Part shown: piece after piece, positions 1-40,784 of the stretch
Layout: every line of letters begins with the position of its first letter
Position numbering within the stretch: position 1 is the stretch's first letter
Assembly (NCBI GenBank): GCA_029260255.1
Contig: JAJDDR010000561.1
Location: forward strand, 1-40,784
Reading direction: 5' to 3'
DNA: 40,784 nt
Source: Phycisphaerae bacterium
GTDB taxonomy: Bacteria > Planctomycetota > Phycisphaerae > UBA1845
Made by a program: the position numbers and the translations under genes
Notes under the pieces: generated by a model
Databases searched by the model: none
Seen by the model: only the letters and a program-made list of their open reading frames with translations
What the model was told of the DNA's origin: nothing

Positions 1-417
1 ACGGTCAACTCGGCCGGGCGGGGAGAGATCTCTGGCGACATAAAGAACTTCAAGATGCCTAACCCGGACGAGCCGGGAACCGACATCTGGTACGCCAGCG
101 TCGAGGGCCCTGAGGCGGCTGCGTATATCCGAGGAACCGCAACACTGGTCAACGGCCATGCTGTCATCGTGTTGCCCGCCCATTTCCGCGCGGTGGGCAT
201 TCAGGCGGGAATGACGGTCCAACTCACGCCCCGCTCCGCCGATTCGCTCGGCTTGGCCTCGGTCGAGCGGACTTTGGCACGTATCGTTGTCAAGGAGCTT
301 CACCACGGTGTCGGTAACTACGAGTTCGACTGGGAAGTCAAATCTGTGCGCAAGGGTTTCGAGAATTATCAAGTCGTTCGGCCAAGCAATGACGTCGCCG
401 CCAGTCGCGGACAATAA
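1..417 (+). CDS. C-terminal end of a large surface/tail-like protein (5' truncated by window)
   Basis: The frame is open from base 1 to the TAA at 415-417, so the first ATG at 55 is probably internal and the gene begins outside the window. The visible 138 residues hold a beta-rich terminal domain. It contains a segment reading ATLVNGHAVIVLPAHF, then VQLTPRSADSLGLA, and it ends with YEFDWEVKSVRKGFENYQVV. From memory, this resembles a C-terminal domain on large secreted or fibre-like proteins of Planctomycetota and Bacteroidota, where it follows repeat regions. No catalytic residues are visible and its function is unknown. The gene converges on aceE, with a hairpin repeat at 449-562 between them. 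I am confident of the coding frame but only moderately sure of the family. Confidence 0.7.
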   Translation, partial: TVNSAGRGEISGDIKNFKMPNPDEPGTDIWYASVEGPEAAAYIRGTATLVNGHAVIVLPAHFRAVGIQAGMTVQLTPRSADSLGLASVERTLARIVVKELHHGVGNYEFDWEVKSVRKGFENYQVVRPSNDVAASRGQ

Positions 418-448
418 ACCGCGTACTAACAGCACAGCGCGAGGTGAA

Positions 449-562
449 CCGAGCCGCGACCGTGAGGGAGCGGATGTGCGCGGGGTGTCGATGTTGCTGT
501 CAACCGCTTCCCGACGGGCGCGGCGCGGATCAGACATCGATTCAGGTGTGGCGGAGCACCAG
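449..562 (+). repeat. Interspersed hairpin repeat, copy 1
   Basis: The left arm (450-473) and right arm (504-527) are near-perfect inverted repeats. The left core reads CCGTGAGGGAGCGG and the right arm begins CCGCTTCC. A non-palindromic tail follows, containing ATCGATTCAGGTGTGG. Copies 2 (4560-4672, inverted) and 3 (25333-25432) share the arms and the tail. It lies between convergent genes, so it could also act as a bidirectional terminator. The rest of the 418-711 gap holds no credible gene. Confidence 0.8.
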
Positions 563-711
563 TCGCCCAAGACGTCGACGCCACCCATCCCCGCTTGCCC
601 CTCGTTTCATTGCACTTGGCTGAAGAGTCACACCGAAGGCAGGCGCACAGTTTCGCATCCGCCGTAGGGCACCCGCAGTCTTACCGGCAGATGCGACAAA
701 ACGCTCCACTG

Positions 712-3381
712 CTAAGCCGTGGCAGCATCGACCTTCTCGGGATCAATGTGAAGGCTCTTGATCGCGTCCGCAACGCGAGCGGGTTCGATCTTCCCCAACT
801 CCGCCAGACGTGCCAGTGTAGCCACGCAAATATGCGCGGCGTTTACTTCGTAGAATTCGCGCAGGTCGGTGCGGGAATCGCTCCGCCCGAAACCGTCCGT
901 GCCAAGCGGTGTCATTCCCCCGGGAACCCAGCGCGCGATCATGTCCGGGATCGCCTTCATCCCGTCGGTGGCCGCGATCACCGGCCACGGCTCGTCCGCC
1001 AGCAATCGGGTGATTTCGGGAGTCCGACGCGGGGCACCGGGGTGCAGGCGGCTCCAGCGTTCCACCTCCATCGCCTCGCGGCGTAGCAGCGTGTAGCTGG
1101 TGGCGCTCCACACATCCGCCGCGACGCCGAAGCGATCCGCCAGCATTTGCTGAGCGGACAGCGCCTCCCTCAGGATCGACCCGCTGCCGAACAGATGCAC
1201 GCGGGGCCTGTCCTTCGGTTCATCGGCCGGTCTCAACTTGTAGATCCCTTTCAGGATGCCCTCTTCCACGCCCTCCGGCATTGCCGGCTGGGGATAGGGC
1301 TCATTCTGTACGGTGATGTAGTAGAACACCGGGTCACGGCGTTCGAACATGCGAACGATTCCATGCTGGACGATGACCGCAAGCTCGTACGCGAACGCGG
1401 GCTCGTATGGCTGAACCGTCGGCACGGTGCTGGCCACCAAATGACTGTGCCCGTCCTGATGCTGCAGACCTTCCCCGGCGAGGGTTGTCCTCCCCGCGGT
1501 CGCTCCCACCAGGAAGCCTCGACCACGGCTGTCGGCGTGAGCCCAAATGCTGTCAGCGATCCTCTGGAATCCGAACATCGAGTAGAAAATGAAAAACGGT
1601 ATGGTATTAACGCCGTGCGTCGTGTGCGCCGTGCCCGCGGCAGTGAACGATGCCATCGAGCCCGCCTCGGTAATACCCTCCTCGAGCAGTTGACCGTCCT
1701 GAGCCTCGCGGTAGTACAGCAGCAGGTGGGAGTCGACCGGCTCGTACAGTTGCCCCCGATTCGCGTAAATGCCGTACTTGCGGAACAGCGCATCCATGCC
1801 GAACGTCCGAGCTTCGTCCGGGACAATAGGCACCACCAGTTGACCCAGATCCTTGTGGTCCATCAGTTTGGTGAGAATGCGAACGAAGGACATAGTGGTG
1901 GCCACGTTGCGACCGCCGCTACCCGAAAGGAAGTCATTGAGGTAGGACAACGGTGGAGCTTTCATCGACGGGGCTCGCGTCATGCGACGCGGCACGTGTC
2001 CGCCCAGCGCGGCGCGCCGCTCCGTCAGGTATTGGTGCTCCTGACTGCCCTCGTCAGGCCGGTAGAAGGGCATCTCCGCCACTTGTTCGTCGGTCAGATC
2101 AATATCGAAGCGGTCGCGAAAACGTCGGAGTTCTTCCTCGTTGAGCTTCTTCTGCTGATGCGTGACGTTGCGGCCTTCACCGGTTTCCCCCAACCCATAT
2201 CCCTTGACCGTCTTGGCCAGGATGACTGTCGGTGATCCGCTGTGCTCTACGGCGGACTTGTACGCTGCGTACACCTTTTGCGGATCGTGCCCACCGCGCT
2301 TGAGATGGTAGATTTCATCGTCGCTGAGATGCGCCACCAGCTTCGTCAGACGCGGATCCGCGCCGAAAAAATGTTCGCGCGCATACGCCCCCTGCTCGAC
2401 CGTGTACTTCTGCCATTGTCCGTCGACCGTCTCCTCCATGCGTTGAACCAGCGCCCTCTCCTTGTCGGCCGCGAACAGCGCGTCCCATTCCGAGCCCCAC
2501 AAGACCTTGATGACGTTCCATCCCGCCCCGCGAAACGTCGCCTCCAACTCCTGGACGATTTGTCCGTTGCCGCGCACCGGACCGTCCAAACGCTGCAAGT
2601 TGCAGTTGATAACCCAGATGAGGTTGTCCAGACCCTCGCGGGAAGCCAACGTGATGGCACCCAGCGATTCTGGCTCGTCGGTCTCCCCATCACCCAGAAA
2701 ACACCAGACATGCGAGCCGTCGGTGTTCTTCAACCCACGGTCACGCAGATACCGATTAAACCGGGCCTGGTAAATCGAACTGATCGCCCCCAGACCCATC
2801 GATACCGTAGGAAACTCCCAGAACTCCGGCATCAGCCAAGGATGCGGATAGGACGACAAGCCGCCGCCGGGAGCCAATTCACGGCGGTAGTTTTGCAGCT
2901 CTTGGCGTCCGATGCGCCGCTCGACAAACGCCCGGGCGTAGATGCCTGGCGCCGCGTGCCCTTGGAAGTAGATCTGGTCGGCGATGCCACCATCGTGACC
3001 GCGGAAGAAATGGTTGAATCCGATCTCGTACAGCGTGGCCGCCGAGGCGAACGTCGAAATATGTCCCCCGACGCCGCTCTCGCTCCGATTGGCCCGCACG
3101 ACCATGGCCATCGCGTTCCATCGCACCAAGCTCTTGATGCGGCGCTCGATGGTTCGATCGCCGGGGAACGACGGCTGATCGGAAACGGGAATCGTGTTGA
3201 CGTAAGGTGTATTGCCGCAAAAGGCCGGGACCACGCGTTCGTGCTTGCCCCACTCGATGAGCCGGTTCAACAGATACTGCGCACGAGCGGTGCCCTGCTG
3301 CTCCTGAACTGCCTGAATGGACTCCAGCCATTCCGAAGTTTCGGTCGGGTCAACGTCACGCAACGCTTCCTTCTTGGGCAT
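712..3381 (-). CDS. aceE: Pyruvate dehydrogenase E1 component, homodimeric type
   Basis: Thiamine-diphosphate-dependent E1 subunit that decarboxylates pyruvate and acetylates the lipoyl group of E2, in the cytoplasm. At 889 residues it matches the usual length of about 890 for the homodimeric (gammaproteobacterial-type) E1 rather than the split alpha/beta type. The ThDP-binding motif is clear: GDGETDEPE begins at residue 230 and the closing Asn lies near 260 (VINCNLQRLDGPV). Active-site histidines appear in GGHIST (about 107) and QGHAAPG (about 142). The ATG at 3379-3381 follows a purine-rich GAGGGAG. The E2 and E3 genes are not in the window, so aceE appears to stand alone here. The long antisense frames over it are shadows. 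Confidence 0.97.
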   Translation of the reverse strand: MPKKEALRDVDPTETSEWLESIQAVQEQQGTARAQYLLNRLIEWGKHERVVPAFCGNTPYVNTIPVSDQPSFPGDRTIERRIKSLVRWNAMAMVVRANRSESGVGGHISTFASAATLYEIGFNHFFRGHDGGIADQIYFQGHAAPGIYARAFVERRIGRQELQNYRRELAPGGGLSSYPHPWLMPEFWEFPTVSMGLGAISSIYQARFNRYLRDRGLKNTDGSHVWCFLGDGETDEPESLGAITLASREGLDNLIWVINCNLQRLDGPVRGNGQIVQELEATFRGAGWNVIKVLWGSEWDALFAADKERALVQRMEETVDGQWQKYTVEQGAYAREHFFGADPRLTKLVAHLSDDEIYHLKRGGHDPQKVYAAYKSAVEHSGSPTVILAKTVKGYGLGETGEGRNVTHQQKKLNEEELRRFRDRFDIDLTDEQVAEMPFYRPDEGSQEHQYLTERRAALGGHVPRRMTRAPSMKAPPLSYLNDFLSGSGGRNVATTMSFVRILTKLMDHKDLGQLVVPIVPDEARTFGMDALFRKYGIYANRGQLYEPVDSHLLLYYREAQDGQLLEEGITEAGSMASFTAAGTAHTTHGVNTIPFFIFYSMFGFQRIADSIWAHADSRGRGFLVGATAGRTTLAGEGLQHQDGHSHLVASTVPTVQPYEPAFAYELAVIVQHGIVRMFERRDPVFYYITVQNEPYPQPAMPEGVEEGILKGIYKLRPADEPKDRPRVHLFGSGSILREALSAQQMLADRFGVAADVWSATSYTLLRREAMEVERWSRLHPGAPRRTPEITRLLADEPWPVIAATDGMKAIPDMIARWVPGGMTPLGTDGFGRSDSRTDLREFYEVNAAHICVATLARLAELGKIEPARVADAIKSLHIDPEKVDAATA

Positions 3382-3735
3382 CCTGCAATCTCCCTCGTTC
3401 GGAATGTGGCAACAAACCGGCGCCGCTTCACTTCGAAAGCACTGTCGATACGGCTTGTCAGGCGGGTCGGCCCGACGACGCCCCAGTACAATCTACCGAA
3501 AAAGAAGCCCCGCGACCAGTTCTTGCCCGGCGCAAGTGCCACGAGTCGTGAAGTCGGAAGAAGAATGGATGTCCCAGTTGACCGCTGAGTCGTTTGCACC
3601 GCGCTACAGAAAGGCACGGAGCGTGCTTTCGCGCGCGCACTGGGAAAGCACGGACGATGGTTCCCGCATGAAGAGCAACCGGGAGCGATCCGCCGCGTCG
3701 CGTGTCTCGCCAACCCTGTATGGCAAGACCACGTC
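3382..3735. other. Intergenic region upstream of aceE
   Basis: These 354 bases separate the aceE start from the 3' end of the IPTL-CTERM-like gene. They probably hold the aceE promoter and leader. I found no convincing -35/-10 pair, RNA gene or conserved small frame. Confidence 0.4.
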
Positions 3736-4281
3736 CTACGCAACGACTCTTCGCCGCGCGAAGATCACCGACGCCGCGATCAGCATCAGCATCACCATCA
3801 CGACCAGGCCCCACTCGCCAACGGTCGGGACCATTCCACCCGCAACGGCGGGCGAGCACACGTCGGGCTCACACGCCGCGTAGGTGATCCCGTCATGCTC
3901 AACCGAGCCGCCCGGCTCCAGAAGCGTGAAGTCCGCGCCGACGAGGACAAAAACCTGGAACGCCGAGTCCCACTCAACCTTGAAACCAGGTACCCCGCCC
4001 AACGTCACGCGCTTCACGGTCCTGCCGGGAGCAAACGCCCGACCCAGCGCGTCCACCAACTCGTTTCGCACCGCCAGACCATCGCTTCCCGAAAAGGGAA
4101 TCGTCAGGACGGGCAACCCGGCGCCTTCGCTGACGTCGCGTATCTGCACGATCTGCTGGTTTCCGCTTCCGACAACGCCGGTCACCGTCACGACCGAAAC
4201 CCAGTCTCCCCCCAACGCCGGGGCGGCCGCGACCAGCATCGCCACAATGGCCGATGTCGTAGTAACTTTGGGACGTCTCAC
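3736..4281 (-). CDS. Secreted protein with IPTL-CTERM-like sorting tail
   Basis: A 181-residue exported protein. The start is a GTG at 4279-4281, preceded at good spacing by GGAGGTGAAAGC. Residues 1-25 form a signal peptide ending near AAPALGG. The C-terminus, about residues 151-181, is a tripartite sorting signal: VPTVGEWG, then a hydrophobic helix (LVVMVMLMLIAASVIFA), then RRR. This closely resembles the IPTL-CTERM class (IPTLSEWG), which in other bacteria is paired with an exosortase. No exosortase is seen in this window. The middle part, about 120 residues, has no recognised domain and one Cys pair (ACEPDVC). The protein is probably processed and attached at the cell envelope, and its role is unknown. 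Confidence 0.85.
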   Translation of the reverse strand: MRRPKVTTTSAIVAMLVAAAPALGGDWVSVVTVTGVVGSGNQQIVQIRDVSEGAGLPVLTIPFSGSDGLAVRNELVDALGRAFAPGRTVKRVTLGGVPGFKVEWDSAFQVFVLVGADFTLLEPGGSVEHDGITYAACEPDVCSPAVAGGMVPTVGEWGLVVMVMLMLIAASVIFARRRVVA

Positions 4282-4697
4282 GCTTTCACCTCCGTCAATT
4301 TCCGCCGAACTGCTCCACCACGACCCGGTAGCGCGCTTGCGGCGGTTGGTCCGACTCCAACAGTAAAAGTGTACCCGCCGCGGACCGCCGAAAGCAAGCT
4401 TTCGCGATCACGCTACCGTCGGGACGCCGACGTCTGGTTACCTGAAGGCGGCCGATTGCAACTCACGTCCGGTAAGGGCATAATCCGTTGCGGAGTGCCG
4501 CACGCGTGCGAACTCTTGATCGCGTCGCCATGTGATAGGGAGTTGTGCTTATTGAGATGCTGGTGCTCCGGCACATCTGAATCGATGCCTGATCCGAGCC
4601 ACGCCCGTGAGGAAGCGGTTGACTGCGGTATCAGCGTCTCGCGCACGTCCGCTCCCTGACGATCGCGCGCCGGAGTACGAGCCCGAGGATCGTCATC
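4282..4697. other. Intergenic region with promoter space and repeat copy 2
   Basis: The stretch lies between the divergent starts of the IPTL-CTERM-like gene and the small lipoprotein gene. It contains the inverted copy of the hairpin repeat at 4560-4672. I see no gene in the remaining sequence. Confidence 0.5.
4560..4672 (-). repeat. Interspersed hairpin repeat, copy 2 (inverted)
   Basis: Arms at 4595-4618 and 4649-4672 are inverted repeats of each other. Bases 4560-4623 match the reverse complement of the right arm plus tail of copy 1 almost throughout. It ends only about 25 bases before the start of the small lipoprotein gene, so here it may sit in that gene's leader. Confidence 0.8.
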
Positions 4698-4871
4698 ATG
4701 CGAAAACTGATACTGCTATGTTCGGGTGCGGCTGTACTCATGTCATCGGGATGCGTACAGCAGGCCTTGGAAATCGCTGAGCCGATCATCCGGACCATCG
4801 CGGGCGACTTCACGCCCAACGGTCTGTCGTCGCTCACCCTGCCCGGGCTAAACGGCCTATTCGGAGTGTAG
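4698..4871 (+). CDS. Small lipoprotein (57 aa)
   Basis: A short frame starting MRKLILLCSGAAVLMSSGC, with Lys/Arg at residues 2-3, a hydrophobic stretch, and a lipobox-like SSGC placing the lipidated cysteine at residue 19. The mature part is only about 39 residues: an acidic helix (QQALEIAEPIIRTI), then a Ser/Thr-Leu-Gly-rich tail ending LPGLNGLFGV. The ATG at 4698 has a weak GAGG upstream, and TAG lies at 4869-4871. Similar tiny lipoproteins are common and unassigned. It converges on dapB with a 52-base gap. The lipobox and start support a real gene, but the short length leaves doubt. Confidence 0.6.
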   Translation: MRKLILLCSGAAVLMSSGCVQQALEIAEPIIRTIAGDFTPNGLSSLTLPGLNGLFGV

Positions 4872-4923
4872 CGCCGGTCCGGCCCGCGCCCGGCGGATAC
4901 TGGCGCGCCAGGTGTCCGCGCCA

Positions 4924-5706
4924 TCACCGGCCGTCGAGGACGTCGCGCATGCCGTAGAGCCCCGGGGGCTTTCCACAGACCCACGACGCGGCCTCGATCG
5001 CCCCGCGGGCGAAGGTGTCGCGCGAGTGGGCGGTGTGTTGAATGCTGACTGTTTCGCCCGGTCCGGCGAAGTGGACCTCGTGGTGCCCGACCGTGTCACC
5101 CATGCGAATCGCGTGGACGCCGATCTGGTGTCGAGGGCGCGATCCCGTGTCGCCGTGACGACCGAAGATGGCGTCGCGGTCGCGGTCGCGCCCCGTCGCC
5201 GCGATGAGCGAGTCGAGCAGAGAGATCGCCGTGCCGCTGGGCGCGTCCAGTTTCTGATTGTGGTGGTGCTCGATGATTTCGACGTCGTAGGCGTCACCCA
5301 GACGCATCGCCACCTCACCGACGAGCGACAGCATCAGGTTGACTCCCACGCTGAAGTTGGTCGCCTTGAGAATCGCGATCGTCGCGGATGCGCTCCGGAT
5401 GCGGTCCAACTCCTCGGCGGTGTGTCCGGTGGGACCGATGACCATCGCTGTACCGCAGGCCAGACACCGATCGAGCCACGCCATCGTGCCCGCGGGAACC
5501 GAAAAATCGAGCAGGACATCGAACGCCGCGTCACAAGAATCGGTCACCGTGACCGCTTTCCCCGCGACGCGAAGCTCCGCCCCGAGACGCGGGTCGTCCC
5601 CGCCGGTGAGCGCGGCCGCGAGTTCGAATCGACCATCGTCGTCGAGCAGGTGCAAAACGCGAGCGCCCATCCTCCCCGTGGCGCCAAGCAAGGCGAGTCT
5701 AATCAT
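4924..5706 (-). CDS. dapB: 4-hydroxy-tetrahydrodipicolinate reductase
   Basis: Reduces 4-hydroxy-tetrahydrodipicolinate with NAD(P)H in the diaminopimelate/lysine pathway, which feeds peptidoglycan and protein synthesis in the cytoplasm. The 260 residues are typical for DapB. The N-terminal Rossmann motif is GATGRMG (8-14). The signature EHHHNQKLDAPSGTA covers about residues 146-160 and supplies the catalytic His pair, the Lys and the substrate-binding SGT. The C-terminal helix region ends in GLYGMRDVL, also typical. It is the last gene of a minus-strand operon behind the site-2 protease (41-base gap). No other lysine gene is in the window. Confidence 0.96.
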   Translation of the reverse strand: MIRLALLGATGRMGARVLHLLDDDGRFELAAALTGGDDPRLGAELRVAGKAVTVTDSCDAAFDVLLDFSVPAGTMAWLDRCLACGTAMVIGPTGHTAEELDRIRSASATIAILKATNFSVGVNLMLSLVGEVAMRLGDAYDVEIIEHHHNQKLDAPSGTAISLLDSLIAATGRDRDRDAIFGRHGDTGSRPRHQIGVHAIRMGDTVGHHEVHFAGPGETVSIQHTAHSRDTFARGAIEAASWVCGKPPGLYGMRDVLDGR

Positions 5707-5747
5707 GCCGGTGTGTCCTCCGTGATCTCGTGCGCACCGTCGCTCGT

Positions 5748-6773
5748 CTACCGATCGGTCCGGTGGTGCTGCGATTCCTCATCGAGCACCTTGCGCTCCT
5801 TCGCCGTGAGCGATTCCAGCCCGCTCTTGTGGACCTTCTCGAGAATCCGGTCCACCTGCGTCCGACGCTCGACGATACGTTGAACCTCACGTTCGGCGCG
5901 GACCGCCTGCTTCCGCGCACGCCGTCGCTCCAGGAACGACGGTTTCTTCTCCGGCTCGTCGGACCAGCCGGTGTCGAGCGAAGTGTACCCCTGAGAGAAG
6001 TCGTAGCCAAACTCGTTGCCGGACTCGAACGCTCCCGACTTGATCGACTGCCGCTGCTGCCAGCAGGTGAAGTACCCGAAGAACGCGATTCCGATGAACA
6101 TGATCTCCCCGGTGATCAGCCCCATGACACCGAGAACGATGGCTCCGACCATGCCCACGCCGGTGGCGATGAGCGTCGCCGGCGTGAACCCCTTCTTGAA
6201 CCACAGCAGGCACTGAAGCACCCGTCCGCCATCCAGCGGGAACACCGGCGCGAGATTGAACAGAAGGATGATGAAGTTCAGCGTGAAGAAGACGACCAGC
6301 CAATACTGCAGATCGCCCGTCACCGCTAGATTCGTCTGGAACGGCCGAAACGGATTCAGCGGGAGCGCGTCCACCGTGCCCTTCCAGACCAGCAGAACCG
6401 TACCGGTGAGCGCGAGCAGGACAACATTCACGGCCGGTCCCGCAACAACAGTTATCAGATGAGCCCGCGGCTTGTGCGGGGGGCTCGTGTAGGCCAAGCC
6501 GCCGAGAGGCCACAGCAGAATCTCGTCCGCGAATCCGCCCGTGAAACGGGCACCGAAGCAGTGTCCGAATTCGTGCAGCAGTACGATGAGAAACAGCAGG
6601 AACAGCGAACCGAGCCCGTCGACCAGCCCGCTGACGCCGTTGCCCTTGCCGAGTTCGTAGGACACCACCACAAGCCCGCCGAGTACGAACAGCAGGTGCA
6701 GGCGAATCCGGATCCCGAACAGAGAACCGATACCGAAGGACCAGTTGATTGGGTTGTCCAGCGATTTGCTCAC
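5748..6773 (-). CDS. M50 site-2 protease, SpoIVFB-like, with C-terminal tail domain
   Basis: An integral-membrane zinc metalloprotease, 341 residues. The metal site is HEFGH (67-71) within a transmembrane helix. The third ligand motif is NLAPVFPLDGGR, with Asp at 181. Several further hydrophobic helices lie at about 20-45, 105-130, 155-175 and 200-235. No PDZ domain is present, which fits the SpoIVFB/S2P group rather than RseP. After the membrane core comes a charged linker (RRRARKQAVRAE) and a conserved tail near 307-334, VDRILEKVHKSGLESLT. The same tail ends the neighbouring rhomboid (IDRILTKVHDAGVTSLS) and resembles DUF6576. The substrate is unknown. It lies 21 bases after the rhomboid gene. 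Confidence 0.93.
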   Translation of the reverse strand: MSKSLDNPINWSFGIGSLFGIRIRLHLLFVLGGLVVVSYELGKGNGVSGLVDGLGSLFLLFLIVLLHEFGHCFGARFTGGFADEILLWPLGGLAYTSPPHKPRAHLITVVAGPAVNVVLLALTGTVLLVWKGTVDALPLNPFRPFQTNLAVTGDLQYWLVVFFTLNFIILLFNLAPVFPLDGGRVLQCLLWFKKGFTPATLIATGVGMVGAIVLGVMGLITGEIMFIGIAFFGYFTCWQQRQSIKSGAFESGNEFGYDFSQGYTSLDTGWSDEPEKKPSFLERRRARKQAVRAEREVQRIVERRTQVDRILEKVHKSGLESLTAKERKVLDEESQHHRTDR

Positions 6774-6794
6774 GTCACCCCCGCGACCTGCCCG

Positions 6795-7694
6795 TTACGC
6801 TCCGCCCATGCGATCGAAGCGGTGCTCTTCCTGCCGCTGCCGTTCGGTGGCCTCCGCCAGTGCTCGCCTTTCGCGGTCGGACAGGGATGTCACCCCCGCG
6901 TCATGCACCTTCGTGAGAATACGATCGATGAGTTCGGCATCAACCTTGCGCTGCTGGACGCCGGCTTTGAAATCGCTTCGGCGCGCCGGTTTCGCGCGCC
7001 CGCGCCGCTGCCGGCCGGTCCACCACAGCTCGCCCTTCATCACCCACCACACACCGAACGCCAACCCCGCGAGGTGGCACGCATCTCCCCCGGCGTTTCT
7101 TCCGCCCTGGAGGACGTTAAGGATGTACCAGCCGCCCAGCACCACCGCCACCACGCGGATCTTCACGGGAAACAGAAAGTAGACGTAGACCTCCGCGTGG
7201 GGGAACATGACCGCCGCCGCACCGAGCAGACCGAGAACGCACCCGGATGCACCGGCCGCCACACCGAGCGGTAGCACGTGCAGCATGGTCAGCAGCATGT
7301 AAAACACGCTGCCCAGAATCCCGGCGACGGTGTACACGCCGAAGAACTTGCGAGGTCCCCATATCCGTTCGAGCGGCCGCCCGAGAAAGTGCAGACCGAT
7401 CATGTTCATCAGGATGTGCATGGTGTTCCAGTGGAGGTAATCACTGGTGATCAGCCGCCAGACCTGTCCGCGCGCCACGTGCTCGGACGTCATCGCGCCG
7501 AACTGGAAGATCGGGCTCTCGAACACACCACCGCGCGAACCGCCGGTCATCGCGCAAAGCACGTAGACCGCGACGTTCGCGATAATCAGGGTGGTGACGA
7601 CCGAGCGCGGTCGACCCATTCCTCGTCCGTAGACGACGGACGCGCGTCCGGGGGGGTGGTATTCACTCGCGTAGTCTCGATCCTGCCAACCCAT
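6795..7694 (-). CDS. Rhomboid-family intramembrane serine protease with DUF6576-like tail
   Basis: A 299-residue polytopic protease that cleaves transmembrane substrates. The catalytic Ser150 lies in GASG, and the catalytic His207 in DACHLAG near the last core helix. The HxxxN element is HILMN (93-97). Six core helices are discernible between about 33 and 222. A basic linker (RQRRGRAKPARR) leads to the tail domain, about 253-280, shared with the site-2 protease downstream. The ATG at 7692-7694 follows the Nudix stop by two bases (TGAGCATG), implying translational coupling. Rhombosortases process GlyGly-CTERM proteins, but this one lacks an obvious partner here, so I call it a general rhomboid. 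Confidence 0.95.
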   Translation of the reverse strand: MGWQDRDYASEYHPPGRASVVYGRGMGRPRSVVTTLIIANVAVYVLCAMTGGSRGGVFESPIFQFGAMTSEHVARGQVWRLITSDYLHWNTMHILMNMIGLHFLGRPLERIWGPRKFFGVYTVAGILGSVFYMLLTMLHVLPLGVAAGASGCVLGLLGAAAVMFPHAEVYVYFLFPVKIRVVAVVLGGWYILNVLQGGRNAGGDACHLAGLAFGVWWVMKGELWWTGRQRRGRAKPARRSDFKAGVQQRKVDAELIDRILTKVHDAGVTSLSDRERRALAEATERQRQEEHRFDRMGGA

Positions 7695-7696
7695 GC

Positions 7697-8209
7697 TCAG
7701 CTTCCCATCCTGATGAAGTACGCCCCCAACGTGGCGATGCTCTTTCCGTCCCGAATCGTACCGTCGTGGACCGCGCCGCGGACGCGATCGACTTCCAGGG
7801 TCTCTACGCTGATCTCCTCGCCGTGTTCAAGTCGCTGTTGTGTTTTTACAAGGTCGGTCGCGACGAAAGCCCGCATGAGCTCGGTGCAGATGCCGGGCGT
7901 AGTGTAAAACTCCAGAAACGGCTCGATCCGCCCCGCGACGTATCCGGTCTCCTCTTCGAGTTCCCGAGCGGCCGCATCGATGGGCGGTTCGCCCGGCTCG
8001 AGCGTTCCAGCCGGCAGCTCGAGAAGCCGTTCGCCCGCCGCGTGGCGATGGTTGCGAATCATGACGATATGATCGTCATCGAGGCGGGGCAGTATCACAA
8101 CCGCCCCCGGGTGTACGATAATGTCGCGCACCAAAGGCGTGCCGTCGGCCCCCGGGTAGGACCGGCGTTCGACCTGGAAAAGCCTCGTTGAAAGTAGGGT
8201 TTCGTGCAT
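7697..8209 (-). CDS. Nudix hydrolase, ADP-ribose pyrophosphatase-like
   Basis: A 170-residue Nudix hydrolase that probably cleaves ADP-ribose or a related nucleoside diphosphate sugar to monophosphates in the cytoplasm. The Nudix box fits GX5EX7REUXEEXGU and begins GTLEPGEPP, followed by RELEEETGY (about residues 68-90 from the chosen start). The typical ADPRase features VVILPRLDDDHIVMIRNHRHA upstream and FLEFYTTPGICTE downstream support that subfamily. The frame is open further upstream to a TTG at 8290, but a good promoter occupies 8262-8290 and the family normally starts near ETLLSTRLF, so I chose the ATG at 8207-8209. It heads the operon with rhomboid, site-2 protease and dapB. Confidence 0.92.
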   Translation of the reverse strand: MHETLLSTRLFQVERRSYPGADGTPLVRDIIVHPGAVVILPRLDDDHIVMIRNHRHAAGERLLELPAGTLEPGEPPIDAAARELEEETGYVAGRIEPFLEFYTTPGICTELMRAFVATDLVKTQQRLEHGEEISVETLEVDRVRGAVHDGTIRDGKSIATLGAYFIRMGS

Positions 8210-8261
8210 TTCAAGAAGAGCCGGATCAGGCCGGCATGTCCGGCGGCCACCCTTTCGAACG

Positions 8262-8290
8262 ATTATAGGATCGGACCGGACCCGTCGCAA
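8262..8290 (-). promoter_or_regulatory. Candidate sigma70-type promoter of the Nudix-rhomboid-S2P-dapB operon
   Basis: On the minus strand, TTGCGA (8290-8285) is followed by 17 bases and then a perfect TATAAT (8267-8262). The Nudix ATG at 8209 lies about 50 bases downstream. This argues against the TTG start at 8290. Confidence 0.55.
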
Positions 8291-8303
8291 ACCGTCCTGG
8301 CGC

Positions 8304-8332
8304 TTGTCAGGTCCGCGGTCCGATCATAGGAT
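8304..8332 (+). promoter_or_regulatory. Candidate sigma70-type promoter of the dxr operon
   Basis: TTGTCA (8304-8309), a 17-base spacer, then TAGGAT (8327-8332). The dxr ATG is about 48 bases downstream. It is back to back with the minus-strand promoter at 8262-8290, with only 13 bases between the two -35 boxes. Confidence 0.45.
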
Positions 8333-8380
8333 ACGCGGGCTCGATCTTGGACCCGCTTTTCTTTATACCGACCACTACGC

Positions 8381-9538
8381 ATGACCAAACAACGCGTGCT
8401 GATACTGGGCTCCACCGGTTCCATCGGACAAAACAGTCTGGAGGTTCTCGCGGGTCTGCGCGACGGATTCGAGGTCGTCGGGCTGGCCGGAGGGACCCGC
8501 TGGGAGATTCTGGCCCAGCAGGTCGCCGAATGGCACCCCCGGCACGTGGCGATCACCGACCCGCTAGCGAGTGAGTCGCTTCGCGGCGCAGTGGGCGGCT
8601 CGGTTCGCCTGCACGCCGGGCCTGACGCGATGGTCGCCATGCTCGACGCCTGTGAATTCGACTGCGTCATCGTCGGCGTCGTGGGCGCCGCGGCGCTCGC
8701 ACCCACCATTCGGGCCGTCGAACTCGGAAAACGGGTAGCTATCGCCAACAAGGAATCGCTCGTAATGGCCGGCGCGCTGCTGTCATCGCTCGCCGAACGA
8801 ACCAATGCACAACTCCTGCCCGTGGACAGCGAGCATTCAGCCGTTTTCCAGGCAATGCACGCCGGGCGAGCGAGCGACGTGCGCCGTGTCGTCTTGACGG
8901 CCTCGGGCGGTCCCTTCTGGAATTGGCCCGCCGAGAAGATGGCCACCGCCACAGTGGCGGACGCACTACAACACCCGACATGGGACATGGGACCGAAGAT
9001 CACCATCGATTCGGCGACCATGATGAACAAAGCCCTCGAAATCGTCGAGGCCCGCTGGCTCTTCGGCTTGAGACACGATCAGATTGAAGTCATCATCCAC
9101 CCCGAATCGGTCGTCCACTCGCTGGTGGAGTTCCTGGACGGCTCGATGGTGGCACAGTTGGGCACGCCCGACATGCGAACGCCCATCCAGTACGCGCTGA
9201 CCTACCCGGCCAGGAAGGCGTGCCCGTCGCCCCGTCTCGATCTGGCCGCCATGCGCGAGATAACGTTCCACCAGCCCGACACGGAGCGATTCAGGTCGCT
9301 GCGAATAGGGCAGGAGGTCGCCCAGCGCGGCGGAACGGCCGGCGCCGTCATGAATGCCGCCAACGAGTCCGCCGTCGGATTGTTCAGAAAAAACGCGATC
9401 GGGTTCACGGACATCGCCACCACCGTCGAGGAGGTCCTGAACCGCCACGACTGGATGCCCGATCCGTCGTTTGAGGAATTGATGCGTGCCGATGCGTGGG
9501 CACGCGAAGAGGTACTTCGATGTGTAGCCTGCTCGTGA
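8381..9538 (+). CDS. dxr: 1-deoxy-D-xylulose-5-phosphate reductoisomerase
   Basis: Converts DXP to 2-C-methyl-D-erythritol 4-phosphate with NADPH, the committed step of the MEP isoprenoid pathway, in the cytoplasm. The 385 residues are typical. The NADPH fold shows GSTGSIG (10-16), and ANKESLV follows near 122-128. The metal site is PVDSEHSA, with Asp149 and Glu151, plus Glu220 in NKALEIVEA. ASGGPF and IHPESVVHSLVEF are also family signatures. Its end overlaps the start of the RseP-like protease by 19 bases. A dxr-rseP pair is a common bacterial arrangement. Confidence 0.97.
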   Translation: MTKQRVLILGSTGSIGQNSLEVLAGLRDGFEVVGLAGGTRWEILAQQVAEWHPRHVAITDPLASESLRGAVGGSVRLHAGPDAMVAMLDACEFDCVIVGVVGAAALAPTIRAVELGKRVAIANKESLVMAGALLSSLAERTNAQLLPVDSEHSAVFQAMHAGRASDVRRVVLTASGGPFWNWPAEKMATATVADALQHPTWDMGPKITIDSATMMNKALEIVEARWLFGLRHDQIEVIIHPESVVHSLVEFLDGSMVAQLGTPDMRTPIQYALTYPARKACPSPRLDLAAMREITFHQPDTERFRSLRIGQEVAQRGGTAGAVMNAANESAVGLFRKNAIGFTDIATTVEEVLNRHDWMPDPSFEELMRADAWAREEVLRCVACS

Positions 9539-11826
9539 ACCCGCCCGTCGATTTGTTGGCCCAGTCCGTGCTCGCCGGCCTGTGGGGGTCGGTGTGGCCT
9601 TACCTGGCCATCTTCATCGGCTTCAGCGCCGTGATCTTCGTGCACGAGCTGGGTCACTTCCTGGCGGCGAAGTGGATGAACGTCCGCGTGGAGCGGTTCG
9701 CCATCGGGTTCTCCAGCGAACTCGTCGGATTCACACGGGGCGAGACGCGGTATTCGTTCAACGTGCTCCCGCTCGGCGGGTACGTCAAGATGCTCGGGCA
9801 GGAGGATTTCGACGACAAGACACTCGAACTGTGCGAAAACAGCGACCCGCGTTCCTTCATCAACAAGACGGTCGGGCAGCGCGCCGTCATCGTGTCCGCC
9901 GGCGTGGTGATGAACATCATCCTCGCCGCATTCCTGTTCGTCATCGTGTTCATGCGCGGCGTTGATACGAACTCCACCACCATCGGGCAGGTCCTGCCGG
10001 AATCACCCGCGGCGCTCGCGGGTCTCCAGCCCGGAGACACCGTCCGAAAAATCAACGGTCGCGACATACGCGAGTACCAGGAGATCCGCTTCGCCGTGCT
10101 CCTCGCCGATCCGCATCAACCGCTCGACTTCCTGATCGATCGCGACGGCGAATCGCGCCACCTGTTCGTCAAGCCGCAACCCGAAGAACAGAAGAACCTG
10201 CTCCAAGTCGGAATCATGCCCGCCACCACGCGCGAGGTCGTCTACCCGCTCGACGCACGCTTCGATCCGCACGATCCCGGACACCTCCAGGCCGGCGACA
10301 CCGTTGTGGCAATCGCTGGCCAGCCACTCGACGAAGACCCCCGCGGTGGTATCGAGCAGTTGTGGCGAACCGACGACGGCTCGACAGTCACCGTGACCGT
10401 GGAGCGACCCGACGATCCCGCAGCCCCAGAGAGCCCGACCACGCGCCGCGACGTCAAAGTATTCAACCTGATGATCGTCGACCCCAGCGATCCCATCCGC
10501 GACATCAACACCCGAAGCGTCCTCGGTCTCACATCGCTCGTCGAAGTCAACAACCTCACAGAGAAGGGCCGAGCCGCGACCGCCGGGCTCCGAAAAGGCG
10601 ATGTCATCATCCAGTGGGGTCCGCACCTCTTCCCCACGCACGAACAAGTCACCGAGAGCGTCAAGAACAGCGCGAAGACGCTGGACCCCGCCCGGAACGC
10701 GTCGTGGCGGCAGCGACTCTACGATCATTTCACTTGGGACCCCGAGACGGACATCCCCGTCGCGGTCGCGCGCCGCGGAGAGTCGCGACCCATATCGCTG
10801 ACGGTCACCCCGAAAATACGCGACGAAGGCGAAACGCCCCTTGTCGGTTTCACGATCAGCGGTATCGCCGGCGACACCATGCGCATTGGCGGCGTCCAGG
10901 AACGCTTCCACGGCGTTCTCACCCCCGCCGCCGAAGCCGGCATTCCCGCGGGCGCCACGATTCAGTCGATCAATGGCACACCCGTTGCCAACTGGCCGGA
11001 AATGGTCGAGGTGTTTCGCCTCGCCGCCGGCGCAACCGTACCGCTGGACTACCAAACGCTCGACGGCACGAGCGTGACCTGCGATTTCCGAGTCCCCCAC
11101 TGCCTGCGCACGATGCTCGGCGAATCGACGCTGGCCAACATCGTCTCCATCGACGGAAAGAAGGCCGTCAAGGTCCAGGGGCGGGACCGTTTGGTGAACG
11201 TAGCCGTCAGCCACTCCTACGGTCTGTATCAGGTGTTGCAACAGACGCTGAACGACACCGGCGGCAAACCGACCACCGTCAAGGTGCGATACCAGAAGGT
11301 TCCCTACGGAGAGGAACACGAGAAGGAAGTCACCATCACCGCCGACACCGTCGACCCGTGGTTGAGTCGGGTTCGCTACACGCCCGACGTCTTCATGAAC
11401 CTTCAGACCGAGGTATTCAAAGCCGAAGGACCCCTCGATGCGTTGATGATAGGCGCCAAGAAAACGTCCTACTTCGTGCTTCAGGTTTACACCATGATGC
11501 AGCGGATGATCGTTTCGCGCAGCGTGGGTGTTGAGCAGATGTCCGGACCCGTCGGCATCGTCAAGCTCGGCAGCGACGTGGCCAGAGTCGGGTTCATCAG
11601 GCTGCTCTTCTTCCTCGGGATCATCTCGGCGAACCTCGCCGTCATCAACTTCCTGCCGCTGCCCATCGTTGATGGGGGTCTCATGGTCTTCCTGATTATC
11701 GAGAAAATCAAAGGCTCGCCCGTCAGCATGAAGGTGCAGGTGGCGACGCAGGTCATCGGCGTCGTCCTGATCGGTGCCGCTTTTCTATTCGTCACCTTTC
11801 AGGACGTGGTGCGCCTCGCCGGATAA
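9520..11826 (+). CDS. rseP: RseP-like site-2 (M50) protease with multiple PDZ domains
   Basis: An inner-membrane zinc metalloprotease that, in studied bacteria, cuts anti-sigma factors or remnant signal peptides. With the ATG at 9520 (AAGAGGT about 7 bases upstream) it has 768 residues, clearly longer than the usual 420-450. HELGH lies in the first helix at about 42-46, and the C-terminal motif is NFLPLPIVDGG, followed by two hydrophobic helices. Between them I count about four PDZ-like modules: near 155-240 (ALAGLQPGDTVRKING), 245-320 (LQAGDTVVAIAGQPL), 335-400 (ATAGLRKGDVIIQWG) and 475-550 (AGIPAGATIQSINGTPV). Canonical RseP has two. An alternative in-frame ATG at 9496 has no ribosome site. 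The gene is coupled to dxr and followed after 88 bases by archease. Confidence 0.93.
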   Translation: MCSLLVNPPVDLLAQSVLAGLWGSVWPYLAIFIGFSAVIFVHELGHFLAAKWMNVRVERFAIGFSSELVGFTRGETRYSFNVLPLGGYVKMLGQEDFDDKTLELCENSDPRSFINKTVGQRAVIVSAGVVMNIILAAFLFVIVFMRGVDTNSTTIGQVLPESPAALAGLQPGDTVRKINGRDIREYQEIRFAVLLADPHQPLDFLIDRDGESRHLFVKPQPEEQKNLLQVGIMPATTREVVYPLDARFDPHDPGHLQAGDTVVAIAGQPLDEDPRGGIEQLWRTDDGSTVTVTVERPDDPAAPESPTTRRDVKVFNLMIVDPSDPIRDINTRSVLGLTSLVEVNNLTEKGRAATAGLRKGDVIIQWGPHLFPTHEQVTESVKNSAKTLDPARNASWRQRLYDHFTWDPETDIPVAVARRGESRPISLTVTPKIRDEGETPLVGFTISGIAGDTMRIGGVQERFHGVLTPAAEAGIPAGATIQSINGTPVANWPEMVEVFRLAAGATVPLDYQTLDGTSVTCDFRVPHCLRTMLGESTLANIVSIDGKKAVKVQGRDRLVNVAVSHSYGLYQVLQQTLNDTGGKPTTVKVRYQKVPYGEEHEKEVTITADTVDPWLSRVRYTPDVFMNLQTEVFKAEGPLDALMIGAKKTSYFVLQVYTMMQRMIVSRSVGVEQMSGPVGIVKLGSDVARVGFIRLLFFLGIISANLAVINFLPLPIVDGGLMVFLIIEKIKGSPVSMKVQVATQVIGVVLIGAAFLFVTFQDVVRLAG

Positions 11827-11914
11827 TGTCCTCTCGCGCCGGGATGGGTGACCCATCTCCCCCGCCCCTTCCGCCGCGACCCGCGGGGGAGCGCTCCACC
11901 GGAGGTGTGCGAGC

Positions 11915-12343
11915 ATGACCGATCAACCATCCGGATTCGAACTTCAGGACCACACCGCCGACATCGCGCTCTACGTCTGGGGCAACACCCTCGAAGCGCT
12001 CTTCGCATCCGCCGCGGACGGCCTCTACGCCACAATCGGCGTCATGCAGACCACCGCAGAGGGTCGCGATCACACACTTCGCCTCGAAGCGGGCGATGCC
12101 GAATCGCTGCTGCATGATTTCCTCGCCGAACTGCACTTCAACTTCGAGACCCGCGGCGTGCTCTTCGCCGATTTCAAGTTCGCCAAACTGGACGGACGCG
12201 CCCTCGAAGTGACAGCGCGCCGCACTGAGGTCGACCCCGAAGCATCGATCTTCGACCGTGAAGTAAAGGCCGTCACATACCACGATCTTGCAATCACCCG
12301 ACACCACGGGCGATACGAGGTGACCCTCATTCTGGACATCTGA
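11915..12343 (+). CDS. Archease (RtcB activator)
   Basis: A 142-residue archease, a small cytoplasmic protein that promotes guanylylation and multiple turnover of the RNA ligase RtcB. The signature FELQDHTADIAL holds the conserved Asp/His metal-site residues. The interior has AESLLHDFLAELHF, and the C-terminal half has EVKAVTYHDL and ends VTLILDI, as in the family. The start is supported by GGAGGTG nine bases upstream. RtcB begins two bases after its stop, so the pair is almost certainly co-transcribed, which fits their known partnership. The 88 bases upstream contain a short palindrome (GATGGGTGACCCATC) but no promoter that I can define. Confidence 0.95.
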   Translation: MTDQPSGFELQDHTADIALYVWGNTLEALFASAADGLYATIGVMQTTAEGRDHTLRLEAGDAESLLHDFLAELHFNFETRGVLFADFKFAKLDGRALEVTARRTEVDPEASIFDREVKAVTYHDLAITRHHGRYEVTLILDI

Positions 12344-12345
12344 CC

Positions 12346-13806
12346 ATGAACAAACGCTTCGAAGGCACCATCCAACGGATCGACAAGTACCGCTGGCGGA
12401 TCCCCAAGGCGCATCGCAGCGACATGCGCGTCGACGGCATCGTCTACGCCGACGACGCGCTCATGGACCTGATCCGCAACGACTACGCGCTCGAACAGGT
12501 CGCCAATGTCGCAACACTCCCCGGAATCGTACGCCACAGCCTCGCCATGCCGGACATCCACCTCGGATACGGCTTTTGCATCGGCGGCGTTGCCGCGACC
12601 GATCCCCAAGAAGGCGGTGTGATCAGTCCCGGCGGCGTCGGCTACGACATTAACTGCGGCGTCCGTTTGATCCGCAGTGACCTCACTGAAAAAGACGCTA
12701 AACCGCGTCTCACTGTGTTGATCGATACACTCTTTCAGACCGTTCCCTGCGGCGTCGGTCAGCGCGGCCGCGTCAAGTTCAGCCGCAAGGAACTCAAGCA
12801 CCTGATGGCCGCCGGTTCCCGATACGTCGTCGAACGGGGCTTCGGAGTCGCCGGCGATCTCGAAGTGACCGAAGGTGGAGGGTGCCTCGCCGGCGCCCAA
12901 CCAGACCTGGTTTCCGATCGCGCCATCGAACGCGGCGCCGAACAGTGCGGCACACTCGGCTCCGGCAATCACTTCCTCGAGGTACAAGTCGTCGATGAAG
13001 TGTTCGACCAGACGGCCGCCCGCGTCATGGGTTTGGAGAAGGGACTGGTCTGCGTCATGATCCACTCCGGGTCTCGCGGATTGGGTTACCAGGTCTGCGA
13101 CGACAGTCTGAAGCAGTTGCGCGACGTGCCGCGCAAATACGGGATCGAACTCCCCGATCGCCAGTTGGTCTGCGCCCCGGTCGACTCCAACGAAGGGCGC
13201 CACTACCAGGGCGCCATGGGTGCGGCCGCGAACTTCGCGTGGTGCAATCGACAGATCATGACGCACCTCGCGCGCCAGGCGTTTGAAAGCGTGTTCGATC
13301 TCCGCCCGCCGCAGTTGGGCATGCGCCTCATCTACGACGTGGCCCACAACATCGCCAAGATGGAACCGTACGACGTCGGCGGGCGATCGAAACAACTCTG
13401 CGTCCACCGCAAGGGAGCGACCCGCGCGTTCCCGCCCGGTCACGCCGAGGTCCCCGCGAAGTACCGTCACATCGGCCAGCCCGTCCTCATCCCCGGAGAC
13501 ATGGGCCGAGCCAGTTGGGTCCTCGTCGGGCAGCAAGGGTCTATGACTGACACTTTCGGAAGCAGTTGCCACGGAGCAGGCCGCGTGATGTCGCGCACCG
13601 CCGCCGTGCGTAGCGCCAAAGGCCGCTCCATTCGACAGGAGTTGGCCGACCGTGGTGTCATCGCCCGCGCCAGAGGTCGGCGCGGGCTCGACGAGGAACA
13701 GCCCGACGCATATAAGAACGTCAACGACGTCGTCGGCGTTGTCGACGGAGCCGGCATCAGCAAGCGCGTCTGCCGCATGCGCCCCATCGGAGTCATCAAG
13801 GGATAA
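12346..13806 (+). CDS. rtcB: RNA-splicing ligase RtcB
   Basis: A GTP- and Mn-dependent RNA ligase that joins 2',3'-cyclic-phosphate or 3'-phosphate ends to 5'-OH ends, used in RNA repair or tRNA splicing. The 486 residues are typical. Metal-binding residues lie in GYDINCGVR (Asp101, Cys104), GSGNHFLEVQ (His209), MIHSGSRGLG (His240) and DVAHNIAK (His334). The nucleophile that takes GMP is His409 in SSCHGAGRVMSR. The HRKGATRAFPPG segment is also a signature. The operon with archease supports the function. The targets in this organism are unknown. It converges on the large secreted-protein gene with a 71-base gap. Confidence 0.97.
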   Translation: MNKRFEGTIQRIDKYRWRIPKAHRSDMRVDGIVYADDALMDLIRNDYALEQVANVATLPGIVRHSLAMPDIHLGYGFCIGGVAATDPQEGGVISPGGVGYDINCGVRLIRSDLTEKDAKPRLTVLIDTLFQTVPCGVGQRGRVKFSRKELKHLMAAGSRYVVERGFGVAGDLEVTEGGGCLAGAQPDLVSDRAIERGAEQCGTLGSGNHFLEVQVVDEVFDQTAARVMGLEKGLVCVMIHSGSRGLGYQVCDDSLKQLRDVPRKYGIELPDRQLVCAPVDSNEGRHYQGAMGAAANFAWCNRQIMTHLARQAFESVFDLRPPQLGMRLIYDVAHNIAKMEPYDVGGRSKQLCVHRKGATRAFPPGHAEVPAKYRHIGQPVLIPGDMGRASWVLVGQQGSMTDTFGSSCHGAGRVMSRTAAVRSAKGRSIRQELADRGVIARARGRRGLDEEQPDAYKNVNDVVGVVDGAGISKRVCRMRPIGVIKG

Positions 13807-13828
13807 TCGTCGCCCTTCGCCGAATCAG

Positions 13829-13852
13829 TACCGCGACTGTAAAGGACCGGCC
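13829..13852. repeat. Conserved 3'-flank motif, copy A
   Basis: It contains CCGCGACTGTAAAGGACCGG, about 25 bases beyond the stop of the minus-strand gene at 13878. The same motif follows the stops of the two other secreted-protein genes, at 17779-17800 and 19684-19705. Confidence 0.75.
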
Positions 13853-13877
13853 CATCCCCGCGCCCGCAGTGCCCGCA

Positions 13878-16800
13878 CTACCGGGGCGAGGCGCTCGGAC
13901 TGCGGATCACGGTAATAACCGCCGGCTTCGTTTCGGAAATCGCGATCTTCTCCGCGAGCGGCGCGATGAGGAACGTCTGATCACCCGCCGACTCGTCATG
14001 CAGAACATCGACCACGAACACACCAACCGCGTCGGGCGTAGCTCGGTAGGTGAAGGTAGCCAGATAGCCGTCCGCGTCCGTGGCAGCCCCGACGCCCACT
14101 TCGTAAAGACCCGCGAGCATCTGGCCGTTCTCGACGTTGAACGCCTCGAATCGGCCCGCCCCGGCGGCGAGCACCGCGTGGTCGTGTGCTTCGATGGCAG
14201 CGTCAACGAGTTCCAACTCTCCGCTACGGCCCCCGCTTGCGGCGAGGTGCAACTGATAGCTCTGGAGGAAGTCCACGGGTCGCTCGAGCAGAACACGTAC
14301 TGCGATCTCACCTCCGGCGCGTACGACGCGACTGGCAGGCACCGCACTGAGTGTGGCCTCACCCACAACGGTGGGCGCGGTGGTCGGAAGCGGAGACGAG
14401 GGGCATGAACAGACGTTGGTTCCCGAGAAACACGTCCGCGCGTGGTTAGCGTCGTGGATGTTGCAGAACCCGTCCTGAGTGCAGGATCCGAAGGGCCCGC
14501 CGCCGTCGGCGTTGATGCTCTCGCACGCGCTCTCTCCGCTGAAGCAGGTCAGCGTGTGATTGACGTCATGGATGTTGCAGAACGTATCGATGGGGCACGC
14601 GCCGAAGGAACCACCCAAGTCGGCAGGTACGGACTTGGGCGTCGAAACGCAGGAGTTGCCGACGCACTCCCACCAGACGCACACATCATCGGTGATGCCG
14701 TTCAGGTCGAGGTCGGCGCAGTCGACGGCCGCGGCGCACTCGGGAGTGGCGTCGGCGCACGCATCGACATTCGCGACAACGAGATTCGGCGTCAGACCGG
14801 CACCGGCGCTGGTAACCAGCAAGTTGTCCACAGTCGGCGTGCCAACCGTATCGTCAACGAGCTGCAGCGTGCATGTCGCGCACCCGGTCAACGGCAGCGA
14901 CGCCTCGACCGTCAACTCGACGAGATCGTATGGAGTGTCCGCCACGCCAATGGTCTCGCTGCCGTCGAAGCTGAACAGGCCTCCAGCGACCGCGCCAACG
15001 CCCGGCGTGACGGTGCCACCGAAGAAGTCCGGGCCGCTGCCGCCGTTCATCCCGTTGAGTCCTGTCGAGGGACTCACCGCGACAATCGAGCAGTTCGCCG
15101 GGTCGCTGGTCGTCACGCCAATCGAAAACGCTGCAAGATCGCCCACGGTCGCCGACAGCCGCACCGTCGCGCCGAATTGCACGGTGCCCCCCGGGGCGCC
15201 ATCGACCTGCGCGGGCGCCGCGACGCTCAGTTCGTACGCGCCCTCTGCCGGCGATTGCGGCAGTGGAGTGCTGCACAGCCCCTGATCGTAGGCGCAGTCG
15301 GGAAGCGCATCGGCGACAGTATCCCCTCCACAGGCACTTGCTCCAGGGGCCGGTGGCGGCGGACCACCAGTGAACATGTACGTCATAACGTACACGGCAT
15401 CCACCAAATCGATGCCACCGTTGTCGTCCGTGTCCGCCGCGTCTGGGCACGACGGGATCGGCGTGCCGTAAGATACATATTTGGCAAGCTGTACAGCGTC
15501 CGCAACGTCCACCGAACCATTCGCCAAGAAGTCACCTCGGCGAAAGCCATCGGGACCGGCAACCGTCGACGGGCCCCAAGCGTCACCGCTGACCGAGTCC
15601 GGCGTGCCTGGCGGGCGGAACAACCCGGCCGTGACGGTCACGGTGTCGGCCGGCAACGCTTCGGCGTCGAACCAGAAGTTGTACATGACGCCCCACCGTA
15701 GCGGGTTGCTTGTTGTCGACCAGGAGACCTCAGACGACGTAACACTCGCCGTCCACGGCACATTGTTGATCAGCACGGCATCGGGATCGACGGTATTGAC
15801 GGGCTCATCGTGGTGCGCGACGGCGTAGAACCCGACGTTCGAGACATTCATGCCGGGTGTGATAGGAACGCTGAACGAATCGACCTGGCGGTCCATGTCG
15901 ACGTTGAACAGCGCGTACTCGTAGTGCCACACGCCGCCGCCGAGGTCCGTCGCCTTCGACTTGAGTATGCAACGCCCGTCGGGCGAGACGAACTCAATGG
16001 GCGGGACAACCTCGGCAAGAATCGTGGTCGTCGCGCCGGTCCACGCGTCAACCGCGAAACCGATGGTGGGAGGAGTGCCGGAGCTGGTCTGAGTGAAACT
16101 CCACGTACCGCCGGGAGCGCCGATCGGCGTGCAAGGTTTCCACCCGGAGTTGTTCATGGCGTCAATGTCGTCGTGGCAGATGTAGATCTGGTCGTAGTAG
16201 TACGTGGCCCCCGCGTTCTGCGCAGGGTCGAGGTCCGCATCTTTGACCTGGATCCGGTGCTCAAGCGCGGTGTGCGAATGCGACCCGCCGGAGAAGTGCG
16301 AGCCGGCGTAGGTCCAGGCGCCGTTCCAGGGGTCGAGTTCGTATCTCGGCGCGAGCCACCCGGGCGTGCCGTTGCGCGAAGAGGAGTACGTGTCCGTGCA
16401 ACCGACGTTGAGCGTGCTGCAACCCGTGGGAAATGCACAACTAGTGTCGCATTGCGAATTGTCCAGCGCGCAGAACCCATGCTTGATCCACGACTGACCG
16501 ATCTGCTCGAAGCGATCGTCTTTGAGGCGGTACATGTTGTAGACGATAAACGGGTGCGCCGGATTCGGCGATGCGAACCAGTCCAATTCCGCGCCACCCA
16601 CGTTCCAACTCGTGCCGGCCGACGCGAGCCCGACGGTACTTCCGATGCGCCCCCACTGCCTGAGGTTGTAGACTTGACAGAGCGTGACGTCAGGACCGGC
16701 CCGTCCCTCGGGATCGCCCGCGACCGGTCGATCGACGATCGCTTCCGGTTCGTCTCCGTCGATCCACTCGGCTTCGAGAACCAGATGCGCCGAGCCGAGG

Positions 16801-17357
16801 CGCGTGTCCGCGAGTTCGGGGGCCGCAAGTTCGTCGGCCAGAGCCGCAGGGATGATCGTCTCGCGGACGGCGATCACCAGCTCCCGCGTCCAGGCGTTGA
16901 ACCCCGCCTTGGCACCACGGAGCAGGAGACAACCGGAGCCGACGTCGGGACGCTCATCGTCGCCCTGCCCGGTCCACCAAGCGATCGAGGACGGCGGGGC
17001 AAATACGAGTGTCGTCACCACCGCTTCGCCGGTTTCCGTGACGATCGTCAGACCCTCGGCGAGTTCGACGCGCCCACCGAAGACCTCGACCAGATCGTTG
17101 TCGTCGATGGCGAACGTGATGTCCGCTCGACCATCTACCCGCAACTCGAGCTTGGACATCGGCGCATCGGATGAAGCCTCTTCCGCCGTCGCCCCGACGG
17201 TCACGCCCCTTTCGCTGAGGAACCCATTGTAAATCGTCAGCGTCGTCGTGCCGTCGCGCGTGACCCAGACCTCCTCGCCCAAGGTTGGGACAACGCCGAT
17301 CACCAACACCAACACACAGACAACACCCCTGCCCACCGAATGACCGTTACCTTGCAT
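13878..17357 (-). CDS. Large secreted protein with dockerin-like, cohesin-like and Cys/His repeat modules
   Basis: A 1159-residue exported protein of unknown function. The ATG at 17355-17357 follows AAGGGGAT and begins a signal peptide of about 27 residues. Residues about 30-600 form a planctomycete-type domain of unknown role with several Cys clusters (for example SQCDTSCAFPTGC). Near 610-690 is a dockerin-like pair, RRGDFLANGSVDVADAVQL and then ADTDDNGGIDLVDAVYV. About 705-850 is a cohesin-like beta domain (APGGTVQFGATVRLS). About 855-960 is Cys-rich and has two FGxCxxDxFCNIHDxNHxxTCFSG repeats. The last 190 residues are another cohesin-like beta domain, nearly shared with the next gene upstream. 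It probably acts in extracellular scaffolding or adhesion. Confidence 0.88.
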   Translation of the reverse strand: MQGNGHSVGRGVVCVLVLVIGVVPTLGEEVWVTRDGTTTLTIYNGFLSERGVTVGATAEEASSDAPMSKLELRVDGRADITFAIDDNDLVEVFGGRVELAEGLTIVTETGEAVVTTLVFAPPSSIAWWTGQGDDERPDVGSGCLLLRGAKAGFNAWTRELVIAVRETIIPAALADELAAPELADTRLGSAHLVLEAEWIDGDEPEAIVDRPVAGDPEGRAGPDVTLCQVYNLRQWGRIGSTVGLASAGTSWNVGGAELDWFASPNPAHPFIVYNMYRLKDDRFEQIGQSWIKHGFCALDNSQCDTSCAFPTGCSTLNVGCTDTYSSSRNGTPGWLAPRYELDPWNGAWTYAGSHFSGGSHSHTALEHRIQVKDADLDPAQNAGATYYYDQIYICHDDIDAMNNSGWKPCTPIGAPGGTWSFTQTSSGTPPTIGFAVDAWTGATTTILAEVVPPIEFVSPDGRCILKSKATDLGGGVWHYEYALFNVDMDRQVDSFSVPITPGMNVSNVGFYAVAHHDEPVNTVDPDAVLINNVPWTASVTSSEVSWSTTSNPLRWGVMYNFWFDAEALPADTVTVTAGLFRPPGTPDSVSGDAWGPSTVAGPDGFRRGDFLANGSVDVADAVQLAKYVSYGTPIPSCPDAADTDDNGGIDLVDAVYVMTYMFTGGPPPPAPGASACGGDTVADALPDCAYDQGLCSTPLPQSPAEGAYELSVAAPAQVDGAPGGTVQFGATVRLSATVGDLAAFSIGVTTSDPANCSIVAVSPSTGLNGMNGGSGPDFFGGTVTPGVGAVAGGLFSFDGSETIGVADTPYDLVELTVEASLPLTGCATCTLQLVDDTVGTPTVDNLLVTSAGAGLTPNLVVANVDACADATPECAAAVDCADLDLNGITDDVCVWWECVGNSCVSTPKSVPADLGGSFGACPIDTFCNIHDVNHTLTCFSGESACESINADGGGPFGSCTQDGFCNIHDANHARTCFSGTNVCSCPSSPLPTTAPTVVGEATLSAVPASRVVRAGGEIAVRVLLERPVDFLQSYQLHLAASGGRSGELELVDAAIEAHDHAVLAAGAGRFEAFNVENGQMLAGLYEVGVGAATDADGYLATFTYRATPDAVGVFVVDVLHDESAGDQTFLIAPLAEKIAISETKPAVITVIRSPSASPR

Positions 17358-17825
17358 CGCTTATCCCCTTGTTTCAGTACCGGAATCGACCATACGACAC
17401 ACCCCGGCGGCGGCGGTTCCGTGCGAGACGAACAGAGCATTGAAGGCGGAGCAATACGGGCCACCGAACGCCGCAATCAGTGCTTAAGTCACTTTACCAG
17501 TGTAGGCATTGGACCGTGCAACGCAAGCGTGAAACCGCGCCGATCGAGCCGCTTGCGCGCGGCGCGCCCGACATTCTCGCAAACGGGATACTTCGCGTCG
17601 TTCGGCGCCCGCGGCGCGCACCGTGAGAGGAAGAAAGAAACCGGTGGTGTACGCGACCGCGAAGTGAACCGAGAGCGCGCCTCCGGTCGCACCGAACGCC
17701 ATCTCGTTTGGGATGCACCCGTGCGCCCGAGATGCGCACCTTCCCCGACCGCAACGCCTACGGATACGCTTGCCCGAACCGCGACTGTAAAGGACCGGCC
17801 CATCCCCGCGCACGCAGTGCCCGCA
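17358..17825. other. Intergenic region with duplicated 3' flank and gene-end fossil
   Basis: This holds the leader of the 1159-residue gene (right after 17357), the 3'-flank motif copy B, and at 17734-17779 a stretch matching the 3' end of the beta-helix gene (19742-19787) at 38 of 46 positions. I see no gene. Confidence 0.5.
17777..17800. repeat. Conserved 3'-flank motif, copy B
   Basis: AACCGCGACTGTAAAGGACC and flanking bases lie about 25 bases beyond the stop of the minus-strand gene at 17826. Similarity to copy A continues through CCCATCCCCGCGC into both coding sequences. Confidence 0.75.
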
Positions 17826-19298
17826 CTACCGGAGCGAGGCGCTCGGACTGCGGATCACAGTAATGACCGCCGGCTTCGTTTCGGAAACTGCGATCTTCTC
17901 CGCGAATGGCGCGATGAGGAACGTCTGATCACCCGCGGACTCGTCATGCAGAACATCGACCACGAACACACCAACCGCGTCGGGTGACACCCGGTATGTG
18001 AACGTCGCAAGATACGTGTGTGCCGCGGCAGTGACACTACCCGCATCGAGTCCGGCCAGCATCTGACCGTTGCCCACGTTGTACGCGTCGAACACACCGG
18101 CCGAACCCTCGAAGACGAAGTCGTCGCGTTCCTCGATGGCGATGTCGACCAAATCGAGACGCCCCCGCCGCCCCCCGCTCACGTCCAGATGCAACTGGTA
18201 GCTCTGTAGCGCGGGTTCCACCCGCCTCGATCGACCGACAGCTTCAGCATCCAACATGACGCGCACGGTCACGAGACCACCCGCAGCCACGGACCGCGCA
18301 TCGGTCGCCACGCGCAGCGCCGCGCGCCCCACAACGATCGGTTCTGCGGACAGCTCCGGCGCAGGCCCGCAGGAGCACGCATTCGTCCCCGAGAAACAAG
18401 TCAACGCGTGATTCGCGTCGTGTATGTTGCAGAAGCCATCGGGCGGACAGGCGCCAAAGGCACCTCCTGCGTCGATGTTAATGCTCTCGCACAGGTTCGT
18501 TCCACTGAAACAACTCAACGCATGGTTGCGGTCGTGAACATCGCAGAAGCCGTCCGTCTTACAGGTTCCGAATGCCCCTCCCATGTCGGAGGCGAAGACA
18601 GTCGGGTGGAGGGAACAGTTCCCCTCGAACCCGCAGTAGCACCAAGTGCAGACGTCGTCACGCACGCCGTCCTGTGGTAGGACGTCGCAACAGTCCTCGG
18701 CGGCCCAGCAATACACCTCACCGTTGTTTAGACACACGCACGTCCCCGTGTCGGGGTCACACTCGGCCGTCGCGCCGCCGCCGCTCTGGCAGAAGGCGTC
18801 GCCCGCAGGACCCGGCGTACAAGGCAGCCCGGGGATGTCGACGTTGTCACAGCCGTCGCCGCCGTTGGCGTGGAGGCAGCTGTCAAGGGTGCAATTCTTG
18901 AAGTCGTCGCAGCGGTTGACGTTGCTGCCCACGCAACTGGCACCACCGCCCCCCGGGAGATCGCCGTCAAGCGGACCGCCGGAACACATGTCCGTCAGTG
19001 TACATACATCGCCGTCATCGCAGAACGCCGTCGCAGGTTTCGCGGTGTACACGCAACCCACAAGCGCGTCGCAAGACACGTTCGTGCAACCCAAGTCGAC
19101 GGTCGCACCGGGCGTGGTGACGCAGTCGGCGATGATGCTCGGACCGTTGGTCGGAGCAGCCGGATCGCACATCAGAATGGAAGTAATCGACGAGGCCCCG
19201 TCGGGAGCCATGAACAACACCGGCCCTTGGGCCGATGCTGCAGTGGCGGCCACTCCCACAGCGCAAGTACAAAGACACAGCGCTTTTACAGGCTTCAT
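17826..19298 (-). CDS. Secreted Cys-rich protein with Cys/His dockerin-like repeats and cohesin-like end
   Basis: A 490-residue exported protein of unknown function, partly paralogous to the gene at 13878. The frame is open further upstream, but the ATG at 19296-19298 has AAGGAG before it and begins a clean signal peptide (MKPVKALCLCTCAVGVAATA). Residues about 45-240 are very Cys-rich, with CTDC-like units such as CDDGDVCTLTDMCSGG and CDDFKNCTLDSCLHANGGDGC. Two repeats follow, FGTCKTDGFCDVHDRNHALSC and FGACPPDGFCNIHDANHALTC in the 14-residue-core sense (18376-18584). The last 180 residues form a cohesin-like beta domain (SYQLHLDVSGGRRG and GVFVVDVLHDESAGDQTFLI), almost identical at its end to the paralogue. 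Confidence 0.85.
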   Translation of the reverse strand: MKPVKALCLCTCAVGVAATAASAQGPVLFMAPDGASSITSILMCDPAAPTNGPSIIADCVTTPGATVDLGCTNVSCDALVGCVYTAKPATAFCDDGDVCTLTDMCSGGPLDGDLPGGGGASCVGSNVNRCDDFKNCTLDSCLHANGGDGCDNVDIPGLPCTPGPAGDAFCQSGGGATAECDPDTGTCVCLNNGEVYCWAAEDCCDVLPQDGVRDDVCTWCYCGFEGNCSLHPTVFASDMGGAFGTCKTDGFCDVHDRNHALSCFSGTNLCESINIDAGGAFGACPPDGFCNIHDANHALTCFSGTNACSCGPAPELSAEPIVVGRAALRVATDARSVAAGGLVTVRVMLDAEAVGRSRRVEPALQSYQLHLDVSGGRRGRLDLVDIAIEERDDFVFEGSAGVFDAYNVGNGQMLAGLDAGSVTAAAHTYLATFTYRVSPDAVGVFVVDVLHDESAGDQTFLIAPFAEKIAVSETKPAVITVIRSPSASLR

Positions 19299-19765
19299 GC
19301 CTCGCTCCTTCTTGATGCCCACGCCGCCACCCTCGGCCACGCGGAGCACAAACTGTTGATTCTCTCCTGCGACGCCCAGGAGCCGGCGCGCGGGGATTGA
19401 AGTGAATCCCGATTCTGGATGTGTTTGGCAACTCACCGCAGAGGTCGTCACGCCAAACCCGCACCGGACCATCGGAACCTATCTAAGATCAGTATGGCGG
19501 AGGCTGGGGATGCCTGTCAAGGATGAAGCCAGTAAGCCTGTCAGCAATGACGTCATCCGCCATCACGGGTTGGCCGATACGGGCGCCATCGACCCCGCCG
19601 GATGCCGGCGCGGGCGCAACGAGGAACACGTCATCGGCGTCGTCAAGGAACAACAGCTCGTTCTCCAAATCCTCCCTTCAGAACCGCGACTGTAAAGGAG
19701 CGGCCTCGAAGCGCAGTGCCAGACCGGCACGCGCCCGCAACGCGCACCTCCTTCGACGCCGATGC
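19299..19765. other. Intergenic region between two secreted-protein genes
   Basis: It contains the leader and presumed promoter of the 490-residue gene and, at 19682-19705, copy C of the 3'-flank motif. An open stretch of about 60 codons on the minus strand (about 19680-19500) has no start with a sound ribosome site and no recognised similarity. I do not call a gene here. Confidence 0.45.
19682..19705. repeat. Conserved 3'-flank motif, copy C
   Basis: AACCGCGACTGTAAAGGAGC and flanking bases lie about 60 bases beyond the stop of the beta-helix protein gene at 19766. The orientation relative to the gene is the same as in copies A and B. Confidence 0.7.
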
Positions 19766-21622
19766 CTACGGATACGCTCGCCCGAACAGCAACTGGAACG
19801 TCCCGAAGTCCGAGAAGTCAACGTCGCCGTCACAGTCGGTGTCGAACACGTCACAGACTTCCGAAGACGGCGGTTCCCCCGGGCCGCTCTGACACACACT
19901 GAACGCGTCGAAGTCGAAGACGTCCACCGTCTCATCACCGTTGATCTGCCCGAATCCGGCGTATTCATACGCGCCCATGTCCACGCGAGAGCAGAGAACC
20001 CGCGGATTGCCCGCGAGGTCGACCGCGGACCCTTCCGCGCTGAAACTCGGATCGCCCGCGTCGATCGCCGGCGAACCCGTGAGCACGCGATAATCTCCCC
20101 CGGCCGAATCGACGAACATGGGATCGCCAACCACATTCCCTTCGCCGCTTGCATCTGCTGGTTCCTGAAGCAGGCTGTACATGACAGGTACCACGGCGCC
20201 GGTAACCACCCCTGGTGTTTCGTTCCCCGCAAAGACGCAGTTCTCCAGGACAAGTTCCTCCCCAGATTGTGGCCAGAATATCTGATTCACCGCACTGCCG
20301 GAACTCGCGAAGAAACCGTTGGCGACGAACGTGCAATTCCGCAGGACTCCCCTTTTTGCCCCCAATGCCCCCCCGCTCGCGGACCCAGGCCCGGACCCAA
20401 CTTCGTTGAGCGCAAGAACGCAGTTGATGGCCGTCAAACTCTGAGCCCAGATAGCACCGCCAGAGCCGGGATCACAACCACCAAGGCAGCAAAGCGCCCC
20501 CGCGCGATTTTCGAGGAACTCACTACGATGAATAGACGCCACAGACGCGTGGACGGCTCCGCCAAACCCGCCACATCCGGGCACTCCGAATTCATCGTGG
20601 CCACCGCCGTTGCCCGCGCGGTTGTCGATAAACACTGACTTCTCGATGATCACCATGTCCGACGTCGAACGTATCGCCCCGCCGCTGCCGCCGTCGCCGG
20701 AGCCCTTCAGCCCCGCGGCCCCGTCGCCCGCCCGATTGTTGTCAAACTTTGAATTCGCAATAACCAGATCTTCTGACGACGAGAATATCGCGCCTCCGTC
20801 CCCACCGTCGGCCGGCCAGCCAAGACCCACGCTACCATCGCCCGCTCGGTTGTTCGTAAACGCGCACCCGTCAAACCGAACGTGCGCATCCGCCATGACC
20901 CGCACCGCGCCCGCAGGTCCGCCGTCGACTTGAAAACAGTCGGGGAGAGGCTCACACGTGAACGGCGCCCCGGGAAGAATCCAGTTATCATCGAACAAGC
21001 ATCGCAGGACGGTTACTGTCGCGCCCGTACCGCAGAACAGCGCGCCGCCGCCCCCGTCGTCTAGCGAAAAAGAACGATTCCCTCGGAGCTCCACGTCCTC
21101 CAGCCGGACGGTCGAATTGACAACACGCATCCCGCCCCCGCCGAACACCGACACGCCGTCGGAGATGACAAACCCGCTCACCAACACCGGCTGCGACGTA
21201 TCGATGACCTTCGTCACGTGACGTGTGTTGCCGCCGACCAGATTCCCGCTGAGAACCGTCGTCAACGGGCCCAGGTTTCGCTCTTCGAGCGACGCTTCGT
21301 TGCCCACAAACGAACCGTAGAGCGATACCCCTCCGGGAATCTCGAACGACATCAACACATCGCCCGTACCGCGATCCGCCGCATAGGTACCGCCCGCAAC
21401 CCAAATGTCATCGCCGGCCGCCGAACCCGCAAACGCATCCTGGAGATCCACGAACGCGTCCGACCAACTGCTACCGTCGTTGTTACCACCCGCCCCGCCG
21501 TTGACGTAGATGACGCCCCCTCGGGCTTCGGATCGCCAAGGCGAAAACGTGCCTCCGAAACACACGAGAATCGCCGATGTGCAAGACAGAATACTCAGGT
21601 TCTCTCGTCCGAACGCCGACAT
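19766..21622 (-). CDS. Secreted right-handed beta-helix protein with C-terminal dockerin-like domain
   Basis: A 618-residue exported protein. The N-terminus has a long hydrophobic segment (LSILSCTSAILVCFGGTF), consistent with a signal peptide. Then comes a typical pectate-lyase-like/polymorphic-membrane-protein opening, VIYVNGGAGGNNDGSSWSDA, followed by ADDIWVAGGTY-type and LSGNLVGGN segments. About residues 110-480 are repeated beta-helix rungs rich in GGAI/NNRAG, such as GGDGGAIFSS and GGSGGAIRSTS. The last 65 residues are dockerin-like, with GQINGDETVDVFDFDAF and a clean EF-hand loop, DTDCDGDVDFSDF. The protein ends LFGRAYP. It probably binds or is displayed on a surface, and no active site is recognisable. 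A candidate promoter lies at 21795-21824. Confidence 0.9.
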   Translation of the reverse strand: MSAFGRENLSILSCTSAILVCFGGTFSPWRSEARGGVIYVNGGAGGNNDGSSWSDAFVDLQDAFAGSAAGDDIWVAGGTYAADRGTGDVLMSFEIPGGVSLYGSFVGNEASLEERNLGPLTTVLSGNLVGGNTRHVTKVIDTSQPVLVSGFVISDGVSVFGGGGMRVVNSTVRLEDVELRGNRSFSLDDGGGGALFCGTGATVTVLRCLFDDNWILPGAPFTCEPLPDCFQVDGGPAGAVRVMADAHVRFDGCAFTNNRAGDGSVGLGWPADGGDGGAIFSSSEDLVIANSKFDNNRAGDGAAGLKGSGDGGSGGAIRSTSDMVIIEKSVFIDNRAGNGGGHDEFGVPGCGGFGGAVHASVASIHRSEFLENRAGALCCLGGCDPGSGGAIWAQSLTAINCVLALNEVGSGPGSASGGALGAKRGVLRNCTFVANGFFASSGSAVNQIFWPQSGEELVLENCVFAGNETPGVVTGAVVPVMYSLLQEPADASGEGNVVGDPMFVDSAGGDYRVLTGSPAIDAGDPSFSAEGSAVDLAGNPRVLCSRVDMGAYEYAGFGQINGDETVDVFDFDAFSVCQSGPGEPPSSEVCDVFDTDCDGDVDFSDFGTFQLLFGRAYP

Positions 21623-21794
21623 GATCGCCTCCTTCGAAAGTCACTGATCGAACACAATCCGCCCGCGACCCAAACCACAGAGTCCACGGACTGACCACTC
21701 CCGACGTGCGACCACGATCCGCCGAAGACGCAGAGGTGAGGTATCGAGTAGACACGCGCCCCGCGCCGTCATTCCGCCGGAAGCCTACAACGCG

Positions 21795-21824
21795 ATTATA
21801 CGACGTGCGAGACGCCACCCACAA
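21795..21824 (-). promoter_or_regulatory. Candidate promoter of the beta-helix protein gene
   Basis: On the minus strand, TTGTGG (21824-21819), an 18-base spacer and a perfect TATAAT (21800-21795) precede the gene start by about 170 bases. The -35 box is weak. Confidence 0.35.
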
Positions 21825-22192
21825 ATCCCTTATTGCGGATTCTGCTCAATTGACAGGCAGTTCCCAACCCCGTGTGGCCCCGTGACAGAGGTGAAAGTCA
21901 CAACTGTCGCAGACCCGCCGCTGCGCCTTCGACCGGCTCGGCAACTACGCAGACAAGAACGCCTCGTTTGCCCCCACTGACCCGGACCGCCCTTTCCGAC
22001 CCGGTACACGCCTGATCCGCACAAATCCGCGCCAAAACAGATCAGACCTGACGTTATTACCATGCGGAGACACTGCGCGCCCAACGCAGAACCACGATGC
22101 ACAAAACAAAGCTATGTCGCGCCACCAAAACCCCACCTCCCACGGCAAAAACGCACTTTCACCCCACAAACGCAAGAACGTAATTCCTGAGG

Positions 22193-22231
22193 CGGAACGG
22201 ACTTTGGCGCACAGCGGAACACTTTGGCGCA
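22193..22231 (+). repeat. Tandem repeats resembling a transposon end
   Basis: Two near-copies of CGGAAC...ACTTTGGCGCA begin at 22193 and 22215, with cores 20 bases apart. Multiple short end repeats of this kind occur at IS21-like termini. No IS21 genes are present, so this may be a remnant. Confidence 0.35.
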
Positions 22232-22518
22232 AAACTCCAGCCTGCCCGCCCCCGTGTCTCGCCACATAGCGTACCAAGTCCGTCGCAAGGTCCTCCACTC
22301 AGAGCAACCTTCAAGCCCGCCTCGAACCTCGTTCGTTGACCTTGATTCAGGACGCCAGTGCGACATTACACCCCCTCGCGAATCTATGCGCCTCAGCTCC
22401 AACACCGGGCCGGTGCAACCCGGGCCAGGTGCAGCGAGGCTCCCGGACTGAGATCCGAGGCGGGGGGAATCGAATCCGCTACGATTTGCCCTGACAAAAC
22501 CCGAATTGAGGAGGCGAA

Positions 22519-23402
22519 ATGGGCATCGTTCGTACGATCTTCTTGATCCTCTGGGCGTTCATCGCACACCGCTCCACCATCGCATCCGAGATCCTCGCGC
22601 TGCGTCATCAACTCGGGATTCTGCAGCGGTCGGTGAAACGCCCACGACTTCGGCAGCGTGATGGGATTCTCTGGGTTTGGCTGTCCCGGTTCTGGGCGAA
22701 CTGGCGTTCGTGCCCGACGATCGTCAAGCCAGCCACCGTCCTTCGCTGGCACCGCGACAGCTTCAGGCTCTACTGGCGTTGGAAGTCGCGCGGTAAGCCC
22801 GGGCGTCCAAGGATCGACGCAGAGATCCGTAGCCAGATCCGGCGCATGTCTCCGGAGAGCGCCACGTGGGGATCGCCTCGGATTCAATCCGAGTTGGCGC
22901 TGCTCGGTCACACGGTGGATCAGTCGACGGTGGTGAAGTACATGCGCCGGCATCGCACACCGCCCTCCCAGACCTGGCGCACGTTTATCGAGAACCACGC
23001 TCGCGATATCGCAGCCATCGATTTCTTCGTCGTGCCGACCGTACGATTTCGATTGCCGTACTGCCTCGTTGTCCTTCGGCATGATCGGCGGCGTGTTGTC
23101 CACTTCAACGTCACGGCCCATCCAACTGCGCAATGGACAGGCCAGCAGATTGTCGAGGCGTTTCCGTATGACGAATCGGCTCGATTCGTCGAGTTTGCTT
23201 GAATCATGTGATCGTGCTCAACGAAACGCACCTGCGACTCGTTCTCGCGAGCTACTTTGCGTATTATCACGAAGCCAGGACGCATCTTTCGCTGGAGCGC
23301 AACGCTCCAATGCCACGTCGCGTCGAGCACCCATCCGAAGGAAAGGTGATTGCGATTCCTCAGGTTGGCGGACTGCATCACAGGTACACGCGGGCCGCCT
23401 GA
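22519..23402 (+). pseudogene. DDE transposase (integrase-core family), internally deleted and frameshifted
   Basis: The first part (22519-23202, ATG with GAGGAGG upstream) gives 227 residues: an N-terminal helix, a helix-turn-helix-like region (STIASEILALRHQLGILQ), WHRDSFRLYWRWKSRGKPGR, and the start of the catalytic core with the first Asp in AAIDFFVVPT. The frame then reads FPYDESARFVEFA and stops. The C-terminal part resumes in another frame at about 23199 (LNHVIVLNETHLR, YHEARTHLSL, VGGLHHRYTR). Intact relatives have about 45 residues between these parts, including the second Asp (RDRD) and the Glu (NPYVER). Both are missing, so the enzyme should be inactive. I could not define terminal inverted repeats. 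Confidence 0.88.
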
Positions 23403-23707
23403 GATAACCCGCTGCTTCGACGCCTGATCCGCGTTCAGCATATGCGATCGAGCGGCGTCTTCGCGCGTCCGATCGCTCAGATACGCAGTTCTGGCGAGTG
23501 TCGCGGCGAATCCTTGGTCTCGGAGTCGCCTCGATGCTCGCCACTCGTGTCGCCTACCCTCGCGACCACCACGGATGGAATAATTCGCAAGCACAGCGAA
23601 ATAGACCGAACGGACATGATCGGTTCTCACGCCTTCCGGTTGCCGATATGATCGGTTCCGGAATCGAAATCGTGCGATGAAGCTGAAGCACTCGCCCACG
23701 GGAGACT
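23403..23707. other. Intergenic region upstream of the GH130 gene
   Basis: About 305 bases with no credible gene. Two direct copies of ATGATCGGTTC, at 23616-23626 and 23648-23658, lie 32 bases apart (about three helical turns) just upstream of the GH130 start and might be an operator. Confidence 0.35.
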
Positions 23708-24652
23708 ATGATGGCCGACAACTCGCCGATCGTCCGGAGGCATGAGAGAAACCCCATACTGACGGCGGCGGACATACCGTACCGTGTCGAAACCGTCCAC
23801 AACGCCGCGGTGGTCAAGCATGACGGCAAGTACGTGATGCTGTTTCGGTCGCATCGGGACAACGGCCGCTGCATTCTGGGCTTGGCCGACAGCGACGACG
23901 GCTTCAAATTCACCGCCCGCCCGGAGCCGTTCATCGTTCCAGCGCCCGAGGGCATCTTCGGTGAGTACGAGGCGTTCGGTGTTGAGGATCCTCGAATCAC
24001 GTTCCTGGACGGCGAGTACCTCATCACCTACAGCGCATACTCCCGACACGGCGTACGCATCGGGTTGGCCAAGACGCGCGATTTCGATTCGGTGGAACGG
24101 GTAGCACTCATCACGCAGGCGGACATGCGCAACGTCGTCATTTTCCCCGAGAAAATCAACGGAGCGTACGTGCGCCTCGATCGACCCCACAGCGAGATAT
24201 CGCCGTGGGCGATCTGGATCAGCTACTCGCCGGATCTCATCCACTGGGGCAAATCGCAGGTGGTGATGAAGCCGGTGCAATACCACTGGGACGAGATGAA
24301 GATCGGTCCCGGCGCTCCGCCGATTCGGACCGAGCGCGGCTGGCTTCATATCTATCACGGGGTGTTTCCGACCATGGACGGTTCGGTGTATCGCCTGGGC
24401 GTCGCGCTGCACGATCTCGACAATCCCACACGCATCCTCGGCGTCTGCGATCGCTGGATCCTGCAGCCCGAGGACCCGTGGGAGATCACCGGCTACGTAC
24501 ACAATGTCGTGTTCACCTGCGCGGCGGTCCCTGAGCCCGACGGCACCGTGAAGATCTACTGGGGTGGTGCGGACAAGGTCATGTGCGCCGGAACGGCGAT
24601 ACTCGACGAACTTGTCGATCTGTGTCTCACTGAAGGCAGGCCGCCGTTCTAG
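23708..24652 (+). CDS. Glycoside hydrolase family 130 protein (mannoside phosphorylase-like)
   Basis: A five-bladed propeller enzyme, 314 residues, probably a cytoplasmic phosphorylase that cleaves beta-1,4-mannosidic bonds with phosphate to give mannose 1-phosphate. Family signatures are RHERNPILTAADIPY at the N-terminus, FNAAVVKHDGKYVMLFRS-like text with NAAVVKHDG, the catalytic Asp94 in FGVEDPRIT, NVVIFPEKINGAYVRLDRP, and WLHIYHGVF. The GH130 subgroup and the exact substrate cannot be settled by eye, and some members are hydrolases. ATG codons lie at 23708 and 23711 after GGGAGAC. There are no sugar transporters or partner hydrolases nearby. It stands between the transposase remnant and a DinB-like gene. 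Confidence 0.92.
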   Translation: MMADNSPIVRRHERNPILTAADIPYRVETVHNAAVVKHDGKYVMLFRSHRDNGRCILGLADSDDGFKFTARPEPFIVPAPEGIFGEYEAFGVEDPRITFLDGEYLITYSAYSRHGVRIGLAKTRDFDSVERVALITQADMRNVVIFPEKINGAYVRLDRPHSEISPWAIWISYSPDLIHWGKSQVVMKPVQYHWDEMKIGPGAPPIRTERGWLHIYHGVFPTMDGSVYRLGVALHDLDNPTRILGVCDRWILQPEDPWEITGYVHNVVFTCAAVPEPDGTVKIYWGGADKVMCAGTAILDELVDLCLTEGRPPF

Positions 24653-24814
24653 TGTTGAGCCTCAGAAAAGACGGCGTTTTCCTGCACCAGTCGGCGCATC
24701 GCTCGGCTTTCGCGCTTGCACAAAACACGAAGGCCGCGAGAATGTCCTTCGGGGATCGGCGGGCCAGCCGAGTCACTACCAACGTCAAGTGTACTGCCCA
24801 TAGGAGGAACTCAG

Positions 24815-25303
24815 ATGACATCGAAGGACGTAATCAAGAACACAATTGACATGGGGAACGAGATTTTGAATGCCTACATCGGCGACATGACCGATGCCGA
24901 CCTGATGGTGCGTTCGGTTGAAGGCACGAACCACATTGCATGGCAGATGGGCCACTTGATCTCGTCGGAACACCAGATGCTCTCGGATGCGGGATTTCAG
25001 ATGCCCGCCCTCCCCGACGGGTTCGCGGAGATGCACACCAAGGAAACCGCAACTTCCGACGACGCGGCGAAGTTCTTTGCCAAGGCGCAGTACATGGACG
25101 CGTTGGCGGAGCAGCGCAAGGGAACGGTGGCTGCCCTGGCCGCGGTCGCCGACGCCGACTTCGACAAGCCCACACCCGAATCGATGCAAGCCTACGCCCC
25201 GACGGTCGGCGCGGCGTTCAATATCATCGGCTTGCACACGATGATGCACGCGGCGCAGTTCGTGTCGGTCCGCCGGAAGCTGGGCAAGCCGATTGTGATC
25301 TAG
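24815..25303 (+). CDS. DinB-like putative metalloenzyme
   Basis: A 162-residue four-helix-bundle protein of the DinB/YfiT superfamily. The ATG at 24815 has AGGAGGA six bases upstream, so I prefer it to the longer frame opening at 24716. Candidate metal ligands are the His in NHIAWQMGHL (near 42-49) and the His pair in GLHTMMHAAQF near the end, in the usual first-helix and last-helix positions. SVRRKLGKP at the C-terminus is also typical. Members include bacillithiol or mycothiol transferases and many proteins of unknown role. The substrate is unknown. It ends just before repeat copy 3 and converges on the Clp N-domain gene. Confidence 0.88.
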   Translation: MTSKDVIKNTIDMGNEILNAYIGDMTDADLMVRSVEGTNHIAWQMGHLISSEHQMLSDAGFQMPALPDGFAEMHTKETATSDDAAKFFAKAQYMDALAEQRKGTVAALAAVADADFDKPTPESMQAYAPTVGAAFNIIGLHTMMHAAQFVSVRRKLGKPIVI

Positions 25304-25332
25304 TGTAGTGTCTCAGCCGGATGGTGTTCTTC

Positions 25333-25432
25333 CGAGCCCCGACCGTGAGGGAGGGGACTCAGCCGGGGCGCTGGTATCGCAGTCCACCGCTTCCTCACGA
25401 GCGCGGCTCGGTTTGCACATCGATTCAGGTGG
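25333..25432 (+). repeat. Interspersed hairpin repeat, copy 3
   Basis: Left arm 25333-25354 (CGAGCCCCGACCGTGAGGGA) and right arm 25387-25410 form a strong stem. The tail CACATCGATTCAGGTGGG matches copies 1 and 2. It fills the gap between the convergent DinB-like and Clp N-domain genes, so it may terminate both. Confidence 0.8.
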
Positions 25433-25446
25433 GTCGCAACGCCGGC

Positions 25447-25890
25447 TTATCGCTGCGCGAGAATCTCGCGCGCTCTTGCACGGGCGTTCTCAAAGTTCAC
25501 ACCGAACTTGTCCAGCGCCCGCTCGGCCACGCTGCCCGGTTCCTTGAGCATGGCCAATAGCAGATGCTCCGTGCAGACCTCTTTGGAGTCGAGTTCCTGG
25601 GCCAAGGAGATGGCGTTGGCTACCGTGCTCTTGAGATGCGGCGAGCCCGGCAGGTCCCCGAAAACGCAGGTGTCCTCGAGGCTCTTCTTAACAAACCGCT
25701 CGATCTCGGCCTTGAGCCGATACTCGTCAATCCCAAACGAAGTCAACAACTTCGACCCGACCCCGGTGCCCTCACGCAAGATCGCCAGCAGAACGTGTTC
25801 GGTGCCCAGATACTCCTGGTCCGCTTCGTCTGCGAGCTCACGCGCATCCTTCACGACCGTGGCAACGCGTTGGCTAAACTTCTCGTACAT
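25447..25890 (-). CDS. Stand-alone Clp N-terminal domain protein
   Basis: A 147-residue protein consisting of the double ClpA/ClpC N-domain repeat alone. The first repeat has FSQRVATVVKDARELADE and YLGTEHVLLAILREGTGVG. The second has LKSTVANAISLAQELDS and VCTEHLLLAMLKEPGSVAE. In ClpC this domain binds substrates and adaptors, but no ATPase module follows: the frame ends 10-15 residues after the second repeat. It could be an adaptor, a decoy or a regulator of Clp proteases. It is preceded on the same strand by a coiled-coil membrane protein gene (60-base gap), and the three may be co-expressed. The ATG is the only good start. Confidence 0.9.
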   Translation of the reverse strand: MYEKFSQRVATVVKDARELADEADQEYLGTEHVLLAILREGTGVGSKLLTSFGIDEYRLKAEIERFVKKSLEDTCVFGDLPGSPHLKSTVANAISLAQELDSKEVCTEHLLLAMLKEPGSVAERALDKFGVNFENARARAREILAQR

Positions 25891-25950
25891 CTCTTCGTTC
25901 CGGCGCCGCGACGTCGCAATCCGAAAACGGCACGGTATCGCCTCGCGCGA

Positions 25951-26739
25951 CTAGGTTCTCAGGTGATCATACAGGAGGCTCAGCAACGCCACAAGAATCG
26001 AAAAAACCAGGGTGAGCTTGAGAATGACCAGTCGATGTGTTACCTCGCGATCGCGCCATTCGCTCAGACGACGGTCGATTTCATCGAGTTTCGTATCGAT
26101 GCGCTGCTCGATTTCATCAAGTTTCTCACGCACGTAGTCATCGGCCACGCCCTTGAGACGCCGCGCCACACCGCCCACGAGACCCGTCTGTTCGATGTCC
26201 GACTTGATTGAGGTCGCCTCGTCCTCCGGAAGGTACTTGTAGTCCCGCGCGTCACCGACTGGAGACGACGAAACCAACTTCGCAACCAGCGAACCCACGG
26301 CCGTTCGGCGAACGCGCCGCAACCGCGCCGCCCATCCGCCCGCCTTGCGGAGACGTCCCTCCAGCGCCGCCCGCGTCTCGGCCTCCGCCGGCAGCACGCC
26401 GGACAACTCCGCCAGAACACGAAGCCCGCGATCCGACAATCCATCATAGCGTGCGGGACGATACTGTGAAATCAGCTGCACGAGCTGCTCCTTTCCGGCC
26501 GAGCGTCGAACGGGGACCCGCAGCCATCGGGCGACGTCGAGCATCGCTTCGCGGTCCATGCCCACGAGCGACTCCTGCCGACGACGAATCTTGGCGAGCG
26601 CATCGGCGTGCGCCACATCCGCCGAAAGGCTCAGCCCCAGCGTAGACGCGTAGCGCACGAGTTCGTCCACCGGCAGTCCCGAAAGCGACGGTGAACTTGG
26701 TGTTCCGTTACGTTCCATTGGCCCTTCCTGCCCGCTCAC
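25951..26739 (-). CDS. Coiled-coil, tail-anchored membrane protein with SAP/Rho-N-like N-terminus
   Basis: A 262-residue protein of unknown function. The first 80 residues hold two short helical motifs of SAP/Rho-N appearance: LPVDELVRYASTLGLSLS and DREAMLDVARWLRVPV, the second followed by KEQLVQLISQY. A basic middle part (RLRKAGGWAARLRRVRR) follows, then YKYLPEDEATSIKSDIE, an amphipathic coiled coil (REKLDEIEQRIDTKLDEIDR), and a C-terminal transmembrane helix (LVFSILVALLSLLY). The annotated GTG start overlaps the preceding gene's stop in a GTGA. An ATG seven codons later (26718) has GGAAGG before it and is equally likely. Confidence 0.75.
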   Translation of the reverse strand: MSGQEGPMERNGTPSSPSLSGLPVDELVRYASTLGLSLSADVAHADALAKIRRRQESLVGMDREAMLDVARWLRVPVRRSAGKEQLVQLISQYRPARYDGLSDRGLRVLAELSGVLPAEAETRAALEGRLRKAGGWAARLRRVRRTAVGSLVAKLVSSSPVGDARDYKYLPEDEATSIKSDIEQTGLVGGVARRLKGVADDYVREKLDEIEQRIDTKLDEIDRRLSEWRDREVTHRLVILKLTLVFSILVALLSLLYDHLRT

Positions 26740-26996
26740 CTACCGTGTAGAGAGACGACATACGCCAACAACACCGCCAAGACGCCTACCTGCACGAACT
26801 CGAATCCAAACCGCCGAAAGCGACTGCGCATCAGCAGCGCCACAACATACCGGCGAAGCAGTACCTCGCCGCGTCCGGGTCCGCCGGTCGCCACGCTCAG
26901 GTACCAGACGAACGAGATCACCCGCATCGTCGCGTACGTGCCGACAACGATGGTCAGAACCCAACGATAAAGATCGAATAGCGAAGACGCGAGCAC
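26736..26996 (-). CDS. Small two-helix membrane protein
   Basis: An 86-residue protein with two predicted transmembrane segments: WVLTIVVGTYATMRVISFVW, and near the end FVQVGVLAVLLAYVVSL. Between them is a basic loop (RRYVVALLMRSRFRRFGF). The start is a GTG at 26994-26996 with no clear ribosome site, so it is uncertain. Its TGA overlaps the next start as GTGA, implying translational coupling to the coiled-coil membrane protein. I recognise no family. Confidence 0.65.
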   Translation of the reverse strand: MLASSLFDLYRWVLTIVVGTYATMRVISFVWYLSVATGGPGRGEVLLRRYVVALLMRSRFRRFGFEFVQVGVLAVLLAYVVSLHGR

Positions 26997-27122
26997 GATC
27001 GTGGCTCTCGGCGCGCAAGCCGCGGAGCCTCAACCCAAACAGGACGCCGCGAAACATGAGCGGGCGCAGATTACCAGATCGGCGCACACCGCGACAGTGT
27101 TTCGTCGCCACGTGGGCGCCGA

Positions 27123-27266
27123 GGGGTGTGTGACACTTTCGGCGGCATTCGATTCCGGGTGCCACGGGCGGCTTGTCCGCCCGTGTGGTCACATAGGCGG
27201 GCGCATGGGGCCTACACACTGGCAGGCAAGCTGCCAGTGGCACCCGCCTAAAGTGTCACGGACCCC
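27123..27266. repeat. 144-base nested palindromic element with terminal inverted repeats (MITE-like)
   Basis: The ends are 23-base inverted repeats, 27123-27145 against 27244-27266, matching at 20 positions around GTGACACTTT and GGCGG. Inside are two perfect 9-bp hairpins: CACGGGCGG/CCGCCCGTG (27163-27185) and CACTGGCAG/CTGCCAGTG (27217-27239). GGGTGCCAC and GTGGCACCC form a further outer pair. No coding frame is present. It lies in the 27000-27310 gap, downstream of the subtilase gene and upstream of the small membrane protein gene. It may be a non-autonomous mobile element or a strong terminator. Confidence 0.75.
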
Positions 27267-27310
27267 GGCGCCGAGTCAGGCCGGGATGGTGAGACCCCCG
27301 CCACTGCCCG

Positions 27311-30229
27311 TCAGTGCAACCGCCGCCGTACGAATGCCAGAAACAGAAAGCTCACGAAGGCGACCGGTACACCCGCCCCGCACGTCGGAGGAACGGTAAC
27401 CGGCAATCCGGCACCGCCGCCGTCCGCCGCGCCGTCGCCGCCGGTGTCATCGCTTCCAGCGGTACTCCCGTCGTCCGTCGCGGGCGGGTTTGGGTCCGGC
27501 TGGATGGTGATGAACCGCGTGGCGATCTGCGACACGGTCTGTCCGGATGAAGTCGTCGAGACGACCTCCACGGATATTGGCAACGTCCGCGCCACGCCGG
27601 AGAAGTTGACGTATGTGTGCGGCACCGAGATCGTCTCGGCGGCCCCACCGTCGCCCAGATCCCAGGTAACACGCTCGATGCTGCCGGCCGCCGAGCCCGC
27701 AACGTTCAACTCGACCGCAAACGGCGAGTCCCCTTCGTCCACGTCGGCGTTCACCGAACCCGGCAAGCCGATGACGATACGGACATCACCGACGGTCCCA
27801 ACATCGGTGCTCGTTTCGCCCGTCACATGCACCGCAACCGTGCGCACGCCGACGTTGTCGAATTCGTCGGTCACCGTGAACGTCGGGAAGAAGGTCCGCT
27901 CCTCCGCACCGGAAACCACGTAGCGATGGATCGTCGTCGAACGATCCGCGGATTGCCCGTCGCCGAAATCCCACACACGCGACGTAATCGTGTTCTCGCT
28001 CAACGCGTTTCCCTGGAACCTGACTTCGAGTGGGGATGTGCCCGACAGCGGACCCACGTTGATGGACACGCGCGGCCGACCGCTCGATACCGGCGCCGTG
28101 CTTCCTCCGCCGTCACCACCAGGACCGATGCCGATGCCGTCAACGTTTCCGAGCGTGTCGATGGTCGCGCCGAACCCGTACCGACCGATCGCGTTAACGG
28201 GGAACAACGCGTAGTACCGCGTTCCGGACAGACTCGGCACCGTGAGCGCCGGCGGCCCCGAGTCGCCAGCAGCGCGCACTACCGTAATGCCGGTCGCAAC
28301 CTCCTGATTCAGGGAGTAGATCAAGCCATCGTCCGGAACAAACGCGTGCGATGCGCCGAACGGGGTCAGACTCTCCACCACGAGCACGCCGGAGGTCTTT
28401 TCGCCGACTTCCACGGGTGGCGTGTCCTGGTCTTCGTCGTCGTCGATCTCACGAATATCGTCGCCGACCGTCCAGCTCAGATTACCCGAACTGATACGCA
28501 CGCTTCCGAGCCGACTCGGCCAGGTGAAACCACCGTTGTCACGCGAGTCGATGGCGGCCTGAACCGCGTCTCCCGCGTTGATCCGGCCGTAGGCGTGGGT
28601 CAGGCTGCGCTCGGTGATCGGGTGGTAGCTCGCGCTGGCCGCGTCGATCTTCCCGGCGGTCTGCTCGAGAATGGTCCGAACCTGGGTCGCGGTCAGATTC
28701 TGATTGGCACTGATGGCCAACGCCGCGACGCCGGCCGCAACGGGGCACGCCGCCGACGTACCACCGAAATGGCGCGTGTAGCTGGAATCCGACATGTCTG
28801 GGATCAGATTACCGGCACTGTCAAACGTCTGTCCGCCGGCGTTGAATCCCGGACTCACGAAACCCGCTTCGTCGGTATTGTCCGTCGTTACCATCCCCGG
28901 CAGGAACGCGTCGCCGCTGGGCGCGAGGACATCGATATCCGCGCCGAAGTTGCTGTAGGAAGCGGCGAACTCGTCGAGGGCGTTCGACGCACCGACGCCG
29001 ATGACCTCGGGCAATGCCGACAGATCGTCGTCCGGGCCCAACTCGATCGCGTCATTGCCCGCCGCAAAGACAATCACCATTCCCTTCTTTTCCCGCCCCT
29101 CCGCGAATGCGGCCTCGATCGCCGAGACCAACACGTCCGCCTGCGAGTTCAACTGGTCAACGAAGCCCCAGCTGTTGATGTGGACGTCGACGCTTCTCTG
29201 ACGCGCGAAGACGAACGCACTGGCGATCTGCCCGTCGGAGACCGGGTCGCTGAGCCCCCGCGACGCGGTGAAGCTCGCCGCGGGCGCCACGCCGATGACT
29301 CCGAAATCATTCGAGTCCGCGACCGCGAGACCCATCACCGGCGTGCCGTGAACGTCCTGGATGTTGCGCGGATTCGGGACGAGCGCGCCCTCCTGCGCCA
29401 GAAACGTGTCGTGACCGATCCCGATGTAATTCGGAAGCAGGTCCTCATGCTCGACGTCGACCGAGTCGTCAAAAATGCCCAGCAGAACGTCCTCGCCGAA
29501 CGTGATTCGCCACGCCGCCTGGATGTCGATGTCTGCCCCGGCCAAGCCGCCGCCCTGCCCGGTGTTGTTCAGATGCCACTGCTGGTTCAGGAACGGGTCG
29601 TTGAATAGCGACAACTGCTTGGGCGCCGCCCGAGCGATGAAATCGGGGTGCGCGAACAGAGTCCGATCGTCATTGTACATCGCCGCGGCGCGAACCACCT
29701 CGTCGCCGCCGCCGTTCGGACGAACCGTGTAAACGTCGTTTTGTTCATCCAGCACGTTGACCAGTAAAACCTGGAACTGCGCGAAGAACTCGGTCCGCTC
29801 GGCCGCCGTCATCGTGGGATCCAGTTTCACAACCAGATTTCCCGTCGAAAGCAGCGGCGAAGCGGAGCCGGAAAACCGATAGACCGGCCGAACATCGCCG
29901 ACACCCGCGATCGCGCGCAGCCGCGCCCCCGTCGCTGTGTCGGCTTTGTCAACCTCGACGATACAATGATGCGTCGAACGCAACGCCCACGGAATCGATC
30001 GCACGCGACAGCCCGGTACGGCGGTGAGGCGCTCGCGGGTGGCGGTGGCGTCGTCGGGTGCGGTCCGGACGTACATCTCCGTCGCGGATTCGACCAGCGT
30101 GTGCGCTCTGCCACCGGAGTGGAACTTGAGGTCTTCGCCCCTGGCGACCGACGGCAATACCAGGGCCGCCACCATCGCAAAGGCCATCATCGACCGAGAG
30201 ACCCCGTGGACGCTACGCATCGTTGCCAT
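27311..30229 (-). CDS. Secreted subtilisin-family (S8) protease with PKD domains and Cys-Gly membrane tail
   Basis: A serine protease of 972 residues. I chose the ATG at 30229, which has AGAGGT upstream and opens a signal peptide (MMAFAMVAALVLPSVARG). An N-terminal part of about 150 residues may be a prodomain. Catalytic residues, numbered from this start: Asp near 254 (LGIFDDSVDVEHEDL), His294 (QDVHGTPVMG), the oxyanion Asn near 392 (VFAAGND) and Ser492 (GGTSAACPVAAGVAA). Two PKD-type domains follow (SRVWDFGDGQSAD and ERVTWDLGDGGAAE). The C-terminus has a Cys-Gly motif, a hydrophobic helix and RRR (TCGAGVPVAFVSFLFLAFVR), like MYXO-CTERM-type anchors. It probably degrades or processes proteins at the surface. 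Confidence 0.93.
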   Translation of the reverse strand: MATMRSVHGVSRSMMAFAMVAALVLPSVARGEDLKFHSGGRAHTLVESATEMYVRTAPDDATATRERLTAVPGCRVRSIPWALRSTHHCIVEVDKADTATGARLRAIAGVGDVRPVYRFSGSASPLLSTGNLVVKLDPTMTAAERTEFFAQFQVLLVNVLDEQNDVYTVRPNGGGDEVVRAAAMYNDDRTLFAHPDFIARAAPKQLSLFNDPFLNQQWHLNNTGQGGGLAGADIDIQAAWRITFGEDVLLGIFDDSVDVEHEDLLPNYIGIGHDTFLAQEGALVPNPRNIQDVHGTPVMGLAVADSNDFGVIGVAPAASFTASRGLSDPVSDGQIASAFVFARQRSVDVHINSWGFVDQLNSQADVLVSAIEAAFAEGREKKGMVIVFAAGNDAIELGPDDDLSALPEVIGVGASNALDEFAASYSNFGADIDVLAPSGDAFLPGMVTTDNTDEAGFVSPGFNAGGQTFDSAGNLIPDMSDSSYTRHFGGTSAACPVAAGVAALAISANQNLTATQVRTILEQTAGKIDAASASYHPITERSLTHAYGRINAGDAVQAAIDSRDNGGFTWPSRLGSVRISSGNLSWTVGDDIREIDDDEDQDTPPVEVGEKTSGVLVVESLTPFGASHAFVPDDGLIYSLNQEVATGITVVRAAGDSGPPALTVPSLSGTRYYALFPVNAIGRYGFGATIDTLGNVDGIGIGPGGDGGGSTAPVSSGRPRVSINVGPLSGTSPLEVRFQGNALSENTITSRVWDFGDGQSADRSTTIHRYVVSGAEERTFFPTFTVTDEFDNVGVRTVAVHVTGETSTDVGTVGDVRIVIGLPGSVNADVDEGDSPFAVELNVAGSAAGSIERVTWDLGDGGAAETISVPHTYVNFSGVARTLPISVEVVSTTSSGQTVSQIATRFITIQPDPNPPATDDGSTAGSDDTGGDGAADGGGAGLPVTVPPTCGAGVPVAFVSFLFLAFVRRRLH

Positions 30230-30888
30230 TTCAGATACCTCTACGTTGTGTGAGCGCACCCGCACCGCGCGATCGCCGGACCCCCGACTTCGCGGACGCG
30301 TCGAGCCTCAGAATAGATGCACGGAAAAGCGACCTTGGAGGCTTCTGCTCCGACCGTCCCGCAGCCCACGCACCAACCCAATTCTTAGGGTCCCCAAATA
30401 CCCTGTCAAGGTCAACGGTGCCGATATTAAGCCGCGAGGCGCGCATTGAGGCACACGTGCGATCGGAATGGGCGCAAAAGCCCGTTTCTCCGGACGCTTG
30501 GGCCTTTCCTGTTCGGTCGCACGGCGGGGTGCCGGCCCGCGGCGACCGGCGTGCCCAGGCCACAAGTGTACGACGCCTGCACCCCACGCCGATCACGACC
30601 GTCAGACGGCGATGTCGTCCCAATACCCACGCCGGAGACTCTCTACTCGGACAGCACGTTCGCCGGCGGACCATTGACCCGGAGATGGCATTTAGGTAAC
30701 TTAATAGTGAAGTTGTTCGGGTTGAGCGGCGATGCCCCGGATGAGATCTGGGCGCGGCTGCGCGGAGGCGAAGATGAAGCAACCGGTTCTTGTCAACAGG
30801 GGTCCGTACGGGCGGTTGAAGTCACACGAACAGGTCATCCCGTTGTCCGTCAATCGTGGTCAAACCCTGCCCTGAGGGAATAGGTAGA
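30230..30888. other. Divergent intergenic region between subtilase and redox operon
   Basis: About 660 bases between divergent genes. It should contain promoters for both. A candidate for the plus strand lies at 30674-30702. I see no gene or RNA. Confidence 0.4.
30674..30702 (+). promoter_or_regulatory. Candidate promoter of the redox operon
   Basis: TTGACC (30674-30679), a 17-base spacer and TAACTT (30697-30702) lie in a locally AT-richer patch, about 185 bases before the first gene. The -10 match is weak. Confidence 0.3.
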
Positions 30889-32946
30889 GTGGTGGAACGC
30901 AGCTTACGTCATCCTCACTGTCGGATCCGGTCCAACGCGGCCGCGCTCGCGATCATCGCGATGGCCGCTACCGCCGCCGGCGCCGGTGATCGGACCGCAT
31001 CGCCCATCGCGTTCGTTCAGGCTCCTGTCACGGCACCCGGGTCCACAGGATCCGATTTGGGCAACACCATTCTCGCGGATCGGTACGTCCCCGGCATGCG
31101 CGTCGTCCACGCGGACTCCCGGGACGTCGCCGGCACCCTCCGCGTCCTGTCCGCGGACTTCACCTGCGCCACCGACCCGGTATTCCATTTCGACGGGGGA
31201 CGCCTCGCGTTCGCAGGCCGGCAAACGCCTCGGGACCGAATGCAAATCTGGGAGTTTGCGAGCACCGACGAAGCGCCGCATGTGATTACAAGCGCCGGCG
31301 CCGACTGCGTCAGCCCAGTCTACCTGCCCAACGGGAGGTTGCTGGTCGCCTCGATCATGTCCGGCGAATACGAAGAGCACGGCGGAATGCATGCCTTTTC
31401 GCTCTACGTGTTCGACCCCACGGACGAAGAATTCACGCGGCTGACGTTCAATCCCAGCAGCGATTTCGACCCCGCGATTCTCCCCGACGGACGCATCGCC
31501 TATTCCTCGTGGCAGCACGTGGGCAACCACCACTGGCCGACCGGGACCGTGGCGATCATGCTCATAAACTGGGATGGGACGGGCGTGTTCCCGCTGACGG
31601 GCAATCACCGCAAGCCCTGGCTCAAGCGATCCGCCACGCCCATCGGAAACGACCGCATTGCCTTCGTTCAGTCCGACGGCCACAGACGCTTCGGCGCAGG
31701 CGCACTCATGGCGACCTCGCTGAACGATGCACTCGCCGACTACGAGGTACTCATTCCGGGCGACGCCTACGAGGTCGCCGGGGTGTCGCCGTTCCCGGAC
31801 GGCGCCCTGCTCGTATCGGCACGCCCCACCAAGGAACCGCGGACCACGTTCGGGCTCTACGTCCTTCGCGATGACCGCCTGACGTTGCTCTTCGACGATC
31901 CCGCGTTTGACGAACTCTGCCCCGCCGTCGGCGGCGCGACAGCGCTTCCGCAACAGCGAATCAGTACGGTCGTCCCCGACACGGAGTACGGATTCGTAGC
32001 AATCCTGAACTGCTACGACAGCGATCGCACGGCACAGTCCGGGCGAACCGCAATTGCCCCCGGTTCGATAAAGGCCGTTCGCCTCATCGAGGGTCTCCCC
32101 ACGCGACACGAGCGCGGCAGTGAACCGACGTTCTTGACGACAGAGGGTCGCGAAGACGAGCCGATGGTCCGCCCCAACTCGGCCACCGGTCACATCCCCA
32201 GCCGCATCCTCGGAGAGGTTCCGCTGGCGGAGGACGGTTCAGCTTATCTGAAGGTGCCGGCCGACAAGCCGCTCCGCATCCAATTGCTTGACCGGGACGG
32301 GTTCGCGATCATGAACGAGCGCGCCTGGTTCTGGGTCCGCCCCAACGAACGCCGCGCCTGCATCGGCTGCCACGAGAACCGCGAACTCAGCCCGCACAAT
32401 GCGACGCCCTTGGCCACGCGGCGGGCGCCGACCGATCTGACCGACGCGGCACAGTGGCACACCGTGTCATTCGTCAGCGATATCCAGCCCATTCTTCAGC
32501 GTACCTGCGCCGTTTCCGGTTGCCACATGCCACCGACGCCGACCGCCGGCATGAACCTGACCGCGGATCAACTCAACGGCGACAAGGACTCCGTGCTCTC
32601 CGACCGCTTCGGCCCGGCGTACGCCAACCTCCTGAAACGACAGGACAAGAAACCATTCTCGGTCGGTGGTCGTCGCGTGCATCCCGGCAACGCGAAGGCG
32701 AGCCCGATGATCTGGATGCTGTACGGGCGGGCGCTGACGCGGCAGTACAAACCCGCGCCGTTCGAGCGGCCGATGCTCTCGGCGCACCCGGGACCGATGC
32801 TTCCCGAGGCGCAACTCGAACTCATCCGCAAGTGGATCGATCTCGGCGCCCACTACGACGACAGTGCGGCACCCGGGCCGTGGCCGTACAAGATCCCTCC
32901 CGCAGGAGCGATGGCAAGAGTGAATGGACAATCCGATGATCAGTAG
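30889..32946 (+). CDS. HzsA-related c-type cytochrome with PD40 propeller
   Basis: An exported protein of 685 residues. The GTG at 30889 has GAGGGAA nine bases upstream and leads into a signal peptide (AALAIIAMAATAAGA). The frame is also open from a GTG at 30856. Residues about 60-380 hold TolB/PD40-like propeller strands (DPAILPDGRIAYSSW, SPFPDGALLVSAR). Then come a domain like the middle part of hydrazine synthase alpha (RILGEVPLAEDGSAYLKVPA), a CxxCH heme motif (CIGCH, 491-495) and a CX4CH motif (CAVSGCH, 540-546). HPGPMLPEAQLELIRKWIDL is a cytochrome-like end. Such 'HzsA-related' proteins occur widely in non-anammox planctomycetes, so this is not evidence for hydrazine synthesis. It is the first gene of a coupled operon. 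Confidence 0.85.
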   Translation: MVERSLRHPHCRIRSNAAALAIIAMAATAAGAGDRTASPIAFVQAPVTAPGSTGSDLGNTILADRYVPGMRVVHADSRDVAGTLRVLSADFTCATDPVFHFDGGRLAFAGRQTPRDRMQIWEFASTDEAPHVITSAGADCVSPVYLPNGRLLVASIMSGEYEEHGGMHAFSLYVFDPTDEEFTRLTFNPSSDFDPAILPDGRIAYSSWQHVGNHHWPTGTVAIMLINWDGTGVFPLTGNHRKPWLKRSATPIGNDRIAFVQSDGHRRFGAGALMATSLNDALADYEVLIPGDAYEVAGVSPFPDGALLVSARPTKEPRTTFGLYVLRDDRLTLLFDDPAFDELCPAVGGATALPQQRISTVVPDTEYGFVAILNCYDSDRTAQSGRTAIAPGSIKAVRLIEGLPTRHERGSEPTFLTTEGREDEPMVRPNSATGHIPSRILGEVPLAEDGSAYLKVPADKPLRIQLLDRDGFAIMNERAWFWVRPNERRACIGCHENRELSPHNATPLATRRAPTDLTDAAQWHTVSFVSDIQPILQRTCAVSGCHMPPTPTAGMNLTADQLNGDKDSVLSDRFGPAYANLLKRQDKKPFSVGGRRVHPGNAKASPMIWMLYGRALTRQYKPAPFERPMLSAHPGPMLPEAQLELIRKWIDLGAHYDDSAAPGPWPYKIPPAGAMARVNGQSDDQ

Positions 32947-34621
32947 CCGACAACTCCGATCGCGATGCCCGGTCGTCCTCTGCGCGCTGCTGGCGGCGAC
33001 GTCCGCAGCAGCGAATGACCAAGAGAACCGGGCGATTCGGTTTACCGAGTTAGCCGTCGAGTCGGGAATCGACTTCGTCGAGACCATCGGCGACAACGAC
33101 ATGACCAACATCGTCGAGTCCGCCGGCGCCGGCTGCGGGTTCCTCGATTACGACGGCGACGGCTGGATGGACATCTATCTGGTCAACGGCCGATGGCAGC
33201 AAGGGCTCTCCGACCCCGATCTCGACGAAGACGATCGCAAGAAGAACGCCGCCGCCACCGGCAAGCTCTACCGCAATCGGGGCGACGGGTCGTTCGAGGA
33301 CGTCACCGAACGCGCCGGACTGGCCCGCCCCACCTACGGCATGGGCATTACGGTTGCCGACTACGACGGCGATGGACACCCCGACGTCTACCTCACCGCC
33401 TACGGGCCGAACAGCCTCTACCGGAATAACGGAGACGGCACCTTCACGGACGTGGCGTCCAAGAGCGGCGTAGCCGACCCGGCGTTCAGCGTCGGCGCGA
33501 CCTTCTTCGACTACAACCGCGACGACCGCCTCGACCTCTACGTCGGCAACTACGTGGTTTACGATCCGGACTACAAGCTCTTTTACGCGCCGGACGGTTT
33601 TCCGGGTCCGCTCGCGTACACCGGCCAGCAGGACAGACTGTACCGCGGCAACCCCGACGGCACGTTCACCGACGTCACCAGTACTTCCGGCATCGAGATT
33701 GAACCCAGAGGACGCGCCATGGGAGTGACCGCGTTCGATTACGACGGCGATCAACTCACCGATGTCTTCGTTTCCAACGACGCCATGGAGAACTTCCTGC
33801 TGCGCAACAAGGGCGATGGGACGTTCGAGAACGTGGCGCTGTTCGCGGGTGTTGCCTTCGGCGAAAACGGTGAGGCGACGGCTGCCATGGGCGTAGAGGT
33901 CGGCGACTACGACGGCGACGGGCGCTTCGATCTCTTCGTTCCCGACATGACCTTCTGCTGCGTGTACCGCAATCTGGGCAATGGAATGTTCGAGGATCAG
34001 GCCGCGCGATCCGGCGTCGCGGCCGCCATGGGGCAGTATGTCGGCTGGAGCGGCGTGTTCAGCGACTTCGATCTCGACGGCCGACTCGACCTCTACGTTG
34101 CCAACGGTGACGTTCACCACCTCGAACCGCACGCGGATGTTCTGTTCGCCGGTGACGGCGCTGGGCGATTCGCCGATGTCTCCGAGTCGGCGGGCAAGTG
34201 GATGCGGCAGAAACGCATCGCCCGCGGGGCGGCCGGCGCCGATTTCGACAACGACGGCGACGTGGATGTTCTGATCACACACCTGAACGACCGCCCGGCA
34301 CTCCTGCGCAACGACACGCCGCGCGGCGGGCGCCACTGGCTCGGCGTCGAGCTAGTCGGTCGAGGCGCGAATCGTGACGCCATCGGCGCGGTCGTCCGAT
34401 TGAAGTGCGGCGCCCAGTCGCAAGTGCGCCAACGCCGGACGGGCGGCGGGTACCTCTCGCAGCACGGTCCGCGCATGCACTTCGGTCTCGGCATCCACGA
34501 CAAAGTCGACACGCTCGAAGTGCTCTGGCCTGACGGTTCACGCCAGACCGTCAAAGACGTCGGCATCGATCGGGTCATCACCGTGCAACAGCGCCCCAGG
34601 CAGGCGGGGAGCGCGCGATGA
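32924..34621 (+). CDS. CRTAC1-family protein: FG-GAP/VCBS repeats plus ASPIC/UnbV domain
   Basis: An exported protein of 565 residues. The signal peptide includes CPVVLCALLAATSAAA. Repeated calcium-binding FG-GAP/VCBS blades follow, recognisable as DYDGDGWMDIYLVNG, DYDGDGHPDVYLTAYG, DYNRDDRLDLYVGNY, DYDGDQLTDVFVSND and DFDNDGDVDVLITH, each followed by LYRNNGDGTF-type text. They probably form a beta-propeller. The last 80 residues are an ASPIC/UnbV domain (WLGVELVGRGANRDAIGAVV, then LEVLWPDGSRQTV). The start overlaps the end of the previous gene by 23 bases. An ATG at 32936 is an alternative. The family's biochemical role is unclear. It is often found beside secreted cytochromes. Confidence 0.93.
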   Translation: MDNPMISSRQLRSRCPVVLCALLAATSAAANDQENRAIRFTELAVESGIDFVETIGDNDMTNIVESAGAGCGFLDYDGDGWMDIYLVNGRWQQGLSDPDLDEDDRKKNAAATGKLYRNRGDGSFEDVTERAGLARPTYGMGITVADYDGDGHPDVYLTAYGPNSLYRNNGDGTFTDVASKSGVADPAFSVGATFFDYNRDDRLDLYVGNYVVYDPDYKLFYAPDGFPGPLAYTGQQDRLYRGNPDGTFTDVTSTSGIEIEPRGRAMGVTAFDYDGDQLTDVFVSNDAMENFLLRNKGDGTFENVALFAGVAFGENGEATAAMGVEVGDYDGDGRFDLFVPDMTFCCVYRNLGNGMFEDQAARSGVAAAMGQYVGWSGVFSDFDLDGRLDLYVANGDVHHLEPHADVLFAGDGAGRFADVSESAGKWMRQKRIARGAAGADFDNDGDVDVLITHLNDRPALLRNDTPRGGRHWLGVELVGRGANRDAIGAVVRLKCGAQSQVRQRRTGGGYLSQHGPRMHFGLGIHDKVDTLEVLWPDGSRQTVKDVGIDRVITVQQRPRQAGSAR

Positions 34622-36522
34622 TGCTCGATCGTGTGACACATGCCGGTCTGGCGGTCGTGATCGCGGCGATTGCGGCTCCGGCGTGGGGAGGATCGCCCGA
34701 AACGCGCGATTACGAAGCGCCACAACATGGCATTTCTATCGAAAGGCGACCTCGGGGTCCGGGCTTCCTGCACGTCGAACGAAACGGCGGGTTGCTCGCC
34801 CTCTGCAAGAAGAGCGGCTCGATCGTCCGGCTGGACCCGCGCTCGGGGATCATCCAGACCGAGGTCCCGGTCGGCGAGGGTCCGTTCGCGCTGAGTGCGC
34901 ATCCCGATGGTCGGCGGCTGTACGTAACCTGCCGCAGCGGGCAGGAAGTCGTCGAGCTGGACGCGGCGTCATTGGAAGCACTGCGGCGGTTTCCGCTGCG
35001 CGGCGATCCGACCGGCGTGGCGGTGTCGGCCGACGGGCGGCGACTGTACGTTGGCGTTCACTCCCTCGATCAGGTGGCCGTGCTCGATGTTGCCGCGGGA
35101 ACGGAGATCAAACGGCTCGCGGCGGGCAACGGTCCGGAGATGGTTCGCCTGTGTGCGCAGAAAAAGCGTGTCTACGTCACGAATCTGCTGTCCAACGCGG
35201 TGCCCGCGGGGGAGCCGTGTCGCAACGAGATTACGGTGATCGACGACGAACGGGCGCGCGTGCTGCGGCGGATCGTTCTGGAGAATGCCAACGTCGGTCG
35301 CGGTGTCGCGTTTACCGGCGACGGCGCGTTGGCCATCGAGGCGATCAGTCGACCCAAGAACCTCGTGCCGATGTTGCAGGTCGCCCGCGGATGGGTGGTG
35401 ACCAACGGGTTCGCGATGGTCTCGACGGATTCCGAAACGCCGCCGGTTCAGTTGCTCGTGGACCTGCCGAACCGCGCCTACTCCGACCCGTACGCGGTGG
35501 TCGTGACACCCGACGACCGCAAGTTCTATCTCACCTGCGCCGGCGCGGACACCGTCATCGCGGTCGACCTGGCGGCGGCGAAACGCGTGATGAGCGAGGC
35601 GCTGGATGATCCGAACACGCGATACGCCGATCATCTCGGCATGGCGCGTCGTTATGTGTCGGCGCGCATCGCGGTCGGGGCGCACCCGACGGCACTGGCG
35701 ACAAGCCCCGACGGCGATCGGCTGTACGTGGCCAACACACTGGACGACTCGATCTCGGTGATCGACACGTCCACCGATCGAATCGTCAACACGATAGAAC
35801 TGGGCGAGCGGCCTGCACTTGACCGGCTCGCGCGCGGCGAGCGATTCTTCCACAGCGCGGGCCGGACGTATCAAGGGCAGTTCTGCTGCGCCAGTTGTCA
35901 TCCGGACAACGGATTCGACGGACTGCGCTACGATCTGGAGCCCGACGGCATCGGGCAGAACATCTTGGACAATCGCAACATGCGGGACGTGGTCGATACG
36001 GGCCCGTTCAAGTGGGCCGGGACCAATCCGGACATTTCCACGCAGTGCGGGACGCGAACGGCCAAGTGGATCATGCGGACCGGTTGGCTGAACTCGATGG
36101 AGGTCGTCGATCTGGTGACCTACATCCATTCGATCAGACCGGTCGCCAATCCGAACCGCGCGACGGACGGCAAACTGACCGCCGCCCAAAAACGCGGCAA
36201 GGCGTTGTTCGAGCGGACCACGACCAACGACGGACGTCCGCTGGCGGATCGCGATCGCTGCAACTTCTGCCATTCGGGACGCAAGTTCACCGACGGCCGC
36301 ACATTCGATATCGGATCGAAGGCGCCGACCGACACGAAGTCGAAGTTCGATACGGCGCATCTGATCAACGTCTTCGAGTCGGCGCCGTACCTGCACGACG
36401 GACGTGCCGCAACGTTGGAAGAAATGTGGACCGTGTACAATCTGGACGATACGCACGGGTTTTCGAGCGACTGGACGAAACGGCAGTTGAATGACTTGGT
36501 TGAGTATTTGAAGAGTTTGTGA
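34618..36522 (+). CDS. YVTN beta-propeller fused to di-heme cytochrome c peroxidase-like domain
   Basis: An exported protein of 634 residues with signal peptide (HAGLAVVIAAIAAPAWGG). The ATG overlaps the previous stop as ATGA. Residues about 40-390 are a YVTN-type propeller (LYVTCRSGQEVVELD, LYVGVHSLDQVAVLDV, LYVANTLDDSISVIDTSTD). The C-terminal part has two heme c sites, CASCH (424-428) and CNFCH (548-552), and the MauG/CcpA-type signature SAPYLHDGRAATLEE near 585-600. This suggests a periplasmic di-heme redox enzyme or electron-transfer partner. Family members reduce peroxide or oxidise proteins or substrates. The substrate is unknown. Confidence 0.92.
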   Translation: MMLDRVTHAGLAVVIAAIAAPAWGGSPETRDYEAPQHGISIERRPRGPGFLHVERNGGLLALCKKSGSIVRLDPRSGIIQTEVPVGEGPFALSAHPDGRRLYVTCRSGQEVVELDAASLEALRRFPLRGDPTGVAVSADGRRLYVGVHSLDQVAVLDVAAGTEIKRLAAGNGPEMVRLCAQKKRVYVTNLLSNAVPAGEPCRNEITVIDDERARVLRRIVLENANVGRGVAFTGDGALAIEAISRPKNLVPMLQVARGWVVTNGFAMVSTDSETPPVQLLVDLPNRAYSDPYAVVVTPDDRKFYLTCAGADTVIAVDLAAAKRVMSEALDDPNTRYADHLGMARRYVSARIAVGAHPTALATSPDGDRLYVANTLDDSISVIDTSTDRIVNTIELGERPALDRLARGERFFHSAGRTYQGQFCCASCHPDNGFDGLRYDLEPDGIGQNILDNRNMRDVVDTGPFKWAGTNPDISTQCGTRTAKWIMRTGWLNSMEVVDLVTYIHSIRPVANPNRATDGKLTAAQKRGKALFERTTTNDGRPLADRDRCNFCHSGRKFTDGRTFDIGSKAPTDTKSKFDTAHLINVFESAPYLHDGRAATLEEMWTVYNLDDTHGFSSDWTKRQLNDLVEYLKSL

Positions 36523-36555
36523 GTAGTCAGTTGTCAGTAGTCAGTGAGTAGTGAG
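36523..36555 (+). repeat. AGTAGTCAG-type short repeat tract
   Basis: Immediately after the TGA of the previous gene are AGTAGTCAG, TTGTCAG, TAGTCAG and GAGTAGTGAG in tandem. The tract lies between two operon genes and reaches to just before the ATG of the propeller gene. Confidence 0.7.
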
Positions 36556-36561
36556 ATTCGT

Positions 36562-37701
36562 ATGCGAATACTGATCGCGGTCTTGATGATGGCGAGTGTG
36601 CCCGTCGACGGATTTGCCGCGCCGCCGCACTACAACCACTGGGACACGTTCGGCACCGCCGACGGGCTGCCGAGCGACAAGGTGATGAGTGTCTGTGCCA
36701 CCGATGACGCGGTTTGGGTGGGTACCGATCGGGGGTTGGCGCGCTACCGCGCCGGGCGTTGGACGACACTTACGACCGATGACGGACTGGTTCATCCCGC
36801 AGTGATGTCCATCGCCGAAGATCCCGCCACGGGCGACGTGTGGATCGGGACACTGGGCGGAATGAGCCGGTACTCGGCCGGCAGGTTAGACAGTTTCAAG
36901 CAACTGAGCAGCGGACTGGTCAACGACGTCGTCTACGGCGTTGCCGTTCATCGCGGCGCGGTGTGGGCGGCGACGGCCGCGGGCACGAGCCGCTACGAGA
37001 TCGCCAAGGATCGTTGGACCATCTTCAATCAGACCAACACGCCGATGCACGAGATCTGGTGCTATTCGGTGACCGGCGCGGATGACAAGGTGTACGTCGG
37101 CGTGTGGGGCGGCGGGCTGCTCGAATACGACATGGCGCGAAATCGCTGGCGCGACTACCGAGACCCGGACGGCGAGATGGAGATCGACCTGTTCAAGGAC
37201 GACGGTCTTGTCCACGACATCATCGCCAGTGTGACGTACGACGGGTCGGGACGGATCTGGGCGGGCACGTATTTCGGGTTGAGCAGCTACGACGGCAGAA
37301 AGTGGCGCAACTTCATGGACCACGACACGCCGCTCTTGAGCAACTTCGTCAACGTCTGCCGGGCGAAGGGTACTTATTGCTGGATCGGCACGGACGACGG
37401 ACTCAACGCGTCGGACCGCGACAACTGGTGGTCGTACCGCCGCGACGAAAAGAGCGGGCGGACGGTGGTCACATGGACGCCGGCGGGCGGCGCAGCCGAG
37501 CGGTTCACCACCGAGACCGCGTTTCCACACAACTACATCCTGGGCGTCGATTTCCAGGGCGACGATATCTGGCTGGCAACGGAGAAGGGAGTTGCCCGCG
37601 GGACGCTCTCGATGGGGACGACCGCTGACGCGGGCGCGCGGGCGTCAGTCTCCCACCCGAGCGATAGCGGTAGAACAGAGTCAATCACGAAACTGAGGTA
37701 A
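36562..37701 (+). CDS. Exported Reg_prop (two-component-regulator-type) beta-propeller protein
   Basis: A 379-residue protein from the ATG at 36562. The longer GTG start at 36544 lies inside the repeat tract. It opens with a signal peptide (MRILIAVLMMASVPVDGFA). Reg_prop blades recur, each with a DGL/V...I/V...WxGT..G(L/M)SRY pattern: ADGLPSDKVMSVCATDDAVW, then WVGTDRGLARYRAGRW, WIGTLGGMSRYSAGRL, WAATAAGTSRYE, WAGTYFGLSSYDGRKW and WIGTDDGLNASDRDNW. There is no histidine kinase or output domain, so it is a free propeller, probably a sensor or binding partner in the periplasm. The ribosome site is weak. It lies 39 bases after the cytochrome gene and 36 before the RidA-like gene. Confidence 0.88.
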   Translation: MRILIAVLMMASVPVDGFAAPPHYNHWDTFGTADGLPSDKVMSVCATDDAVWVGTDRGLARYRAGRWTTLTTDDGLVHPAVMSIAEDPATGDVWIGTLGGMSRYSAGRLDSFKQLSSGLVNDVVYGVAVHRGAVWAATAAGTSRYEIAKDRWTIFNQTNTPMHEIWCYSVTGADDKVYVGVWGGGLLEYDMARNRWRDYRDPDGEMEIDLFKDDGLVHDIIASVTYDGSGRIWAGTYFGLSSYDGRKWRNFMDHDTPLLSNFVNVCRAKGTYCWIGTDDGLNASDRDNWWSYRRDEKSGRTVVTWTPAGGAAERFTTETAFPHNYILGVDFQGDDIWLATEKGVARGTLSMGTTADAGARASVSHPSDSGRTESITKLR

Positions 37702-37737
37702 AGTCCATTGAACGGTTCCACACGGAGAAATGAAGAT

Positions 37738-38202
37738 ATGTTTGTTGCGAACAAGACGCGAATCGAGAAAACGCCCATCGAAAACAAGACGGTGCTCAAC
37801 GAGGCCTACGACTATGAGAAGAAGGTCTCCTTCTCGCGCGGAATGCGTGTGGAGTTGAGCGACTGTGTCATGCTGTTCATCTCGGGAACGTCCAGTGTGG
37901 ACGAGAGTGGCCGATCGATCCACCCGGGGGACGTCAAGGCACAGACGATGCGGACCTTCACGAACATCCGCGCCCTGCTCGAGAGCGAGGGGGCGGACTG
38001 GCATGACATCGTGCGAACGACTTGCTATCTGGCGGACTTCCGCAACTACGATGATTTCAACGAAGTACGCAATACGTTCTTTGAGGAGGAAGGCCTCGAC
38101 CCCATTCCGGCGAGCACGTGCATCGAAGCGCGAATCTGCCGTTCGGACCTGATGGTCGAGATCGAAGCCATCGCGATGATTCCGAAGGACCGTACCGCGT
38201 AG
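37738..38202 (+). CDS. RidA/YjgF-family protein lacking the canonical arginine
   Basis: A 154-residue cytoplasmic protein of the RidA/YER057c/UK114 superfamily. The ATG at 37738 follows GGAG at 37724-37727, and the longer TTG start at 37708 is unlikely. Family text includes FISGTSSVDESGRSIHPGDV, ADWHDIVRTTCYLAD, and IPASTCIEARICRSDLMVEI ending EIEAIAM. In RidA the motif PARSCV carries the Arg needed for 2-aminoacrylate/enamine deamination. Here the aligned residue appears to be Ser126 (PASTCI). This points to one of the Rid subfamilies without proven imine deaminase activity. It is the only predicted cytoplasmic product in the operon, and its role there is unknown. Confidence 0.88.
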   Translation: MFVANKTRIEKTPIENKTVLNEAYDYEKKVSFSRGMRVELSDCVMLFISGTSSVDESGRSIHPGDVKAQTMRTFTNIRALLESEGADWHDIVRTTCYLADFRNYDDFNEVRNTFFEEEGLDPIPASTCIEARICRSDLMVEIEAIAMIPKDRTA

Positions 38203-38212
38203 ACGCAACGGC

Positions 38213-38228
38213 GGCGGGTGAACCCGCC
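38213..38228. other. GC hairpin before the ligand-binding protein gene
   Basis: GGCGGGTGAACCCGCC is a near-perfect palindrome with a 2-4 base loop, in the 54-base gap between the RidA-like and tandem ligand-binding genes. There is no U-tract, so it is more likely an mRNA processing or stability element, or a short dispersed repeat, than a terminator. Confidence 0.45.
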
Positions 38229-38256
38229 CTACCTGAGCAGGAGCTTGGGGGCAGTG

Positions 38257-40407
38257 ATGAACCAGATGCTCGGACGAATCATTCTGACGTGGGCCGGCGC
38301 CATCGCACTGGGATGCGTATCGGCGGCTGCCGGGCAGGAGCCCGAAGCGGCAAAGCCGGTCGAGAAGTCATACGGCCGGACGCCGGACAGTGTGATTCCC
38401 TATCGCGATTTCCGCGACCCCTACAAGCGGTTCTTTCAGGAACCGATGGAGTTCCGCGGCGCGTACACGAAGGCGGCATCGGTCGAGACTCCGTCGACCG
38501 CACGGATCGGGTTCTTCGGACCAACGGGATCGGCGCCGGATGCCGACCTGGGTCGGGACATGCTGGACGGCGTGACCCTGGCCATCGAGCAGGCCAATGC
38601 GAGTGGCGGGTTCGAGGGAATCCCGTTCGAGTTGATCGTGCGACCCGATCTGGCGATCTGGGGCGCAAGCTCGAACGAGATGGTGGCGTTCAAGTACGTC
38701 GACGACGTGCTCGCGGTGATCGGCTCAATAGACGGCGCCAACACGCACATCGCACTGCGCGTAGCGCTCAAGACGGAGATGATGCTGGTCAACACGGGCG
38801 ATACCGATCCGACGCTGACCGAAACGCGGATCCCGTGGATGCTGCGCTGCATGGCGGACGACCGGCAGCAGTGCTACGCACTGGCACATCACATCTTTCA
38901 CGAACGCGGAATCGAGAAGGTCGCCGCATTCCGCGTGAACAACCATTACGGGCGGATGGGAATCGCCGAATTCCGCGACGCGGCGCGACGGCTGAAGCAC
39001 CCGTTGAGGGCGGAGATGAGATGGAACTACGGAGACCGCGACTTTGCCCTTCAACTCGATCGCATCGCCGAACTCAAGCCGGACGCGATCGTGCTGTGGG
39101 GCAGCGCGGCCGATGCAGCCGCCGTGGTCAACGAGATTCGCAGGCGAGAGATGCCGGTGCAGATCTTCGGCAGCGACCGCCTGGCGAGCGCGACATTCCT
39201 GGAACTCGCCGGCGCGAACGCCGAGGGCGTGGTGGCCGCGGCGACGTACGATCCCACGCGGCAAGATGCGCGTTTGGCCGCGTTCCGCGCGTCGTTCGGC
39301 AAGCGGTTCGGTCACGATCCGGAGACGTTTGCCGCGCACGCCTACGATGGTACCAACCTGCTGATCGCCGCGATTCGGGAGGCGGGTCTGGACCGCATCG
39401 CCATTCGCGACACGATGTACGCCATCACCCACTACGACGGCGTGACGGGGCCGATCGATTTCGACACGACGCTCAATGACGTCGGACCGGTGTTCCTTGC
39501 CGAGGTGCGCGAAGGCAAGTTCGTGTACGAGGAAGTGGATTTCGCGGTACCGAGCCGTTCGGCATTGGGTCCGAAACCACCGTCTGCGCGCGATGCCTAT
39601 CGCACACTCGTCCAATCTCCGCCGGCGGCCCGATCACCGTTGCGGGCGGCGAACGGAAACTCGATTCGTGTCGGCTGTTTCCTTCCGCTGGATGAGGCCG
39701 GGCAATCGGCCGTTCGGGGAATCCGGTTGGCGTTCGAGGACGACCGCCGGCATCACGGAGACGAGCGTTCGATCGAGCTTGTGGTTCGCGATGCCCGTGG
39801 GGCGTGGGGTGACGACTCGGGAGCCCTGGTCGAGATGGTCATGGACCAGGGCGTTGTGGCGCTGATCGGCTCGACGGAACGCCGGGGTACGCATCTGGCT
39901 GAAATGCTTGCAGCGAAAATGCACTTCCCAATTGTGACACTGAGCTGCGAGGATCGGACGGTGCATCAGATTCCGCTGGCATGGGTGTTCAGCGTTACGC
40001 CCGGGCGGATTCTGGCGGATTCGGCGTTTACGCGTCGTTTTTCGGAGCAATTCGGGGTTTCCGCGGGTCCGTACGGCGGACTGGGCTACGACGCGGGTGT
40101 GCTTTTGGCGGGCGCAATCCGGTCCGGACCGATTCCCGGTGGCCGCAAGGGCGTTCGAGACGCTCTGGCGGGCAGCGCGTGGCATGCCGGAGTAACGGGG
40201 ACGTTCCGCTTCGACCCCCTGGGGCGGCGTGTGAATCGTTTCCCGGCGGGGCTCGGAGATGTCTCGAAAGCGCTTGAAAAGGATTCGGGCGGGGTGTATC
40301 CTAAGCAGTTAAGGAAGTTAATCGCAGGCGTGTCCGGGGACGGCGCGTTCTCGATAAATGATGGCGGAAGCGCCCCCCGGCACCCGTTTGCGATTCGGGG
40401 CGAATGA
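38257..40407 (+). CDS. Exported protein with tandem type-1 periplasmic ligand-binding domains
   Basis: A 716-residue protein related to branched-chain amino acid ABC binding proteins (Peripla_BP_6 type). The ATG at 38257 has a GGGGG-containing leader and starts a signal peptide (MLGRIILTWAGAIALGCVSA). Domain 1 spans about residues 80-430: ARIGFFGPTG, GVTLAIEQANASGG, VLAVIGSIDGANTH, KVAAFRVNNHYGRMG, HAYDGTNLLIAAI. Domain 2, about 469-690, is shorter: IRVGCFLPLDEAGQSAVRG, VVALIGSTERRGTHLAEML, GGLGYDAGVLLAGAIR. No permease or ATPase genes are nearby. It may be a receptor or ligand-scavenging partner of the cytochromes instead of a transporter part. It is the last gene of the operon. Confidence 0.88.
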   Translation: MNQMLGRIILTWAGAIALGCVSAAAGQEPEAAKPVEKSYGRTPDSVIPYRDFRDPYKRFFQEPMEFRGAYTKAASVETPSTARIGFFGPTGSAPDADLGRDMLDGVTLAIEQANASGGFEGIPFELIVRPDLAIWGASSNEMVAFKYVDDVLAVIGSIDGANTHIALRVALKTEMMLVNTGDTDPTLTETRIPWMLRCMADDRQQCYALAHHIFHERGIEKVAAFRVNNHYGRMGIAEFRDAARRLKHPLRAEMRWNYGDRDFALQLDRIAELKPDAIVLWGSAADAAAVVNEIRRREMPVQIFGSDRLASATFLELAGANAEGVVAAATYDPTRQDARLAAFRASFGKRFGHDPETFAAHAYDGTNLLIAAIREAGLDRIAIRDTMYAITHYDGVTGPIDFDTTLNDVGPVFLAEVREGKFVYEEVDFAVPSRSALGPKPPSARDAYRTLVQSPPAARSPLRAANGNSIRVGCFLPLDEAGQSAVRGIRLAFEDDRRHHGDERSIELVVRDARGAWGDDSGALVEMVMDQGVVALIGSTERRGTHLAEMLAAKMHFPIVTLSCEDRTVHQIPLAWVFSVTPGRILADSAFTRRFSEQFGVSAGPYGGLGYDAGVLLAGAIRSGPIPGGRKGVRDALAGSAWHAGVTGTFRFDPLGRRVNRFPAGLGDVSKALEKDSGGVYPKQLRKLIAGVSGDGAFSINDGGSAPRHPFAIRGE

Positions 40408-40553
40408 GGTGGAACTCGTGAGGGGATCAGGAGCGCTCTCTTTCGACGTGCTCGCCTTTGGTCGGGGGTAGGGCTGGATAAGACCGGCAGAGTGGGCGTG
40501 GTCCGCAGGGATCTGATAGCGCGGCCCATGAAGCGGACAAAAGGAGGTTGAAC

Positions 40554-40784
40554 ATGATCGTGGTCATGCACCCACAATCTACACGAACACACGTTGATAA
40601 CGTCGTCGAGATTCTGGACGAGATGGGTTTGGGGCACTATGTGATCAACGGCGCACACCAGAAGGTGGTCGAGGTGCTCGGAGCCAACGGCCATTTCAAC
40701 GAGCATGCGCTGCGGGACGCCCCCATGGTGGACCGCATCGAGGAAAAGACCGGGGCGGTTCTCGCGGGCACGCGCGGGCCGGAA
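40554..40784 (+). CDS. Possible DAHP synthase N-terminal region (3' truncated by window)
   Basis: The frame begins MIVVMHPQSTRTHVDNVVEI, with AGGAGG seven bases before the ATG, and remains open to the window edge (77 codons). A ferredoxin-like beta-alpha-beta pattern is visible: MIVVM strand, helix VDNVVEILDEMG, strand HYVINGAHQKVVEVLG. It resembles the N-terminal FDR-type domain of class I-beta 3-deoxy-7-phosphoheptulonate synthases (first step of aromatic amino acid synthesis). The catalytic barrel lies outside the window, so this is tentative. Other ACT-like small domains are possible. The 146-base gap before it suggests its own promoter. Confidence 0.6.
   Translation, partial: MIVVMHPQSTRTHVDNVVEILDEMGLGHYVINGAHQKVVEVLGANGHFNEHALRDAPMVDRIEEKTGAVLAGTRGPE

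What the first reader, a model, noticed from the sequence alone, without database searches (positions are those of the whole stretch)
14410..18584. Cys/His-substituted dockerin-like repeats in two secreted proteins
Four copies of a roughly 30-residue unit occur: two in the gene at 13878 (about 14410-14502 and 14526-14617) and two in the gene at 17826 (about 18376-18468 and 18492-18584). The core is DGFCNIHDxNHxLTCFSG. It aligns with the second half of a dockerin EF-hand loop (DGxxNxxD....L), but the first calcium ligands are replaced and two or three Cys and two His are added. I infer a disulfide-locked or transition-metal-binding variant of dockerin. I know of no described function for it.
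Basis: partly seen in the sequence, partly recalled or inferred. Interest (0 to 1): 0.65.

Follow-up and report, generated by a model that had tools for sequence, protein, structure and literature searches.

The report
Disulfide-locked dockerin tags on many proteins
A planctomycete ends more than fifty of its secreted proteins with the same pair of domains, an unusual cysteine-rebuilt form of the dockerin plug used in cellulosomes followed by a matching-socket (cohesin) fold, which suggests an undescribed surface assembly system with a recognition code that differs from species to species.

Summary
The four units are real, at the stated places, and are two of about 57 copies of one C-terminal cassette in this genome. 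The cassette is a Cys-rich cap, two 38-residue units, then a ~165-residue tail with cohesin fold. Intermediates in related genomes show that the units are dockerin EF-loops with a 7-residue Cys-bearing insertion. Cys pairs covary without exception in 103 modules: unit-1 C8 with unit-2 C19 (76 both, 27 neither), and unit-2 C8 with unit-1 C19 (99 both, 4 neither). The metal-binding His half is not supported: His at loop position 11 is Ala in the sister species and mostly Phe or Ser in a third genome. Positions 10, 11, 13 and 14, which include known cohesin-recognition sites, are fixed by genome across dozens of paralogs whose cohesin tails intermix on a tree. Best reading: a disulfide-locked dockerin-cohesin dyad docking secreted proteins into a shared surface assembly. 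Binding is inferred, not shown. New variant of a known kind.

The parts
13878..17357 (-). gene 1, 1159 aa secreted protein carrying the cassette at its C-terminus
15375..15536 (-). canonical type I dockerin inside gene 1 (Pfam PF00404), separate from the variant units
14634..14720 (-). Cys-rich cap of gene 1 (CADLDLNGITDDVCVWWECVGNSC)
14517..14633 (-). unit 1 of gene 1, variant dockerin EF-loop with insertion
14400..14516 (-). unit 2 of gene 1
13881..14396 (-). C-terminal cohesin-fold domain of gene 1
17826..19298 (-). gene 2, about 490 aa from the likely signal-peptide start (ORF extends to 19472)
   Evidence: start by inspection
18600..18698 (-). Cys-rich cap of gene 2 (DCCDVLPQDGVRDDVCTWCYCG)
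18483..18599 (-). unit 1 of gene 2
18366..18482 (-). unit 2 of gene 2
17829..18362 (-). C-terminal cohesin-fold domain of gene 2

Best explanation
The units form a derived type I dockerin. Each EF-loop has gained a 7-residue, Cys-bearing insertion between ligand positions 1 and 5, and the two halves are clamped by two symmetry-related inter-unit disulfides (loop C8 of one unit to helix C19 of the other). With the following cohesin-fold domain it forms a C-terminal dockerin-cohesin dyad. The dyad acts as a shared docking tag that joins more than 50 otherwise unrelated secreted proteins (M12B metalloproteases, a trypsin-like protease, sugar dehydrogenase, FGE-like enzyme, adhesin-like repeats) into one surface assembly. 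Its partner is most likely the cohesin tails of sibling proteins (head-to-tail) and/or a membrane-anchored three-cohesin scaffoldin of the same genome. Loop positions 10, 11, 13 and 14 set a genome-specific recognition code. Shown: the repeats, homology ladder, Cys covariation, genome-fixed code, cohesin-like fold of the tail. Inferred: disulfide formation, cohesin binding, the partner, the assembly.
For: Genome-wide cassette with exactly two units 38 aa apart and a near-constant tail. Homology ladder to canonical dockerins. Hybrid proteins with one canonical and one expanded EF-loop, in G015 and in the own genome (ORF). Ligands D1, D5, N9, D12 in 47-48 of 48 sequences. Cys covariation 76/0/0/27 (P 2e-25) and 99/0/0/4 (P 2e-7) with no exception in 103 modules; 8 changes of the first pair on the cohesin tree, each matched. 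Tail: of the 50 Foldseek PDB hits listed, 49 are cohesins or cohesin complexes, and two tails hit Pfam Cohesin weakly. Genome-fixed positions 10, 11, 13, 14 exceed simulated vertical inheritance on the cohesin tree; positions 11-12 in the literature numbering are cohesin-recognition residues (PMC5141474, PMC5301203). Synonymous sites near saturation, so not recent gene conversion. One cohesin column is also genome-diagnostic, p 1e-4 per column, 0.017 after correction. Candidate anchored scaffoldin in the genome.
Against: No binding data. Both AlphaFold models are poor (mean pLDDT 47 and 34), so the dockerin fold and disulfide geometry are unconfirmed. A direct profile match to canonical dockerins fails. 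The covariation P values ignore relatedness: only 1 independent pair lies on well-supported branches of the tree. The cohesin column was found by scanning 165 columns. Whether the tail or the scaffoldin is the partner is undecided.
Confidence: 0.62

Rival explanations
1. The cassette is a closed C-terminal sorting or anchoring signal: the modified dockerin packs on its own cohesin tail within the chain, and the dyad is read by a secretion or surface-attachment machinery, like other C-terminal sorting domains.
For: Always C-terminal, strict length, very diverse N-termini. C-terminal Arg in 33 of 49 tails here and enriched in relatives. Dyad kept together in about 57, 40 and 25 proteins in three genomes.
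Against: The cohesin domain occurs widely in family f1 without the Cys-type module. A rapidly changing code at recognition positions suits a protein-protein interface better than a fixed sorting signal. No machinery identified.
Confidence: 0.2
2. A structural, disulfide-stabilised Ca2+-binding spacer without a partner; conservation reflects folding only.
For: Ca ligands and Cys are the most conserved features.
Against: Folding alone does not explain genome-specific, paralog-wide residues at positions 10, 11, 13, 14 while the neighbouring tail diverges freely.
Confidence: 0.1
3. A transition-metal site made of the added Cys and His.
For: Clustered Cys and His in this genome.
Against: His11 is Ala in nearly all copies of the sister species and mostly Phe or Ser in a third genome. 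Cys pairs are lost pairwise and independently, replaced mostly by Ala, Ser, Thr or Gly, as expected of disulfides.
Confidence: 0.04

Closest known systems
Type I dockerin (Pfam PF00404) of cellulosomes
   Same: Two tandem EF-hand-type loops, ligands at 1, 5, 9, 12, variable recognition positions 10-11, C-terminal placement on many secreted proteins
   Different: 7-residue insertion in both loops, position 3 ligand lost, paired Cys linking the units, no Pfam hit for the unit, followed by a cohesin domain
Cohesin (Pfam PF00963)
   Same: C-terminal tail has cohesin fold by structure search and weak Pfam hits
   Different: Sequence divergent; one per protein directly after the dockerin, not in a scaffoldin array
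'Planctosome' proposed for freshwater Nemodlikiaceae (PMC6461901)
   Same: Planctomycete cohesin-dockerin assembly proposed for M12B peptidases and P-domain proteins; an adaptor with both dockerin and cohesin
   Different: That proposal, in the passages read, has a handful of proteins and describes no Cys-rebuilt dockerin; here dozens of proteins each carry the dyad
Adaptor scaffoldins and X-dockerin dyads of clostridia and ruminococci
   Same: Dockerin and cohesin in one chain (PMC11557425); inserted dockerin regions known in R. flavefaciens (PMC5301203)
   Different: There, few scaffoldins; here a uniform C-terminal tag on >50 proteins

Membership tests
Type I dockerin | Two tandem repeats with Ca ligands 1, 3, 5, 9, 12 | tested here: inconclusive
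   Two repeats; 1, 5, 9, 12 conserved, 3 absent, 7-residue insertion
Type I dockerin | Significant profile match to PF00404 | tested here: not met
   No hit for the unit; direct hhalign 0.25%
Type I dockerin | Common descent with canonical dockerins | tested here: met
   Through intermediates: 99% then 95%; hybrid proteins
Type I dockerin | Pseudo-twofold packing of the halves | tested here: inconclusive
   Symmetric Cys covariation agrees; AF2 model uninformative
Type I dockerin | Ca2+-dependent binding to a cohesin | not testable with these tools
   needs ITC or pull-down
Cohesin | Jelly-roll cohesin fold | tested here: met
   49 of the 50 listed PDB matches are cohesins, best E 3e-6, although model pLDDT is moderate
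Cohesin | PF00963 above cut-off | tested here: not met
   tails reach 18-20 bits vs cut-off 24.1
Planctosome (PMC6461901) | Cohesin-dockerin proteins with M12B peptidases and P-domains in a planctomycete | tested here: met
   Reprolysin and P_proprotein domains on cassette proteins; the system itself is hypothetical

The most novel reading that the evidence does not exclude
More than fifty secreted proteins per genome self-assemble head to tail through a disulfide-locked dockerin on each chain and the cohesin next to it on a sibling chain, forming a mixed extracellular lattice whose species-specific recognition code drifts in concert across the whole set.
Probability: 0.27. Interest if true: 0.8.

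Novelty: new variant of a known kind. Interest (0 to 1): 0.6.

Why it matters
It extends cohesin-dockerin biology to a large non-cellulosomal system in planctomycetes, with a dockerin rebuilt by loop insertions and symmetric disulfides. It offers a natural experiment, 57, 40 and 25 matches in three genomes with three fixed codes, for how a shared docking interface changes specificity in concert. A disulfide-locked docking pair could also be a useful robust tag. The PMC literature searches made here showed no description of it; subscription journals are mostly not held.

Tried and rejected
Pfam and NCBIfam scans of the proteins and of 30 cassettes: no family for the unit. PDB sequence search: only scorpion-toxin hits at E 0.2-0.4, chance. 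Direct comparison with canonical dockerins: fails, which is why intermediates were sought. Gene conversion as the cause of uniformity: rejected, synonymous diversity 0.62-0.68 vs 0.67-0.69 expected. Metal-binding His: rejected by the sister species. The Fisher table printed for the cap Cys pair (16/4/0/28) holds three parsing errors (L017, L018, L073 do carry WC); corrected by eye it is 19/1/0/28.

Full report
What is there. Two adjacent minus-strand genes (13878-17357; 17826 to about 19298) encode secreted proteins that end in the same cassette. They are not confined to the window: a degenerate core pattern hits 49 places in the 5.75 Mb genome with 0 in the control, and a profile of 48 modules gives 57 matches. 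Nearly every copy lies about 195-235 aa from the C-terminus, with two units exactly 38 aa apart and a cap 43-55 aa before the first. The layout is: cap C(C/G/A)D-x-D-x-NG-xx-DD-xC-xW..C, unit 1, unit 2, Pro-rich linker, tail.

The units are derived dockerins. Pfam and NCBIfam have nothing for them, and a direct comparison with canonical dockerins of the same genome fails. Related genomes hold intermediates. G021 has near-canonical GDVNHDGLVDIFDILCVLDGFAG plus a second half with a short insertion. One G015 protein pairs a canonical first loop, DVDRDGDVDVFDV, with an expanded second, DIAGFLGSCTPDGMVDVFDV. Other G015 proteins have both loops expanded. Profiles join at 99% (units to intermediates) and 95% (intermediates to canonical). 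The own genome even has a hybrid, DIAGAFGACDPDGFCNVHDVSSVLACMTG..CDVNCDGTVDLLDA. The loop therefore gained 7 residues between ligand positions 1 and 5. D1, D5, N9 and D12 remain in 47-48 of 48 sequences; only ligand 3 is gone. Ca2+ binding is thus possible but untested.

The Cys are paired. Across 103 modules of three genomes, unit-1 C8 and unit-2 C19 are both present in 76 and both absent in 27, never mixed. Unit-2 C8 and unit-1 C19 are both present in 99 and both absent in 4, never mixed. The two pairs are never lost together. On the cohesin tree the first pair changes 8 times, matched each time, though many branches are weak. In the cap, the second Cys of CCD goes with the Cys of WC (19 of 20 vs 0 of 28 after correcting three parsing errors). 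Two symmetric inter-unit disulfides are the natural reading and fit the twofold packing of dockerins.

The tail is a cohesin. A model of the cassette is poor overall but its tail strands reach about 80 pLDDT, and 49 of the 50 PDB matches listed are cohesins. Two tails give sub-threshold Pfam Cohesin hits. The tail is common in the family (26 of 36 f1 genomes searched, own included), whereas the full Cys-type module is abundant in only three: the own genome, one of the same genus, and G022. G022 is the Phycisphaerae MAG OFTM258 (contig lengths shared).

A genome-specific code. Loop position 11 is His in 100 of 100 units here, Ala in 60 of 64 in the sister species, and Phe in 19 of 21 second units (Phe or Ser in most first units) in the third genome. 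Positions 10, 13 and 14 behave alike. These sites include those known to govern cohesin recognition (PMC5141474, PMC5301203; that EF-loop 10-11 equals their 11-12 is my reading). Cohesin tails of the three genomes intermix in well-supported clades, so the uniform code cannot be simple inheritance along that tree: simulation on it gives p below 5e-5 for the strongest columns. Synonymous sites are near saturation, so recent gene conversion is not the cause. One tail column, just after QMLxGL, is the sole clearly genome-diagnostic one: acidic in 71% here, aromatic in 66% and 55% in the others. From memory it lies near the known dockerin-binding strand of cohesins; this is a lead only.

What it probably does. 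The N-termini are unrelated: reprolysin proteases, trypsin with P-domain, glucose/sorbosone dehydrogenase, FGE-like enzyme, beta-helix repeats. A shared docking tag explains this best. Candidate partners are sibling tails, or a scaffoldin-like protein with three cohesins and a C-terminal membrane segment, split over contigs C437 and C527 whose ends share 20 bases. The proposed planctosome (PMC6461901) is the nearest concept. Binding, disulfides and assembly remain inferences.

Noticed in passing
window 13830-14066 and 17778-18014: 237-nt direct repeat, 92% identical, covering the last ~63 codons and 3' flank of the two cassette genes, much closer than the rest of the cassettes; a local recent duplication or conversion.
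   Followed up: partly
window 13832-13852, 17780-17800, 19685-19705: 21-bp element CGCGACTGTAAAGGANCGGCC just downstream of three consecutive minus-strand genes; its 15-bp core occurs only 6 times in the genome, 3 of them here.
   Followed up: partly
G000:C437 (L237) and G000:C527 (L081): Scaffoldin-like protein: signal peptide, three cohesins with Cys-rich linkers, C-terminal membrane segment, apparently split over two contigs with a 20-bp end overlap.
   Followed up: partly
own genome, L089, L095-L108: A second C-terminal dockerin class: canonical dockerin with conserved end PFDLLxFRQLxNG..ATRxWAxE..P at the very C-terminus of many proteins.
   Followed up: no
cassette tails, G000, G001, G022: Last residue is Arg in 33 of 49, 19 of 28 and 15 of 20 tails; meaning unknown.
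   Followed up: no
window 19766-21622 (-): Third gene upstream encodes an adhesin-like protein ending in a canonical dockerin-like pair (INGDETVDVFDFDAF...DTDCDGDVDFSDFGTF).
   Followed up: no
G004, G034, G011, G017, G018: Relatives without the Cys-type module carry cohesin-like tails, some in ORFs of about 200 aa that may be free-standing cohesins.
   Followed up: no
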